A model generated the notes under the pieces. It saw only the letters and a list, made by a program, of their open reading frames with translations, ran no database searches and was not told the origin of the DNA. Shown piece after piece: positions 1 to 64,000 of a stretch of DNA of 64,000 nucleotides. Made by a program: the position numbers and the translations under genes. This DNA comes from an uncultured Bacteriovoracaceae bacterium (GTDB taxonomy: Bacteria > Bdellovibrionota > Bacteriovoracia > Bacteriovoracales > Bacteriovoracaceae), in NCBI GenBank assembly GCA_938017795.1, contig CALIJZ010000013.1, positions 1 to 64,000 on the forward strand, given 5' to 3'. Position 1 is the first letter of the stretch; every line of letters begins with the position of its first letter.

Positions 1-1284
1 GCACTTTATGCTAAAGAAGACTTCTCTGATGAAGATGGAATCAAGGCCAGTGAATTAGAAGCTGAATTTGGTGAAATGAATGGTTGGGAAGCTGAGGCTG
101 AAGTTGGTGTTTTATTATCTGGTCTTGGACTAGGATCTGAAATTGAACAAAAAGCAATGAAAGAGTTAACAGGTGGAGAAAAAGTTAAGGTTCTTTTAGC
201 TCAGGCTCTTTTTGGAAACCCTGATGTTCTTTTACTAGATGAACCTACTAACCATTTAGATATCAAAGCGATCGTATGGTTAGAAAACTTCATCATGAAC
301 TTTAAAAATACAATTATCGTTGTTAGTCACGATAGATACTTTTTAAATAAAGTCTGTACTCATATTGCTGATTTAGATTTTAAGAAAATAAAAATCTACA
401 CAGGAAATTATGAGTTCTGGCGCAAATCAAGTGAACTTGCGCAAAAATTAAGAGGAAATCTTAAAAAGAAAAATGACGAGAAAGCAAAAGATCTAAAGGA
501 GTTTATTCAAAGATTTAGTGCTAACGCTTCCAAAGCAAAGCAAGCAACTTCGAGAAGAAAACAATTAGAAAACCTTAAGCTTGAAGACCTTCCACCATCA
601 AGTAGAAAATACCCTTTTGTTCACTTTGAACCAAACAGAGAAGCTGGAAAAGAAATCTTAAGAGTAGAGGGACTATCTAAGTCGATAGAAGGTGAAAAAG
701 TTTTAGATAATATTACTTTTACGGTTAACAAGGGTGATAAAATTGTTTTTCTTGGGAGTGATCTTGCAACTTCAACCCTGCTTGATATTTTAAATGGAAA
801 GCAAGAATCAGATTCAGGAAAGTTTGAATGGGGTGTTACAATTACAAAGTCTTATTTCCCGAGTGATAATACGGAATACTTTAGTGATGGAAGCTTAAAC
901 CTTGTCGATTGGCTAAGGCAATATAGTGAAGATAAGTCTGAAACTTTTGTAAGAGGCTTCTTAGGAAAAATGCTTTTTTCTGGAGAAGAAGCTCTTAAGA
1001 AAAGTAATGTTTTATCTGGGGGAGAAAAAGTTCGTTGTATGCTCTCCAAGATGATGCTCTCTGGAGCAAATTGCTTGATGCTTGATGGACCAACAAATCA
1101 CTTAGATTTAGAGAGTATTACATCAGTCAATGATGGCCTGATTCGCTACAAAGGCTCTCTGATTTTCACTAGCCATGATCATGAATTTATTCAAACAGTT
1201 GCTAATAGAATTATTGATATTGACCTCACTATCAAGGAAGATAAATACACAACCTATGATGAATATCTAGCTGTAAGTGTCTAG
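1..1284 (+). CDS. ybiT: ABC-F family ATPase, YbiT-like (5' end outside window)
   Basis: The reading frame is open from base 1, so the gene starts upstream; 427 residues are visible against about 530 in E. coli YbiT, so roughly the first 100 residues with the first Walker A are missing. ABC-F proteins are soluble twin-ATPase factors that act on the ribosome, not transporters. Visible are the first-domain signature LTGGEK and Walker B LLLDEPTNHLD, an inter-domain linker with the YbiT-type stretch RFSANASKAKQATSRRKQ, then the second ATPase domain. The second domain looks degenerate. Its Walker A is LGSDLATSTLL, with the Gly-Lys lost and one residue fewer. Its Walker B is LMLDGPTNHLD, with Gly in place of the catalytic Glu. 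Its signature LSGGEK is kept. The family call is from memory of YbiT; the loss of the second site is read directly. Confidence 0.9.
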   Translation, partial: ALYAKEDFSDEDGIKASELEAEFGEMNGWEAEAEVGVLLSGLGLGSEIEQKAMKELTGGEKVKVLLAQALFGNPDVLLLDEPTNHLDIKAIVWLENFIMNFKNTIIVVSHDRYFLNKVCTHIADLDFKKIKIYTGNYEFWRKSSELAQKLRGNLKKKNDEKAKDLKEFIQRFSANASKAKQATSRRKQLENLKLEDLPPSSRKYPFVHFEPNREAGKEILRVEGLSKSIEGEKVLDNITFTVNKGDKIVFLGSDLATSTLLDILNGKQESDSGKFEWGVTITKSYFPSDNTEYFSDGSLNLVDWLRQYSEDKSETFVRGFLGKMLFSGEEALKKSNVLSGGEKVRCMLSKMMLSGANCLMLDGPTNHLDLESITSVNDGLIRYKGSLIFTSHDHEFIQTVANRIIDIDLTIKEDKYTTYDEYLAVSV

Positions 1285-1350
1285 GACCTATTATTTTCCT
1301 GAGATTTCTCTGTAATCCTAAAAATCAAGCCTAGAGGCAATAGCAATAAT

Positions 1351-1375
1351 TTCATACTCTGAGGTGAAGTATGAA
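1351..1375 (+). promoter_or_regulatory. Inverted repeat with Shine-Dalgarno in its loop, before the protease gene
   Basis: TTCATACT (1351-1358) and AGTATGAA (1368-1375) are perfect 8-bp inverted arms around a 9-base loop that contains GAGG. The right arm includes an ATG at 1371 that opens an 8-codon frame ending at 1397, one base before the ATG at 1399 of the protease frame. It could be a translational control element or a mini-leader; it could also be chance. Confidence 0.35.
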
Positions 1376-1380
1376 GAATC

Positions 1381-2319
1381 GTGCTAATGTCCTTTAGTAT
1401 GCCAAGAAACTCAAAATCGATATTCATACTTTTATCTTTGATCTTCCAAAGTTATTTTGCAAAAGCAGATCTCATTGGAGGTAAACTCCTTACTAAAAAT
1501 CAATTCACTGAAGTCATCTCATTTGATATTCAAAAAAGTAAAGAATTAAAGTCTTGTACGGGAACTTTTATTAGCTCTAATACAATTTTAACGGCGTCTC
1601 ATTGCGTGACGGAGGTTGTGGACTGCAAGCTCTATAAAGTTAAACCAAAGAATATCTTGATTTCTCTCAATGAAAAAAAACCTATCAAATACGATGTGAA
1701 AACAACAATCATCAATCAAGAGTTTATTGAACCTCCTTCGGAACAAAACAAAAAATGTCATAGAAGCCTTAACTCGAGGTATGATATCGCTTTAATAATT
1801 TTAAAGAAAAACACATCAAATAAATCATTAACAGTTTCTACTGGCTTTGCTAAGGCTGAAAAAGATCATAAAAAAATAGAATATAGAACAATAGGATTTG
1901 GACATTCTATTATTTCCGAGATTGAAGATTTCACAAATAAGTATTTTCGAAACTATATCCCTGAAGTGAATCAAGTAGGTAAAAAACAAATCGGGCGGGT
2001 TGAACTAATACCTAATAACCCAATGATGCCGCACATGAGTGAAATGAATGAATACTCTTATGATACCAAGCTAAAACAAACATATAATTCCAACTTTGCT
2101 CAAATCCATCCCGGTGATTCTGGTGGACCTTTAATCAATTCAAAAAATGAAATAGTTGGAATAAATTCAACCTATTTTTATCATAAGATCTTTGCAACCC
2201 CAGATTCAGATATTGTTATAGGATATCGAATACAAAGTGTATTTACTCCTTTACATAGAGAAGAAAATATTCGAATTTTAAAATCTGCTGAATTGTATGG
2301 ATCTAGTTTTAAACTTTAG
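1381..2319 (+). CDS. Secreted trypsin-like serine protease (S1 family)
   Basis: This is a 312-residue protein if the GTG at 1381 is used. ATGs at 1387 and 1399 are alternatives; the only Shine-Dalgarno-like stretch (1361-1369) fits 1381 best. A signal peptide ends near residue 29 (FAKA), followed by LIGG, the usual start of a mature chymotrypsin-fold protease. The triad is visible as TASHC (His74), SRYDIAL (Asp135) and HPGDSGGP (Ser247). It should be an exported endopeptidase, periplasmic or extracellular. Its 3' end overlaps the convergent gene by 11 bp. Family assignment is firm; the substrate is unknown. Confidence 0.9.
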   Translation: MLMSFSMPRNSKSIFILLSLIFQSYFAKADLIGGKLLTKNQFTEVISFDIQKSKELKSCTGTFISSNTILTASHCVTEVVDCKLYKVKPKNILISLNEKKPIKYDVKTTIINQEFIEPPSEQNKKCHRSLNSRYDIALIILKKNTSNKSLTVSTGFAKAEKDHKKIEYRTIGFGHSIISEIEDFTNKYFRNYIPEVNQVGKKQIGRVELIPNNPMMPHMSEMNEYSYDTKLKQTYNSNFAQIHPGDSGGPLINSKNEIVGINSTYFYHKIFATPDSDIVIGYRIQSVFTPLHREENIRILKSAELYGSSFKL

Positions 2320-3055
2320 AAGCTAAAAAATTTCTTATATTAGCAAATTCTAACTCAAAACCAGTTCTTTTTATTTTTAAATTACTTACCTTTCTAGCTT
2401 TTCCTTGTTCATCACATTTAAAACCTGGATGAGTTTTTAGATAAATCTCTCTTCTCTTTAAAGGTGTATCACTTACAATATTAAACTCACCTTTTAAATT
2501 CCTTTTAAGGGCATATAAAATAAACCTAGCAACATCTAAAGTGTGAATGAAGTTAATTTCTCTTTCAGAATCCTCGATGACATCTTTGAACTTCATAAAT
2601 CTTCCAGGTAATCTATCATCATCGATTAATCCACCTGGGCGAACGATAGTCACCTGTCTTTGAAGAGATAATAAGTAGTCCTCTAACTCAATCAAATGCT
2701 TAGAGTTTTTCTTCTCACCATTACGATCAGATTCTTCTGAAATATCTCCACTTCCAAATACAGAGGTTGAACTTACAAATATCCAAGGTATTTCTCTTTC
2801 ATATTTTTTATTACATCTTTTTAAAAAATCTAAATACCCTTGCACAGGTGGAAAGTTGAAAACAATTGCATCTTCAATAATTTCTGGTAACTCATCATTG
2901 ATAGAGAATTCAATTAAACGATGATCTTCATAAGCTTTTACTCTAGAGAGTTCTCTATAAGTTGCACCAACTTGAAAATTTTCTTTTGATCTTTCAAGTT
3001 CATGAACAATTTTCTTTCCTAGATGACCCAGTCCAAAAATAAATATATTTATCAC
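2309..3055 (-). CDS. NAD(P)-binding nucleoside-sugar-epimerase-like protein (SDR superfamily)
   Basis: The 248-residue protein starts with a Rossmann glycine motif, FGLGHLG (residues 7-13). It continues with FVSSTSVFG and an IVRPGGL segment, as in short, atypical extended SDR proteins of the YeeZ/epimerase type. The usual YxxxK pair is not obvious, so it may bind nucleotide without classical epimerase chemistry. Its start codon overlaps the stop of the upstream gene (ATGA, 3052-3055), so the two are probably translationally coupled and co-transcribed. The substrate cannot be told from sequence. Confidence 0.7.
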   Translation of the reverse strand: MINIFIFGLGHLGKKIVHELERSKENFQVGATYRELSRVKAYEDHRLIEFSINDELPEIIEDAIVFNFPPVQGYLDFLKRCNKKYEREIPWIFVSSTSVFGSGDISEESDRNGEKKNSKHLIELEDYLLSLQRQVTIVRPGGLIDDDRLPGRFMKFKDVIEDSEREINFIHTLDVARFILYALKRNLKGEFNIVSDTPLKRREIYLKTHPGFKCDEQGKARKVSNLKIKRTGFELEFANIRNFLASKV

Positions 3056-4338
3056 TTGCTGCTAGTTGATGATGGGTTGTCTTCATCTCCAGAGACTCCA
3101 AATAAGGCCCTATCAAAGTGAACCTTTGAAGTAATATCTTGGTAGCTTGCTTCTAAACCTTGATCACTATAATTATGAAAGAAAGTTAGCAGTTTCACCA
3201 TATCTCTTCCTATATCTGAAAAGCTTATGACATCCCCGCCGGTAGATAATACTTCTAAATACTTAGTTCCAAGTTTGTCGTGTCTACTTTTTTTCCAATC
3301 ATGAAGCATTTGAGTGTAATAAGCATATGGAACACAACTTTCTATAACAAAGATTTGATACTTCTTTTTAGAAGCATCCATATTGAGCCCACTTTTTTGC
3401 GCAATGGCCGGTAAGTTAAAGTTTGCTCCAAGACCAGAGTGACCTCCATACATAAGTATTGATGCATTCTTTACACCATCTTGTAAAAAGTGATGAAATG
3501 CTTTTGAAGTATAATAATAACCAGTGTCTGCAAAAAACATTCGTACTCTAGTTTTTGCAATATCTCCTTGAAATGTCAGTTCCTCAACATGGGGATAATT
3601 TCCATCGATTGGAGTGTAAATTGACTCAATTTTTTTGTGATTCCATATTTCTAGATTATACCCTAAGCCTAAAAGGTAATTTCTAACAGATCTATACTCC
3701 CTTGCATTTGCATCTCTTGATTCATCAGGGTTCCATGGAAAAGAATTGTAGCGGGCCATTCCAAAGTATAGATCAATTCTAATTTCTTTATTTTTATTTA
3801 TGAGTTTTTTATATTCAGGGTATGAAGTTTCACTATTTGAAATTCTCTGAATTGGCATTTTGATAACTTGATAATCTATTCCCTCTTCTAGCTCGCAATG
3901 AGCTCCTGGAGTCCACCTGTACCAAAATGGGTTTCCTCTTGGATTGCAACTTACCCCTTTATTCTTGGCTGATTCAGGATTATTAAGAACATAAAACTTA
4001 TACTCACCTTCAATTCCATTTTTTAACACCATTTTTCCTGATATATTATAATGTACTCTTGATTTCTCTGCTAATGCCTCAACACGTATAACCTTAACTT
4101 TATATCCACCTAATAAGCTGGCAGGGTAGAGAGCAGATTTCATAGGCCCGACTAGATATTTTGAATTTGTATAAACCTTTTGTTTCAGCTCAGTACTAGT
4201 TAAACCACTTGCTTGTACTTCTAAAAATGCATTGAAATCTACATGAGCTTCTGTGCTATTATGGCCTACGTACTTGGGAGCATTTGTCGTTGCTAATACT
4301 AAAAATGGAAATAAAAGAAGTGTCTTAAAAAAATTCAT
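3052..4338 (-). CDS. Exported protein with clan CD (caspase-like) His/Cys pair
   Basis: This is a 428-residue protein with a signal peptide of about 19 residues. I do not recognise a named family. The C-terminal half carries hydrophobic strand-GGHSG (ILMYGGHSGLG, His300) followed about 35 residues later by hydrophobic strand-ESC (IFVIESCVPY, Cys335). That arrangement is typical of clan CD cysteine peptidases such as caspases, clostripain and gingipain. The N-terminal 150 residues look like a beta-rich exported domain with three cysteines. It is coupled to the downstream SDR-like gene by a 4-bp overlap. The motif is read directly; protease function is inference. Confidence 0.6.
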   Translation of the reverse strand: MNFFKTLLLFPFLVLATTNAPKYVGHNSTEAHVDFNAFLEVQASGLTSTELKQKVYTNSKYLVGPMKSALYPASLLGGYKVKVIRVEALAEKSRVHYNISGKMVLKNGIEGEYKFYVLNNPESAKNKGVSCNPRGNPFWYRWTPGAHCELEEGIDYQVIKMPIQRISNSETSYPEYKKLINKNKEIRIDLYFGMARYNSFPWNPDESRDANAREYRSVRNYLLGLGYNLEIWNHKKIESIYTPIDGNYPHVEELTFQGDIAKTRVRMFFADTGYYYTSKAFHHFLQDGVKNASILMYGGHSGLGANFNLPAIAQKSGLNMDASKKKYQIFVIESCVPYAYYTQMLHDWKKSRHDKLGTKYLEVLSTGGDVISFSDIGRDMVKLLTFFHNYSDQGLEASYQDITSKVHFDRALFGVSGDEDNPSSTSSK

Positions 4339-4428
4339 TATTCATCCTTTTGATAAGTATTTCTGAATAATAAACAATTAGGACTCTAGTAAGAACTAAA
4401 ATTTACTTAAAGTAAGACTAGTGACACT

Positions 4429-5274
4429 CTACTCAATAATATTTATGTAAGCCTGTTGTCCTTCAAATAAAGCTGATTCTCTAGAAAGGTATTTTTTAGC
4501 TGAAGCTTCAGTATCAAATAATCCCAAACCTACTCGATACCAAGTTCCTTTAATTCCAAGATCTACCTCATTTACGATTGGCCTATAGCTTCTAGCTACA
4601 AATGAATCTGCAAAATCTCTGGCTTCAATAGCAGTTCTGAAAGCTCCTACTTGAATAGTATATTTCCCCATCAAAGTCTCATCTGCTTTAATGATTTCAT
4701 TATCAATTGTAGATTTAATATTATTTAGGGTATCTTGATCAACTTCATTTTCAACATCAGCAACAACTTGAGCAAGCTCTTCTTCAATTGACTTTGAACT
4801 TTCTTCAAGTTCATCAATTTTTAAATTCTTAGCCAATTCAACTTCTTTATCGCTAAATGTTTCAGGTTCATTTCTAGCAGCCTGAAGAGATTTTTCGATA
4901 GAATCTAAGTCTTTTTTTACTTTCTCATTTTTTTCAAGTTCTGCTATTTTCTTTTGAATATTTTTATAAGTCTCATCATCAATTTTTAACTTATTTAATT
5001 TTTCTCCCAAAATAGTTGTTACATATTCAGGTTCATCTTTTCTATGATCACTATCATCTCTAACACTTGCCGAAGCAATATTAGAAACTTCATCAGCAGA
5101 CATATTTGATTGAGTCGTAATAATTTTACTCTGAGTAGTATTAGCAGAAGCTAAAGTGAACTTTTTTCCAAATCTAATACCTAGAACAAATGAAGTTGCT
5201 GACATCACTAAAAAAAACAATATTAAAATTGCTAGTTCAACTCTATTAAAAATAAAAGATTTATCCTGGTCCAT
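4429..5274 (-). CDS. Single-pass membrane protein with C-terminal SPOR domain
   Basis: I start it at the ATG at 5274, not the GTG at 5280, because GGGGAG lies five bases before that ATG; this gives 281 residues. One membrane segment lies at about residues 13-33, after a short cytoplasmic tail. A long, acidic, partly coiled-coil linker follows (about 60-200). The last 80 residues form a SPOR domain, recognisable by YTIQVGAF and WYRVGLGLF. SPOR domains bind denuded peptidoglycan glycans, typically at the division site. It stands divergent to the Tad gene cluster. Exact role unknown. Confidence 0.8.
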   Translation of the reverse strand: MDQDKSFIFNRVELAILILFFLVMSATSFVLGIRFGKKFTLASANTTQSKIITTQSNMSADEVSNIASASVRDDSDHRKDEPEYVTTILGEKLNKLKIDDETYKNIQKKIAELEKNEKVKKDLDSIEKSLQAARNEPETFSDKEVELAKNLKIDELEESSKSIEEELAQVVADVENEVDQDTLNNIKSTIDNEIIKADETLMGKYTIQVGAFRTAIEARDFADSFVARSYRPIVNEVDLGIKGTWYRVGLGLFDTEASAKKYLSRESALFEGQQAYINIIE

Positions 5275-5435
5275 ACACACTCCCCATACAAGTAATCAAC
5301 ATATTCTCTCGAGATTTTTCATATATGTAAAACATGAAAAACCGTCAAAATCATACCGTTAAATTTTAGATACTTAAAGATATCAGAAATTTTTTCCTTT
5401 TTGCATAATACTTTTCAAATTTTAAAAGGAGAAAT

Positions 5436-5609
5436 ATGAAGAAATTAAAACTTATTAACACAAAAGGTCAGGCCCTAATGGAATACGTTCTTGTTACAGG
5501 GTTAATCGGGATCTTTTGCCTATTTGCCGTTAAGAAGCTCGGAGAACAGCTTGAGAGAAAGGTAGAAGCTTCATCTAAGAGAATTAACAAATCTATAAAA
5601 ATTAAGTGA
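5436..5609 (+). CDS. flp: Flp-type pilin precursor (57 residues)
   Basis: This short gene has a good Shine-Dalgarno (AAAGGAG, 7 bases before ATG). The peptide MKKLKLINTKG|QALMEYVLV has a basic leader ending in Gly11 and then a hydrophobic stretch with Glu at +5 and Tyr at +6. That is the cleavage and assembly signature of Flp/type IVb pilins processed by a prepilin peptidase. A hydrophobic helix follows and then a short basic tail (LERKVEASSKR). It stands 31 bp before genes for a secretin and a CpaF-like ATPase, which supports a role as the pilus subunit. It is likely the first gene of the Tad operon. Confidence 0.8.
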   Translation: MKKLKLINTKGQALMEYVLVTGLIGIFCLFAVKKLGEQLERKVEASSKRINKSIKIK

Positions 5610-5640
5610 ATGAGATAAAAACAATCTCTAAGGTAAGACG

Positions 5641-6021
5641 ATGAAAGTAAAATTATTAAAATTTTTACCACTAATGGCGTTTTCAGCAGGCCTACTGCTA
5701 TCTGAAGTTTACCCTAAAAATCCCCCAGAGGTTGCTAAGTCTCATCAACCAATCTTAAAGATTAAGGCCTTGATAAAAACGAATCCATCTTCAACTAAGC
5801 TAATAGGAGTATATAACCCAAGCTTTACCAAGAAACTATTAACAGGCTACTTAATTAGCTCTGCCCCAATAGATCATTCAGAAATGGAGGTGGCTTCTAT
5901 TATAGCGACCTCCCCTGTTTCGGGTTCTCTACTTTCAAGTAATACAACCTTAATCATCTCCCCATTAATTTTAGATAAAGATCTAAAAAAAAATCGAGTC
6001 AATTATGAAATTAATTATTAG
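5641..6021 (+). CDS. Small exported protein of the Tad cluster, function unknown
   Basis: This 126-residue protein has an N-terminal hydrophobic segment (about residues 7-21) after a basic start, so it is exported or membrane-anchored. AAGGTAAG stands 5 bases upstream of the ATG. By position, between the pilin and the secretin, it could be a reduced CpaB/RcpC-like assembly protein, but I see no clear SAF-domain motif and it is about half the usual CpaB length. Its end overlaps the next gene by 17 bp in another frame. Confidence 0.55.
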   Translation: MKVKLLKFLPLMAFSAGLLLSEVYPKNPPEVAKSHQPILKIKALIKTNPSSTKLIGVYNPSFTKKLLTGYLISSAPIDHSEMEVASIIATSPVSGSLLSSNTTLIISPLILDKDLKKNRVNYEINY

Positions 6022-6277
6022 TCTAATGAGCCTTTCACTATACTGCGCTCCTGTTCTCATTAAATACGATAATTTTAAAAATGCTATGGAGGTAAAGAAA
6101 ATACTTAAAATTCATTTTAATTTTCCTGAGAGTTTCATTCAATTTAAAAAAGAAAAATGCTCTAAAGAATTAGGACAAAATAGGATTTTAGAGATTTGTA
6201 TAAAAAAGGAAATAGAAATTCTAGCAAATAGGAAAATGCTTAATGAAAATTATAAAATCTTTAGGGAATTAAAATGA
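6005..6277 (+). CDS. Small exported protein, function unknown
   Basis: This is a 90-residue protein with a plausible signal peptide (MKLIISLMSLSLYCAPV) and a lysine-rich remainder with two cysteines. No family is recognised. Overlap with both neighbours (17 bp before, ATGA 4 bp after) places it firmly in the pilus operon and makes translational coupling likely. It might be a pilotin-like or periplasmic accessory factor for the secretin; that is a guess from position only. Confidence 0.5.
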   Translation: MKLIISLMSLSLYCAPVLIKYDNFKNAMEVKKILKIHFNFPESFIQFKKEKCSKELGQNRILEICIKKEIEILANRKMLNENYKIFRELK

Positions 6278-7698
6278 ATTACTTAGATTGCTTATCAAGA
6301 TGGATAGGAAACTTAGGTGTAGTCCCTTTATTTCTATTAGCAGCCTTTCTTCTAGTACCCATTTTTGATTTTTTATTTTTTCTGATCGCTTTAAGTTGTT
6401 TTGTATTTGATGCCATAAATCTACCCTCAATATTTAGATTCATTAAGATCACTTATCTTACGTGCTTTGTCAAAATGGTATTTATGTTTCCAGCTCTCTG
6501 CTTAGCGTCAAATACTCGTCTTATCTCAAAAGGCGAGCAGATACAGATGAGTGCTCTCAAACTTCAAAGTTACTCATTAGGAAATCATCAGATTTTAACA
6601 ACCAAAATCATGAAACGAAAGAAAATGCTCTATTTGAAAGGAAAATCTATTGGTTATACTGATTTGATCATTTGGAGAAATAACGGAAAAAAAGAGCACT
6701 TTCATATTTATGTTCTCTCAAAAAGAGAAGGACTTAAATTAGCTCAAATTGCCAAATCTTTTGAAGCAATAAATTTAAAAATTTCATTTAAAGGGAAGTT
6801 ATTGGAAATTTCTGGTGAACTTCAGGATTCACAACAATTTAGAGATTATCTAAAATTAAAGAAAAAATATAATGATTTTTTAATAGATCGAACTAGCAAG
6901 AATAAGCATCTAAGTTTTAAAATAATTGAATCTATCTATAAAACAATGATGCTCTACAAAGTTGAAGATTATAAATGCTATCATGAAACAGAACTCAGAT
7001 GCTCGTATAAGTCTTTTGAAAAGAATATTGCTTTAGAAAAAAACATATTAGAACAAACTGGACTTAAAGTTCAGTATTATTTAAAAGATCAATTTCTAAA
7101 AAATCATATCCTTAACTTAAAGTTAATCGAAATTGAAAGGAGTGATGGTCAGGAGTTCTCTCTAGGTCTTCAAGAGCTCTCTTCTTCAGTGGGCAAGATC
7201 TTATCACGCGGACCAATTGATCTCATTTCACGTAACTCAATAAAGATAGCTAATCATAAATACCAGCTAAGCACGATTGCTCAACCATCAATTAGTCTAG
7301 CAATTAATTCAAAAGGAAAACTACGACTAGGTAGCTCTACCCCTTTCACTACTTCTTCAAGCGAACATATTTCTACAACAAATTGGAAGGATACTGGTTT
7401 TTCTATGGACTATATAGTTAAGCCTTCTCAAGAAAAATTAGTTCTTGAATATAAAATTGATCTCACTCACTTTCAAAGTAAAGATATTCAAGGAGGAGCC
7501 TACCAAGGTAGTCACTTCTTAAGGATGGATGTTGGATTCAAACCTCTCTTTAATATAGCTATGTACTCTGAGGGGAAAAAAAAGCAAAGACTCCCATTAT
7601 TGGGAAAGATTCCTGTTTTAGGGTTGATTTTCCAAAGTAACCAAAACCATCAAACTTATAAATCCATCATGGCTTTTTATACCTTCAGGAGTAATTAA
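6274..7698 (+). CDS. cpaC: CpaC/RcpA-like pilus secretin with N-terminal hydrophobic extension
   Basis: The 474-residue protein has a pilus-secretin N-domain (about residues 80-150, with KSIGYTDLIIWRN matching the usual gxtdlllw motif). Its secretin C-domain ends in IPVLGLIF, the hallmark of the secretin barrel. The secretin would form the outer-membrane channel for the Flp pilus. The first 75 residues are odd: two strongly hydrophobic stretches (about 14-45 and 60-76) where a simple signal peptide is expected. The ATGA overlap with the previous gene supports the long start. An internal start at Met69 would give a more ordinary exported protein. Confidence 0.8.
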   Translation: MNYLDCLSRWIGNLGVVPLFLLAAFLLVPIFDFLFFLIALSCFVFDAINLPSIFRFIKITYLTCFVKMVFMFPALCLASNTRLISKGEQIQMSALKLQSYSLGNHQILTTKIMKRKKMLYLKGKSIGYTDLIIWRNNGKKEHFHIYVLSKREGLKLAQIAKSFEAINLKISFKGKLLEISGELQDSQQFRDYLKLKKKYNDFLIDRTSKNKHLSFKIIESIYKTMMLYKVEDYKCYHETELRCSYKSFEKNIALEKNILEQTGLKVQYYLKDQFLKNHILNLKLIEIERSDGQEFSLGLQELSSSVGKILSRGPIDLISRNSIKIANHKYQLSTIAQPSISLAINSKGKLRLGSSTPFTTSSSEHISTTNWKDTGFSMDYIVKPSQEKLVLEYKIDLTHFQSKDIQGGAYQGSHFLRMDVGFKPLFNIAMYSEGKKKQRLPLLGKIPVLGLIFQSNQNHQTYKSIMAFYTFRSN

Positions 7699-7701
7699 TA
7701 A

Positions 7702-8676
7702 GTGAAAGAAATTATTAAGCATATGAATTCAAGCATTAACCTTGGGATCTTGCCCAAGAAAGACACTTTACCAAAAGAGGTTTATGAGGACTGCTTTCAT
7801 TTCAAATTCTTAAGCAAACTTTTAGATAAAGATTTTGAAGAGTTAGTTATTCATCACTCTAGCTTAGTCTCTCTTAGATCTAATGAGCATAAATCTTATC
7901 ATCAATTGGATATCTCTCAAGAGATGCTAGAACTAGCTTTTGAAGTATTGAGTCTTCAAAACAAAATTACATGGAATGTGAGCTTTCCTTTTATTTCGAA
8001 AAAAATCACATTATTTGGAATTACTTATAGATTATCACTCCTACATAAATCAACCGGTTCAAAGCATCATAAATATTTTCTTCGAAAGAAAAAAAAATCA
8101 TTCTTCCCTATTGAAAGTTATAATCATAGCAATCTCTTGAGCAAACTTTTTTCAGAGAAAAAAAATATTATGTTCTCCGGCGCTAGTAGTTCGGGGAAAA
8201 CAAGTTTAATGCAATCGTTGTTAAAAGAGTCTTGCCGCGAAGAAGATGTCTTAGTGATTGAAGACACCAATGAAATATTACCAGTTCATGACCATTGGAC
8301 TTTTTTAACATCTAATAACTCTGAGCAACTAAAAAAGTATTGCTCCTATAGTGTAAGAATGTATCTAGATAGAATTATTCTTGGTGAAATTCGCTCTATT
8401 GAGATTTATCCATTTATTTTAAGTATGAACACAGGCCTAAAAGGCTTCATGTCCACTCTTCATGCAAATAATGCTCTAGATACGATGCATAGATTAGGTG
8501 TCTTATTTGAACTCTATTCAGAAACTAGCAGTTTAAAGTTTGAAACAGTTATGAAGCTTTTGTGCTCCCAAATTGATTTTGTTGTTTATATGGAAAACAA
8601 GCAAATCAAAGAAATCATAGAAGTACTAAACTACGATCAAAGAGTGATCTATAAAAATATTACATCTTCAATTTAA
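7702..8676 (+). CDS. cpaF: CpaF/TadA-type secretion ATPase
   Basis: This is a VirB11/CpaF-type hexameric ATPase of 324 residues, which powers pilus assembly at the inner membrane. Visible are Walker A GASSSGKT (160-167), an Asp box around LVIEDTNE, ILGEIR in place of Walker B, and the His box STLHANN (251-257). It is shorter than typical CpaF (400-480 residues), with a reduced N-terminal domain. The start is GTG, with AGGAG about 10 bases upstream; ATG at 7723 is an alternative. No TadB/TadC or prepilin peptidase follows, so the rest of the machine must be encoded elsewhere. Confidence 0.85.
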   Translation: MKEIIKHMNSSINLGILPKKDTLPKEVYEDCFHFKFLSKLLDKDFEELVIHHSSLVSLRSNEHKSYHQLDISQEMLELAFEVLSLQNKITWNVSFPFISKKITLFGITYRLSLLHKSTGSKHHKYFLRKKKKSFFPIESYNHSNLLSKLFSEKKNIMFSGASSSGKTSLMQSLLKESCREEDVLVIEDTNEILPVHDHWTFLTSNNSEQLKKYCSYSVRMYLDRIILGEIRSIEIYPFILSMNTGLKGFMSTLHANNALDTMHRLGVLFELYSETSSLKFETVMKLLCSQIDFVVYMENKQIKEIIEVLNYDQRVIYKNITSSI

Positions 8677-8745
8677 ATATGAACAAATATTTACAGACGA
8701 TCCCTACTCCATAAACATTACATGTTATCTTTTCAAAGGAAGACC

Positions 8746-9768
8746 ATGAACCGCAGAGCAATTACTTATGATGATGTTTTATTAGTCCCTAGTTATAATC
8801 ACTATGAATCAAGACGAATAGTTGAAACAAAAATTACAGACCGAACAGGTAAGCTCTCTCTTGATCTTCCGGTAATGACTTCCAACATGGATACAATTAC
8901 TGAAAGCTCGATGGCAAATTTTATGGGAGAAAAGGGTGGAATAGGTTTTTTACATCGCTTCATGGATATAGATACCAACGTTTCAGAGTTTAAGAAGTGT
9001 AAGTCAAAGGTTGTTGTCTCAGTTGGTTGTAACGTTAATGAGTTTGAAAGAGCTCAGGCGCTAAAAGATGCTGGAGCAGATTATTTTTGCATTGATGTTG
9101 CTCATGCTCACGCTAAATATATTGGAAAAATGTTAAAAAACTTAAGAGAACTATTAGGAAAAGAGGCCTGTATAATTGGAGGCAATGTTGCCACTTATGC
9201 TGGTGCAGATTACTTAGCCTCTAAAGGAGCAGATATTATAAAAGTTGGTATCGGCGGAGGTTCTGTTTGTACCACGCGTATCAAAACAGGTTTTGGTGTG
9301 CCTATGCTAAACTCTGTTCAAGAGTGTGCTCGATGTGATAGGTCAATTATTGCTGATGGCGGAATAAGAACTCCAGGAGATATTGTAAAGGCCCTTGCTT
9401 TTGGAGCTGATTTCGTCATGATTGGATCGATGATGGCCGGAACTGGTCCAACTCCAGGTGAAGTCTTTGATAAAACAATGCCAGATGGAACAATAAAGAA
9501 ATTCAAAAGATTTAGAGGGATGGCAAGTCTTGAAGTTCAAGAAGATTACAAAGGTAAGATGCCGGAGTGGAAAACTGCTGAGGGAATTTGTACTGAAATA
9601 CCAGCAACAAGTAATGAACATGCAATTTTAGCTGACATAATTGGTGGATTGAGATCAGGCCTCACCTATGCTGGAGCTGCAACTATTAGTGAACTTCAAA
9701 GAAAGCTTGATTATATAGAAATTACTCCTGCCGGGAGAATTGAGAGTTTACCTCATAAGGTCCTTTAA
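8746..9768 (+). CDS. guaC: GMP reductase (IMPDH/GMPR family)
   Basis: I choose the ATG at 8746 because AAAGGAAG precedes it by a few bases; an upstream in-frame ATG at 8722 adds eight residues. The 340-residue TIM-barrel protein has no CBS domains, as in GMP reductase. The catalytic loop is GGGSVCTTR (Cys175) followed by IKTGFG, which resembles the KTG of GuaC more than the corresponding IMPDH stretch. GMP reductase converts GMP to IMP with NADPH in purine salvage. The first Gly of GGGSVC replaces the usual Pro-containing GPGSVC. An IMPDH-like activity cannot be excluded. Confidence 0.8.
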
Positions 9769-9820
9769 GTTGTAAATAAAGCAAACGACTCAATAACTTT
9801 AAGCTCAAAAAGAAATCTTA

Positions 9821-10264
9821 TTATTTTATAGGGTTTAAATACTTACAACTTAAATTATTTTCTTTAATACCTTTACTTTCAGTTCTTGAGGATTTCAATA
9901 TTTCAAAATCTCCAAAGAAGGTATTCTGACTTTGCCCCAGGAACTTTATAGAATTACTACTTTTTGTAAGTGAAACATCAAATTTAATGTTCTTAGTCTT
10001 CTTAAAACTAATATTCACATTTCCATTGTCTAATACCTCAACCTCACCTTGAGTAACATACCCAAAATCATTTAAATATGCATCAGCAGTATAAACACTA
10101 TCTAAAGAATAGTTTTGACCTTCTAAAGCAATTAAATAATTATATTCTTCACAAAAAATATAATGATATGTAGGAGAAGTGCTAACATTTGCAATGACTC
10201 TAGATTTATTTGGTGTAGTCGCACAAGAAGCTAAAAAAAGAAGAAAAAGTAATACAAGTTTCAT
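9821..10264 (-). CDS. Small lipoprotein, function unknown
   Basis: This 147-residue protein has a lipoprotein signal peptide ending in LASC (Cys14). The remainder is beta-strand-like with two further cysteines. No family is recognised. It stands alone between guaC (convergent) and mscS (same strand, 76 bp upstream), with AAAGGAAT a few bases before the ATG. Expected location is the outer or inner membrane facing the periplasm. Confidence 0.7.
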   Translation of the reverse strand: MKLVLLFLLFLASCATTPNKSRVIANVSTSPTYHYIFCEEYNYLIALEGQNYSLDSVYTADAYLNDFGYVTQGEVEVLDNGNVNISFKKTKNIKFDVSLTKSSNSIKFLGQSQNTFFGDFEILKSSRTESKGIKENNLSCKYLNPIK

Positions 10265-10340
10265 AGATAATTCCTTTGTAAATATTTATAGTTAAGCATA
10301 TGTTTTTTAATGAAATAGTAAAAATGAACTATTTTTCCTT

Positions 10341-11195
10341 TCATGAGCCTATAGGACCTAATTCAACACCTTCAGAATAAGCAACTTTAATATTATGCTC
10401 ACTCATTGCTTTTTTAAGATTAGCATTGACTGCAAATAGGACATCCCAATAATTTTCAACCTTAGCAAATGGCCACACAGAAAGTCTAATACTGTGAGAA
10501 TCGAAATCTTTAATTCCTACAAATGGAACAGGGTCACTTAAAACTCCCGGTGTATTTTTAACAACATCTTCTAAAATTTTTTTAACTTTAGGAAAATCTT
10601 CAGCATAAGGCATTGAAATTTCTGTATCTACTCTAACCACTCCTTCAAAAGAATGATTTGTAACAATATCACTAATTGCTATTCCATTAGGGATGATGGC
10701 CATTTTCTTATCAAACAGTTCAATATTTGTGTTAATAATTTGAATTCCTCTCACTACTCCAAGCTGACCTTGAACTTCAACAACATCTCCCACTTTATAA
10801 GGTCTAAAAATTAAAATCAGGATTCCTGCAGCAAAATGCCCTAAACTTCCTTGTAACCCCATTCCGATAGCAAAAAAAGCTGCACCCAAAACAGCTACAA
10901 ACTTTGTCGTTTCTATTCCAATAATAGAAGCAATAATAAAGAAAAGAATAACCTTTAATCCAAGTGAGAAAACACTATTTACAAAAGGACGTAATTCAAG
11001 ACTAACATTTGTTTTTTCTAATAACTTTTTTCCCCAATCAATTAGAACATTTATAATTTTAAGTCCTATAAATAAAACAAAAAGTGCAATGATAAATTTA
11101 GGGACAAAAGTTACAACCATATCAAGGTATTGTTCTGCTTTTTTTCCTACGACGCTTTTTAATATATCTTCCATAGAAAAGATTATGAAATTCAT
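10341..11195 (-). CDS. mscS: Small-conductance mechanosensitive channel, MscS type
   Basis: The 284-residue protein has three N-terminal membrane helices. The pore helix reads VLGAAFFAIGMGLQGSLG, followed by AAGILILIFRPYKVGD, the MscS TM3 and entry to the beta domain. A C-terminal alpha/beta vestibule follows. It releases solutes on hypo-osmotic shock. Length matches E. coli MscS (286). The start may be Met1 (11195) or Met8 (11174); neither has a clear ribosome site. Transcribed alone, divergent from the haem-motif lipoprotein. Confidence 0.92.
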   Translation of the reverse strand: MNFIIFSMEDILKSVVGKKAEQYLDMVVTFVPKFIIALFVLFIGLKIINVLIDWGKKLLEKTNVSLELRPFVNSVFSLGLKVILFFIIASIIGIETTKFVAVLGAAFFAIGMGLQGSLGHFAAGILILIFRPYKVGDVVEVQGQLGVVRGIQIINTNIELFDKKMAIIPNGIAISDIVTNHSFEGVVRVDTEISMPYAEDFPKVKKILEDVVKNTPGVLSDPVPFVGIKDFDSHSIRLSVWPFAKVENYWDVLFAVNANLKKAMSEHNIKVAYSEGVELGPIGS

Positions 11196-11350
11196 TGGCT
11201 TATTAGTCTAGTGTCTTATTCTTGACTTTATTAATCACTGATTATGATCTTGCTACCTATTCCTAAAAGGAATTACAGTCATACGCATTTCATTCTAAAT
11301 CAATATTAAAAAATAACTTATATTTAAAGTAATAACAATTGGAGTAAAAT

Positions 11351-11713
11351 ATGAAATTTTTATTTGTCCTGATCATTTTTCTTAGTTCGTGTAAAGAGGT
11401 TAGAAGTTCTTCATCTGCATTAAATAATCGCTCTTCTTCTATTAACCCAGAGACTAATTTGAACTCACCTGTAAACTCTCCTAGTACTAAAGTAAGTTTT
11501 GAACAATTACAAAATGAGCTCTTATTTGGGAAGTGTTTAAAATGCCATAGCTGGGTGAACTCTCAAGAAGAACTTAATAAACGAGTAATCCCTGGGGAAC
11601 CAAATTCAAGCTCACTCTTTATGCAAGTAGACTCTGGTAATATGCCAATTGGTGGACCAGTTCTAAACAGTGATGAATTAGATTTAGTTTTTAATTATAT
11701 TTTAGATTTATAA
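11351..11713 (+). CDS. Lipoprotein with single c-type haem motif
   Basis: This 120-residue protein has a lipoprotein signal (FLSSC, Cys14), a serine/asparagine-rich spacer and a C-terminal domain with CLKCH (a CxxCH haem-attachment site). A later MPIGGPVLN segment, whose Met could be the sixth haem ligand, resembles small class I cytochromes c. It would be a membrane-tethered periplasmic electron carrier. TTGGAG stands 6 bases before the ATG. The haem motif is read directly; actual haem binding is inference. It converges with the zincin gene 5 bp away. Confidence 0.7.
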   Translation: MKFLFVLIIFLSSCKEVRSSSSALNNRSSSINPETNLNSPVNSPSTKVSFEQLQNELLFGKCLKCHSWVNSQEELNKRVIPGEPNSSSLFMQVDSGNMPIGGPVLNSDELDLVFNYILDL

Positions 11714-11718
11714 TTTTT

Positions 11719-12861
11719 TTAATTAAAGAAATTCAACGCTCTTTGAAGTAAGCTGGCTTTTTCCTTAATACTTGTCATCCCATCCAAGTATAGCTTTCTT
11801 TTTAATCGAGAACTTTCTTGAAAGATTTTTTCTAAGTCAGCTTGAGTTTCATAACTTCCTATTGATCTTTCAAGTTTGGCATAATCTTCAATATTCCTAG
11901 CACAAATTGATTCAAGTTTAGTGTAATAGGATTGTAATTCATTTTTTAACTGCTTGATATAAGGACGTTTGCCATCATGCAATTTAGCCACTTCAGGGGC
12001 ATAGAAGTCAATAGCAAAGTCTTTATCGGATATAATAAAAGTATTAAAAGATCGAATAACATTTTTATTTTCAAAGTCTTTTATAAATGACTTTTGCAAG
12101 TCAATCATCTCTGCAGTTGCAGACATAATCTTTCTTGCAAAGTTTGCAGAATTTTTTAAAGAACTATAGTACTTTTTTTTATTTCCAGTTTTTAAGAGAT
12201 TTCTGGCTTCCCAATAGACATCACTGGCTAAAGTGTAAACTTCTTCCGAACTGTAGGATCTAGAGTAAATATTTTCAGAATGTAATGGCACTCCCGTAAC
12301 GGCCCTAACGTCTAATCTATTATAAGAATTCAAGACTCCTTGATTTCTTAAAGAGTTAAAATATGCATGTCTGTATTCATGAAATAAAGTTCGTGGCTTC
12401 AATTCAAGCGCTAGATCTACTGCTGCACTTGGGTTAATAGTTAAAGAACTTTGAGCAACAGAATAAGCTCCATTAGAATACATTTCCAGCATTTCATAGA
12501 CAGATACATAAATGGACTTTACCTCAAACTTCTCTTTTAATTTATTTACAAGTTTATTACTTGAAGATGGAAAGATCTCTAAAGCTTCTCTAGAATTTAA
12601 TTGTACTATTTTAGATTCTAAGCCTAATAATTTATAAAACTTATCTAGCGCCATAACTATTTCGAGACTATGTTTATGTATTTCAGATTCATTATATTTC
12701 TTGAAATTTGTTCTTAACTCTATAAATCTAGTATCAATTTTATCTTGAAAAAGTTGAATCTTCTCTAGGTTTAAATCTTCAAGATATTCTTGGCCGCAAA
12801 CCCCTCCAAAAAGAGAGAGTGAAAATAAGAAAAAAATAGAAGCAAATTGAAACTGCAGCAT
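11719..12861 (-). CDS. Exported HExxH zinc-metallopeptidase-like protein
   Basis: This 380-residue protein has a signal peptide of about 23 residues. A zincin motif, TLFHEYRHAYF (His161, Glu162, His165), sits in an otherwise helical, lysine-rich protein. I see no recognisable family and cannot identify the third zinc ligand with confidence. A second exported protein in the window (46578-47477) has a similar build with HELIH. It probably acts in the periplasm or outside the cell, as a protease or wall-related hydrolase; substrate unknown. Confidence 0.65.
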   Translation of the reverse strand: MLQFQFASIFFLFSLSLFGGVCGQEYLEDLNLEKIQLFQDKIDTRFIELRTNFKKYNESEIHKHSLEIVMALDKFYKLLGLESKIVQLNSREALEIFPSSSNKLVNKLKEKFEVKSIYVSVYEMLEMYSNGAYSVAQSSLTINPSAAVDLALELKPRTLFHEYRHAYFNSLRNQGVLNSYNRLDVRAVTGVPLHSENIYSRSYSSEEVYTLASDVYWEARNLLKTGNKKKYYSSLKNSANFARKIMSATAEMIDLQKSFIKDFENKNVIRSFNTFIISDKDFAIDFYAPEVAKLHDGKRPYIKQLKNELQSYYTKLESICARNIEDYAKLERSIGSYETQADLEKIFQESSRLKRKLYLDGMTSIKEKASLLQRALNFFN

Positions 12862-12908
12862 TTCTTAATTTTATCACATTACCTTTAGAAGATTCTTACT
12901 TGAAACTA

Positions 12909-12937
12909 TTGTCAGATTGAAAAAAGCTCAATATAGT
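12909..12937 (+). promoter_or_regulatory. Sigma-70-type promoter of feoAB
   Basis: TTGTCA (12909-12914), a 17-bp spacer and TATAGT (12932-12937) give five of six matches to each hexamer. Transcription would start near 12944, about 10 bases before the first possible FeoA start and 37 before the second. I see no convincing Fur box here. Confidence 0.55.
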
Positions 12938-12953
12938 CACATATGGCTAATAA

Positions 12954-13199
12954 ATGTTTGGCATACGAAACAGAGTTGAAATGAAACTAAGTGATTGTAA
13001 AAAAGGTCAGACTGTACAAGTCACTGACTCGATTCATGACATATTTGATAGGCACGGATTAGTTGATGGAGAAGAAATTGAGATTGTAAATAATAACTGC
13101 TTAATGCCGATGCAGCTAATGATAAGAGGTTCAAAAGTAGCTATCAGAAAATCAGTAGCCAAACAAATAAGTGTCACAGTATCAGAGAGTAAAGAATGA
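12954..13199 (+). CDS. feoA: Ferrous iron transport protein A (FeoA)
   Basis: This is an 81-residue SH3-like FeoA protein; the conserved part starts at Met10 (ATG at 12981: MKLSDCKKGQ), which may be the true start and would give 72 residues, the usual size. It contains the typical DRHGLVDGEEIEIV and PMQLMIRGSKVAIR segments. FeoA assists the FeoB permease in ferrous iron uptake. It overlaps feoB by ATGA, so the two are coupled. A promoter with good hexamers lies directly upstream. Confidence 0.9.
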   Translation: MFGIRNRVEMKLSDCKKGQTVQVTDSIHDIFDRHGLVDGEEIEIVNNNCLMPMQLMIRGSKVAIRKSVAKQISVTVSESKE

Positions 13200-15046
13200 A
13201 TACATTTGCATTAATTGGTGCACCCAACTCAGGTAAGTCTACTTTATTTAATTTATTAACAAATAAAAATCAAAAAATCGCCAACTACCCTGGCGTCACT
13301 GTCGAATCAAGCATTGGTAATATTAATGAAGAAGTAAAAGTGATCGATCTCCCAGGTCTTTATGGATTAAAAACCAAAGGACTAGATGAGAAAATTACAA
13401 GAGACTATATTATTAAGGATCATTCTAATCCTTTATTGGTAAAATTTAGTAAAGAAGAACTTAACTATCATTCTTTAATTATAGTGGCTGATGCAACTAA
13501 GTTAGCAAAATCATTGTATCTATGTATTGAATTAAAAAGATTAAAGATACCAACTATTTTAGTCTTAAGTAGGACTGATCTATCTGAAAAAAGAAATCAA
13601 AAAATTGATTTAAAAGTACTTCAAAAGCACTTAGATATTCCAGTCTATGAAACATCACGACTTAATGATGATTCAATTGAAAAACTAAAAAAAAATATCC
13701 TAAATTTAGCAACGACTGAAAGAAAATCAGTTCAATCCATTAACTCAAGTAAACTTTCACATTTAATCAACGTTGATAATTGGTCAAAAGATACTTTTGA
13801 TGAAATCGATAAAGTCTTAAAGTTGGCAATTCAAGAGAAAATTAAACCTGATACTTTAAGTGAAAAAATAGATGCCACTTTAACTCATCCAATTTTTGGT
13901 CCTATCTTCTTGCTTCTTATTATGTATTGCATCTTTCAAACTCTTTTTGAATTCTCTGGTCCTTTTCAAGATATCATTTCTAATTCTTTTGACGCTTTCT
14001 CTGCTGGTGTTGTTTCTCTAGGCTTACCACCAATGTTAGAGAGCTTTATTGTCGATGGAATTATTGCTGGTATTGGTGGGAGTGTTATCTTTGTACCACA
14101 AATTGCATTTTTATTTTTATTCATCGGCATAATGGAAGAAACTGGTTATCTTTCAAGAGTAGCCTACTTATTAGATACCTTTATGATGAAAATGGGACTC
14201 CCAGGCAAAGCAGTTATTCCATTGATTTCAAGTCACGCATGTGCAATTCCTGGAATCATGTCTACAAGATCTTTAAATAATGAAAGAGATAGAATTATCA
14301 CGACCCTCGTTGCTCCTCTCACTCAGTGCTCTGCAAGGTTACCTGTTTATGTTTTATTACTAGCTTGTTTTTTACCTCTTGCTTCTCAAGGACCAGCTCT
14401 TTTACTTCTTTATATTATTGGAATTGTTTCAAGTTTTTTAGTTGCTTTTGTTATGAAGTTTATTCTTAAAGCAGATAATAAGCAGGCCCATTTAATTGAG
14501 CTTCCTAATTACCAATTGCCTAATATGAAAATGGTTCTAAAAAGTGTAATTGATCAATCATGGTCATTTTTAAAAAATGCTGGAACTGTTATTGTTGCCC
14601 TTACTATCGCTCTTTGGTTCTTAACTTATTTTCCGACAAGAACTGCTCCCAATACTGGAATAGAACATTCTTATGCTGGCAAACTTGCTGACGTTGTCAT
14701 GCCAGTGTTTGAGCCTCTAGGCTTTGATCATAAACTAACAGTTGCTTTAATTCCTAGTTTCGCTGCTCGAGAAGTCATGGTCTCCACTCTTGCAACAGTA
14801 ATGGCAGTTGATGATCCTGAAAGTGAAGCTGGACTAAGTAACTTAAAAGAAACTCTAAGTGAGCAATATGGACTGGGTGTTTTTCTTGCTTTGATTGTCT
14901 GGTTTATTTTTGCACCACAGTGTATCTCAACCTTTGCAGTGATAAAAAGAGAAACCCATGGCTATAAGTGGCCCATTATAGCTTTTGCATACAGTTTGGT
15001 ATTAGCTTACGTATTAGCTTTCATTGTGAAGATTTCTTTTTCTTAA
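13196..15046 (+). CDS. feoB: Ferrous iron transporter FeoB
   Basis: The 616-residue inner-membrane permease has an N-terminal G domain: G1 GAPNSGKST (8-16), G2 near VTVESS, G3 DLPGLYG. Two gate regions follow, with APLTQCSARLPVY and PQCISTFAVIKRET, which carry the conserved cysteines. It imports Fe(II). The G4 motif, usually NxxD, reads SRTD here (VLSRTDLS), so guanine recognition may be altered. The protein is shorter than E. coli FeoB (773) but has the complete core. It overlaps the convergent HMA gene by 26 bp. Confidence 0.95.
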   Translation: MNTFALIGAPNSGKSTLFNLLTNKNQKIANYPGVTVESSIGNINEEVKVIDLPGLYGLKTKGLDEKITRDYIIKDHSNPLLVKFSKEELNYHSLIIVADATKLAKSLYLCIELKRLKIPTILVLSRTDLSEKRNQKIDLKVLQKHLDIPVYETSRLNDDSIEKLKKNILNLATTERKSVQSINSSKLSHLINVDNWSKDTFDEIDKVLKLAIQEKIKPDTLSEKIDATLTHPIFGPIFLLLIMYCIFQTLFEFSGPFQDIISNSFDAFSAGVVSLGLPPMLESFIVDGIIAGIGGSVIFVPQIAFLFLFIGIMEETGYLSRVAYLLDTFMMKMGLPGKAVIPLISSHACAIPGIMSTRSLNNERDRIITTLVAPLTQCSARLPVYVLLLACFLPLASQGPALLLLYIIGIVSSFLVAFVMKFILKADNKQAHLIELPNYQLPNMKMVLKSVIDQSWSFLKNAGTVIVALTIALWFLTYFPTRTAPNTGIEHSYAGKLADVVMPVFEPLGFDHKLTVALIPSFAAREVMVSTLATVMAVDDPESEAGLSNLKETLSEQYGLGVFLALIVWFIFAPQCISTFAVIKRETHGYKWPIIAFAYSLVLAYVLAFIVKISFS

Positions 15047-15308
15047 TCTCTAAGATTCTATATCCATTTTTTTGATCTAAGTTCTTCATTTCTATTTTCG
15101 TTAATGGTTTATTTTCTTTTAGCTCTAACTCTACTGTTTTTAGTTTATGATTATACTTTGAAGTCACTACCGTTCTAATCGATTTTAAATATGAATCAAT
15201 AGATTTCTCACAAGAAGGACAAACGATATCAGGAACAGAATAAGTAAACTTATAACTTCCCAGAGCTTGGGTAGAGAGTAAAAAAAGAAAAATTAGAAAT
15301 TTAGTCAT
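15021..15308 (-). CDS. Exported heavy-metal-associated (HMA-like) domain protein
   Basis: This 95-residue protein has a signal peptide (to about ALG, residue 17). One small ferredoxin-like domain carries VCPSCEKS, the CxxC metal site of HMA domains. Such domains bind copper or other soft metals; here it would be a periplasmic metal carrier. Its start overlaps the end of the upstream acidic lipoprotein gene by 8 bp, so both are likely one operon. Its end runs 26 bp into feoB on the other strand. Confidence 0.75.
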   Translation of the reverse strand: MTKFLIFLFLLSTQALGSYKFTYSVPDIVCPSCEKSIDSYLKSIRTVVTSKYNHKLKTVELELKENKPLTKIEMKNLDQKNGYRILEIKKKKSSQ

Positions 15309-16245
15309 TACTTATCATTGTACAGTTTTTAGTACCTTCTTCACCAGCTTCTACATTAAAATGAATTCTCCTGCCAATATTATCATTAGAAGCAAAATGA
15401 TTATAAAAAACAGCTGCCCGGTCTCCATCATCAGGAACAACCTTAGGTGGAAGATATGTATCCCCTGGCTTCATTCTAACTGAAGTATCACAATGCTTAA
15501 GAGGTCTAACAGTATGGATGCATGGTCCATTACCATTTTCACCAAAATTCATTGTCATATTTTTAAAAATAACTTGGACACCTTGCTCATGCTTAGTTAA
15601 ACAAATGTCTTTATCCTTAATATTATATTCATGAGGGATAGCATCATTGATAATCCCAATAGTAACTTCTGGTTTAACTTTTAAATTAAACTTCATTTTA
15701 GTTCCCATCGTTTCATTACCTAGTGATCCTAACAAAACAAATTCTTTATCTTCAAAGCTCTCGCTCATAAGGTCTACTTTTATACTTACCTGAATATCAG
15801 CTGATTCATTTGCTTTTAAACTTACTTTTTCTAAATCTGTTTTAATTTGAATATATTTTGAAACTTCTTCAATTGAGAGGTCTATATCTCCACCTTTGAA
15901 GTCTTTAAGAGCTTTTACAGATACTGGAATAATAACTTCTTCATTTAAGGCCAGTTCAACTTTATTATCGGCTACTTCAAAAACAAAGTCGGCTGAAGTT
16001 TTAGGAGGTCCAACTGGATCCTCATCATCGTGATCTTCATCCTCTCCATCATCATTACCATCTTCATCTCCAGCAGTATCTTCACCATCTTCTTTGTCTT
16101 CATCTGTGGAGTCTTGTTCATCAGAGCTTTCACCATCAGTATTAGCATCTTCTACATTTGCAGTTTTTCTATCTGTATTACTATAGCTAGCAGTTGGTTT
16201 TCTAAGACAAGAAAATAGTAATACAAAAATTATTAAATATTTCAT
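15301..16245 (-). CDS. Lipoprotein with highly acidic low-complexity linker
   Basis: I take the ATG at 16245 (a TTG at 16263 is also in frame); this gives 314 residues. A lipoprotein signal ends in LFSC (about residue 13). Then comes a 50-residue Asp/Glu/Gly-rich linker (about 35-85), a beta-sandwich-like middle part and a C-terminal part with conserved-looking His and Cys (GPCIHTVRPLKHC, FYNHF). The pattern might suggest a cupredoxin-like or other metal-binding domain, but that is weak. Co-transcription with an HMA-domain protein supports a metal-related role. No family recognised. Confidence 0.65.
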   Translation of the reverse strand: MKYLIIFVLLFSCLRKPTASYSNTDRKTANVEDANTDGESSDEQDSTDEDKEDGEDTAGDEDGNDDGEDEDHDDEDPVGPPKTSADFVFEVADNKVELALNEEVIIPVSVKALKDFKGGDIDLSIEEVSKYIQIKTDLEKVSLKANESADIQVSIKVDLMSESFEDKEFVLLGSLGNETMGTKMKFNLKVKPEVTIGIINDAIPHEYNIKDKDICLTKHEQGVQVIFKNMTMNFGENGNGPCIHTVRPLKHCDTSVRMKPGDTYLPPKVVPDDGDRAAVFYNHFASNDNIGRRIHFNVEAGEEGTKNCTMISND

Positions 16246-16251
16246 TCTTAG

Positions 16252-16280
16252 ATTATAAGTCAAAGAGAGATCAGCATCAA
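16252..16280 (-). promoter_or_regulatory. Sigma-70-type promoter giving an apparently leaderless mRNA
   Basis: On the minus strand, TTGATG (16280-16275), a 17-bp spacer and a perfect TATAAT (16257-16252) stand six bases before the ATG at 16245. Transcription would start at or next to the start codon, and there is no clear Shine-Dalgarno. This suggests a leaderless transcript for the acidic lipoprotein/HMA pair. Confidence 0.5.
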
Positions 16281-16346
16281 AGGATCTAGTCTTTACCTCT
16301 TTTTGCCGACTCTCTTAGTTGGCAATCAGAAAAACGAAGAAGTATT

Positions 16347-18734
16347 TTAGTCAATTTTAATTGTCGGTAACTTAAATACTAACAAAAATGGGATGATTAG
16401 AAGGAAAGTTCCTATCAGATACGGATAACCAGAACCGTATTTCCAGTAGATAATACTTGCCACAATTGGGCCAATTACTCTCCCTAGAGAGCCCAATGAT
16501 CTGAAGACACCTATTGCTTCACCTTGAGATTCATCTGGAGCATAAAATGAAACTAGGCTTGTAAGACAAGGAACAATCATCGCTGATCCCATTGATAAGA
16601 AAAATAATCCAATATATAAAAAGAATGTAGAATAACTAAAATAAATACTAATGAGACCAGGAACTAATAAAGCTAAACCCGTTAGAACAACCTTTTTCTC
16701 ACCTATTTGATGGGCCTTTCTTCTGACAAAGCCTCCTTGAACCAATGCAATCATAAAGCCTATAAAGACAAACATCATCGCATTATCTAGTGAGTCATAG
16801 CCTAAACGCTCAACAGCTAAAAATGTTAAAGTAAACTCCATTCCAGAAAATGCAGCAATAAAGAAAAAGTTTGCCAGGTTGGTTTGATTAATTCCTTCAT
16901 AAGGAAGAGTTTTAAAGAGCTTGAAAATATTTGAAGTTCTAAAGTGCTCTTTTACAAAGTTTTCTTTAGGTAAACTTTCTTTAAAATTCTTTTTTATCAT
17001 CCAAAGATTAATAAAGCTTAAAATGGCAGCAAGTAATGCTGGGGCAGAAAAAGGATTAACACCATATTGGGTGAGAGCTGGAAACATAAGATCTAATCTC
17101 ACCATCGATAAAATTCCACCAATAGCTGGACCAAAAATAAAGCCAAAAGCAAATGCAATTCCTACAAAGGCCATTCCTTTTGATCGTCTCTTTTTATCTG
17201 TAATATCTGACACAATAGCAGTAGCAGTAGAGAGGTTTCCTCCCATTATTCCTCCTAATATTCGAGCAATAATAAGAACTAAGAAACTTCCAGAGAAGAA
17301 CCAAATTACATAACTTAGTGCTAAACCAAAGACTGTATAGAACATAACCGGTTTTCGACCAATTCTATCAGAGAGCTTTCCCCAATATGGAGCTGCAATA
17401 AACTGTAAAAATGAATAAAGAGCACCAAGAACTCCTCCAAAAAGAGCAATGGATCTAAAGCTTTGAATACCTACATCTGCACTATTAGCACTCACAAGAG
17501 ATTGAATATTGCCCCATAAGAAATTTAAAATTGAGCTATTAGGATCTACTTCTAAGTAATATTTAATTAATTCAGGAAAGAGAGGAAAAATAATCGAAAA
17601 TCCGATGAGATCTAGAAAAATTGAAAGAAAGACAATTTTTAAAGTTCCTTTCATTTCCTTAGTAAGTGGAGGTGACTCTACAACTTGTTCAGGAATAGTC
17701 TTCATGATTTCTCCATGATCTATATCGTAGTAAAGATCTCGTTTTTCAGCTTCAGATCCATAAATTTTAGTTTTAATAAAGTGTGCATACTCTCTCACCC
17801 ACTGATCATCATCATTTGGACAACTTGCTGAAACAATCTCAGTTCCAAATTCATGAACTTCTTCAGCTAGTTCGTTTCCAATTTCATCAATGGTTTCTAA
17901 GCAATCGACTGTAAAGCTGGGACAAGCAACAACGATTTTCTTTGCACCTTTTTGTGCTAACCCAATAACATAGTCTTCTGTCGATGGTCCCAACCATTGC
18001 TCAGAACCAAAACGAGATTGAAATGTGAAATGCATTTTCTCATCAACTATATCTAAACGTTCTCTAATGAGACAAAATGTTTCATAACAATGTCGATAGT
18101 AAATATCTTTTTTCTCGAGAACTCTTCTGAGAGGGATTCCATGAAAAGAAATGACAAGTTCATCATACCCTAGATCTAATTCTTTTTTAATAAATCGAAC
18201 ATAAGTATCAATAAAGCATTTTGCGTTATGGTAATGACTAACAAAATTGATATTGGGAATGTTTACTAATTGTTTTGCATCTTTTGCAACAGCATCAAAA
18301 ACAGAGGCAATTGTACTTTCAGAATATTGTGGAAATTGAGGCAAAAGTAAAACTGAATCAGCTCTAGTGAGCTCATCTTCTTGCGCCCAGGCTCCAAAGA
18401 CATCAATTGGCCTTGGAGGGGTTAAAAGAAAACATAAGTTAATTTCAACTTCTTCACTTTCAAGATGCTTTTTTAATTTTTCAACAAATGACTCTGAAAT
18501 AGAAATCAAAGGGAAAGATTTATCCTCTTCATTCCAAATCCTAGAATATAAAAATGCAGATTTCTTAGGTCTAAAAGGGAGTACAAAACAATTTAGAATA
18601 ATTTTCCATAAGAGCGGATTAATATCTACTACTCTAGGATCGCCTAAAAATTCTTTTAAATAAGATCTAACATCTTTTGTAGTTGGAGTTTTAGGTGACC
18701 CCAACTGCCCAATGACAACTTTAGTTTTTTTCAT
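16347..18734 (-). CDS. hemH: Ferrochelatase fused to an MFS transporter
   Basis: One 795-residue frame carries two complete proteins. Residues 1 to about 335 are ferrochelatase, which inserts Fe(II) into protoporphyrin IX in the last step of haem synthesis. It has the catalytic His in ISFHGIP (198), FQSRFG...WLGPSTEDY (239-255) and the acidic site DCLETIDEIG (Glu280). Residues about 362-795 are a 12-helix major facilitator of the drug:H+ antiporter kind, with motif A GKLSDRIGRKPV and motif C-like GFIFGPAIGG. No stop codon or frame change separates them. The start overlaps the stop of the upstream SDR gene by one base (TAATG). The transporter might export haem or porphyrin; that is inference. 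Confidence 0.9.
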   Translation of the reverse strand: MKKTKVVIGQLGSPKTPTTKDVRSYLKEFLGDPRVVDINPLLWKIILNCFVLPFRPKKSAFLYSRIWNEEDKSFPLISISESFVEKLKKHLESEEVEINLCFLLTPPRPIDVFGAWAQEDELTRADSVLLLPQFPQYSESTIASVFDAVAKDAKQLVNIPNINFVSHYHNAKCFIDTYVRFIKKELDLGYDELVISFHGIPLRRVLEKKDIYYRHCYETFCLIRERLDIVDEKMHFTFQSRFGSEQWLGPSTEDYVIGLAQKGAKKIVVACPSFTVDCLETIDEIGNELAEEVHEFGTEIVSASCPNDDDQWVREYAHFIKTKIYGSEAEKRDLYYDIDHGEIMKTIPEQVVESPPLTKEMKGTLKIVFLSIFLDLIGFSIIFPLFPELIKYYLEVDPNSSILNFLWGNIQSLVSANSADVGIQSFRSIALFGGVLGALYSFLQFIAAPYWGKLSDRIGRKPVMFYTVFGLALSYVIWFFSGSFLVLIIARILGGIMGGNLSTATAIVSDITDKKRRSKGMAFVGIAFAFGFIFGPAIGGILSMVRLDLMFPALTQYGVNPFSAPALLAAILSFINLWMIKKNFKESLPKENFVKEHFRTSNIFKLFKTLPYEGINQTNLANFFFIAAFSGMEFTLTFLAVERLGYDSLDNAMMFVFIGFMIALVQGGFVRRKAHQIGEKKVVLTGLALLVPGLISIYFSYSTFFLYIGLFFLSMGSAMIVPCLTSLVSFYAPDESQGEAIGVFRSLGSLGRVIGPIVASIIYWKYGSGYPYLIGTFLLIIPFLLVFKLPTIKID

Positions 18735-19648
18735 TATTTATAAAGGTGCTCTAAGGCCTTATCAATTTTGGGATATTGATAATTATACCCAAGCTCAAGA
18801 GCTCTTTTGGGAAGAACTTTTTGACCGTCTAGAAGTATCGTTGAAAGTTCCCCTAGAGCTACTTCTGCAGCAAAGCTTGGAAGTGGAAATATCGTTGGTC
18901 TAGACAATACTTTTCCTAACGACTTAGTAAATGTTTTATTATTAACAGGGTTTGGAGCTGTTGCATTGATTACACCTGTGAATTCCTCTTTTTTGACGGC
19001 ATCAAAATATAACTCTCTTAGATCTTCAACATGAATCCAGCTCATCATTTGTTTACCTGAACCAACAACTCCTCCGACTCCACACTTAAACGGTAATTCC
19101 ATTTTAGAAAGAGCTCCTCCATTTCGGCCTAGAACAATCCCTACTCGCATAATACATTTTCTAATTCCAGCTGGTAAATTCTCATCAACTGCTTTTTCCC
19201 AATCAATACATAATTTAGATAAGAAATCTCGAGGTATTATTTTTTCTTCTTCAGATATATCTTCATCTTCTCTTACGCCATAAATCCCTATGGCCGAAGT
19301 TGAAACAAATGTTTTCACTTTTTGCTCACTCGCAACAAGACCTTCAATTAAATTCTCAGTACCAATAATTCGAGAATCATAAACTTCTTTTTTTACTTTC
19401 TCGCTCCACCTTTTTCCAGCAATATTTTCTCCTAATAGATGAATTACAGCATCCACGTTTTTGAAAGCTCCAGTTGGTGCAATTTCATCTATGGGCTCCC
19501 ACTTAAAATAATCAACCTTATCACCGAATTTAACTGCAGCTCTTGGAACATTTCTTGTTAAAACGTTAACTGAAAAATTTCTTTTTAAAAACTTATCAAC
19601 AAGACCTGATCCAACAAAGCCAGTAGCACCTGTTATTAATACTTTCAT
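18734..19648 (-). CDS. TIGR01777-type NAD-dependent epimerase family protein (YfcH-like)
   Basis: This 304-residue protein begins MKVLITGATGFVGSGL, a Rossmann glycine motif, and contains LLGENIAGKRWSEKVKKE, the signature of the YfcH/SDR39U1 group. YAMGx-type epimerases use Tyr-Lys; here IYGVREDEDISEE replaces it. Function in the family is poorly known. Coupling (TAATG) to the ferrochelatase-MFS gene suggests a shared operon, with AAGGA upstream of the ATG. Length is normal for the family (about 300). Confidence 0.85.
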   Translation of the reverse strand: MKVLITGATGFVGSGLVDKFLKRNFSVNVLTRNVPRAAVKFGDKVDYFKWEPIDEIAPTGAFKNVDAVIHLLGENIAGKRWSEKVKKEVYDSRIIGTENLIEGLVASEQKVKTFVSTSAIGIYGVREDEDISEEEKIIPRDFLSKLCIDWEKAVDENLPAGIRKCIMRVGIVLGRNGGALSKMELPFKCGVGGVVGSGKQMMSWIHVEDLRELYFDAVKKEEFTGVINATAPNPVNNKTFTKSLGKVLSRPTIFPLPSFAAEVALGELSTILLDGQKVLPKRALELGYNYQYPKIDKALEHLYK

Positions 19649-19784
19649 CTTAAATCCTTAATATATATAATTGACTAATTAGGTGAGAGGATAGCATTTA
19701 TCCGATGGAATTAGAATCCAATAAATATACTTTCCCCTGATTCCCCCCTAGATTTTTTTTAGAATTAGCTTTAAATTGAATATA

Positions 19785-20957
19785 ATGAAAACTTTTATAT
19801 ACATATCTTTATTTCTTAGTTCTTCTCTTTACTCCCAAAATGCGTTCTTTGACATAGATGTTGATGGTACAGTCTTTACTGGGCCATGGACCGCAGGTGA
19901 GGAATCAGTCATCCAGGATCTCTTGCAAGATGTGGAAGATGCCGGGCAAACAGACCTCATAGACTTTGATGTTACCGAGTATTTTAAAAACTCAGCCAAT
20001 GCTTCAGCGATTGCAAGTTCATTTGTAGGCTCTGATTATACAAATGAATTTAAATTTTTATTTGGTATAAACGTTAGCCCAGCAGTTGTTGGTAAAGATG
20101 CAAGTGCTTTAGATTTGCTTTCAGGGGATCTACAAGAAGACGTTATTGAAGGTGCAGCAGCATCTGGCTCAATTATGCTTGGTTACCAATTCGGAGATAA
20201 ACATACAGTCATTGTAAATGGTTTTTCAGCTGCTGTTGAAGATGGTGATTTTAAATTAGGCTTTAAAACGGTTGGAGCTAGATATAGAAGACGACTTTTT
20301 GCAAGTTCAAAAGAATTAGAAGCTCCGGTTGCAGTTCGTGAAACTAGCTCTACTCAAGAAGCTTCAGGTTATACAAATAATGCAGCGGCACCTTCTACAG
20401 TCCTACCTCCAGCAACCACAACAACTCCAGTTGAAGAGAGCCCTAAGATTTCAAATAGAATAGAAACAAGAGTCTATCTCCAAACAGGAATCCAATATAA
20501 TACGATGAATATTAACTATAAAAAACCTGTTAATTTAACAGAGACCTCTAGTAGTAGTGGAGTTAATGCTACGGCTACCTTTGATAGTACTCTTAATTTA
20601 GATGTTGATATTAATACTCTCAGTATTCCAATAGAGCTCTCTGGTAGTGTCCGATTTTTTAGATTTTTAAACCTCTATGGTGGTTTAGGTGGAAACTTAA
20701 ACTTTGGCTCTGGATCAGGAGAAGCAACTTTTGATGATTCATTTATAACAGTTGTTGATAATACTAATAATGCTAAAACTGCTAGAACAGGCGTAAAGGC
20801 AAACTTTTCAGAAAAAGAATCACCGGCAGTTTTTCTTCCCAATCTATTTACTGGGGTTCAGTTAGATCTTTGGAAACTAAAACTATTAGTTCAATACAGA
20901 CTATCTCTTGGAAAAGGTGTTCATAACGTGGGTGCATCGGTAAGACTCGCTTTTTAA
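19785..20957 (+). CDS. Exported outer-membrane beta-barrel-like protein
   Basis: I use the ATG at 19785; a TTG nine bases upstream is also in frame. The 390-residue protein has a signal peptide (about 17 residues) and alternating hydrophobic strands. A Pro/Thr-rich stretch lies at about 200-220, and the protein ends in VGASVRLAF, a C-terminal aromatic residue typical of outer-membrane barrels. No family recognised. Its last 57 bases overlap the convergent nuclease gene. Confidence 0.65.
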   Translation: MKTFIYISLFLSSSLYSQNAFFDIDVDGTVFTGPWTAGEESVIQDLLQDVEDAGQTDLIDFDVTEYFKNSANASAIASSFVGSDYTNEFKFLFGINVSPAVVGKDASALDLLSGDLQEDVIEGAAASGSIMLGYQFGDKHTVIVNGFSAAVEDGDFKLGFKTVGARYRRRLFASSKELEAPVAVRETSSTQEASGYTNNAAAPSTVLPPATTTTPVEESPKISNRIETRVYLQTGIQYNTMNINYKKPVNLTETSSSSGVNATATFDSTLNLDVDINTLSIPIELSGSVRFFRFLNLYGGLGGNLNFGSGSGEATFDDSFITVVDNTNNAKTARTGVKANFSEKESPAVFLPNLFTGVQLDLWKLKLLVQYRLSLGKGVHNVGASVRLAF

Positions 20958-21503
20958 TTTTTTGGATCTATGCTTATATGGATCATAGAAATCTCCTATT
21001 CCCCAAATTCCAATTAAATTATCTTTAGCAAACTTAATAGCTTCATTGTAAGTAATGGCCTTTGATTTAGAATCAAAGGTGTTAAACCAATAAATCACCG
21101 CTAATCCTTCTTCAACTAACTCAAGGTTTATATTTTTTCTCTTCAAGGTAATCTCGCCTAATATCCGTTTATATCGATCTCGAATTTTCCAATCTAATTT
21201 TATTAACTTTTGCTCAAGTCTGCTTTTCAAATACTGTTTTGAATACTCTCCAATATCCACACAACCTTTATCTCCAATTGCCATTTGCCCCAACTCTGGA
21301 GCGTCAATATTTTTCAGTCTAATTCTCTCTTTTTTATTAGATATCTCTACAATTACTGTATCCCCATCTAGAACTTCAAGGACTCGTACCTCAACGCTCT
21401 TTTCCCAATTTATAGCTTTAATCAAGACAATCATGATCAAAACTCCAAATAACACATAATTTTTATCTGCTTTTAGAAAAGTCTTTGCTAAAGAGTGCTT
21501 CAT
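20901..21503 (-). CDS. Membrane-anchored thermonuclease (SNase family)
   Basis: The 200-residue protein has one N-terminal hydrophobic helix (about 16-31), an anchor or uncleaved signal. A staphylococcal-nuclease domain follows with DGDTV (46-50), RLKNIDAPE (Arg62, Asp67, Glu70) and DRYKR (Arg113). These match the catalytic Arg35, Asp40, Glu43 and Arg87 of SNase. It should be a Ca2+-dependent DNase/RNase acting outside the cytoplasm, useful for degrading prey or environmental nucleic acid. The C-terminal 19 codons overlap the convergent barrel gene. Confidence 0.88.
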   Translation of the reverse strand: MKHSLAKTFLKADKNYVLFGVLIMIVLIKAINWEKSVEVRVLEVLDGDTVIVEISNKKERIRLKNIDAPELGQMAIGDKGCVDIGEYSKQYLKSRLEQKLIKLDWKIRDRYKRILGEITLKRKNINLELVEEGLAVIYWFNTFDSKSKAITYNEAIKFAKDNLIGIWGIGDFYDPYKHRSKKLKSESYRCTHVMNTFSKR

Positions 21504-21517
21504 TCAGTACCAATTAA

Positions 21518-23434
<1,917 letters not shown>

Positions 23435-23439
23435 AACAT

Positions 23440-24579
23440 TTATTCCTCTGGAGTACTTAGCACTTCTGGTAATTCATCAGGTAACTCTTCTGGTAATGTA
23501 TTTGGCAGAGTTTCAGGTAGTTTTAATGGTATGCTCTCAGGTGCCCCATCTACTCTCTCTTTTGGCTTTTTATTGATTTCATTTTCTTCTATTGGAAGCT
23601 CCTCGATAACTTCTGTTTCTGGAGCTGGGTCTTCTAAGGTATTTTTCTTCTTGGCCCAATCAAAATAATAATTAACCATAAGACCGTAACTCATATCTCT
23701 TTTGGGCTTATCAAATAGTGAAGTAAAGCTTGTCTTTAAATCAATTGAGAAACGCTTCAATTTAAGCTCTAACCCAACATCTAATGTATTATTAATAGAT
23801 GTTCTTGGTGTAGCAACTGTAAAGAACGATCCTTGTCCACCTGGAAGGCTCTCAAGGCCTGTTGTTTTATTATTTAAAACATTAAATAAGACAGTTGTCC
23901 CTACAAATGGTCTAAGTATTGGAAGAACTCTAAAATATGCATGAAATTCTAAACCAAATCTAAACTCATTCATAAACCCATCTGGACTAGTTTTAGGAAG
24001 AGTAAAAAATGTATCAACTTGAAAAGCTAAGAAATTAGGACTCCCATACTCAATCCCAAGACCAAGAGCTGGATTAAATTCGTAACCAATCTCTCCTCCC
24101 GTACCACTTGCTTGATATTTATTAGGGTAAAAACTAAATGCTCCTAGTCCAAGTTTGAAACTTCTAAAAAAAGTTTTAGTTTTAAAAACTGCTTTATTTT
24201 CTTTATCGAATAAAAAATCATACACTTTTTTCTTTGGCTCAGGCTCTTGCACTTTAGGCTCGATAGGAGGCTCAATTACTTTGGGAACTTCTGGTTCAGG
24301 AGTTACCACTACAGGTACTTCTGGAAGAGATTCAAGGTCTGGTCTTTTTTCTAAATCTTCTAATTTTTTATTTAAATCTTTCTTTTTTAATTTCTGCTCA
24401 TCAATGACTTGTTCATCTGAAATTATTTCATCTTCAATTTCTTCTTCATCTAAAATCTGAGGTCTAACCATTTTATCAATCAAGATAATTCCATCAATTT
24501 TCATTTCATCTAAAGAAACTTTTTTATCTTGGGTAAAAGTATTAAGAGCAAATAGGAATAAAATTAAATAGACATTCAT
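23440..24579 (-). CDS. Exported outer-membrane-like protein with acidic/Pro-rich linker and Leu-Pro repeats
   Basis: This 379-residue protein has a short signal peptide. An acidic coiled stretch (about 40-85) and a Pro/Glu/Val-rich linker (about 88-118) lead into about 180 residues of amphipathic strands resembling an 8-10-strand barrel. The C-terminal tail after the barrel has short repeats of the LPETLP/LPEELP kind (about 355-379). A disordered tail after a barrel is unusual. No family recognised. It probably forms an operon with the matrixin-like protease immediately downstream. Confidence 0.6.
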   Translation of the reverse strand: MNVYLILFLFALNTFTQDKKVSLDEMKIDGIILIDKMVRPQILDEEEIEDEIISDEQVIDEQKLKKKDLNKKLEDLEKRPDLESLPEVPVVVTPEPEVPKVIEPPIEPKVQEPEPKKKVYDFLFDKENKAVFKTKTFFRSFKLGLGAFSFYPNKYQASGTGGEIGYEFNPALGLGIEYGSPNFLAFQVDTFFTLPKTSPDGFMNEFRFGLEFHAYFRVLPILRPFVGTTVLFNVLNNKTTGLESLPGGQGSFFTVATPRTSINNTLDVGLELKLKRFSIDLKTSFTSLFDKPKRDMSYGLMVNYYFDWAKKKNTLEDPAPETEVIEELPIEENEINKKPKERVDGAPESIPLKLPETLPNTLPEELPDELPEVLSTPEE

Positions 24580-24671
24580 AACTGAAATTAGTTTAAAGAA
24601 AAAGTTCCGATTTTCCTAATGCTTTTCTTACCCATATGATTAAAATAAAAAATAATTCGAGGTAATAAATT

Positions 24672-25787
24672 ATGTTTGAAAATTTAACTATTCCATCAAA
24701 CCTTAAACCAAATGATCCTAGATTTGGGGTTGGTCCATCCTTAATCCCTACTGAATATGTAAATAGCCTACATGATACTGGAGTGGAGCTCTTGGGTACC
24801 AGCCATAGAAAGCCAGCCGTAAAGAATCTAGTTAAAGAAGTTCAAGATGGATTTATTCAATATTTTGAACTAACTGATCATGAGGTCATTCTAGGTAACG
24901 GTGGAGCTACTTTTTTATGGGATATGATAGGGCTTGGTCTTACTGAGAATTGCTCTAAACATCACGTTTGTGGTGAATTTTCTAATAAATGGCACCTTGC
25001 TCATGACAAAATTCCTTGGATTGATACTTGTCTGGAAAAAGTTGAATACGGTCAAGGGCTTCAAACCTCTAACTCTGATAAGTGTGATCTTATTGCTCTA
25101 ACACTAAATGAGACTTCAACTGGTGTTCAAATGGTAGATGTCCCTCAAAGTGATGACTCAACAATTATTTGTATGGACGCAACAAGTGGAGCGGGCCAAA
25201 TAGAATGTAATCATAAAGATGTCGATTTTTACTACTTCTCTCCGCAGAAAATCTTTGCTGGGGAAGGTGGACTGTTTTTTGGTTTTCTATCTGAAAAAGC
25301 AAAAGAGCGTGCCTTAAAAATTCAAAAAGATCAAAAGCGATATATTCCAACAATTATGGATTGGAAACTAGCTATTGATAATTCAAAGAAGAATCAAACA
25401 TATAATACTCCAAGTGTTTCAAATTTATTTTTTGTTAACGAGCAATTAAAAGCAATGAACAAATTAGGTCGAATAAAAATTAATGAGATGGCTCAAATCA
25501 AAGCTCAACATGTTTATAATTGGGCAGAAAGTAAAGAGTATCTAAGTTGTTTTATTCAAGATGAAAAATTTCGATCAAAATCAGTTGCAACTATTGATGT
25601 GGATGAGAAAATTCCTGTTAGTGAACTCACTCAAAAACTAAGAGATCAGCATCTCATCTATGATATAGATTCATATAGAAAGCTTGGAAGAAATCAATTT
25701 AGGATCTCTATGTTTCATAACGTGAGTTTAGAAAATCTAGAAAAGTTAACTAATATTCTTAGCCATAGTATAGAGTCAGTTCTTTAA
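24672..25787 (+). CDS. serC: Phosphoserine aminotransferase, actinobacterial-type SerC
   Basis: This 371-residue class V aminotransferase converts 3-phosphohydroxypyruvate to phosphoserine in serine synthesis (and acts in PLP synthesis in some bacteria). DPRFGVGPSLIP, LLGTSHRKPAVKNLVKEVQ and VILGNGGATFLWD are the pattern I know from the mycobacterial-type SerC, not the E. coli type. The PLP lysine is in YFSPQKIFAGEGG. GAGGTAATAAATT precedes the ATG. Length is normal. It converges with the GNAT gene with a 4-bp overlap. Confidence 0.88.
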   Translation: MFENLTIPSNLKPNDPRFGVGPSLIPTEYVNSLHDTGVELLGTSHRKPAVKNLVKEVQDGFIQYFELTDHEVILGNGGATFLWDMIGLGLTENCSKHHVCGEFSNKWHLAHDKIPWIDTCLEKVEYGQGLQTSNSDKCDLIALTLNETSTGVQMVDVPQSDDSTIICMDATSGAGQIECNHKDVDFYYFSPQKIFAGEGGLFFGFLSEKAKERALKIQKDQKRYIPTIMDWKLAIDNSKKNQTYNTPSVSNLFFVNEQLKAMNKLGRIKINEMAQIKAQHVYNWAESKEYLSCFIQDEKFRSKSVATIDVDEKIPVSELTQKLRDQHLIYDIDSYRKLGRNQFRISMFHNVSLENLEKLTNILSHSIESVL

Positions 25788-26236
25788 AAAGTTTTCATCC
25801 ACTCATACATATAATAATGATCTTGGCTCATTCCGAGTTTTTCATAAGTATTTATTGCAGGTTTATTACTCTTATCAACATAGAGCCTCAAACCTCTTAA
25901 TGATTCATCTTCATTAACTAGATCTTTTAGATATCCATACATTTTTGAATATATTCCTTGTCGTCTATTTTCTTTGACAACATAAACCGAGTGAATCCAA
26001 AGCACATTCCCACATCGCCAATCACTCCATTCTTTTAATACTAGAAGACAAGCAGTAGGCCTATTTTTTATTTTCGAAAGAAGATAAAAACCAACAGATG
26101 GATTATTTAAAATATATTCGACACCTTTATTTACAGTCTTGAAAGTTAATTTCAAATTCTCACTCTCAAGTGCCATATTTATTTGTGAGTTAACTATAAA
26201 GTCTTTATCAGTAATATTGGCTTTAATAATTTTCAT
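25784..26236 (-). CDS. GNAT family N-acetyltransferase
   Basis: The 150-residue protein has a GNAT fold: the acetyl-CoA loop is ENRRQGIYSKMYGYL (RxxGxx/A form) after the beta4 strand IHSVYVV, and LYVDKSNKPAINTYEKLGM gives the typical C-terminal motif B. It acetylates an unknown amine. Transcribed alone, divergent from the M1-like peptidase and convergent with serC. Confidence 0.85.
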   Translation of the reverse strand: MKIIKANITDKDFIVNSQINMALESENLKLTFKTVNKGVEYILNNPSVGFYLLSKIKNRPTACLLVLKEWSDWRCGNVLWIHSVYVVKENRRQGIYSKMYGYLKDLVNEDESLRGLRLYVDKSNKPAINTYEKLGMSQDHYYMYEWMKTF

Positions 26237-26385
26237 AATTTGTCCTAAAAGTTATTTTAAACACATCCAGTTTAGTACCTCTCACTACAACTGCAGGTAA
26301 TGTTATAACACTTAAGAAAAATAAAGAAGAGAACTCTTCTCAACTACTCATTATCGGATTAAAGTTCTTTAACTAGGAGAAATTT

Positions 26386-27750
26386 ATGAAATTAATAATA
26401 GTATCTATGGCACTAATGCTATTTTCAAACACAATTTTAGCTAAAAGTTATATCAAGCAAAAGTCTCTTAAATATAAAGACTCTCTTGCAGTATTTCCAA
26501 ATGTCTTAACTGCTCATTACAAGATCACTTATGATATTAAAGAAAAAACGGTCTCAGCGGTTTCAATTTTAACATTTATTCAAGATGAAGCTGGATATCC
26601 AGTCTTTGACCTTGTTCCAAATCCGCAGAAAGTTTCAATTAATGATCAAGAAGCCAAATTTAATTCAGTTAATATTCCCAAAGTTACTAAGGTAAGGGTG
26701 CTAACTAAAAAGTTAAAAAAAGGTCAGCATATTCTTAAAATTAAAAACAACATCACAAAACTTGTAAAATTTAAGTCTAATTCTGTTAGTAATGCATTCT
26801 GGATGTCAGACCTGAGTGATAGAGAGTTTCTTGAACAATTTCTACCAGTTCCTTTAGAGTACGATCAATTTAAAATGGTTATGGATGTAAAAATACTAGG
26901 AACTTCAAAACCTCATAAATTATTTACCAATGGTAAAATAGAGAAAGTATCTAAAAATAATTTTAGAATTAGATTCCCTGGCTATTATACTTCATCTTCT
27001 GTTTATTTTCACTTGCTACCAGAAGATTCATATTCAATCATAAAGAAAGATTATAAATCTATTGATGGTAGATTGATTCCAATTACTGTTTATTCTCAAT
27101 CTCATTGGCTATTTGTATCAGTTGAGAAATTTATAAGAGACGCAATAAAACATATGAAAGTTCTTGAAAAAGACTTTGGTCCATGGCCACATGACTCTTT
27201 ATTAATATTTGGAGTTGGTCCACTAAATGGTGGAATGGAATACTCAGGAGCAACATGGACATCTCGAAAGGCCTTAAGGCATGAAATGGATCACTCTTAC
27301 TTTGCAAGAAGTATTATGCCAGGCAGAGGTAATGCTGGCTGGATAGATGAAGCAATAGCGAGTTGGGGAGATAAGAATTATTCTAAAAGTTCCCGAATCG
27401 CACCAACTGGAGTTGCTAGTCATTCTCCATATAGACGAACAACAGATAAAGAATCCTATGGTCCTGGAAGTAAGTTATTAGGATATTTGGATCAAAAGTT
27501 TTCAGATAAAGGTGGGCTTAAAAGGTTTTTAAAAGATTATTTTCAAAGAAATAAAAGATCAGTTATTTCTAACGAGTTTTTCAAAAAAGAATTAGAAGAC
27601 TATTTCAATACTGATTTAACCAATTTTTTTAATAAGTATATTTATTCTAAGAGCCTTAAAACGTTTAAGTATAGAAAAGACTATGTACAAATAGAGACTA
27701 ATCCGAATCATAAGAAGTTTACTCATAAAGAATTAATGACGTTTTTATAA
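26386..27750 (+). CDS. Exported M1-like (gluzincin) metallopeptidase
   Basis: The 454-residue protein has a signal peptide of 19 residues. The zinc site is LRHEMDHSYF (His299, Glu300, His303), with the third ligand Glu322 in WIDEAIA exactly 18 residues after the second His, the HExxH-x18-E spacing of family M1. GGMEYSG (282-288) occupies the place of the GxMEN aminopeptidase motif, with Asn replaced by Tyr-Ser. The first 200 residues look like the M1 beta-sandwich. It is shorter than classical M1 enzymes, lacking most of the C-terminal helical domain. GGAGAAA precedes the ATG. An intrinsic terminator follows. Confidence 0.82.
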   Translation: MKLIIVSMALMLFSNTILAKSYIKQKSLKYKDSLAVFPNVLTAHYKITYDIKEKTVSAVSILTFIQDEAGYPVFDLVPNPQKVSINDQEAKFNSVNIPKVTKVRVLTKKLKKGQHILKIKNNITKLVKFKSNSVSNAFWMSDLSDREFLEQFLPVPLEYDQFKMVMDVKILGTSKPHKLFTNGKIEKVSKNNFRIRFPGYYTSSSVYFHLLPEDSYSIIKKDYKSIDGRLIPITVYSQSHWLFVSVEKFIRDAIKHMKVLEKDFGPWPHDSLLIFGVGPLNGGMEYSGATWTSRKALRHEMDHSYFARSIMPGRGNAGWIDEAIASWGDKNYSKSSRIAPTGVASHSPYRRTTDKESYGPGSKLLGYLDQKFSDKGGLKRFLKDYFQRNKRSVISNEFFKKELEDYFNTDLTNFFNKYIYSKSLKTFKYRKDYVQIETNPNHKKFTHKELMTFL

Positions 27751-27757
27751 TTTTCAA

Positions 27758-27783
27758 AGGCCTCTTAACTGAGGTCTTTTTTC
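27758..27783 (+). terminator. Intrinsic terminator after the M1-like peptidase
   Basis: AGGCCTC (27758-27764) pairs with GAGGTCT (27771-27777), including one G-T pair, across a 6-base loop, and runs into a T tract to about 27783. Confidence 0.8.
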
Positions 27784-27865
27784 TCGCCTGTTTACTTTTT
27801 AGACATCTATGTAATTTCTCCACATCTAAGACATTAAAACTAAAAAAACTGATACATTTATAATA

Positions 27866-28483
27866 ATGAAAGCAATATACTTAACGATTTTCACATTTTC
27901 TTCCCTGATGTTTGGATATTCATATCCTAGTTTAAACTTTGCTTTATCTGAGGCAAGAAAATCGAACAAAAAAATTGTTCTTTCCTTAGGATTTAAAGAA
28001 TGTGCTCCTTGCATCAAATATAAGAAAAACTTCATCACAGGTAGTGATAGTTCTCATCAAGTAAAAAAAGATTTTCTATTTGTTAATGTTGACTATAGAG
28101 AATTAGAAAAATTTGGATTTGCTTCCAAGAAGGTGGCTCAAGACTGTTCTTTTAAAGAAGCTTTAAAAAGCTCTAATGCTGACCAATCGACAGAAGCAGA
28201 GATGAATAGATGCTTCACTTTTTTTGGTGAGCCTGCCAATATGAACTATCCTCTCACTTTAGTGATCGATCCTAAAAAAAGTACTATTTATAAAATTTCA
28301 GACGATATAACATCAAAGCGCCCATTTACTAAATTAGTACAATCACTTGCAATCCAAGCTTACTCTGATGAGATTGGAGTAAAACTTAATAAGATTTTAA
28401 AAGAGATTGGATCTGGAGCACAATACCCAAGCATGCACCTAGATACTTTTACAAACGAGTATAAGAAGTCTTTTAATCGTTAA
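27866..28483 (+). CDS. Exported thioredoxin-like protein with CAPC site
   Basis: The 205-residue protein has a signal peptide (about 17-19 residues). A thioredoxin-like N-terminal part has LGFKECAPCIKYKK (Cys46, Cys49) placed as the redox CxxC, and a cis-Pro-like MNYPLTLVID. Two further cysteines sit in the helical insert (Cys residues near 92 and 115). It is probably a periplasmic disulfide reductase or isomerase. The many Cys-rich exported lipoproteins in this window are possible clients. It overlaps the convergent aminopeptidase gene by 4 bp. Confidence 0.75.
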   Translation: MKAIYLTIFTFSSLMFGYSYPSLNFALSEARKSNKKIVLSLGFKECAPCIKYKKNFITGSDSSHQVKKDFLFVNVDYRELEKFGFASKKVAQDCSFKEALKSSNADQSTEAEMNRCFTFFGEPANMNYPLTLVIDPKKSTIYKISDDITSKRPFTKLVQSLAIQAYSDEIGVKLNKILKEIGSGAQYPSMHLDTFTNEYKKSFNR

Positions 28484-30207
28484 GAAAACACTCTGGATCG
28501 CTTTAAACATTGTTCTTTATAGCCTTCGTAATACCGTCTCTCATCAGGCGAGAAAGTTTCTAGATCTAGTAATGGCTCTTCTAACCCGATAAAAACTAGC
28601 GAGCGAAACCTTAAAAACCCAGCAAACTTTGGATGCTTTTCTACTACAACAATATTTTCATGACGTATTCCAAACTTATTAGCAAAATATAGTCCTGGCT
28701 CGATAGAAACAATCATACCTTCATTTAAAGGCAGCTCACTTGCTTGCGAGATTCTTACTCCAGGTTCATGAACATGAACTCCAACACCATGACCAATACC
28801 GTGACCAAAGTCTAAACCTTGCTTATAAAGAACTTCCCTTGCTAGCATAGCAACCTCTCTACCTTTAGTAGCAGGTTTAAATATGGCTGACTCGGCTTGA
28901 ATTTGAGCTCTAACAACCAACGTGTAAGCATTTTGATATTCTTTAAATAAGTCATGATCAATACAAGAGCTATCAGCAAGAAAAGTTCTTGTAGTATCAG
29001 TTGCTAGTCCACTTTCAAAATATCCACCAGAGTCGAGTAAAACTAAATCTTTTTTAGAAATATATCTATCATTTTTAGGATTACCATAATGAACAATCGC
29101 ACCATTTTCCCCTGCACCACTTATTGTATTAAAACTCTGTTCAGTGGAGCCATACTTTTGATAAGACTTCGTTGTCTGATGATATAAATCTAATTCAGAA
29201 ACTTGTTCATTACTTTTCACTTTGTCTTTACACCAATTAATCGTATCAAAAATGGCCTGATCTCCAAGATTAAAAATTCTTTCATACTCGGGAATCTCTA
29301 CATCTAATTTAATATTTTTAATAAACGTTAACCCGGAACCTTCTTTTAAGATCACTCCAGAGTTTTTTAAAACCTCTTTATCATTTAAGGTGCTAAAGCT
29401 CTTATCATAAGTGATTTCTTTAACTGAGTTCGAATCAATAATACTGTTTAATACCTCGGCGATATTTTCTTTATAATAGTGAACTTGAATTAAACTATCA
29501 TGAGCTGAGAACTTAATATTCTCTGGTGATAAAAGATGTATTGAGTCTTTAACAATAATTGCCTTGGATAAAAAAGAACTTAAGAAACTTAAATGATATC
29601 CTCTAAGGTTTGTAATCCAAGCAACATCATCAATTGCAGAAAGAAAAAGAGCTTGATTATCTTTTAAATTACACCTCTGAAGTCTTTGCTTAACACTTTG
29701 ACCAAGTAATTTAGAATCAATCTCAACCACCTCAGGAAATGACTCTTTTACTTGAAAATTTATCTTTTCTGAAAACATACTTTCATTAATATTTACAAGT
29801 TTAAAGTTATTAAACTTTTCACTTATTTCGTTACAATGACCTATCGGTGTTCTCTCGGGAATGACTCCAAAATCTGAGACACCTTTTTGTTTTGCAAGAT
29901 CTAGCAGCTCCAGGAATATGCGACCCTTTGACTTATGTACAACTACTTGATCGGAGCTTATCTCCTCATCTGCTTGCAGATGATACCGGCTATCAACAAA
30001 AAGATGGGCCTTATCTTCAATTATCAATACATCTGCTGTAGATCCCTTAAAGCCCGTTACATAATATCTCAGATTATTCCACAAAGGCACATACTCACTA
30101 ATATATTGATCAAAGCTTGGAACATATAAGCACTGTGCTCCTGAGCTTTTCATGATCGCTACCATGGAAGATATATTCTTATTAATTTCACTAGTTGATA
30201 GATTCAT
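28480..30207 (-). CDS. pepP: Xaa-Pro aminopeptidase, three-domain M24B type
   Basis: This 575-residue cytosolic peptidase removes an N-terminal residue before proline. Two creatinase-type N-terminal domains precede the pita-bread domain. The five metal ligands are visible: LLDSGG and ATDTTRT (two Asp), GHGIGHGVG (His), SIEPGLY (Glu) and RHENIVV (Glu). The size and C-terminal tail fit the longer, XPNPEP1-like form rather than E. coli PepP (441). AGGAG precedes the ATG by a few bases. It stands back to back with the tryptophan dioxygenase gene, with only 42 bp between starts. Confidence 0.9.
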   Translation of the reverse strand: MNLSTSEINKNISSMVAIMKSSGAQCLYVPSFDQYISEYVPLWNNLRYYVTGFKGSTADVLIIEDKAHLFVDSRYHLQADEEISSDQVVVHKSKGRIFLELLDLAKQKGVSDFGVIPERTPIGHCNEISEKFNNFKLVNINESMFSEKINFQVKESFPEVVEIDSKLLGQSVKQRLQRCNLKDNQALFLSAIDDVAWITNLRGYHLSFLSSFLSKAIIVKDSIHLLSPENIKFSAHDSLIQVHYYKENIAEVLNSIIDSNSVKEITYDKSFSTLNDKEVLKNSGVILKEGSGLTFIKNIKLDVEIPEYERIFNLGDQAIFDTINWCKDKVKSNEQVSELDLYHQTTKSYQKYGSTEQSFNTISGAGENGAIVHYGNPKNDRYISKKDLVLLDSGGYFESGLATDTTRTFLADSSCIDHDLFKEYQNAYTLVVRAQIQAESAIFKPATKGREVAMLAREVLYKQGLDFGHGIGHGVGVHVHEPGVRISQASELPLNEGMIVSIEPGLYFANKFGIRHENIVVVEKHPKFAGFLRFRSLVFIGLEEPLLDLETFSPDERRYYEGYKEQCLKRSRVFS

Positions 30208-30225
30208 CTCTTCTCCTATTAGTAA

Positions 30226-30239
30226 ATTATAACTATAAT
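30226..30239. promoter_or_regulatory. Overlapping divergent -10 elements between pepP and the tryptophan dioxygenase gene
   Basis: On the minus strand TATAAT is at 30231-30226; on the plus strand TATAAT is at 30234-30239. The plus-strand start would fall near 30246, leaving a leader of only about four bases before the dioxygenase ATG, which has no Shine-Dalgarno. Neither side has a clear -35, so an activator or other factor may be needed. Confidence 0.45.
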
Positions 30240-30249
30240 ACAGCTAAAT

Positions 30250-31323
30250 ATGCACTACGCACAATATCTAAAATTAGACTCCATACTTGATGCTCAAAAA
30301 CTTGAGAGTGATAAGGTTGGTAAACATGCTCATGATGAAATGCTTTTTATCATTATTCATCAAGCATATGAATTATGGTTCAAGCAAATTCTTTTTGAAC
30401 TTGGATCAATCAAAGACATTTTTCAAGAAGACAAAGTTGATGATCAAGAATTAGGAACGATTACATCTAGACTTGATAGAGTTAATAAAATTTTAAAACT
30501 TCTCGTTGATCAAGTGACAATTATTGAAACAATGACTCCTTCCTCCTTTCTTGAGTTTAGAAACCTTCTTAACCCAGCTTCAGGTTTTCAGAGTTTACAA
30601 TTCAGAAGGTTAGAAACAATGCTCGGTCTAAAATATGAAGACCGATCAACAGTTGAGAAGAAATTTTTTAATCTCAGATTAACTAAAGAGGAGTCTGAAG
30701 AGCTAGAAAATGCATTGAAAGAAAAATCGATTAAAGAACTATTAGATAATTGGCTAAGCAGACTAGATTTAATTGACTCTAAAGGCTTTAGTTTTTGGAA
30801 AGTTTTAAGACAACAAGTTGAAAAGATGTTTGCAGAAGATAAGTTGTTAATTGAAAATAATGAAACATTAGATGAAAAAGAAAAAAAGACAGAACTAGAA
30901 AATTTAAAAAGAACTTTAGAGTCTTTTAATATCTTATTTGATCAAGAAAAATTTGATCAAGAGAAATTTTCTTTTTCTAGAAAATCGATGCTTACTGCTT
31001 TATTTATCAACCTATACCACGACTACCCTCTAATGCACCTTCCATTTAAAATCTTAAATTCATTTTTAGAAATGGATGAATGGATCACAAAATGGAGATA
31101 CGCTCACGCTCTTATGGTTAAGAGAATGCTTGGAGGTAAAATTGGAACCGGGGGCTCTACTGGTCATGAGTATTTGAAAAAAACCGCACAAAAACACGTT
31201 CTGTTTAAAGATCTCTTTAAGCTCAATAGCTTTTTAATCGCTAGAAGCCAAAGACCCAATTTACCGGAAAATATCAAAGATCAAATGAGTTACCATTACC
31301 AGGTATTAAAAAAGAATGTATAA
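30250..31323 (+). CDS. kynA: Tryptophan 2,3-dioxygenase
   Basis: The 357-residue haem enzyme opens the indole ring of tryptophan to N-formylkynurenine, the first step of the kynurenine route. MHYAQYLKLDSILDAQ, HDEMLFIIIHQAYELWFKQ and LEFRNLLNPASGFQS are family hallmarks. The axial haem ligand is His286 in YAHALMVKRMLG, and the GTGGSTG loop follows. A charged helical stretch (about 200-225) looks longer than in Xanthomonas TDO. The kynureninase-like gene overlaps its end by 8 bp. No formamidase gene is seen nearby. Confidence 0.95.
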   Translation: MHYAQYLKLDSILDAQKLESDKVGKHAHDEMLFIIIHQAYELWFKQILFELGSIKDIFQEDKVDDQELGTITSRLDRVNKILKLLVDQVTIIETMTPSSFLEFRNLLNPASGFQSLQFRRLETMLGLKYEDRSTVEKKFFNLRLTKEESEELENALKEKSIKELLDNWLSRLDLIDSKGFSFWKVLRQQVEKMFAEDKLLIENNETLDEKEKKTELENLKRTLESFNILFDQEKFDQEKFSFSRKSMLTALFINLYHDYPLMHLPFKILNSFLEMDEWITKWRYAHALMVKRMLGGKIGTGGSTGHEYLKKTAQKHVLFKDLFKLNSFLIARSQRPNLPENIKDQMSYHYQVLKKNV

Positions 31324-32476
31324 ACCTTTATTTTCTCAAACATTTGATAACCTTGGAGACAAACTTCCTTTTCAAGCTCATAGTCATCATTTTTGGCCAG
31401 ATATTGCAATGGAAGGGATGGAGCAATACTGGAAAGATTCCACCAACTTAATTGATGAAAAGTGGGAAAAAATTTTCTCTATAATTATTCCTACTGCTCA
31501 AGAACTTGTGGCCAAGATGTTAAATGTCGAATCTCACAAACAAATAGTTTTCGGAAACAATACTCATGAGCTAGTTTATAGATTCTTATCAAGCTTTAAA
31601 GATGAGAATTTAAAAATCTTAACCACTGACTCAGAGTTTTATTCACTAAGTAGGCAACTCAACAGATTAAAAGAAGATAAAATAGAGATTGATTCATTAA
31701 TAATTGAAGATGGAGCTAGTGGAGCAATTATAGAACAAATTATAAAGCGAGTTCAACGATACAAGCCTAATGTTTTAGTCTTTAGTCAATGTTTTTTTAA
31801 TAGTGGATATTATATTACTGAACAAGACCTTGAATTATTACTAAATTCTATAGATCCCAATATTGAAGTACTCATAGATGGCTATCATTCTTTTGCAACT
31901 AGACCTATTGATTTAAAAAATATTTGCAAAAGAGCTTACTTCACATCCGGCGGATATAAATATGCGATGGGAGGTGAAGGCGTTTGCTTTTTAGTAACAC
32001 CACTGGATACCCAACTTAGACCACGCTTTACTGGTTGGATGGCAGAAATCGAAAAACTTGATAATATGGATTCATCAAAAGTCTATTATCCCAAAGGAGC
32101 TAGTAGATTTTTAGGATCCACATTTGATCCTTCAGGATTGTATCGATTTATCGCTGTATGGAAACACCTTGATCAAAAATCAATTACTACTCAGGTCATT
32201 CATGAATATGTCTTAAGTTTACAAAATCAATTCCTGAAGCATTTTCATTCTTCTACGACTTTTAAAGGTTGCCAATTACAACTAGTAGATATGAATAATC
32301 ATGCACATTTTTTTGCCATTGATTGTAAATCTCACCAAAGAGCTCTAGAAATTTTTGATTTACTTAAAGATAAATTAATTCTTTGTGATAAAAGGAAATC
32401 AGTCATACGTTTTGGATTTAGTATTTATCAAGACTCAAGTGATATAGATGAGCTTTTTGCCAGACTATCTAGTTAA
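31316..32476 (+). CDS. Kynureninase-like PLP enzyme (aminotransferase class V fold)
   Basis: The 386-residue fold-type I PLP enzyme has the Schiff-base lysine in TSGGYKYAMGGEG (Lys215), an Asp in IDGYHSF (188) that would pair with the PLP nitrogen, and an N-terminal AHSHHFWPD segment. Similarity to kynureninase is partial (YKYxxGGxG and the GWMAE region), but the 8-bp overlap with tryptophan dioxygenase supports cleavage of kynurenine to anthranilate and alanine. A cysteine-desulfurase-like or other class V activity is the alternative. Confidence 0.7.
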   Translation: MYKPLFSQTFDNLGDKLPFQAHSHHFWPDIAMEGMEQYWKDSTNLIDEKWEKIFSIIIPTAQELVAKMLNVESHKQIVFGNNTHELVYRFLSSFKDENLKILTTDSEFYSLSRQLNRLKEDKIEIDSLIIEDGASGAIIEQIIKRVQRYKPNVLVFSQCFFNSGYYITEQDLELLLNSIDPNIEVLIDGYHSFATRPIDLKNICKRAYFTSGGYKYAMGGEGVCFLVTPLDTQLRPRFTGWMAEIEKLDNMDSSKVYYPKGASRFLGSTFDPSGLYRFIAVWKHLDQKSITTQVIHEYVLSLQNQFLKHFHSSTTFKGCQLQLVDMNNHAHFFAIDCKSHQRALEIFDLLKDKLILCDKRKSVIRFGFSIYQDSSDIDELFARLSS

Positions 32477-32570
32477 TTCTAGGCCACTTAAATTTCAATT
32501 ATAAGTAAGAAGAAAGTATAACAACTGAAAATAATGTAGATATTAGCTGGAAATATCCGATTAATATTTA

Positions 32571-34202
32571 ATGAGTCGATTTTTTATATATATCTTATGT
32601 TTTTCAACTTTAAGCTATCCGCTTAATTGTAAGCTCTTTCTTTCGAATCGATATAAGGCAATAAAAGGACTTACAGCGCTTAGTGTAAAATCAGGAATTA
32701 GTAAAAAAAACCTTAATGAAGCAGTAACGAACCTTCTTTATGATGGAATTGAGAGAAATTTCTTATCTCAAAAAGATATTGAGAAATTACTCTTGAAGTT
32801 AGAAAAATCTAATGATCCTAAAGCAAAAGCTTATATGAATTACTTTGACGATCTAAACTTGAAGATTTCAAAAAAGCGTGAATTAGCAATAGATCAAAAA
32901 GATAGTAATATTGAATACCTTCTAAATTCAGATTTAGAGATAGAAACAAAAAACTTCATGCTAAATCTGGGTAAAATCTCTGGTGACGAGGATATTTTAT
33001 CAAAAATCCAAAGTGTTGATTTAATTATTTTATCTAAAAAATCAGAAAATCTCTATACTTATCTAAAAACAAAGAAAAGCAAAAATCTTTTCATTGATCT
33101 TTATAAACTTATTGACCATTACTCAGACAATAAAAAAATTGCATTACTCTCTTCTTTTGACCATATATTTAAATATATTCAAAGTAATAAAAGTAATGAC
33201 TTTATAAAAACTCACCCCAATATTAAAGAAATTGAAAACATTAGAAATACATTAGATAAACTCAACAAGAAAAGTCTTTCATTTTACAAGAAAAGAAAAA
33301 AGCACCTCAAGGTTCAAAATAAAAAATCAAAAAATGCAATCAAGGCTCAAAAGGATTATTCTCTTTATAGAGAACAACTTCTTACATGCAAGGCACGAAC
33401 GATCAAGCCAGACAAAGTACAAAGGGCCATGAAATGGAAGTCAATGACTTACCTGATAGCAATAGGATCAGTTGTTTGGGGATATCATAGAACTGAAGGT
33501 TGGGATAAAGAAAAGGGTTGGGAAAAGTTTATTCTTGAAATTGGGATGAATATGCTATCTACTACTGCCTCTAATCAAAATGTTCTTTTCGACGGTACTA
33601 CTACCGGTGAGAAAATGATTATTAAATATGCTCTCACTTTTTTAATAAGTCTTTTAGAAAAAACAATTTACAAAGAAAGGTTTGAAAAAGATTTAGTTGA
33701 AGAATTAGAAAATAGTGATTTTTTTAAGAGTTTTGTAAAACAATTAGTAAAAAACAAAGAACTTAACTCTATCTTCAAAAGAGTTGAAAGGGCTTCCAAT
33801 AGAAAGCTAGAAATTCAAAATATCTTATCACAATATAAGTTTGATCCTAATAAAGAAGTTATTAGTTCAGCTCAAGCTGATGCTTTTTTTGAGATGCTTA
33901 CTGTCGCTCAGAATTATGAGTCACTTCACCATGACAATATTTTAATCAAAACAGGTGAGGAATCAAAAGATCGATTTATTTATAATAACTCCTATGGAGC
34001 TTTATCAGCGGTAAAAAGTATACTCATTGGCCTTTTTACCTATAATTTAACATGTCAATCAAAGGCAATTGGCCCTTATTTGATCGCAGGAAATAGTTCA
34101 AAAAACGTTGCTATTTTCATTGGTACTTTTATTTTCATGTTAGATAAATTTATTAGCACAGAAATTTACTATGGCGGAAGAGAAAAACTTATAAAACAAT
34201 AG
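32571..34202 (+). CDS. Exported lysine-rich protein, function unknown
   Basis: The 543-residue protein has an N-terminal hydrophobic signal-like stretch (about 2-20) and a long, charged, mostly helical body rich in Lys and Ser. Hydrophobic segments lie at about 290-305 and 495-530. No family recognised. A TCCGATTA sequence eight bases before the ATG with TAGA 15 bp upstream is a weak sigma-28-like match. There is no Shine-Dalgarno. Its 3' end overlaps murD (opposite strand) by 14 bp. Confidence 0.6.
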   Translation: MSRFFIYILCFSTLSYPLNCKLFLSNRYKAIKGLTALSVKSGISKKNLNEAVTNLLYDGIERNFLSQKDIEKLLLKLEKSNDPKAKAYMNYFDDLNLKISKKRELAIDQKDSNIEYLLNSDLEIETKNFMLNLGKISGDEDILSKIQSVDLIILSKKSENLYTYLKTKKSKNLFIDLYKLIDHYSDNKKIALLSSFDHIFKYIQSNKSNDFIKTHPNIKEIENIRNTLDKLNKKSLSFYKKRKKHLKVQNKKSKNAIKAQKDYSLYREQLLTCKARTIKPDKVQRAMKWKSMTYLIAIGSVVWGYHRTEGWDKEKGWEKFILEIGMNMLSTTASNQNVLFDGTTTGEKMIIKYALTFLISLLEKTIYKERFEKDLVEELENSDFFKSFVKQLVKNKELNSIFKRVERASNRKLEIQNILSQYKFDPNKEVISSAQADAFFEMLTVAQNYESLHHDNILIKTGEESKDRFIYNNSYGALSAVKSILIGLFTYNLTCQSKAIGPYLIAGNSSKNVAIFIGTFIFMLDKFISTEIYYGGREKLIKQ

Positions 34203-35448
34203 ACTCTTTATAATTATCTTGGATGATTTTTTTAAAATTTTCTCCACGATCTTTGAAGTTTTTGAATTGATCATAAGAAGGGAACCCTGGACTAAAAAGA
34301 AGTATTGCATCTTGGAACCGTTGCTCTCTAAAAAACTCTTCTAAAAACTCCTTTTTAGAACTTTTGAAAAACCTAGATAATAATTCTCGAGATTGCCCAA
34401 ATAAATAAACCTGATCGTCTTTTAGATACTTTTTTATCTCTAAGAACTCCTCAACATTATTTGATCTAAGCTGGCCTCCTAGAAATAAAACAAGCTCTTC
34501 CTTGTTCTTGAAGGACTTGATTGCAGTAAGTGTTGAGTTAAAGTTTGTACTTTTGGAGTCATTATATACCTTTAGTCCTTTAAAATTTCCTACAAATTCA
34601 ATTCGATGCTCAACTCCTTTAAAACTAGATATAAGTTTATCTATTACTTTTGTATTCATCCCAAGAACATTTAATATTTCTTCCACAAACTGAAAGTTTT
34701 TTTGGTTATGTTCACCAACAACTTTCATTTTTGAATAGTTTCTTATTCCTTTAGGAGCTGAAACTTTAAAATCTCCTTTGACCTGTTTTTTTAATTCATC
34801 AGGAATGATAAGGTGAGAAAATTCATTCATATTTTTAAAAATATTGAATTTTGCATTTTGATAATGCTCAAATGTAGGATGGCGCTCTTGATGGTGGTTT
34901 ACAATATTTAAAATAGAAGCAACTAAGGGTGAGAATTCATTAATAAGTTCAAGCTGAAAGCTAGAAACTTCAAGTAAGGCATAATCAAAATTATTTCCTA
35001 AAATTTTGGAATATGGATTACCAATATTACCACCTAGAAAAGTATTAATTCCCAACAAATCAAATGCTTCTTTTAACATAGTACAAACTGTCGTCTTACC
35101 ATTGCTACCAGTAATAGCAATAATAGGAGTATCAGATAAAAGTGAAACAATTTCTAACTCACCCAAGACAGGGACTCCACTTGATTTAAAAAAATTTAAC
35201 TCAGGTAACCATGGAACACCTGGAGATTTTAAAATCAAATCAAATTTGATATTAGATTCAATCACTTCATTTTGGACAATAAATTTATCAAATCCTAAAT
35301 ACTCCTTGTCAGTATTCCAAACACTGGCTCCGTAGTCCTCACAAACTTTATATAATGCTCTACCAGTAACACCCATCCCCCATATAAGGACACTTAATCC
35401 TTCAAGGGATTTATTATCCTTTATTTTTGATAAAATCTCTTGGCTCAT
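34189..35448 (-). CDS. murD: UDP-N-acetylmuramoylalanine-D-glutamate ligase MurD
   Basis: The 419-residue Mur ligase adds D-Glu to UDP-MurNAc-L-Ala in peptidoglycan synthesis. Visible are an N-terminal Rossmann motif (LIWGMGVTG), the ATP loop ITGSNGKTT, GGNIGNP, LEVSSFQLE (the MurD-specific stretch) and a central NHHQERHPTFEHY. It also has KVYNDSKSTNFNST in the C-terminal domain. It stands alone, away from a dcw cluster, between unrelated genes. Slightly shorter than E. coli MurD (438). Confidence 0.93.
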   Translation of the reverse strand: MSQEILSKIKDNKSLEGLSVLIWGMGVTGRALYKVCEDYGASVWNTDKEYLGFDKFIVQNEVIESNIKFDLILKSPGVPWLPELNFFKSSGVPVLGELEIVSLLSDTPIIAITGSNGKTTVCTMLKEAFDLLGINTFLGGNIGNPYSKILGNNFDYALLEVSSFQLELINEFSPLVASILNIVNHHQERHPTFEHYQNAKFNIFKNMNEFSHLIIPDELKKQVKGDFKVSAPKGIRNYSKMKVVGEHNQKNFQFVEEILNVLGMNTKVIDKLISSFKGVEHRIEFVGNFKGLKVYNDSKSTNFNSTLTAIKSFKNKEELVLFLGGQLRSNNVEEFLEIKKYLKDDQVYLFGQSRELLSRFFKSSKKEFLEEFFREQRFQDAILLFSPGFPSYDQFKNFKDRGENFKKIIQDNYKESIVL

Positions 35449-35463
35449 TTATATTCTACTCAC

Positions 35464-36603
35464 ATGGATAGCTTGCTTATTATTCAAACCATCGAGGAAA
35501 TTGAAAAATTCCTTAAACCCTATCAACAGTTTTGGTCGATGGAAATTTTAAATAATTATCCCAATACTTATGAAGATAGTATAGAAGAAATGGCTAATGA
35601 GCCTAAAAATTGGGACTCTCAGAAAATTGCTAATATGATCAACTTTGAAGATGAAGATCTTTCACCAAAGTTGCAATCTTTTTCAGACTCATGTAAAGAG
35701 CTGGCCAATATCCCACAAGCTAATACCTCCCCTATTGATATCCTTAAAGACTTTCAACTCTCCAATAAGAAAAAGCATGAACTATCACACTTGATTCCTT
35801 TACTTGATTGTTCAGTCCCAATTCTAGACTTTGCAGGTGGTACTGGTCACTTAAGTGAACAGTTTAGTAATTTTTCGAATCAACATTCGACTTGCCTTGA
35901 TATTGATAATCTCCTTTTATCTAAAGGAAGAAAAAGATTGAAATCTAAAAACGTAGAGTTTAAAGAGTATACAATTAAATCAAATATGGTCTTAAAAGCT
36001 GCTCCCTCTAATTTAGTGGCCTTACATAATTGTGGAGATCTAAGTGATCATGTTATTTCATATTTTAAGAAAAATAGTAATGCGATAAAGCTTTATAACT
36101 TAGGGTGTTGTTATCATAAATGTAGTAATCACTTTGGTACAAACTTACAACTATCCAATCATGCTAAAACCCTGGCAATAAGATCTTCTTATCAAAAAGC
36201 AAGCGAGCTTTTAAAGAGAATACAAGTCAAAAAATTTCGCTACAGCTTTGAGCTTCTTCTACAAAGTGAATTTGGAAAAATGGAAACGAGCTCTCTTTTA
36301 AGTTCAACTCAAGGTTATTACAAAAGTGATTTTTCATACTATGCAACAGAGCAGCTAAAAAGATTAAACCTTAAAAGTAGCATCCCTTTGAATTCTTTCT
36401 ATAAAGATCCCAATATCTCCAAAAAAGTTGAGAGGTTAATACGCCTTGGTTTTATTAGACATATGTTTTCAAGAATAATTGAAAAATTAATTATTTATCA
36501 TCGTGCCAAAACCCTTTCAACAATATCAAAAGTTGAGATCAAACAAGTTTTTGATTTTAGAATATCTCCGCGCAATATTTTAATTACAGCTTCAAAAAAG
36601 TAG
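35464..36603 (+). CDS. METTL25-like SAM-dependent methyltransferase
   Basis: I use the ATG at 35464; the upstream in-frame TTG at 35440 lies inside murD's start region. The protein has 379 residues. The SAM loop reads ILDFAGGTGHLS; LVALHNCGDLSDH and NLGCCYHKCS follow. The combination ALHxCGDL...GCCYHK is the pattern of the Methyltransf_32/METTL25-RRNAD1 group, better known in eukaryotes. The substrate is unknown. Divergent from murD; followed by a structured intergenic region. Confidence 0.75.
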   Translation: MDSLLIIQTIEEIEKFLKPYQQFWSMEILNNYPNTYEDSIEEMANEPKNWDSQKIANMINFEDEDLSPKLQSFSDSCKELANIPQANTSPIDILKDFQLSNKKKHELSHLIPLLDCSVPILDFAGGTGHLSEQFSNFSNQHSTCLDIDNLLLSKGRKRLKSKNVEFKEYTIKSNMVLKAAPSNLVALHNCGDLSDHVISYFKKNSNAIKLYNLGCCYHKCSNHFGTNLQLSNHAKTLAIRSSYQKASELLKRIQVKKFRYSFELLLQSEFGKMETSSLLSSTQGYYKSDFSYYATEQLKRLNLKSSIPLNSFYKDPNISKKVERLIRLGFIRHMFSRIIEKLIIYHRAKTLSTISKVEIKQVFDFRISPRNILITASKK

Positions 36604-36642
36604 CACTATGCCCCACTCAACTGGAGTCATTCGTTCTCTGAT

Positions 36643-36691
36643 GGTCAATATGACCTCAAAAATGATCAAATCTATTGGCACGAAACTTGTA
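36643..36691 (+). promoter_or_regulatory. Sigma-54-type (-24/-12) promoter with upstream inverted repeat
   Basis: TTGGCACG (36675-36682), four bases, then TTGTA (36687-36691) matches the sigma-54 consensus YTGGCACG-N4-TTGCW in all but the C of the -12 GC. The GG (36677-36678) and GT pair are spaced by the required 10 bases. Transcription would start near 36702, 59 bases before the ATG at 36761. A small palindrome GGTCA-ATA-TGACC at 36643-36655 might bind an activator. Confidence 0.6.
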
Positions 36692-36760
36692 AGAGTATTG
36701 GCATCAGTCAAATTTGAGCAATGAATGTTCAATAAGCTTAATCTTAACTAGGGGGCCAAT

Positions 36761-37378
36761 ATGCTTAGAGTAATTTGTATTTTTTCAATTCTATTTTTCT
36801 CATCTCTTTCTTTTTCTCAACGAGGATCCAGAGGTTCTAATTCAATTAACTCTCTGCTAGCTCAAACAGCAAAACTAGAACAGGCCCTCTTAAAGAAAGG
36901 TCACAAGATGAGCAGACTCGACAAGGCCCAGGTTGCTAGCATACTTAAAGAAGCGATTAATACAGTTAAGGGCATAGGAGGAGGGCATTTCCCAGGTGGC
37001 GGCGGCTCTCATCATCAAGAAGCAATTTATGAAGCAAAGTGCCATGTTGACGATGATACAATGCTAGATTTTGATCAAATGAGTGCAGGTCTTTTAGTAG
37101 GAAGTATTGATCAAATATTATCTGAATGTGCTCAAAGAGCTCTTGCAATGTATGGATCATATTCTTCTTCTGGAATAAATAAATTAAAGCTTATAAGTGC
37201 ACCACCTTCATCTATGATTGCAATCTGTCATATTGATGATGACTCTATGCTTGATTTTGATCAATTTATTATTGGAAAAATCGCAGGCCTAGGTACTGCT
37301 GATATAAAGAGCCAATGTGACTCCATTGCTAAAAGTGTGTTTGGGAGTTTCAGTAGCTCAGGGCTTAAGTTTCTATAA
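36761..37378 (+). CDS. Exported protein with duplicated Cys/Asp-rich domain
   Basis: The 205-residue protein has a signal peptide (to about residue 19), a basic helical region (30-70), a glycine-rich stretch (71-84), and then two copies of one domain. Copy 1 begins CHVDDDTMLDFDQ (94-106) with a second Cys at 123 and ends YGSYSSSGI. Copy 2 begins CHIDDDSMLDFDQ (156-168) with Cys at 186 and ends FGSFSSSGL. Each copy has two cysteines 29-30 residues apart and a cluster of acidic residues that could bind Ca2+. No family recognised. GGGGG precedes the ATG, behind a sigma-54-type promoter. Confidence 0.8.
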   Translation: MLRVICIFSILFFSSLSFSQRGSRGSNSINSLLAQTAKLEQALLKKGHKMSRLDKAQVASILKEAINTVKGIGGGHFPGGGGSHHQEAIYEAKCHVDDDTMLDFDQMSAGLLVGSIDQILSECAQRALAMYGSYSSSGINKLKLISAPPSSMIAICHIDDDSMLDFDQFIIGKIAGLGTADIKSQCDSIAKSVFGSFSSSGLKFL

Positions 37379-37405
37379 ATAATAGAAACAAACTTTCTTA
37401 CAAAT

Positions 37406-37432
37406 AAAGGCCGGATTAAAAGTCCGGTCTTT
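37406..37432. terminator. Bidirectional intrinsic terminator
   Basis: Ten base pairs (37406-37415 with 37423-37432, one G-T) enclose a 7-base loop; T-rich sequence follows in the plus direction. It lies between convergent genes and touches the speD stop codon, so it can serve both. Confidence 0.75.
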
Positions 37433-38220
37433 TAATTTAAATGGTAAACATCCTTCATTTCTTTAGCAAGCAGACTCATTTTTTTATCAATCTCTGGATG
37501 GTTATAATCTTTTTCATCCATTAAATATCTTTGCGGACCAAAGCTTTTAACCATTAATTTCGTTTGCCAAATATTATCTCGACTCATATTAAGATCGGTT
37601 TTAAATTCGTAGTTTTCCAAAATCTCAGTTTTAATAAAGTCTTGAATGGAATTAAAGTATTGATCATTATAAATTTTTCGACCATCTTCACAGCGAGTAA
37701 ACCCTCTTACTACATAGTCGATAAAAACAACATCGCACTCAAAAGATTCAAATAAATAGTTAATCGCATTGAGAGGAATAATCTCTCCACAAGTAGCAAT
37801 ATCAATATCTACTCTAAAACTACAAATTCCTTGTGGATCACTTGCATCAGGATAAGTATGAGCCGTTATATGAGACTTATCTAAGTGACAATTTACTTGA
37901 GCACTATGGGGTAACATATTTTCATTTTCTTCCCACTTACCTTCGCCTTTGATATCACTCATTAAAACCATGCTCGAAGCACCAACAGGATCATAATCTT
38001 GAGCCGAAACATTTAAAATATTTGCTTCAATGATCGAGCAGATTTTTTTTGAAATTTCTATAATCCTCTGTGCACTATACTTTTTATTGATATATTGGAT
38101 ATATCTATGACGTTGGTCCTTATCCATTGTTATACAAAAGTCGTATAGGTTAAAGCTTAGAACCTTTGTTAAATTATTAAAACCTGAAAGCTTAAGCTTC
38201 TCATCTCTAGATTGATTCAT
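37432..38220 (-). CDS. speD: S-adenosylmethionine decarboxylase proenzyme
   Basis: This is a 262-residue protein of the E. coli SpeD type (264 residues). It makes decarboxylated SAM for spermidine synthesis. LSGFNNLTKVLSFNLYDFC, ANILNVSAQDYDPVGAS and LDKSHITAHTYPD are shared with E. coli. Self-cleavage at Lys115-Ser116 would generate the pyruvoyl group on Ser116. GFTRCEDGRKIYND and the rest of the alpha chain are complete. No speE is visible next to it. Confidence 0.95.
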   Translation of the reverse strand: MNQSRDEKLKLSGFNNLTKVLSFNLYDFCITMDKDQRHRYIQYINKKYSAQRIIEISKKICSIIEANILNVSAQDYDPVGASSMVLMSDIKGEGKWEENENMLPHSAQVNCHLDKSHITAHTYPDASDPQGICSFRVDIDIATCGEIIPLNAINYLFESFECDVVFIDYVVRGFTRCEDGRKIYNDQYFNSIQDFIKTEILENYEFKTDLNMSRDNIWQTKLMVKSFGPQRYLMDEKDYNHPEIDKKMSLLAKEMKDVYHLN

Positions 38221-38324
38221 TTAAGCTAAATATAAGGCCAAGCCTTCAAAATGTGAAAAGTTTTAGACAGTACTATGAAAAAAAGAAATACGATCCCAAG
38301 AATTCATATTACTATGACTAAGTT

Positions 38325-39647
38325 ATGAAATACCTATTGATTGCTCTTATCTCTTTATTTTCTCATGCACAAACGCTTGAGATTAAAACCGTTTATACTT
38401 TTGATATTAACTCAACAATAAACCCCGCAACCTTTAGATATTTAGAAAAAGGTTTTAAAAAACTAGATAAAAACTCCCTTGCTTTAATAAAGCTAAATAC
38501 TCCTGGTGGACTAGTATCAACGACTAAAGAGATTCTCACCCTTTTTGGGAATTCAGAGTTTCCTATAGCAATTTGGGTTAGCCCTGAAGGCTCCAGTGCT
38601 ACTTCAGCAGGAGCACTCATCTCGGCCGGTGCAGACTATTTATTCATGAACGATGGTACGAATATAGGAGCAGCGACTCCGATTACATCCACCGGTGAAA
38701 ATATTGGAAAGAATAATAAAGATAATAAAACGCCAGATTCAAGTGACCTAAGGGCCAAAGCAATTAATGATCTTGTTTCCTTAACAAAGTCTCTTTGTGA
38801 AGCCAAAGAAAGAAATGCCAATGCGTTTGCTCTGATGATCAGCCAAGCAAAGTCCTTTACTTCTAAAGAAGCAATGGAGCAAAACGTTATTAATCAAATC
38901 ACTAATACCACTGGTGAAATCACACAATACCTTAATAAGAAAAAATTCACTCATAAATCAACTGATTATGAACTCATTATAAACTCTCCAGAATTTATAG
39001 AACTCAACCAATCTATCTTAGATCAAATATTAAATGTTCTCTCTCACCCTCAGCTTGCCTATATTTTGTTCTTATTAGGTGCGGCTCTCATTTATTTTGA
39101 GCTACAAGCACCAGGAGGATTTGTTGCAGGTGCTCTAGGTCTAATATCATTATTAATTGCTGCAATTGGATTTCAAGTTCTCCCAATAAATTTTGCAGCG
39201 TTAGGATTAATAGCATTATCTTTAGTTTTATTTGTTATGGAATCATATATTACTAGTTATGGTATTTTATTTTTAGGAGCAATGGGTTGTCTTTTATTCG
39301 GTTCACTTCTTTTATTTGATACTCCTGATTCATTATTAGTCTTAGATAAGAAGGTAATCTTTTCTACTGTTGCATCCTTAACTGCAATTTTTGGATATAT
39401 TGGATACTTATTTTACAAAGACTCTACAAGAACAACTTCCAATAACTTCTTTGTTCCAACAGGAAAAAAGGGGAAGGTTTTCAAAGTCCTAGATCTTCAT
39501 CAACCAACCAAATATCAAATAAAAGTAGAAGGACAGTTTTGGAATGCAATAAGTAGTGAGTCTTTAGAACCAGGTGATTTAGTTGAGGTCATCGACTCAG
39601 ATAAAGAAAAAAAAGAATTAGTATTAGAAATAAAAAAATCAGTTTAA
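38325..39647 (+). CDS. NfeD-type membrane serine protease (ClpP-class)
   Basis: The 440-residue protein has a signal-like N-terminus and a ClpP/SppA-type domain with [13 protein letters not shown] and [16 protein letters not shown] (catalytic Ser94; Lys145 in DLRAKAIND is the likely base). Four to five membrane helices (about 240-370) and a C-terminal OB-fold NfeD domain (GKKGKVFKV...) follow. Such proteases cleave stomatin C-termini. The slipin gene follows 16 bp downstream, the classic NfeD-stomatin pair that shapes membrane microdomains. Confidence 0.9.
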
Positions 39648-39663
39648 ATATCAAGGAGATTTT

Positions 39664-40410
39664 ATGTTAACCGCCTTTTTGCCCATTATTATTATTGTTG
39701 TATTTTTTTTAGCAAGCTCAGTTAGAATTTTAAATGAGTACGAAAGAGCTGTTATTTTCAGACTTGGGAAATTCACTGGGGTTCGTGGACCTGGATTAAT
39801 TATTTTAATTCCAGTTGTTGAAAAGATGCAAAAAATTGACCTAAGAGTTGTGACTATGGATGTTCCAAGCCAAGATATTATTACTAAAGATAATGTTACA
39901 GTTAAAGTTAATGGAGTTGTTTATTTTAGAGTCAATGAACCAAGTAAAGCAATTATTAATGTTGCTAATTATATCCATGCAACAGCTCAAATTTCTCAAA
40001 CCACATTAAGATCAGTCATCGGTCAATACGAACTAGATGAAGTTCTTGAAAGAAGAGACGAGATCAATGGAAAACTTCAAGTTATCCTAGATGAACTTAC
40101 TGAACCATGGGGAATTAAAGTTACTAATGTTGAGTTAAAAGCAATTGATTTACCTGAAGATATGCAGAGAATTATTGCTAGACAAGCTGAAGCTGAAAGA
40201 GAAAAAAGAGCAAAAATTATTTCAGCTCAGGGTGAGCTAGAAGCCTCTGTAAAATTAGCAGAAGCTGCAAAGGTTTTAAGTTCTCAAAAGGATGCTATTA
40301 CTCTTAGGTATTTAGATACAATGAGAGAGATTAGTCTTAATAATAATGCTTCAACAACTTTCATGCCCTTTCCGGTTGAGTTATTAAATTCTTTTATTAA
40401 GAAAAATTAG
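39664..40410 (+). CDS. Slipin/stomatin-like SPFH protein
   Basis: The 248-residue protein has one N-terminal membrane segment (about 3-20) and an SPFH/band-7 domain beginning [13 protein letters not shown]. Further family stretches are [25 protein letters not shown] and [20 protein letters not shown], leading into a helical tail. It is the partner of the upstream NfeD protease. CAAGGAG precedes the ATG. Both genes probably form one transcript. Confidence 0.93.
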
Positions 40411-40422
40411 TATTTTTTAAAT

Positions 40423-40467
40423 TAGAGAAGTTAATCTCTTTTGGAACTAGTAGATTTAACTTCTCTA
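40423..40467. repeat. Perfect 12-bp inverted repeat over the 3' ends of two convergent genes
   Basis: TAGAGAAGTTAA (40423-40434) and TTAACTTCTCTA (40456-40467) are exact inverted copies 21 bases apart. The repeat spans the stop codon of the small minus-strand gene and lies just after slipin. It could act as a transcript end for both, though no strong T tract follows the outer stem. Confidence 0.55.
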
Positions 40468-40664
40468 CTCTCAAGACAATCATCTTCATCTTTGCAATTG
40501 GGCTCAACTGAAGCCGGCATTCTTTGAATTTTCAATGATTCATTTTTAATTTGTGCAATGAGTTCAAGGTTTCTTTTTCCACCATCGATTGGTTCTAGAC
40601 TAAATGAAATTAGAGGAGTTACCAAGATGAATGAAAGAATGGTGAAAATCAATATCCCTTTCAT
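40431..40664 (-). CDS. Small exported protein, function unknown
   Basis: Starting at the ATG at 40664 gives 77 residues with a clear signal peptide (MKGILIFTILSFILVTPLIS) and a hydrophilic tail containing two cysteines (CKDEDDC). An upstream in-frame start would add 20 residues without benefit. No family is recognised. It is transcribed alone, divergent from phhA. It could be a spurious frame, but the signal peptide argues for a gene. Confidence 0.5.
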   Translation of the reverse strand: MKGILIFTILSFILVTPLISFSLEPIDGGKRNLELIAQIKNESLKIQRMPASVEPNCKDEDDCLESREVKSTSSKRD

Positions 40665-40750
40665 ACTTATATTATCGCTAATAAGAAAACTTATTACAAG
40701 GCCCTGGAAAAATTTGAAAAACACTCAGTACCAGACTAAAATCGTTATCG

Positions 40751-41563
40751 ATGAAAGAAAAATCAAAATATGTTTCGCATCCATTAAACTCAGACGGAAT
40801 TGTTGAATATTCCGACACCGAAAATGAAACTTGGGACTTTTTGGTGTCAAGACAGAACCGATTAATTCAATCAAGAGCATGCAAAGAATTTATCAGTGGT
40901 GTCGAATTGCTCCAATTTAAAAATAAAGTTCCACAACATTTTGAGGTTAGCAATATTCTTAGGGAGCATACGGGTTGGGCCATTGAGCCAGTCCCTGCAA
41001 TTATTCCCGCACAAGATTTTTTTGAACTACTTGCTAATAAAAAATTTCCATGTGCAAACTTTATTAGAACAAAAGAAGATATCGATTATCTAGAAGAGCC
41101 TGATATCTTTCACGAAGTTTACGGTCATTGTCCTCTTTTAACAAATGATTCATATGCAAACTTCATGCAAGAGTACGGAAAGTTAGCATCAAAAGTTACA
41201 GGAAAAGTTCGAATGAGACTTTTTAGACTTTTCTGGTTCACGATCGAATTTGGTTTACTTCGAGAAAACGGTGAATACAGATCTTACGGTGGAGGGATTT
41301 TATCTTCCAAAGATGAAACTGTTTATGCTATTGATAGTGATATCGCTGAAAGAGTCGACCTTAGTGATCCTTTGGTGGCCTTAAGGACGCCCTACAGAAT
41401 TGACATCCTTCAACCAGTCTACTTTGTTTTGAATCAAATAGATGATCTTTGGAAACTTTTAGACTTTGATTTAATCAAGCTTGCTAAAGAATCTTTAGAA
41501 CTTGGAAACTTTCCTCCCAAATTTGAACCTAAACCCAAAGATACAACAACCATGGTGATATAA
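40751..41563 (+). CDS. phhA: Phenylalanine 4-hydroxylase
   Basis: This is a 270-residue, pterin- and iron-dependent monooxygenase that makes tyrosine from phenylalanine. The iron ligands are His121 and His126 in DIFHEVYGHCPLL and Glu166 in WFTIEFGL. VPAIIPAQDFFELLANKKFP is typical of bacterial PhhA. Only the catalytic domain is present, as usual in bacteria. The dehydratase gene starts immediately after its stop codon, so the pair is co-translated. Confidence 0.96.
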   Translation: MKEKSKYVSHPLNSDGIVEYSDTENETWDFLVSRQNRLIQSRACKEFISGVELLQFKNKVPQHFEVSNILREHTGWAIEPVPAIIPAQDFFELLANKKFPCANFIRTKEDIDYLEEPDIFHEVYGHCPLLTNDSYANFMQEYGKLASKVTGKVRMRLFRLFWFTIEFGLLRENGEYRSYGGGILSSKDETVYAIDSDIAERVDLSDPLVALRTPYRIDILQPVYFVLNQIDDLWKLLDFDLIKLAKESLELGNFPPKFEPKPKDTTTMVI

Positions 41564-41860
41564 ATGAATGAACTAAAAGCACTTTCTGCTGAAGAAATTT
41601 CAAGCGGAATCGAAAACTTAAATGGTTGGAGTTATCATAAAGAAACCTCTGAGATCTCAAAAATATTTACTTTCAAGGGATATTATAAAACCATTGCATT
41701 TGTTAATAGTATTGCTTGGCAAGCTCAGAAGCATGTCCATCATCCAGATCTAAAAATTTCATTTGGGAATTGTGAAGTACGCCTAACAACTCACGATGTA
41801 GATGGCTTGAGCTACAAAGACTTTGAGCTTGCTGCTCTTATTGATTCTCTATATTTCTAA
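41564..41860 (+). CDS. phhB: Pterin-4a-carbinolamine dehydratase
   Basis: The 98-residue protein regenerates the pterin cofactor after phenylalanine hydroxylation. The active-site stretch AWQAQKHVHHPDLKI holds the conserved histidines, and LTTHDVDGLSYKDFELA is typical of the C-terminus. ATG directly follows the phhA stop codon (TAA at 41561-41563), so it lacks its own leader and depends on phhA translation. Confidence 0.95.
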   Translation: MNELKALSAEEISSGIENLNGWSYHKETSEISKIFTFKGYYKTIAFVNSIAWQAQKHVHHPDLKISFGNCEVRLTTHDVDGLSYKDFELAALIDSLYF

Positions 41861-42031
41861 TTGAAGTAAATTCTAAAAATTGAACTCTCTCATCATTCCT
41901 ACCATTAAATTGCCAAGAAAGATCGTATATACAAAAGCCTTAACTATTGGAGTGCCACTATTTCTTGTAGGTCTTTCCTAGGTATAAGTTGTAATTAGGT
42001 CTGTTTTGAGAAAGAAGATATACTTATCTAC

Positions 42032-42517
42032 ATGATTAATAATATTTTTATTCTTATATCTATCTTATTTTGTATCTCATGTTCTAATAACAACGTTCAT
42101 GGTTGCCCACCTCCTGTAGAACCAAGTCCAATGGCCAGTTGCAATGAAGGAATAAATTTTTCTTTACATAAAGAAAAAGAAGAATATTTTTTAATTGCAG
42201 GTCAAAATCTTACTGATTTTTTAAAGGAACAAGAATTACAAAGACTTCCTTATCAAACACGAGTGTCTGATAGCAAGCTTCAAGTTATAGAAGAAGATGA
42301 AGCTATGTTTCAAGATTTATTGCCCTCTTCTGTTGAACTAATTTTAAGAAGCTTGAGATGGAGTCCGGAATTATACCTCAATCTTCTAGAAGAAGCTGAT
42401 CGTAGTTATCTTGAAGATTTGTATGAAAATTCTGATATCCCAGACAAGTTAAAAAATGGAATTGAGGTCAATTCAAAATATTGCAACCTTACTAGAAGTA
42501 TACAATATTGCATGTAA
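42032..42517 (+). CDS. Lipoprotein, function unknown
   Basis: The 161-residue protein has a lipoprotein signal ending in CISC (about residue 17), then an Asn- and Pro-rich spacer with further cysteines (GCPPPVEPSPMASC) and a helical acidic body. Two more cysteines lie near the C-terminus. No family recognised. No Shine-Dalgarno; TATACT seven bases before the ATG could be a -10 element of a leaderless transcript. Confidence 0.6.
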   Translation: MINNIFILISILFCISCSNNNVHGCPPPVEPSPMASCNEGINFSLHKEKEEYFLIAGQNLTDFLKEQELQRLPYQTRVSDSKLQVIEEDEAMFQDLLPSSVELILRSLRWSPELYLNLLEEADRSYLEDLYENSDIPDKLKNGIEVNSKYCNLTRSIQYCM

Positions 42518-42629
42518 GTTAATTCAGAGATATAGATCTAGTTTTTTTTTTAGTTTGCCAACTTTATCACACACAACTACACTTTTGATAATTGCTCTAA
42601 GCTAAGGTTTAAGGTTTTTTATATTCTTG

Positions 42630-43136
42630 TTAGAAGTTAAAAAAGCTAAAAATATAATATTTGATTCTTTCATATTGTATTAATAATAAGAAAACCGAAG
42701 AAAGAATCACAGCTAAAACGCCTGGAACAATTGTATAATGGGTAAAAGCACTTCCAAAGAAGCTATTTGCTTCGACTTGATCTATAAACTCATCGGAGAC
42801 TGGATTCTTAGACCTGTAAATAATCTGTCCTACCCCTATTGCTAATATAATAAGTTGAATCACACTAATATCTAGGTCTTTATAAAAGTTAGCTCTTATT
42901 TCATTTTTATAAAAACATAAGAAGTCGGTATCTTGTTTTGATAAAGTGACTTTTTCAAATGTATAACTCTTTATTTCTGAGCAATCAACTCTTTTTGATA
43001 AATCATCTAAATAAGGTGTTCTATACAAATACTCATACTTTGAACAATTAACACAGCCCTCTGGTGCTAAGTAATATTCATGACCATTTATTTTAAAAGC
43101 TTCTCTCTTAAAAAATGTTGAAACTTTAAGGTTCAA
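42630..43136 (-). CDS. Two-helix membrane protein, function unknown
   Basis: The frame opens with TTG at 43136, six bases after a strong GAGGTGAT ribosome site, which decides this unusual start; no ATG is available upstream. The 168-residue protein has an N-terminal exposed part with four cysteines (including CVNC) and membrane helices at about 90-105 and 137-157. It is 23 bp downstream of another small membrane-protein gene and probably the last gene of the nuo transcript. No family recognised. Confidence 0.6.
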   Translation of the reverse strand: MNLKVSTFFKREAFKINGHEYYLAPEGCVNCSKYEYLYRTPYLDDLSKRVDCSEIKSYTFEKVTLSKQDTDFLCFYKNEIRANFYKDLDISVIQLIILAIGVGQIIYRSKNPVSDEFIDQVEANSFFGSAFTHYTIVPGVLAVILSSVFLLLIQYERIKYYIFSFFNF

Positions 43137-43159
43137 ATGAGATCACCTCTTTTCTTAAG

Positions 43160-43387
43160 TTAAAATCTATTGATCATGTCTCTTGCAAAATATCCTTTAA
43201 CTACGATGTTAATAATTTTTTTCAAAAGAAATAAAATTAAAATGATACTTAAGAGTTGCAATATATAAACTTTCCACTCATTTCCATAAAGCTTTACTGC
43301 CCTATATAGAAACAATATTATTGATGCTAAATAATAGAGTTTATTAAGAAATGATATGACTTTCAAGTCTGTTTCATTTAAATCCAT
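43160..43387 (-). CDS. Small two-helix membrane protein
   Basis: The 75-residue product (from ATG 43387; TTG at 43402 is also in frame) has two hydrophobic helices with basic flanks and no cysteines. No family recognised. It lies close behind the Cys-rich lipoprotein gene at the tail of the nuo cluster. Without a recognisable ribosome site the call rests on the membrane helices and the tight packing. Confidence 0.5.
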   Translation of the reverse strand: MDLNETDLKVISFLNKLYYLASIILFLYRAVKLYGNEWKVYILQLLSIILILFLLKKIINIVVKGYFARDMINRF

Positions 43388-43406
43388 TTTGAGTTTTTTC
43401 AAAAAT

Positions 43407-43766
43407 TTAATGTTGTTTTAACTTACTGACTTTCTCACACTTCCAACGACAATCAGAACTTGAAAAAGCAGGTAAAAACGTCTCAGGACAAACCTTCAAT
43501 TCTCTGGGTTCACATTCCTTATAAACCCGACACTCAACAACACAAGCCGATAAATCATAATGAGCAAACCCTTCAACACAGTTTTGCTTCATAAGAACCT
43601 GAATAATCTCTGTACTTTTGGGGCATTCTGGAAAATGAAACTTTACCATAGAGTCATCTTGAACAGACTCTGTATTTCCTGCAACTTTAAGACTAGTTAC
43701 AGTAGTATGTTGACTCTTGTCATTACAAGAAAAGAGTAAACATATAAGCAGAGCGATATATTTCAT
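43407..43766 (-). CDS. Cys-rich lipoprotein coupled to nuoI
   Basis: The 119-residue lipoprotein (LFSC, Cys14) has eight further cysteines in the mature part, in patterns such as CVVEC, CEPRELKVC and CRWKC that suggest disulfides. Its ATG overlaps the nuoI stop by one base (TAATG), so it is translated with the complex I genes. That is surprising for an exported protein. A role in complex I assembly is possible but unproven; simple read-through packing is equally possible. Confidence 0.7.
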   Translation of the reverse strand: MKYIALLICLLFSCNDKSQHTTVTSLKVAGNTESVQDDSMVKFHFPECPKSTEIIQVLMKQNCVEGFAHYDLSACVVECRVYKECEPRELKVCPETFLPAFSSSDCRWKCEKVSKLKQH

Positions 43767-44266
43767 TAAGACTTAACTAATCTATCTCGCCACGCAATCA
43801 AATCATCAGATAAGTAATCATATTTCATATCTGCAACTTCATATTGAGAATACTCATAATCATCCGTATGAGTTAAACATTCAGTCGGACATACAACAGT
43901 ACAAAGACCGCAATAACAACAAAGAGCAGTATCAATTACGTATTGAGTAAGAACTTGTCTCTTAGGCGTCCCATCATCACATTTTGGAACATCAAGATCT
44001 TTAGGTCGTGGAACCGATGAAATATAAATACAATCAACCGGACAACTAATGGCACACATATTACAACTAATACAGTTGAGAGCGTCATTATAAAGTCGCG
44101 AACGAGTATTATCAGGAAGAACATCTCTAACCTCAGGATACTCAACAGTTACAGGTTTTTTTCCCCATACATATCGGAATGTAATCCACATTCCAATCAA
44201 ACTACTTTTTACTGCAGTATAAATATTTCTGAAATAACCAAAAAATGTTAATCTTTCATCTCTCAT
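43766..44266 (-). CDS. nuoI: NADH-quinone oxidoreductase subunit I
   Basis: The 166-residue subunit carries two 4Fe-4S motifs: CISCNMCAISCP and CCYCGLCTVVCP. These hold clusters N6a and N6b in the peripheral arm of complex I. It overlaps nuoD by one base and is followed by a lipoprotein gene. Sequence and length are normal for NuoI. Confidence 0.95.
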   Translation of the reverse strand: MRDERLTFFGYFRNIYTAVKSSLIGMWITFRYVWGKKPVTVEYPEVRDVLPDNTRSRLYNDALNCISCNMCAISCPVDCIYISSVPRPKDLDVPKCDDGTPKRQVLTQYVIDTALCCYCGLCTVVCPTECLTHTDDYEYSQYEVADMKYDYLSDDLIAWRDRLVKS

Positions 44267-45444
44267 TATCTATCCACCTCTCCAAGAACAATATCGATAC
44301 TTCCAATACTTGCTACAAAGTCAGCAATCATCTGACCTGGAGCAATGTGAGGTAAAATCGATGTGTGAGTAAAGCATGGAGATTTCACTTTAAGTCTATA
44401 CGGAGTTTTATCTCCCATAGATACTAGGTGAATTCCTAACTCTCCTCTTGGGCATTCTGTTCTTGTATATGTTTCGCCTTTAGGAACTTTTATCACTTTA
44501 GAAACTTTTCCAATCACTGGTCCTGGTTCTAAGAGTTTCATACTTTGTCTGATCATTTTTACAGATTCAACCATCTCTAACATTCGGACAATATATCTAT
44601 TATAACAATCACCAAGCTCACTACCACGTTGACCTTCTCCAATAGGAATATCAAAATCTAATTCATCATAGATTAAATAAGGATCAACTTTTCTTAAATC
44701 CCAAGCTTGACCTGAACCTCTAAGAACTGGTCCAGTCGCTCCAAAAGAGTGAGCATCGGCAAGACTTAAAGTTCCAACTCCCATTGTTCTTTCTTGAAAA
44801 ATTCTATTTGAGCTTACAAGCTTATCGTATTTCACTAGTTCTTTTTCAAAACCATTTAAAAAGTTATCGATATAACCAAGTTGTCTATCGGTGATGTCAT
44901 TCCAAACTCCACCAATCCAAAAATAATTATAAAGTAATCTTGCTCCACTTATTTCTTCAAAAAAAGTTAGAATTTTTTCTCTTTCATCAAATGCATATAG
45001 AAATGGAGAGAAAGCTCCAAGGTCAAGAGCATAGGTTCCAAAGGCCATTAAATGTGATGCAATTCTTTGAAGTTCGCTAACAATAGTTCTTATAACTAAA
45101 GCTCTTCGAGGAACTTCTGTTCCAAGCATCTTTTCAACTGCCATAGAATAAGTTAACTCTTGGCTCATAGCTGCCAGATAATCAAGCCTATCAACAAAAG
45201 GTATTACTCCTCTGTAATCAATAGCTTCACAATGCTTTTCCATACATCTATGAAGATAACCAATATGAGGGATTGCTTGAGCAACAATTTCTGAATCGGT
45301 TTTAATCTCAACTCTCAAAACTCCGTGCGTTGCCGGATGTTGAGGTCCCATATTTACTGTCAGTAATTCTGTCTTGAGTTTCGTACCAGGAAGATTTGTC
45401 TCTTCCTCTTTTAACTCTTCTAAATCCATATCCCAGGTTTGCAT
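44266..45444 (-). CDS. nuoD: NADH-quinone oxidoreductase subunit D
   Basis: I use the ATG at 45444, preceded by AAAGG and overlapping the nuoC stop as TAATG; this gives 392 residues. This 49-kDa-type subunit lines the quinone site: NMGPQHPATHGVLR, HIGYLHRCMEKHCE and the C-terminal IDIVLGEVDR are all intact. nuoC and nuoD are separate genes here, not fused. Confidence 0.96.
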   Translation of the reverse strand: MQTWDMDLEELKEEETNLPGTKLKTELLTVNMGPQHPATHGVLRVEIKTDSEIVAQAIPHIGYLHRCMEKHCEAIDYRGVIPFVDRLDYLAAMSQELTYSMAVEKMLGTEVPRRALVIRTIVSELQRIASHLMAFGTYALDLGAFSPFLYAFDEREKILTFFEEISGARLLYNYFWIGGVWNDITDRQLGYIDNFLNGFEKELVKYDKLVSSNRIFQERTMGVGTLSLADAHSFGATGPVLRGSGQAWDLRKVDPYLIYDELDFDIPIGEGQRGSELGDCYNRYIVRMLEMVESVKMIRQSMKLLEPGPVIGKVSKVIKVPKGETYTRTECPRGELGIHLVSMGDKTPYRLKVKSPCFTHTSILPHIAPGQMIADFVASIGSIDIVLGEVDR

Positions 45445-46019
45445 TACAATCCTTTTGAAAGGGCCCACGCAATAAGATCTGCCTCATTACCCTTTTGTTT
45501 ATTATCTTCAAATAATTGATCGTCTCTATTCATCTTATTCTCAGGATTAACTTTCATCCCTCTATAAACTTCTTGAACTTTATAATCTTTTCTAAGTGGC
45601 CATCCTTCCCAGTCATCAGGACATAAAATCCTTCTATGATCTGGATGGTTATTAAAACTTACTCCGAACATGTCGTAACATTCTCGCTCTTGCCAGTTAG
45701 CTGCAAGATAAACTGAGCAAATAGAATCAAGCTTCGGAGCAACTCTATCTTTAAGTCTTGTTTTAATCATCACATCTTTTGGAGCTGCTGGATCAAAGTG
45801 AGCTAAGAAGTAACAAACTTCTATATACTCAGTATAATCAACACCGCTTATAACCTGGAGAGCGTTATATAATGGCTTTAAAAATTTCATCACCTCTAAA
45901 ACTGACTCAGGATTTATTAGAACACTACTATCACCAATCTCACCTTCACCCGGAGTTACTAAAGTTGCGTTAGCGTTAGTTACTGCTGAATTTATTGAAG
46001 TAATTAATTCGCTATACAT
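45444..46019 (-). CDS. nuoC: NADH-quinone oxidoreductase subunit C
   Basis: The 191-residue 30-kDa-type subunit has the signature [24 protein letters not shown], of which ERECYDMFG is diagnostic, followed by [10 protein letters not shown]. The C-terminal extension is short and acidic. Its start overlaps the end of nuoB by 8 bp, and its stop overlaps the nuoD start. Confidence 0.94.
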
Positions 46020-46494
46020 TTCTCACCCACTTTTCGTGAAGTACTCTCTCGTTAGCAATTTTCTTTTGAAGTACCATCAAGCCTTCAATTAAAGCTTCTG
46101 GTCTAGGAGGACAACCTGGTACATAAACATCAACAGGAACTACCTCATCAACTCCTTTAAGAACATGATAACCATGCTGCCAATAAGGTCCACCTTTGTT
46201 AGCACAAGATCCCATAGAGATAACATATTTTGGTTCAGGCATTTGCTCCCAAAGTATTTTTACTCTGGTTGCCATTTTTAAAGTTACAGTTCCAGCAACA
46301 ATCATAAGATCTGCTCTTCTTGGTGTTGCCATAAAAGCACCACAACCAAATCTTTCAAGATCATACTTACTTGCACCTGTTGCCATCATTTCGATAGCAC
46401 AACATGCCAACCCAAAAGTCATAGGCCATAAAGAGTTTTTTCTACCCCAACTTAGGAGTTCATCCACTTTGGCCAGAACGATACCGTCTTGCAT
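46012..46494 (-). CDS. nuoB: NADH-quinone oxidoreductase subunit B
   Basis: The 160-residue subunit binds cluster N2, the last electron carrier before quinone. The four ligands are the tandem pair in [10 protein letters not shown] (Cys31, Cys32), GSCANKGG (Cys97) and [11 protein letters not shown] (Cys128). It is the first gene of the cluster: no nuoA precedes it, which is unusual. AAGGA stands seven bases before the ATG, and a promoter lies just upstream. Confidence 0.96.
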
Positions 46495-46519
46495 TAAAAG
46501 TCCTTAGGAAAATTTCTTT

Positions 46520-46549
46520 ATTTTAACTTTTGGCACGGGAGGACGTCAA
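46520..46549 (-). promoter_or_regulatory. Sigma-70-type promoter of nuoBCDI
   Basis: On the minus strand TTGACG (46549-46544), an 18-bp spacer and TAAAAT (46525-46520) match five of six bases each. The start would be about 18 bases before the nuoB ATG, leaving room for the AAGGA ribosome site. Confidence 0.5.
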
Positions 46550-46577
46550 TATAAGAGTAGGAAAAGAGATAGAACAA

Positions 46578-47477
46578 CTATTGTATAAAGCTATTACACT
46601 TAGACTCGAAGTCACTTTTCAGGCTAAATAAAAGGTTCTTTTGTTTAGTCTCTTGAGCAATATTCCTAGAGGCCAATTCAAGTCTTCTAGATTCATTCTG
46701 GCAAGCAGCTTTAGAGATCGTTAGATACTCTTCCACTGAAGCGATTGGGTATGGTTTTGAATATGCCGATGAATGAAAACTCACTTGAGTCCTGCTTAAA
46801 TGTGGAAACTCAAGACTTAGATCAACATAGGGATCTACTTTCAGTACTGAATCTTGGAATCTTTTGAAGTAATCACCTAATTGGTAAAACTTTTTAATGG
46901 CTGCTGTTTTTTGCTTAGTTTTATCATTAGCTTTTAAAACTTCTCTGCATCTACTTTGTTCAGAATTTTCTAAATCAAATAATTCAAGATTAACTTTGCA
47001 TTCACTTAAATAAGCTTCAGCCTCTCCACCAGTTCCTTCAATTGTATTTTTGATAAATCCACTTAAAGAAAAATTTCTCTCATAAGGATTAAAATCTTCA
47101 CGATAAACATAATGAATTAATTCATGGGAAAGATCTAATACTGCATGGTAAGTTTTCAAATGTTTATTGATATAAACAATAGCACGAGAATCATAGGCAA
47201 CATCTAAAGGATTATTAGGATTAAATCTTCTAAGAAGAGTCGTATCAGTTACTGAACCATCCCCTATTTTAACAACATCATAGATAGTTTTTCCATAACT
47301 TGCTGCTTTTTCATAAGCTAAATCCAGAACTCTTTTTCCTTCTTTAGACTGCTCCATCATTGAAATTAATCTTCTGATATTTTTCTCATCCGATGCGTGG
47401 TAATCAGTCCATAAATGGGCCTTCTGGCCAGAAGCATAGGTAAGAAAACTAATTGAAATTAATAGCATTTTAAGCAT
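46578..47477 (-). CDS. Exported HExxH zinc-metallopeptidase-like protein
   Basis: The 299-residue protein has a signal peptide (to about residue 17) and a zincin motif, LDLSHELIHYVYRED (His118, Glu119, His122). IEGTGGEAEAYLSEC about 30 residues later may hold the third ligand. The rest is helical and charged with two or three cysteines. Its general layout recalls the other exported zincin at 11719-12861, though identity is not evident. Substrate unknown. TTG-like and ATG starts are close; ATG 47477 has GGAG just upstream. Confidence 0.68.
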   Translation of the reverse strand: MLKMLLISISFLTYASGQKAHLWTDYHASDEKNIRRLISMMEQSKEGKRVLDLAYEKAASYGKTIYDVVKIGDGSVTDTTLLRRFNPNNPLDVAYDSRAIVYINKHLKTYHAVLDLSHELIHYVYREDFNPYERNFSLSGFIKNTIEGTGGEAEAYLSECKVNLELFDLENSEQSRCREVLKANDKTKQKTAAIKKFYQLGDYFKRFQDSVLKVDPYVDLSLEFPHLSRTQVSFHSSAYSKPYPIASVEEYLTISKAACQNESRRLELASRNIAQETKQKNLLFSLKSDFESKCNSFIQ

Positions 47478-47643
47478 AACTCCTTATCGACAAGTAGAAC
47501 TCATGGCTAAAAAATGATTTAAAAATGGGTAAATTTCTTCACCGAAACTTAATACTCTAGTATGGCTCAATTAGAGCTCATGTAAGCTGCTTAACGCCTT
47601 GCAATTATCACTAATAAATTCAGCATGTTAGTTTACACTTATC

Positions 47644-48330
47644 ATGAACAATAAAATCTTAATTATTGAAGACGAAGCTGACATTGCTCTACTTTTGAAA
47701 GCTCAGATTGAAAGCCAAGGCTACCAAGCCGAAATAGCTTACTCAGGTTTAATAGCAAAAGATATAATCTCAGTAGATAAAACGTTTGATCTTTTTCTTG
47801 TCGATTGGATGCTCCCCAACTTAACTGGAATTGAGGTTTGCAAGTTTATTAGATCAGATTCATCAACCAAAGATATTCCTATTATTATGGTGACTGCTTT
47901 AACTCAGGCTGAAAATATAATCGAAGGACTTGATGCTGGAGCTGATGATTATATTACCAAACCTTTTGATATGGATATTTTATTAGCAAGAATTCGAGCC
48001 CAACTCAGAAGAAAAGAAAAACCCACTAATCCCGATATTATAAAAGTAGAAGATCTTTCAATCGACTTAGGGAGGTGTTGCGTAAAAATTCTTAATGATG
48101 AAATAAATCTTACTCATACTGAATTTAGAATTTTATCTCTTCTCGCTACTGAATCTGGAAAAGTTTTTACTAGAGAGCAACTTATTAAAACAATTATTGG
48201 GGAAGATGTTCATGTAACCAATAGAACAATTGATACTCATGTTGCTGGACTTAGAAAAAAACTTGGTAGCTACTCTGATGTAGTCAGAACAATCAGAGGG
48301 ATTGGATATCGATTCATTGATACAAAATAA
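47644..48330 (+). CDS. OmpR/PhoB-family response regulator
   Basis: This is a 228-residue regulator. The receiver has the acidic pair Glu9-Asp10, the phospho-acceptor Asp54 in LVDWMLP, Thr84 and Lys106 (TKPFD). The C-terminal winged helix (TRTIDTHVAGLRKKLG, with NRTIDTHV) binds DNA. The PhoB-like DWMLPNLTGIEV and GADDYITKPFDM suggest phosphate or envelope control, but no pst/pho genes are nearby. The kinase gene follows 4 bp downstream. Confidence 0.92.
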   Translation: MNNKILIIEDEADIALLLKAQIESQGYQAEIAYSGLIAKDIISVDKTFDLFLVDWMLPNLTGIEVCKFIRSDSSTKDIPIIMVTALTQAENIIEGLDAGADDYITKPFDMDILLARIRAQLRRKEKPTNPDIIKVEDLSIDLGRCCVKILNDEINLTHTEFRILSLLATESGKVFTREQLIKTIIGEDVHVTNRTIDTHVAGLRKKLGSYSDVVRTIRGIGYRFIDTK

Positions 48331-48334
48331 AAGC

Positions 48335-49402
48335 ATGACAAACTTATCTTCTAATTCTATTGATCTTAATACTACCCTTTTAGAGTCTACTCATGATGCC
48401 ATATTAGCAGTTGATAAATTATTAAACTTGAATTTATCTAATACACAATTTAATAAAAAATTTATTAAAGGTGTCGAACATAAACATATTGAAGAAATTT
48501 TTGAGGACCAAGAAGTTATTACAGCTTTCAAAGATTGTATTAAAACAAGTGAAAGTAGAAAAGTTCAAGAACATTCGATTTTTCATAAGAATAGAACTCA
48601 TTATTATGAGATTGTTGTTTCTCCAATTATTAGAAATGAGCAATGTATTGGAGCAATGGGAGTATTTAAAAATATTACTGAAGCAAAACTAACAGAGCAA
48701 ATGCGAGTGGACTTTGTAGCCAACGTTTCTCATGAAATTCGAACTCCTTTAACTTCCATTAAAGGCTTTGCTCAAGTTCTTGATAGTAATGATAAATTTA
48801 TTGCTCCTGAAGCAAAACATTACCTTGATAAAATTATTACCAATACTGAAAGATTACATGCTCTCTTTTCCGACTTATTAAACTTATCTGTAATTGAGTC
48901 AAGGCATCGCCTTTTAAAAAAAGAAGTAAACCTCAAATTTATGCTAGAGAGTGTTAAGGCCATGCTCCTTCAAAACTATGCTGATAAAAACATGAATATC
49001 TCTTATGACTTATCTGTGGAATTTGTAAGAGTAGATCCAAAGCTATTTGAGCAAGCTTTAATCAATCTTATCGAAAATGCGTGCAAGTACTCAGGCAATG
49101 ATGCCAATATTAAAATTTCTAACTTTATTGATAATGAAGAGTCAGTAATTATAACTATTTCTGATGATGGGCCTGGTATTTCTAAAGAACACCTCGGTAG
49201 GATATTTGAGAGGTTCTATCAGGTGGATAGCTCTAGAAACAAAAAACACGACTCAACTGGAACAGGTTTGGGATTATCGATTGTTAAACATATTATTGCA
49301 AAGCACAAAGGTGTTATTTGGGCAGAGAGTGAACCTGATCAGGGAACAATTTTTTTCATAAAACTCCCAATTAACCCAAATAAAATAGATCAAAACGACT
49401 AG
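48335..49402 (+). CDS. PhoR-like sensor histidine kinase without membrane helices
   Basis: From the ATG at 48335 (an earlier TTG lies within the regulator gene) the protein has 355 residues. It has a PAS-like domain (about 10-115), a HisKA dimerisation domain with NVSHEIRTPL (His133), and an ATPase domain with NLIENACKYS, DDGPGI and GTGLGLSIV. No membrane helix is visible, so it is a cytosolic sensor, unlike canonical PhoR. It partners the regulator just upstream. Confidence 0.92.
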   Translation: MTNLSSNSIDLNTTLLESTHDAILAVDKLLNLNLSNTQFNKKFIKGVEHKHIEEIFEDQEVITAFKDCIKTSESRKVQEHSIFHKNRTHYYEIVVSPIIRNEQCIGAMGVFKNITEAKLTEQMRVDFVANVSHEIRTPLTSIKGFAQVLDSNDKFIAPEAKHYLDKIITNTERLHALFSDLLNLSVIESRHRLLKKEVNLKFMLESVKAMLLQNYADKNMNISYDLSVEFVRVDPKLFEQALINLIENACKYSGNDANIKISNFIDNEESVIITISDDGPGISKEHLGRIFERFYQVDSSRNKKHDSTGTGLGLSIVKHIIAKHKGVIWAESEPDQGTIFFIKLPINPNKIDQND

Positions 49403-49455
49403 CAATTTTTTCGGCTATCTTTTAAAACTTTCAACAATTCATTAAGATAGATCTT

Positions 49456-50160
49456 ATGAAAATACTACTAATTTTACTTTTATCTCAACTCTCAATCTCA
49501 AAAACTAAAAGAATGGAATTTCCAATCGATAAAAAAGACCAAATGGGAGAAATGTTTTTAAAAACGGGAAAGTTAGCGGCCAATCGTCATTTCAGTGTTG
49601 ATTTTAAAAAAGTTATTAACAAACCAATTGATTCTGTCTTAAATGCTTTAAGATCAGCTGAGCAGAGATGTAATGAATCTTACAAAACAAGTAGAAAGTT
49701 TAGTAATCATGACTATCCATGTAAATATCATTCACCACATGTAGTTGAAGCAGTAAAACATGCAATTGTAATTCCTGGATATTCTAAAAATGATTTTGTT
49801 CAAACGAAATTTATAAAAAAACGGGGCGATCAAATAGTCCATGAACTTTATCTAATTAAAAAGAAAGTCGTTGCTGGCAAGAAGCAGTACTCACTCTGGA
49901 CGGAGACTCTTGATGACTCCACTACGAAGAAATTAACAGGAAAAGATTTAAAACTACAAACAGCAATTAAAGTTTCAAATTCAGAGTTTATTTTAAAAGA
50001 AATCTCACCTAATAAAACGGAAGTTGTTTTTATGTATGAAATGGCAACTGATCATTGGTTAGTAAACAAAAAAATCGTTGCTGGTAAAGTTTTCTCAGAC
50101 CTCAACGAATCTATCTTGGCCCTATTTTCTAAAGTTGAAGAACAAGCAAGTTTCTTATAA
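49456..50160 (+). CDS. Exported protein, function unknown (possibly SRPBCC-like)
   Basis: The 234-residue protein has a signal peptide (about 16 residues). The body alternates strands and helices with a long C-terminal helix, loosely like START/SRPBCC lipid-binding folds, but I see no diagnostic motif. Two cysteines (near 73 and 88) may pair. It stands alone after the two-component genes and ends in a hairpin. Confidence 0.6.
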   Translation: MKILLILLLSQLSISKTKRMEFPIDKKDQMGEMFLKTGKLAANRHFSVDFKKVINKPIDSVLNALRSAEQRCNESYKTSRKFSNHDYPCKYHSPHVVEAVKHAIVIPGYSKNDFVQTKFIKKRGDQIVHELYLIKKKVVAGKKQYSLWTETLDDSTTKKLTGKDLKLQTAIKVSNSEFILKEISPNKTEVVFMYEMATDHWLVNKKIVAGKVFSDLNESILALFSKVEEQASFL

Positions 50161-50193
50161 GTAGTAAGTCTTATATAAAATAGGACTTACTAC
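50161..50193. terminator. Hairpin between convergent genes
   Basis: GTAGTAAGTC (50161-50170) and GACTTACTAC (50184-50193) are exact 10-bp inverted arms with a 13-base loop, between the stop codons of convergent genes. There is no clear T tract, so it may be a transcript-end stabiliser rather than a strong intrinsic terminator. Confidence 0.5.
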
Positions 50194-50200
50194 CTCAAAG

Positions 50201-52546
50201 TTATTCTCTACATTTAACTGTTTTGATAATATCAGTTGTTGCTTTTCCAGAGACACTTGAACTCCCACCTTCAAAGAAATAGAAACCATTTGCTCCGTTT
50301 AAAATTTCAATTTTATAATCAAGTCCAGCTGTAATATTTTGAGCAATTATATGCTGTGGAGTTGATAAATACTTTGGTTCTGAGTCAGTACCTTTAGTCA
50401 GTGTTAATAAAACTGTATGATAAGCATCATTTAAACAGCTATCATCTAGCTTGATAATAATTTTCTTACCTGCTCCTCCATTACATTTTTGCTTTACACA
50501 AACTTTTTCTTTATCAAATGGATTAAAGCAATTTGTATCAATCGGTTTCCCGATAAGAGTCGCATAGTTTTGAATATGCATTGTCACAACAGAGTCACAA
50601 GTTTGATAAGCTCCTTCATAACAAACAAAGAAGAAACAACTATTATCTTCAATGCTCGCCTCTGCTCTATAATTAGCAGCATACGGATTAGTACAACCAC
50701 TCATATTGTGACCTTCTTTACATGTACTATTAACGATATCTTTAAGATCTTTTTTGTGAATACTTGCATATTCTACAGCGGCAATCATCTTTTCTTTATC
50801 TTCCACAGATGGATCGATACACATGTCTGCACTTTGTTCTTTATAAGTACAATCAGTACAATATGAATACTTACAAGTTCCGTTATCTTTATTTGCATTT
50901 CCAACTGTATTGTCTGCTTTAGGATCCATACACCCAACAATTTCATTATCATCTGTACAATTAGTTTTTAAAGTTACGTACTTTGCAAGATCAGAACTAG
51001 TTACCTGATCAACATTTTTCCCTAGAATTGTTGCGACATAAGCTTTTATATGAGCTGGGATTGGAGTTGTTCCATATCCAGGCTTCTTACAAATCTCCCA
51101 ACGACAACTTCCATTTTCATCTGTTGCATCTTTATTATAATTCTTTGCAGATTCTTGAGTACAACCTGGCTTATTAACACAAGTACTTTGGTTAATAAGA
51201 GCTTCTTCAGTCTTATTAAATTTACTAGCATAATTTTTTATTATCGTATGTATACTTGCTACATATCCATCATATCCACTCTTTAAACAAGCATTCCACT
51301 TACAACTACCATCGTCTCTTTGATTATCTGAACTATATCCGATTGCACCTTCAACCATACATCCACTTTTTACAACACAGATATCTTTATCAATATAAGA
51401 TTGAGCAGAGGCACTCCCATGAGCTGATGCATAAGCATTGATTTTAGCAGCTAAGTCAGCATCAAAGCCACCAAATCCACTTCTGATACATCCTTGTTCC
51501 CAACGACAAGTTCCATTGTCTTGTAGAGCACTCGGATCATATCCCTTTGCACCAATAATAGTACAACCTACTTTTTTATTAACACAAGTATTAGAAACAA
51601 TTAAATCACTCACCCCAATTGAATATTTCTGAGCGTAGCTTTGAATGATTTGTATGAGTTCAGAATTATATTCAGTATACCCAGGAGTTAAACAAGCACT
51701 CCACCTACAAGATCCATTTTCATCCACTGTATTTTTTGCATCATAATTTGATGCTCCTTCAGTCATACAACCATTATAAGGCCTAGGAGTTGAACAAGTA
51801 TTTTCCACTAAACTATCAAGACTTAGCCCATGCTCTCCTGAATATTTAATCGCTGCTTCAATAATAGTTTTATTATTATCAGCATCAAATTCTACATACT
51901 CACTCATTCGACAAGCTTTATATTTACAAGATCCATCTTCATAACCTGCCAAAGGATCTGTATTATAGGCATTAGAATCCATGCACCCCGGTAAGACTTT
52001 TTTATGCTCACAATAAGTTTCATCATGCTCCACTACAACTCCATAAAGAGATTGCAGGATTAAATAATCTTGATATTCGCAATATCCTTCAAGACCGCAA
52101 CCTTTATACTTACAACTCTCTTGTGTTTGATAATTATAAGCTCTCGGGTCATTACATGTGTTACCATCTTCATCTTTTTTATTTTTACATAAGCTCGCAT
52201 CGTTAATGATCGTTCCACCATGTTGATCAATATATACTTGAAATACTACTCTTTTTTCAAACTCAGAATAACTCGCATCATCACATGCTTTGAATATACA
52301 AGCACCAGGTTCAGTCCACTGACTCGCATCAAAGTTTTCACCTTCATGATGTTGACATAACTCTTGTGGACTAACTGGAATCACTCCGCCACCTGGAGGA
52401 GGTAAAACTGGACCACTTGGTGGTGGATCAACATTTGTAGTGTTTGTAGAGGATCCTCCTAAACTACTTGAAGCTGGATCAAATAGATTAGCATTCCCAC
52501 AACTAAGTAGAAATAGAATCACTGACAATTGAATTATACTTTTCAC
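50201..52546 (-). CDS. Cys-rich tandem-repeat lipoprotein A
   Basis: The 781-residue protein starts at GTG 52546 with GGAG six bases upstream. The lipoprotein signal ends in LLSC (Cys16), followed by GNANLFDP and a Ser/Thr/Pro/Gly spacer. About nine repeat units follow (residues 64-684). A full unit has the form GC...A.NY...A...(D/N)GSC(K/R)W..C, then a helical part with Y(A/V)..H/G and a closing (N/S)TC: four cysteines per unit, probably two disulfides. The last 97 residues form a different, beta-rich domain not found in the two relatives. A sigma-28-type promoter precedes it. It is likely an outer-surface protein; function unknown. The repeat is read directly; surface location and adhesion or Ca2+ binding are inference. 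Confidence 0.9.
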   Translation of the reverse strand: MKSIIQLSVILFLLSCGNANLFDPASSSLGGSSTNTTNVDPPPSGPVLPPPGGGVIPVSPQELCQHHEGENFDASQWTEPGACIFKACDDASYSEFEKRVVFQVYIDQHGGTIINDASLCKNKKDEDGNTCNDPRAYNYQTQESCKYKGCGLEGYCEYQDYLILQSLYGVVVEHDETYCEHKKVLPGCMDSNAYNTDPLAGYEDGSCKYKACRMSEYVEFDADNNKTIIEAAIKYSGEHGLSLDSLVENTCSTPRPYNGCMTEGASNYDAKNTVDENGSCRWSACLTPGYTEYNSELIQIIQSYAQKYSIGVSDLIVSNTCVNKKVGCTIIGAKGYDPSALQDNGTCRWEQGCIRSGFGGFDADLAAKINAYASAHGSASAQSYIDKDICVVKSGCMVEGAIGYSSDNQRDDGSCKWNACLKSGYDGYVASIHTIIKNYASKFNKTEEALINQSTCVNKPGCTQESAKNYNKDATDENGSCRWEICKKPGYGTTPIPAHIKAYVATILGKNVDQVTSSDLAKYVTLKTNCTDDNEIVGCMDPKADNTVGNANKDNGTCKYSYCTDCTYKEQSADMCIDPSVEDKEKMIAAVEYASIHKKDLKDIVNSTCKEGHNMSGCTNPYAANYRAEASIEDNSCFFFVCYEGAYQTCDSVVTMHIQNYATLIGKPIDTNCFNPFDKEKVCVKQKCNGGAGKKIIIKLDDSCLNDAYHTVLLTLTKGTDSEPKYLSTPQHIIAQNITAGLDYKIEILNGANGFYFFEGGSSSVSGKATTDIIKTVKCRE
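50495..52357 (-). repeat. Tandem array, about 9 four-Cys units (lipoprotein A)
   Basis: Units of roughly 200-230 bp encode 65-79 residues each. The first two units (nearest the N-terminus) are the divergent capping forms also found in B and C. Sequence between units differs more than in B, suggesting older duplication. Boundaries are approximate. Confidence 0.8.
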
Positions 52547-52573
52547 CTTTATCTCCTATTGGTTTCAAGGCAT

Positions 52574-52600
52574 TTATCGGATAAATGTAGAGATACTTTA
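52574..52600 (-). promoter_or_regulatory. Sigma-28 (FliA)-type promoter of lipoprotein A
   Basis: On the minus strand TAAAG (52600-52596) and TCCGATAA (52581-52574) match TAAA-N15-GCCGATAA with the exact 15-base spacing and one mismatch in the -10. The predicted start, near 52566, leaves about 20 bases including the ribosome site. Confidence 0.7.
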
Positions 52601-52621
52601 GAAAATAGCTTAAAGATTATA

Positions 52622-52652
52622 GGGAAGAAAAAAGGGCCCAAGAAGGCCCTTT
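52622..52652 (-). terminator. Intrinsic terminator of lipoprotein B
   Basis: On the minus strand AAAGGGCC (52652-52645) pairs with GGCCCTTT (52638-52631) across a six-base loop and continues into a T run. It closes the transcript of gene B and insulates gene A. Confidence 0.85.
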
Positions 52653-52666
52653 AATATTTTTTATTT

Positions 52667-55081
52667 TTACCAATCAGAGTCTACACATTGATATCTATTG
52701 ACTCCTCTACAGGTATTTGTTCTCACCGACTGACCTAGGTTGTGCCTTTGAGAGTAAGCTCTAATAATACTCTCAGTTGCTGTACCTACATAGCCAGTTT
52801 TACACTTATTTAAACAAGCATTCCATCGACAACTTCCATTATCAATATCCGGCATTGGACTAGTTGTATTTCTAGCACTTGCTTCTTTACAACCTTGAGT
52901 GAAAACCTGACAAGTGTTTGTGTTAATATAGTCAGACTTTACTCCACCGTGGTTACTAATATATGTATTAATAATACTTAATAATTGTGCGTCTGGGTTC
53001 TTAACTCCGCTTGACTCTGGACATCCATTCCAACGACAAGATCCATCATCTACTTGAGCTCCAGCTGTAGGGTTATTTGCCCTTGGAGCCATACAACCTT
53101 TTTCTTTACATAAATCATTATGGATATAGTTTTGAGCTGTACCACCAAAGGTTTTAGCGTAATTATTAAGAAACCTTAATAATGTCTGGCTATGACCCAC
53201 TGAAACATCTCCATTGATACAACCATTCCATTTACAACTTCCATTTTCAACTTCTGCATTTGGGTTATAACCAACTGAAGCATTTGAATGTGTGCATCCT
53301 TTTAACTTACAAGTATCTTCACCAATATAACTTTGAAGACTTCCATTGTGAGTACTAGCATAAGTTGAAATTAAAGCTAATAATTGAGGATTATGAATTG
53401 CATAGTTTTCACCTTTAATACAACCTCTCCACTTACAACTTCCTTTATCAACCTGAGCTGCAGGGTTATGATTAAGTGCTCCAGGAATCATACATCCTAT
53501 TAACTTACAATTATTTGCTTCAGGGTTAATATAATCTTGAGGGTTACCTCCATGTACTGAAGCATATTGAGTAATTAAACTTAAAATTAGTGAATCATGT
53601 CCTTCATACATTGCACCTTTAATACATTCATCCCATTGGCATGAACCATTATCCACTTGGGCTGCTGAATTATAATTATTTGCTTTTCTCTGCATACAAC
53701 CTTCTACTGGTTTAACAGTACAAGTATTTGATGCAATATAACTTGCAGGTGTTCCACCATGAGTAGTTATATACGTTTGAATAATTGCTAATAATTCTGC
53801 AGAATATCCATTTTTATCAGATTCAATACAACCATTCCATTTACAACTTCCATCGTCTTTATTTGCATTAGAATCATAACCAATAGCACCTTGAACTCTA
53901 CATCCAAGAACTTCTTTAACTGTACAAGTATTATTTCGAATTAAACTTTCTCTGGATACTTGATGCATACTTGCGTAGGCTGTAACCGTTTCTAAAAGCC
54001 CTTGTGAAAATCCTTCTTTACCTATCTCAATACAACCGTCCCACTTACAACTTCCATCACCTTGAGTAGCTGCTGAGTTATGATTAACTGCAGTCTCAAT
54101 AACACAACCAAGCACAGGCTTTTCAGTACAAGTATTCGTTTCAATATAAGTACTCAAATCAGTCCCACCATTAGCTGCAGCATAAGCAGTAATAGTTGCT
54201 AATAAGTCAGCAGAGAATTCATCACTGTATTCATCAAGACAACCATTCCATTTACAACTTCCATTTTCTTTATCAGCACTTGCATTATAACCAATAGCAC
54301 CTTCAACCTTACAGCCTAAAACTTCTTGATAAGCACAAGTATTCATTGCAACAAGATCGTCAATATTTAAGTTATGAGTTGCTGCATAAGTAGTTAAAGC
54401 TTCTAGTAAAGCTTGATTTTCAGTTGTTCCATAATCATCGGATCTTGAATCAGTACATAATTTATACTTACAAGTCATATCATCAAGAGTCGCCGTTTCA
54501 TCATAATTTAATGCTAATGAATCAGTACAACCTTTATAAACGTAAGGAGTTTTACACTCTAATGGATCAGCACTAACAGCATCTCCAAAAAGTTTTTTTA
54601 AACTTAAATAAACTTCATGCTCATAAAAACCTTCAGTTGGACAAGCTTTGAATACACATTTTTCTGCTGATCCATTATTAGATGCTAAAGGGTGAGTACA
54701 ATCATCTTTATACCCATCAATCTTAGTCACACATAAATCATTATTAGGAGTAATATTTCCTCCATTTCTTTCAATATATTCTAAAAAGATATTTGCTAAC
54801 TGAAACTCTGCATATTCAGAGTTAGGGCATGCTTCAAATTCACAAGGACCAATTTGCTTCCAAGAAGAAGCATCATAATCTAGAGCTGCAGGATGATGGC
54901 AAGCCACTTCATCAGGGATCTGAGGTGTTCCAGGTTCTTCTCCACCTGATGGAGGTGATAAAGGTGTAGTTGTTCCAGTAGTTGAGCCCCCTGAAGCGAC
55001 ATCAGCGCTCGGGTCAAATAGGTTCGCATTATTACAACTCACCAGAAATACAATTGTAATTACAATTTTTAATACACTCAT
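52667..55081 (-). CDS. Cys-rich tandem-repeat lipoprotein B
   Basis: The ATG at 55081 is preceded by GGAGGAAG, which favours it over a TTG 12 bases upstream; the protein has 804 residues. The lipoprotein signal ends in LVSC (Cys16), then NNANLFDP and a Gly/Thr/Pro spacer. About eleven units follow from residue 61 to the C-terminus, with no separate end domain. Full units show C-x18-C-x4-C-x36-C spacing, for example GCKVEGAIGY...ENGSCKWNGC...YIETNTC. Acidic/Asn loops (DDGSC, DNGSC) could bind Ca2+. Internal units are more alike than in A, so the array may have expanded recently. Own sigma-28-type promoter and strong terminator. Function unknown; likely a surface filament or adhesin. Confidence 0.9.
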   Translation of the reverse strand: MSVLKIVITIVFLVSCNNANLFDPSADVASGGSTTGTTTPLSPPSGGEEPGTPQIPDEVACHHPAALDYDASSWKQIGPCEFEACPNSEYAEFQLANIFLEYIERNGGNITPNNDLCVTKIDGYKDDCTHPLASNNGSAEKCVFKACPTEGFYEHEVYLSLKKLFGDAVSADPLECKTPYVYKGCTDSLALNYDETATLDDMTCKYKLCTDSRSDDYGTTENQALLEALTTYAATHNLNIDDLVAMNTCAYQEVLGCKVEGAIGYNASADKENGSCKWNGCLDEYSDEFSADLLATITAYAAANGGTDLSTYIETNTCTEKPVLGCVIETAVNHNSAATQGDGSCKWDGCIEIGKEGFSQGLLETVTAYASMHQVSRESLIRNNTCTVKEVLGCRVQGAIGYDSNANKDDGSCKWNGCIESDKNGYSAELLAIIQTYITTHGGTPASYIASNTCTVKPVEGCMQRKANNYNSAAQVDNGSCQWDECIKGAMYEGHDSLILSLITQYASVHGGNPQDYINPEANNCKLIGCMIPGALNHNPAAQVDKGSCKWRGCIKGENYAIHNPQLLALISTYASTHNGSLQSYIGEDTCKLKGCTHSNASVGYNPNAEVENGSCKWNGCINGDVSVGHSQTLLRFLNNYAKTFGGTAQNYIHNDLCKEKGCMAPRANNPTAGAQVDDGSCRWNGCPESSGVKNPDAQLLSIINTYISNHGGVKSDYINTNTCQVFTQGCKEASARNTTSPMPDIDNGSCRWNACLNKCKTGYVGTATESIIRAYSQRHNLGQSVRTNTCRGVNRYQCVDSDW
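52670..54901 (-). repeat. Tandem array, about 11 four-Cys units (lipoprotein B)
   Basis: Units of about 200 bp. Similar DNA words such as CCATTCCATTTACAACTTCC recur at about 53224, 53830 and 54244 on the plus strand, showing nucleotide-level similarity that could allow unit gain or loss by recombination. Boundaries are approximate. Confidence 0.8.
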
Positions 55082-55130
55082 TTCTTCCTCCAAAAAATTA
55101 AATCTTTCCTTAAAATCATTTTACTATGAT

Positions 55131-55158
55131 ATATCGGTCTTTCTTGAGGAAAACTTTA
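55131..55158 (-). promoter_or_regulatory. Sigma-28 (FliA)-type promoter of lipoprotein B
   Basis: On the minus strand TAAAGTTT (55158-55151) is a perfect -35; ACCGATAT (55138-55131) follows after 12 bases, one more than the usual 11. The predicted start is near 55123, about 42 bases before the ATG. Confidence 0.65.
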
Positions 55159-55337
55159 GTTCTTATATATTTCAATCACTTAGAAGTACAAGTTCAGATA
55201 TTTATGCAAACTTTTTGAGTCTGCTAAACTCATACTCAAATTAACTGACCATTTTAAGAGGGGAAATTCTTATCTACTCTAAAATCTCATATTTTGGCAT
55301 GATAAAATTTAGTGAACTTTCTAATTAAGGAATATAT

Positions 55338-55550
55338 ATGAAACACTCAGTATTAATATTAATGATCCTAGCAATTTCATCTTGTATGAAAGCACCAGTT
55401 CAAACTCAAAAAGTATCAAAGGCCAAGCCTGTGACTAAGAAGGTCATTGAGCACAAGCATACCAGAGGTATTTCAAGTGTTAATATGAATTTATCTTTGG
55501 AAGATGAGATAGATTTTCAAGCAAAACAATTAGAGAGCTCTTTAGAATAA
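55338..55550 (+). CDS. Small lipoprotein
   Basis: The 70-residue protein has a lipoprotein signal ending in ISSC (Cys16), then a lysine-rich stretch (about 25-42) and an acidic C-terminal helix. No family recognised. AAGGAA stands upstream of the ATG. It is transcribed against the repeat lipoproteins and ends at a shared bidirectional terminator. Confidence 0.6.
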   Translation: MKHSVLILMILAISSCMKAPVQTQKVSKAKPVTKKVIEHKHTRGISSVNMNLSLEDEIDFQAKQLESSLE

Positions 55551-55553
55551 AAA

Positions 55554-55579
55554 AAGGAGTACTTTTTCAAATACTCCTT
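55554..55579. terminator. Bidirectional intrinsic terminator
   Basis: AAGGAGTA (55554-55561) pairs with TACTCCTT (55572-55579) around a 10-base T-rich loop. A-rich sequence on one side and T-rich on the other give a terminator in both directions, between the small lipoprotein and lipoprotein C. Confidence 0.7.
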
Positions 55580-55597
55580 CTTTCATATAAAATTTAA

Positions 55598-56551
55598 TTA
55601 CGGTGTATGTGTTTTACACGTTTTAGTTAAAATATCATCAACAGTTAATCCATGAGCTGCTGCATAATCTATAACAAGTGGGTTTAGTTCTGGAGTGTAT
55701 TCATTCCAGTATTCATCTAAACATCCAGTAAATGTACAGCTTCCATTCTCAACTTTAGCTGCTGGATTATAATTATCTGCACCAACAGTCGTACAACCCA
55801 CATTCAAAGTCTGACAATTAGATCCACAAGTTACAACCTCAATAGTGTTACTTGCACACTGAGGATTTCCATTAACATAACCATTAACGACAGTATTGTA
55901 CTGGTCATACTCAATATACCTGTCATCAGTACAAGATTTAAATCGACAACTACAATCTTCTACCACTGCAGTTGCATCATAATTTTCTGCACTTGGGTTT
56001 GTACACCCAGCTTTTACTAAGTCTCCACAAGCTAATGGATCAGTATCAACTTCAACATTTTCAACTCCATAAAGTTGAACTAAAATTTGATAGTGAGCAT
56101 AACCTAATTTACCTGGTTGATTACATCCTTTGTAATAACATTTTTCAGCTTTACCAACATTATAAGCGTTAGCATCGTTACACTCGCCATTGTAAGCATT
56201 CTTTTTTGTGAGACAAAGTGCATCGTTATCTAGAATAACCTTACCTCCATATTGTGCATTATATGCATCATAGACTCTCTTCTGATCACTTTCTGCATAA
56301 TCGGAATCTCCACAAGCTGTAAAGTCACAAGCTCCAGGAGCTGCAACATAATTGTCTGTGCCATAACCATTACCATCAGCGTGTTGACAGTATGGTTTCG
56401 GAGCCACTGCATACTCACAAGTATTAGCCGGAGCTATGGTGGTCGTTGGTTCTGGTGGTATATATCCAGCCGCAGCAGGATCATACAAATTTGCATTGTT
56501 CGTGCACCCTATTAAGGTCACTAAAGTTACTATCAAGTAAGTTAATTTCAT
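55598..56551 (-). CDS. Cys-rich tandem-repeat lipoprotein C (short form)
   Basis: The 317-residue member of the same family as A and B has AGGAGGA before the ATG. The lipoprotein signal ends in LIGC (Cys16), followed by NNANLYDP and a Pro/Thr spacer. The two N-terminal capping units correspond closely to those of A and B (for example SDYAES... and ...AEKCYYKGC). Then come only two further units, the last complete and followed by the stop, so the array is about four units long. The third unit has extra cysteines (CSC, CGSNC). It has the best sigma-28-type promoter of the three. Function unknown. Confidence 0.88.
   Translation of the reverse strand: MKLTYLIVTLVTLIGCTNNANLYDPAAAGYIPPEPTTTIAPANTCEYAVAPKPYCQHADGNGYGTDNYVAAPGACDFTACGDSDYAESDQKRVYDAYNAQYGGKVILDNDALCLTKKNAYNGECNDANAYNVGKAEKCYYKGCNQPGKLGYAHYQILVQLYGVENVEVDTDPLACGDLVKAGCTNPSAENYDATAVVEDCSCRFKSCTDDRYIEYDQYNTVVNGYVNGNPQCASNTIEVVTCGSNCQTLNVGCTTVGADNYNPAAKVENGSCTFTGCLDEYWNEYTPELNPLVIDYAAAHGLTVDDILTKTCKTHTP
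55601..56392 (-). repeat. Tandem array, about 4 four-Cys units (lipoprotein C)
   Basis: Two capping units and two standard units, about 200 bp each. The order cap1-cap2-standard is the same as in A and B, so the proteins differ mainly in the number of standard units. Confidence 0.75.
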
Positions 56552-56595
56552 TTTTCCTCCTAACGTACTACTAGAGTATTATTATACCTGAGTAT

Positions 56596-56622
56596 TTATC
56601 GGTAGGGTCATGAAAAACTTTA
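56596..56622 (-). promoter_or_regulatory. Sigma-28 (FliA)-type promoter of lipoprotein C
   Basis: On the minus strand TAAAGTTT (56622-56615), exactly 11 bases, then ACCGATAA (56603-56596): the full consensus except the first G of the -10. The predicted start is near 56588, about 37 bases before the ATG. Confidence 0.78.
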
Positions 56623-56681
56623 ATGATGTTTTATAAGTTAATAATTATAACGAGTTAAGAATAATTATCAGTAAGGAGAGC

Positions 56682-56716
56682 TTACTAGAAAAGTTGCCAC
56701 TCAACTTCTCTAGTAA
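56682..56716 (-). terminator. Long hairpin after lipoprotein D
   Basis: Fifteen-base arms (56682-56696 and 56702-56716, one mismatch) enclose a five-base loop, 11 bases after the stop codon of lipoprotein D. No T run follows on the minus strand, so it is a probable transcript end without the usual U tract. Confidence 0.55.
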
Positions 56717-56726
56717 AAAGACATAT

Positions 56727-58772
56727 TTACTTTTCATTACAATTTGCATCTGAACCGGTATTTCTAAAGTCACAATCTTCCGTAGGGGGAATTGGATCTA
56801 CAGGAACTCTATTAACAACTTTTCTCAGTATATCATCTCGGCAAGAATACTCATATTCAGATAATTGCATATTATCTTCTTTCCAATCTTTAGCACTTCC
56901 ACCAGATTTTCTTTCGTAAGCATTTAATAAGTGAGAAATTCTAGTCGCCGCTAAAGGACCAGCATCACATCTAGATTTCCCATAACTCTTCATTTTTTCT
57001 TTTTGATTCCAAGAAACGGTACACATAAAGGCAATGTCGCCTCTTGAGCTTGTAGCTTCATATAAACAATTCTTTTCTTTCATTAAAGAGATTGCCTTTT
57101 TTACTAAAAACTTAACATAAAGAATTGTTGCAGATACAGCTAAAGCACTCACCATCTCAGGTCCTAACAAACTCTTAAATGCTTCCTTAGGGCTTTTAAG
57201 AATGCTAAGTCCTAGTTTTTTAGCGTCTAAAGGTGAAAAAGTTGTAAAGTGTTTTTGAATAACGGAGTCAAGTAATTGCTTACCAGAATAATTTAAAACA
57301 TTTACACCAAACTTCTTAGGATCTAAGTCAAAAGAAACATGAAGAATACTTGATACAATTTTAGGATCAACCTTAAATACATTTTTGAAGATATTACTAA
57401 CCATTTCAGCATGAACGATTTTTTGAACAGCATACTTAAAGGCTGCTTCTTTTGTTCTTTCCAACAAAGCATCTTTACTGACATCAAAGTTATTTTCTGC
57501 GAAGAACTTATATACATCATTATCATACAGACCTGAGATTCCTTCTTTTACTTTATCACTTTTTAATGAATTATAGATGACGCTAGCTAGATATTTTGCT
57601 CCATGTGGAAACAACTCTTTAACAAATGATTTAGGGTCTGACTTTAAGGCCGCATTAATTAAACCGCCAAGTTCAGCAGAGATCTTCTTTTTCTCTACTA
57701 ACTTCTCAAGGGCAAGACTTGAAGCAGAACTAAGAAAAGCTTTCGGATCTGTTGAAAAAGAATCACCAAGAACATCTGCAATCATCTCATTACTGATCAC
57801 CTTTGGTATAAGAAAATTAAATCCAGATTCTAACAACAAAGAATCAACTTCAATTTTTTGATTTAAAAAATCTTTTGAAATAACATTAAATACAGCTTCA
57901 ACTGCATCGCTATCGACTTCTTTAGACAACAGCCCCAAAGAGTTATCCATTAAAGCTCTGGCAAACTCTTTTTGATCAGTTCGATAAGCTTCATCGAAGA
58001 TTTCAGAAAGTAACGAATTCCCTAATAAGGTGGATAATGTAAAATCGATACCATTTTGAACGAAGACTTCTGTCGGATTTTGTTTTTTCTCTTTTTCATC
58101 CTTGAAGTATTTATCAATTATAAGTCTTAAATCTCCATTAGAAGGCATGTTCTGAAGGTTTAATGCACCAGCAAAAACGTTGTCATGCTTTGCTCCTTCT
58201 TCCATAAAAGCTCTTAAGTTTTCAGTATAATTCTGAATAAAAGCTGAAGGATTTAGATCAAAAGATTTCCTTGCAATTTCTATTAAGTTTTCATCTATCT
58301 CAACTCTTTTTTCAAACCCACTTAACAAAGCGTTAAAGCCAGCCTCTGAAGCAATATTAATAATTTTAGATTTATTTTTAGTTATTTTATTTTTAAACAA
58401 TCGAGAAATAATTCCTGTCTTAGAAGTATTTCTTAACTGTGATAAATATTGAGGGCTACTAATTGTTTTCTTTAAAATTTCATGCAAGCTATTTTTTGTT
58501 TTCTGATCATTAAGATCATAAAGACCAAGAAAGTATTCATTCTCCGCCAAAAGATCATTAAATTCTTCAAATCCAAGATTAAATGGATCTTTTACATTCA
58601 AAACAAGACCATCATCTCCAATTAAAAAACTCTTACACCCACATTCATTTGAATTAAATAAGTTTGCATTTTTTTCTTCCTCACTAAGAGAAATACTTTT
58701 ATCCATTTCTTTAGATTTACAAGCTGTAATAGAAATTAGAACAATAAGAATACGTACAAATAGTTTTTTCAT
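56727..58772 (-). CDS. Large helical-repeat lipoprotein D
   Basis: The 681-residue protein has a lipoprotein signal ending in ITAC (Cys18). KNANLFNS (35-42) recalls the NANLFDP header of A-C, but is about 15 residues further from the lipid Cys. Residues about 150-530 are helical with a recurring motif of the kind DPKAF, DPKSF, DPKKF, NPSAF or DQKEF, each followed by a helix (near 174, 266, 342, 379, 469 and 484). That suggests a repeat solenoid. A hydrophobic helix (about 537-560) and a Cys-containing C-terminus follow. No sigma-28-type promoter is seen. No family recognised. Confidence 0.75.
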   Translation of the reverse strand: MKKLFVRILIVLISITACKSKEMDKSISLSEEEKNANLFNSNECGCKSFLIGDDGLVLNVKDPFNLGFEEFNDLLAENEYFLGLYDLNDQKTKNSLHEILKKTISSPQYLSQLRNTSKTGIISRLFKNKITKNKSKIINIASEAGFNALLSGFEKRVEIDENLIEIARKSFDLNPSAFIQNYTENLRAFMEEGAKHDNVFAGALNLQNMPSNGDLRLIIDKYFKDEKEKKQNPTEVFVQNGIDFTLSTLLGNSLLSEIFDEAYRTDQKEFARALMDNSLGLLSKEVDSDAVEAVFNVISKDFLNQKIEVDSLLLESGFNFLIPKVISNEMIADVLGDSFSTDPKAFLSSASSLALEKLVEKKKISAELGGLINAALKSDPKSFVKELFPHGAKYLASVIYNSLKSDKVKEGISGLYDNDVYKFFAENNFDVSKDALLERTKEAAFKYAVQKIVHAEMVSNIFKNVFKVDPKIVSSILHVSFDLDPKKFGVNVLNYSGKQLLDSVIQKHFTTFSPLDAKKLGLSILKSPKEAFKSLLGPEMVSALAVSATILYVKFLVKKAISLMKEKNCLYEATSSRGDIAFMCTVSWNQKEKMKSYGKSRCDAGPLAATRISHLLNAYERKSGGSAKDWKEDNMQLSEYEYSCRDDILRKVVNRVPVDPIPPTEDCDFRNTGSDANCNEK

Positions 58773-58889
58773 AAAACAATCATATACTTAAGCAGAAGTA
58801 GAATTTGTTTTGATTTAAGTTATATGTGATATTAATAACTTATAAAAAAAAAACATGAGAAATTCTGCCACTTATTATTGGCAATGAGC

Positions 58890-59663
58890 TCACTTAGATA
58901 GAAATTGATTGACCAGGTCAAAGTGCTCTTCACTTCTTTGAGTCTTAGCTTGAAGGGTTGCCATCAATTCCAGGTGATCTTCCAAACTTGAATCGTAAGC
59001 ATCTTTAACCCCTCGCTTATTCATCTTCAATGCATTAAATGGTAGAGAACATAATTTTCGAGCAAAGTTATATGTTTCATCTTCTAATTTGTCAGCTTCA
59101 AAAACTTGATTTACTAAACCTATTTTTAATGCCTCTTTAGAATCAACTTTTCTACCACTTAGTAAAAGCTCCATAGTCTTTGCATACCCAATTATTCGAT
59201 GAAGAAAATATGCACCTCCATCTCCCGAAACAAGAGCTAAATTAATAAAACTATCTTTCATAATTGCTTTATCACTCATAAATCTAAGATCACACATACA
59301 AGCAAGATCACAACCGGCTCCAACTGCAGGGCCATTGATCATAGCAATAATTGGTTTTTCAATTTTCTCAATAAGTTGAGGGATTTGTTGAATCCCCTCT
59401 TTGTATAATCTTTTTAACTCTTTTTCATCTCCTGCAAACATTCCTGTCTTATTTTTCATGGCATGCAGATCACCGCCAGCACAAAATGCTCTACCTGCTC
59501 CTCTTATAATAATGACTCTTGAATCATCTAACCTGGCAAGGCTCAAAGCTTCTAGAAACTCTTCAATTAACTCTAGTGTAAATGCATTTAAAAATTCAGG
59601 TCTATTTAAAGTAATAGAAGTAATCAGGTCTTTGGTCTCTACAGAAATATTTTTATAACTCAT
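58890..59663 (-). CDS. Enoyl-CoA hydratase/isomerase family protein
   Basis: The 257-residue crotonase-fold protein has the two oxyanion-hole stretches AFCAGGDLHAM and INGPAVGAGCDLA. Acidic residues around ALVSGDGGAYFL occupy the catalytic position. It is the last gene of the leucine-degradation operon, overlapping the HMG-CoA lyase gene by 11 bp. A second paralogue lies at 62491-63285. It may act on another acyl-CoA than methylglutaconyl-CoA. Confidence 0.88.
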   Translation of the reverse strand: MSYKNISVETKDLITSITLNRPEFLNAFTLELIEEFLEALSLARLDDSRVIIIRGAGRAFCAGGDLHAMKNKTGMFAGDEKELKRLYKEGIQQIPQLIEKIEKPIIAMINGPAVGAGCDLACMCDLRFMSDKAIMKDSFINLALVSGDGGAYFLHRIIGYAKTMELLLSGRKVDSKEALKIGLVNQVFEADKLEDETYNFARKLCSLPFNALKMNKRGVKDAYDSSLEDHLELMATLQAKTQRSEEHFDLVNQFLSK

Positions 59664-60546
59664 GTGATCTCACTATATATTGATTTACTTTTGACATTGA
59701 TGATTTACCTAGGAACTCAAAAATTTCTTTTGAAGCTTGAACTAATTTTTTTAAATCTATAGAAGTTTTTATATTTCTCTCATTTAAATAATGGCATAAG
59801 TCTTCAGTTGCAAGGTTCCCACTAGCACCTTTTGCATAAGGACATCCTCCTAAACCTCCAGCCGAGGAATCAAAAACCCGAACCCCTTGCTCATAAGAAC
59901 TATGAACATTTAAAAGACCCATTCCATGAGTATCATGAAAATGCATCGCTATTTTTGATATTTCAAAATGCTCTTTTATTTTTTCAAGTATCTTTAGAAC
60001 TTTATCAGGAGACCCTATACCAGTAGTATCACCAAGGGCCACCTCATAACATCCCATTGCAAATAATTTTTCTACTCCATAAAGAACTTTATCAATAGAA
60101 ATATCTCCTTCATAAGGACAACCAAAAACAGTGGATAAATATCCTCTAACTTTTTGATTATTTTCAATATGAGAAAAGATCTCTTTGATTCTCTGATAAG
60201 ATTCAGGCAAGGAACACTTCGTGTTTTTATTCGCAAAGGCTTCAGAAGTTGTAGTAAAGACACAGATCTCATTAAAATCATGCCTCTTGGAAAGTTTGAT
60301 CCCTTTTAAATTTGGTATTAAAACTGAAGCATTAAATTTACTTAAATCTATATTAGAGCAAACTTTATCAGCATCACTCATCTGAGGAACAGCTTTTGGG
60401 CTTACAAAGCTAGTTACTTCAATATTTTCAAGACCTGCTTTATAAAGATTATTAATAAAATTAGTTTTAAGATCAGTAGGAATAATTTTGGACTCGTTTT
60501 GAAGTCCATCTCTTGGCCCTACCTCAACGATTTTTACGATACTCAA
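59653..60546 (-). CDS. liuE: Hydroxymethylglutaryl-CoA lyase
   Basis: The 297-residue TIM-barrel enzyme splits HMG-CoA into acetyl-CoA and acetoacetate, the last step of leucine degradation. EVGPRDGLQNE is the N-terminal metal/substrate motif and GGLGGCPYAKGASGNLATED the signature with the catalytic Cys. MHFHDTHGMG gives metal-binding histidines. The start overlaps the upstream gene by ATGA. Length is normal. Confidence 0.95.
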   Translation of the reverse strand: MSIVKIVEVGPRDGLQNESKIIPTDLKTNFINNLYKAGLENIEVTSFVSPKAVPQMSDADKVCSNIDLSKFNASVLIPNLKGIKLSKRHDFNEICVFTTTSEAFANKNTKCSLPESYQRIKEIFSHIENNQKVRGYLSTVFGCPYEGDISIDKVLYGVEKLFAMGCYEVALGDTTGIGSPDKVLKILEKIKEHFEISKIAMHFHDTHGMGLLNVHSSYEQGVRVFDSSAGGLGGCPYAKGASGNLATEDLCHYLNERNIKTSIDLKKLVQASKEIFEFLGKSSMSKVNQYIVRSHEL

Positions 60547-61025
60547 GTTTTAGACTCCTCAAGTTCAACCAAAAGCTGATCAGCGCTGACTTGATCACCA
60601 ACGCTACCTTTTAAAGTCTTGATTGTTCCATCCAAACTAGCTTTTAGAGAATGTTCCATTTTCATGGCCTCTAAAATCAAAACTGTTTCACCTTTACTAA
60701 CCTTATCCCCGATATTTTTTAAAACTTTAAAAATCTTTCCAGGCATAGGAGAAATAATAACATTAGAACTTGCAGCACTTAACTCGCTATGGCTTCCTTC
60801 GCCTAGCTTAACAGAGTAAACATTGCCTCCGAGACTGATTAAATATTGAGAGTTTTTAGAATTATAACAATAATAAACACTCAAGTTTTTACCATTTTTT
60901 GAAACAATTAATTCATGATCACTCTTTCGAACTAATTTATAAACATCTTCACCAATTAGTATTTCTTCGTTTTTCTTACTAAAACTCTCGGGACTAAAAA
61001 CTTCTTTATTAATAAATATATCCAT
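60543..61025 (-). CDS. Biotin carboxyl carrier part of methylcrotonyl-CoA carboxylase alpha
   Basis: With the ATG at 61025, whose A is the last base of the upstream stop (TAATG), the product has 160 residues. The first 80 correspond to the BT linker domain, and the last 75 are a biotinyl domain with EAMKMEH (biotinylated Lys). In most bacteria this region is fused to the biotin carboxylase; 489 plus 160 residues equals the size of a fused MccA. The clean TAATG junction argues for a true gene split rather than a sequencing error. Confidence 0.88.
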   Translation of the reverse strand: MDIFINKEVFSPESFSKKNEEILIGEDVYKLVRKSDHELIVSKNGKNLSVYYCYNSKNSQYLISLGGNVYSVKLGEGSHSELSAASSNVIISPMPGKIFKVLKNIGDKVSKGETVLILEAMKMEHSLKASLDGTIKTLKGSVGDQVSADQLLVELEESKT

Positions 61026-62494
61026 TAACCTAACCATTGCCCTGAAGAGCGCATCCAAGCATCTTCTATACTATCTCTTGATTTTTTTCTTTTCTTAACC
61101 AGAAAATTAAAAGCAGCAAAAATATCGCTAAGACTGTCATCAGTCTTTATACATAATTCATCCATCCAGGCCTCTAAGGAGTGAGTATGATATTCTCCTT
61201 TCATAAATTTGGGGTAAGCTAACACTTTTATTAAAAAGTCTCTATTTGTTTGAACACCAAGAAAAGGTAGATGTATCAAGGCTTCACTCATCTTTAAAAT
61301 ATTTTTATCTCGAGTCCTATCATGAGTAATCACTTTTGCCATCATAGGATCATAGTTTGTACTAACAGTATTACCATTAACATAACTTGTATCAAGGCGA
61401 ACCGTTGGATCTTTGAGCTTTCCTATAAACTCTAAATCTCCTGCTTGAGGTAAAAAGTTATTAAAAGGATCTTCAGCATAAATTCTGCACTCAATGGCAT
61501 GACCAATTGAATGTATTTCATTTTGAGTAATATTTAACATGTTATTTTGAGCAATAAAGATCTGCTCTTGAACTAAATCAACACCTGTGATCATCTCAGT
61601 AATAGCATGCTCTACTTGTAAACGAGTGTTCATTTCTAAAAAATAAAACTCACCAGATTCAGCTAAAATAAGCTCTACAGTTCCAGCTCCCCTGTATTTC
61701 ATTCCTTTAGCAAGGCTAACTGCCATCTCACACATTTGCATTCTAAGATCTTGAGAAATATTAGACGCTGGTGCTTCTTCAATGACTTTTTGATATCTTC
61801 TTTGAATGGAGCATTCTCTTTCAAATAAATGAACAGCATTTCCTTTTCCGTCACCAAGAACTTGAATTTCAATATGTCGTGGATTAATAAGATATTTTTC
61901 TAAAATAACTCTATCGTTTCCAAAAAATTTTAAAGCTTCACTCTTAGCACTACTTAATCGTTCAAGAAATTCACTTTCTTTTTCTACGATTTTCATTCCT
62001 TTTCCACCACCACCAGCACTGGCCTTAATCAAAAGAGGAAATCCTATTTTTAATGCTTGTTTTTTTAAGTGCTCAGCATCTTGATTATCTTCATTATATC
62101 CAGGAACGGTAGGTAACTTCAGAGACTGAACAAACTTTTTTGATTCTAATTTATCACCCATGAGTAAAATATTTTTTGCTCTTGGGCCAATAAATGTTAT
62201 TCCATTTTTCTCTAGCAATTGCCCAAATTCTGAATTTTCAGATAAAAATCCATATCCTGGGTGAATACCATCTACTTTATGTTTTTGTGCAATTTCTAAA
62301 ATTAGATTTTTATTAATATAAGTTTCGCTAACTTCTCCAGATCCAAGGCACTGCGAGTAAGTAGCATCTTTTACAAAAGGTAATTCAGAATCAACTTCTG
62401 TAAAGATTGAAACCGTTTCTATTCCCAATTTATCACAGGTTCTAATGACCCGTGATGCAATCTCTGCTCTATTTGCGATAAGAATTTTTTTCAC
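61025..62494 (-). CDS. Biotin carboxylase part of methylcrotonyl-CoA carboxylase alpha
   Basis: I start at GTG 62494, which overlaps the upstream stop as GTGA and gives the usual MKKILIANR N-terminus. The 489-residue ATP-grasp enzyme carboxylates biotin: KASAGGGGKGMKIV (ATP loop), EMNTRLQVEHAITE and FLPQAGDLEFI. It ends RSSGQWLG, matching the point where fused MccA continues into the BT domain. Acetyl- or propionyl-CoA carboxylase use is possible, but the neighbours (HMG-CoA lyase, methylglutaconyl hydratase) point to 3-methylcrotonyl-CoA. Confidence 0.92.
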   Translation of the reverse strand: MKKILIANRAEIASRVIRTCDKLGIETVSIFTEVDSELPFVKDATYSQCLGSGEVSETYINKNLILEIAQKHKVDGIHPGYGFLSENSEFGQLLEKNGITFIGPRAKNILLMGDKLESKKFVQSLKLPTVPGYNEDNQDAEHLKKQALKIGFPLLIKASAGGGGKGMKIVEKESEFLERLSSAKSEALKFFGNDRVILEKYLINPRHIEIQVLGDGKGNAVHLFERECSIQRRYQKVIEEAPASNISQDLRMQMCEMAVSLAKGMKYRGAGTVELILAESGEFYFLEMNTRLQVEHAITEMITGVDLVQEQIFIAQNNMLNITQNEIHSIGHAIECRIYAEDPFNNFLPQAGDLEFIGKLKDPTVRLDTSYVNGNTVSTNYDPMMAKVITHDRTRDKNILKMSEALIHLPFLGVQTNRDFLIKVLAYPKFMKGEYHTHSLEAWMDELCIKTDDSLSDIFAAFNFLVKKRKKSRDSIEDAWMRSSGQWLG

Positions 62495-63285
62495 TTTTTC
62501 ACCCACGATGCTGAACGTTTTTCCAAAAGAGCATTCATCCCTTCTTGACCCTCATCACTCACTCTCAGTTCAGATATATTATCAGCACACCAATCAGTGT
62601 AGTTTAACTTTGTATCTTTAAAATTTTCCATAGCCTCTTTTACAAATTGTTTAGATCTTCTTTGAGCGTTTTTGCCAGCTTTTAGAAAACTCTCTACAAG
62701 TTTTTCTGACCTTGCTTCAAGTTGACTCTCATCAACACATTCATGAATCAGACCAATCTCTTTTGCTCTCTGAGCATCAAAGCGCAATCCAGAAGTAAAA
62801 TATGCTTGAGCTTGAGAATATCCTATTTTAGGAATTACAAATTCAGAAATCACAGCAGGAATAAGACCAAGTCTAACTTCTGAAAAGCTAAAAAGAGGTT
62901 TGTGACTTGAAATAACATAATCACAAACTGAAATCATTCCCAAAGCACCACCAAAAGCATGGCCATGAACAACTCCAAATAATAATTGAGGAATATTATT
63001 CATAGTCGAGAACATTTTTGATAATTTCAAACTATCTTTATGGTTATCAGACTTTGAATAATTAATCATTTTTTTCATCCAATTCAAATCAGCTCCAGCG
63101 CTAAAGCTCTTTCCATTAGCATTAAGCTTTACAACCTGAATAGAATCTTCTTTAGAAACGTTTTCAAAGGCATCAATCATTTCATCAATAAATTCATCAT
63201 TAAAAGCATTGTGAACATCAATACGATTTAGAGTAACCGTTCGAATATTTCTTTCATCATGAATAAGGATATATTTATAATTCAT
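62491..63285 (-). CDS. liuC: Probable methylglutaconyl-CoA hydratase
   Basis: From the ATG at 63285, one base after the upstream stop, the protein has 264 residues. It is a crotonase-fold hydratase: KSFSAGADLNWMKKM and VHGHAFGGALGM form the oxyanion hole, and LIPAVISEFVIPKIG holds the catalytic region. SAGADLNWM is typical of the AUH/LiuC group, which hydrates 3-methylglutaconyl-CoA to HMG-CoA. Its position between the two carboxylase subunits supports this. Confidence 0.9.
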   Translation of the reverse strand: MNYKYILIHDERNIRTVTLNRIDVHNAFNDEFIDEMIDAFENVSKEDSIQVVKLNANGKSFSAGADLNWMKKMINYSKSDNHKDSLKLSKMFSTMNNIPQLLFGVVHGHAFGGALGMISVCDYVISSHKPLFSFSEVRLGLIPAVISEFVIPKIGYSQAQAYFTSGLRFDAQRAKEIGLIHECVDESQLEARSEKLVESFLKAGKNAQRRSKQFVKEAMENFKDTKLNYTDWCADNISELRVSDEGQEGMNALLEKRSASWVKK

Positions 63286-63286
63286 A

Positions 63287-64000
63287 TTACATTCTAAAAA
63301 TACCAAATTTCGTCTCTGAAATCTCAGCATTTAAACTCGCACTTATGGCCAGAGCGAGGGCTCTTCTTGTTTGTGTTGGTAAAATAATTCCATCATCCCA
63401 AATTCTAGCACTAGAATAATAAGACTTACCTTCTGTTTCGTATTTTTCAAGAATTGGTTTTTTAAACTCTTCCAATTCCTTATCACTCATTTTATCTTTT
63501 CCACTTTTAGCAAGTGCATCCTGCTTTACCGTTGCTAAAACACCAGCTGCTTGCTCTCCGCCCATTACCGAGATTTTTGCATTCGGCCACATCCATAAAA
63601 ATCTTGGATTGAAGGCCCTTCCACACATTCCATAATTACCAGCACCATAAGATCCACCAATAATAACTGTAAACTTTGGTACTTGAGCACAACTTACAGC
63701 TGTTACAAGTTTAGCTCCATGTTTAGCAATTCCTTCAGCTTCATACTTTTTCCCAACCATAAAGCCAGTTATATTTTGTAAAAATAAAAGAGGTATATTT
63801 CTTTGACAGCAAAGTTCTACGAAGTGAGATCCTTTAAGAGCACTTTCACTAAAAAGAATTCCATTATTTGCTAAAATTCCAACTGGCATACCTTCTATTT
63901 TTGCAAAGCCACAAACAAGAGTTGAACCATAATGTTTTTTAAATTCACTAAAATCTGATCCATCAACTAACCTTGCAATAATTTCTTTTATATCAAAAGG
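63287..64000 (-). CDS. liuB: Methylcrotonyl-CoA carboxylase beta (carboxyltransferase), 5' end outside window
   Basis: The frame is open to base 64000, giving about 237 C-terminal residues of a roughly 530-residue protein. [55 protein letters not shown] and [20 protein letters not shown] are diagnostic of MccB. It transfers CO2 from biotin to 3-methylcrotonyl-CoA. It heads the operon visible here; isovaleryl-CoA dehydrogenase may lie further upstream, outside the window. Confidence 0.95.

Follow-up and report, generated by a model that had tools for sequence, protein, structure and literature searches.

A flagellar sigma factor appears to have outlived the flagellum and to control surface lipoprotein genes in a genus of Bacteriovoracaceae

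Three genes for cysteine-rich repeat lipoproteins (A, B and C) lie close together in the genome of an uncultured Bacteriovoracaceae bacterium, and each is preceded, on the minus strand, by a site that we interpret as a promoter for the flagellar sigma factor sigma-28 (FliA). The reading that we favor, with a probability of about 0.78, is that these sites are sigma-28 promoters read by FliA, that each drives one surface-lipoprotein paralogue, and that FliA and its inhibitor FlgM have survived the loss of the flagellum and now serve to switch a cell-surface regulon. As the flagellum has been lost from the genus while FliA and its inhibitor have been kept, and as the sites lie before lipoprotein genes, the old swimming switch appears, on the evidence of the genomes, to control cell-surface proteins now. 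The interpretation of the sites as predicted sigma-28 promoters is well supported by their sequence, by the conservation of their boxes alongside unconserved spacers, and by a FliA that is intact and evolves under purifying selection. The DNA analyzed, referred to here as the window, is a stretch of 64,000 nucleotides from contig C13 (CALIJZ010000013.1) of a 2.86 Mb assembly that is 94.8% complete. The genus was sampled with four genomes of 88-99% completeness, two of them at 98-99%, all of which appear to be metagenome assemblies; the FliA of the genome under study is 98% identical to that of CALHLC01, 85% to that of JAHDBN01 and 82% to that of JAHDHG01, Bacteriovoracaceae metagenome assemblies of the same genus. 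The flagellated Bacteriovoracaceae G005 and G013, which have a full flagellar gene set, were used for comparison.

The sites match the consensus TAAAGTTT-N11(12)-GCCGATAA at 15 of 16 box positions for C and at 14 of 16 for both B and A (Table 1). Their sequences, strand and positions are exactly as given in the initial annotation, which had also found no comparable intergenic match elsewhere in the window; that statement is borne out by two measures. A strict pattern, defined as TAAAG-N14-16-CCGATA, has just three matches in the 64 kb, namely the A, B and C sites, where a first-order Markov null gave a mean of 0.05 and a maximum of 1 over 300 trials. On a graded score the same sites occupy ranks 1 to 3 (25, 24 and 24), and the runner-up in the window, with a score of 22 at position 60703, is without the CCGAT core. 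In the whole genome (2.86 Mb) the strict pattern has 17 matches, compared with one for a reversed control, and three of the 17 fall within the 4 kb spanning A-C. That the three sites are chance matches in an AT-rich genome would be consistent with a genome-wide search allowing two mismatches, which came out near background (37 matches, with 26 for the reversed control); this explanation is nevertheless extremely improbable, as strict matches number 63 across the four genus genomes against 11 for the reversed pattern, the lipoprotein family is enriched for them (see below), and the sites are conserved in a sister species.

Table 1. Predicted promoters, likely terminator and lipoprotein genes of the A-C region, in window coordinates.
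Feature	Position	Strand	Description
Gene A	50201..52546	-	781-aa repeat lipoprotein; lipobox LLSC; Cys-rich GC...DGSC repeats of ~68 aa
Sigma-28 promoter of gene A (predicted)	52574..52600	-	TAAAGTAT-N11-TCCGATAA; 27 nt to GTG 52546
Likely intrinsic terminator of B	52624..52653	-	AAAGGGCC-N6-GGCCCTTT followed by a T run on the minus strand; read directly
Gene B	52667..55081	-	804-aa repeat lipoprotein; nine GC...DGSC repeats; orthologue in G002
Sigma-28 promoter of gene B (predicted)	55131..55158	-	TAAAGTTT-N12-ACCGATAT; 49 nt to ATG 55081
Gene C	55598..56551	-	317-aa repeat lipoprotein; G002 orthologue 63% identical
Sigma-28 promoter of gene C (predicted)	56596..56622	-	TAAAGTTT-N11-ACCGATAA; 44 nt to ATG 56551

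Gene A probably forms a transcription unit of its own, since the likely terminator of B sits immediately ahead of the promoter of A. In the sister species G002 (the genome under study being G000), the orthologues of B and C retain strict sites, that of C reading TAAAGTTT-N11-GCCGATAA, and the orthologue of A carries TAAAGTAA-N11-GTCGATAA at an unchanged distance from the start. Over the three promoters, 43 of 48 box positions and 15 of 33 spacer positions are conserved between G000 and G002, and synonymous sites are scrambled (pS 0.66). The persistence of the boxes between scrambled spacers and among scrambled synonymous sites speaks against the idea that FliA has been kept for the sake of one or two other targets, the A-C boxes being ancestral leftovers of little present use, as does the occurrence of sites at similar start distances in paralogues; we regard this idea as unlikely, though the many family paralogues without strict sites would fit it. 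Somewhat less likely again is that transcription of A-C starts mainly at other promoters under the housekeeping sigma factor, the likeness to sigma-28 sites being incidental. A TATAAT in the AT-rich leader of C, downstream of the site and conserved in G002, would suit such a scheme, but it would leave three independent near-consensus sites within one family, where 0.05 are expected per window, as a coincidence, and an unsystematic look at A and B revealed no comparable shared sigma-70 element.

FliA itself scores above the curated cut-off of TIGR02479 in all four genus genomes. In the genome under study it is a single full-length copy with 274.7 bits (cut-off 189.6), in which Pfam regions 2, 3 and 4 are all present. 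The dN/dS between G000 and G002, computed by NG86, is about 0.013 at a dS of about 1.6, at which synonymous sites are nearly saturated; these values indicate that FliA is intact and under purifying selection. FlgM is also found above the Pfam cut-off (PF04316) in all four genomes; its score is 34.0 bits against a cut-off of 25, and the C-terminal sigma-28-binding domain is present. The FlgM proteins of the genus are 77-81 aa long and keep the C-terminal sigma-binding half. Absent from all four are about 22 N-terminal residues, including an (R)xxFFPN-type motif that seven flagellated Bacteriovoracaceae have in their FlgM, and a segment conserved across the genus occupies their place. The missing N-terminal segment is presumably the flagellar export signal. 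The genus FlgM could be a non-binding remnant. CsrA and FliW were confirmed beside FlgM in the genome under study, and csrA and fliW adjoin flgM in both of the loci that were annotated.

The genus appears to have lost the flagellum and kept the late-flagellar control circuit. The flagellin N-domain (PF00669) was not found in the genome under study, and neither FlhA (PF00771) nor rod/hook proteins (Flg_bb_rod, PF00460) were found in any of the four genus genomes; typical flagellated relatives have six or seven rod/hook proteins each, and in a search of 59 genomes FlhA scored in 41, most at E around 1e-270. The gene order of the flagellated G005 runs fliL-M-N-O-P-R-flhB-flhA-flhF-flhG-fliA, and the same region in the genome under study (L174) and in the genus member G003 (L217) holds only a 169-aa ORF, flhF, fliA and a homologue of the large protein that follows. 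A second locus of G005 reads flgI-flgJ-flgM-flgN-flgK-flgL-csrA-fliW and continues with a TPR gene; its counterpart in the genome under study (L304) and in G003 (L307) consists of flgM-csrA-fliW, and the TPR gene of G005 comes next here as well. With gene names confirmed in part by Pfam or TIGRFAM and otherwise taken from our reading of the sequences, the synteny is that of a clean removal of the flagellar genes, with the regulators among them left in place.

These absences bear directly on when the lipoproteins would be made. The initial annotation noted that a FliA motif had been reported before many attack-phase genes of Bdellovibrio bacteriovorus, which is indeed published (PMC3627812), and proposed that the family is probably expressed in the free-swimming, host-seeking phase. 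Production in a free-swimming attack phase, together with flagellin under FliA, would follow the example of Bdellovibrio, whose FliA controls most attack-phase promoters (TTAAG-N16-CCGATA in 92 of 140; PMC3627812) and is essential, with deletion failing in host-independent strains as well (PMC5430801). However, a genus whose flagellar blocks have been cleanly deleted, with no flagellin found in the genome under study and neither FlhA nor rod/hook proteins in the four genomes, offers little room for it, and we consider this part of the proposal very improbable. By analogy, expression in an attack-like, non-swimming phase is possible.

Most strict sites of the four genus genomes closely precede a gene whose product is a lipoprotein or another exported protein. 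The surroundings of 59 distinct sites were read, and 34 of these are situated at most 50 nt upstream of an ORF start (counting ORFs of 60 aa or more and taking the first start codon of each), compared with 4.3% of random positions; some strict sites are found inside genes or distant from any start. Proteins with a lipobox account for 17 of 52 downstream of sites versus 22 of 171 (p=0.003), a modest difference obtained with a crude signal classifier. Orthologous pairs of targets that recur in the genus encode a cytochrome c lipoprotein, a second lipoprotein family and a 177-aa exported protein, and a PilZ-GAF-sigma54-activator protein is a recurring orthologous target in three genomes. The gene for an RHS-repeat protein carries a site both in the genus member G001 and in the flagellated G005, so that part of the non-flagellar regulon is probably older than the loss of the flagellum. 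As a positive control, this site is also found ahead of motA in the flagellated G013.

The A/B/C family gives the strongest signal among the site-bearing genes. A strict site stands before nine of its 27 genes in the four genus genomes, and about 18 are without one; set against about 54 sites over about 10,300 remaining genes (a number estimated from genome sizes), this enrichment has a p of about 3e-14, a value that overstates independence because orthologues are counted separately, the nine site-bearing genes representing about six paralogue groups. Further paralogues keep the -10 box with a weaker -35 box (L158 and L160 at 43-44 nt, L162 at 70 nt). The repeat module of A-C is about 68 aa long and contains four cysteines. 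The repeat proteins have no Pfam family above cut-off, and their module gave no match in PDB sequence or PDB fold searches; one of five predicted models of its fold was good. A-C may have a surface or adhesin role, as their lipobox, their repeats and the expansion of paralogues suggest.

In the mechanism that we propose, FliA would bind and be needed at the A-C sites, and removal of FlgM would allow it to transcribe A, B and C together with the other site-bearing genes. With no flagellar exporter, and with the N-terminal segment of FlgM lost, FlgM would no longer be cleared by export and FliA is probably released in another way, the simplest of which would be proteolysis of FlgM, as proposed for Legionella oakridgensis. 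The timing, by analogy with Bdellovibrio (PMC3627812), may correspond to an attack-like dispersal or prey-contact state. A more elaborate version, which we offer tentatively and place somewhat short of an even chance, is that the flagellar checkpoint has been rebuilt as a switch that responds to contact with prey or a surface. In this scheme FlgM, its N-terminus replaced, would gate FliA through a new kind of release, by regulated proteolysis or by way of a new partner; CsrA-FliW, retained without flagellin, would respond to some new ligand of FliW; and a coat of paralogous Cys-rich lipoproteins would be the result. If this were true, FliA would be indispensable independently of the flagellum in this phylum.

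Retention of FliA extends beyond the genus. FlhA is absent from nine genomes of our sample of relatives that are at least 90% complete, and the eight of these near-complete genomes that gave no other flagellar signal in our searches all keep FliA above cut-off. The ninth, G029, has no FliA above cut-off yet yields six rod/hook matches, and has therefore probably lost only the fliA-flhA stretch from its assembly. In four of the eight (G072, G080, G082 and G087) loss of the flagellum is likely, as judged by the search for FlhA. A survey across bacteria found FliA matches in 41% of non-motile genomes (PMC12199754). Work on Bdellovibrio inferred that FliA had grown from a flagellar regulator into an attack-phase master, but the two roles cannot be told apart in a predator that is itself flagellated. 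A genus without a flagellum, with FliA and an N-terminally shortened FlgM, constitutes a natural experiment that separates them; it exposes the non-flagellar regulon directly and raises the question of how FlgM is removed without an exporter.

A close comparison is with the FliA regulon of Bdellovibrio bacteriovorus, which belongs to the same phylum, uses the same kind of -10/-35 consensus and, as here, reaches cell-surface and uncharacterised genes beyond flagella. Bdellovibrio is flagellated and its FliA still drives flagellin, whereas in the genus described here the flagellum is gone and the predicted targets, unlike those of Bdellovibrio, include a paralogous family of Cys-rich repeat lipoproteins. 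The Tad operon of Bdellovibrio is FliA-driven; in contrast, a graded scan of the Flp/Tad-like cluster in the window found no sigma-28 site. The flagellated G005 and G013 belong to the same family as our genus, have orthologous fliA and flgM loci, and carry the same promoter motif before many exported-protein genes and motA, but they differ in having the full flagellar gene set and a FlgM with the N-terminal FFPN segment. Non-flagellated Legionella oakridgensis, according to a review, kept FliA and FlgM after losing the whole flagellar regulon (Tlapak 2017, via PMC5655016), and relief of FlgM by proteolysis was proposed there (PMC5655016). In both cases FlgM must be relieved without export; set against that case, our genus belongs to a different phylum, also keeps csrA-fliW and flhF in the loci examined, has a FlgM without the N-terminal segment, and has a predicted regulon of surface lipoproteins and other exported proteins. 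Reports on Chlamydia trachomatis place its sigma-28 on late genes (PMC12282069, PMC10597470), that is, as in our genus, on developmental, non-flagellar genes of a non-swimming bacterium, although the life cycle there is that of an intracellular pathogen and the targets are unrelated to those found here. A sigma-28 that outlives the flagellum is an already known phenomenon; the present case adds to it an unusual predicted regulon and a shortened FlgM.

At the giant repeat-lipoprotein loci L158 and L160, CCGATAT lies 43-44 nt from the start codon, and a strict sigma-28 site (TAAAG-N14-16-CCGATA) precedes the family member at L166. Repeat-lipoprotein homologues are also found in another genus, at loci L170 and L171 of genome G043, where rod/hook genes are still present; in two of these homologues CCGATAA lies at 21 and 52 nt, and their -35 boxes are weak.

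A second family of lipoproteins bearing sigma-28 sites is marked by the N-terminal pattern NCxCxx...LFITD (L009, L157, L194 and L202). The start of the 681-aa lipoprotein appears to resemble this family a little; no strict sigma-28 site was found for its gene. The leader of gene C is better conserved in the sister species, G002, than the flanking sequence, and could be an RNA element or an operator element.

A sigma-28 site also precedes a protein with PilZ, GAF and sigma-54-activator domains (L016 on contig C64 of the window's own genome, L185 and L131), which is kept in three genus members and is a possible tie of FliA to c-di-GMP and sigma-54. The usual ligand of FliW is flagellin. Here csrA and fliW are retained although flagellin is absent; FliW must have lost its former role or acquired a different ligand.

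Features and their coordinates
Feature	Location	Strand	Details
Giant repeat lipoproteins	L158 (G000:C92), L160 (G002:C50), L166 (G003:C31)		~1900-2300 aa
Flp/Tad-like cluster, small	window 5435-8676	+	Flp-pilin-like ORF, CpaB-like ORF, secretin (PF00263), T2SSE ATPase (PF00437)
Lipoprotein	window 56727-58772	-	681 aa; immediately upstream of gene C
Gene C leader	window 56551-56600	-	TATAATAATACTCTAGTAGTACGTTAGGAGGAAAAATG; identical throughout in G002
csrA + fliW	L304:4718-5571 (own genome, contig C58); also L307		retained

No sigma-28 site was found upstream of the Flp/Tad-like cluster, where the top graded score was 18, compared with 24-25 at the repeat-lipoprotein genes A-C. In this the cluster differs from the Tad operon of Bdellovibrio, which is controlled by FliA (PMC5430801).
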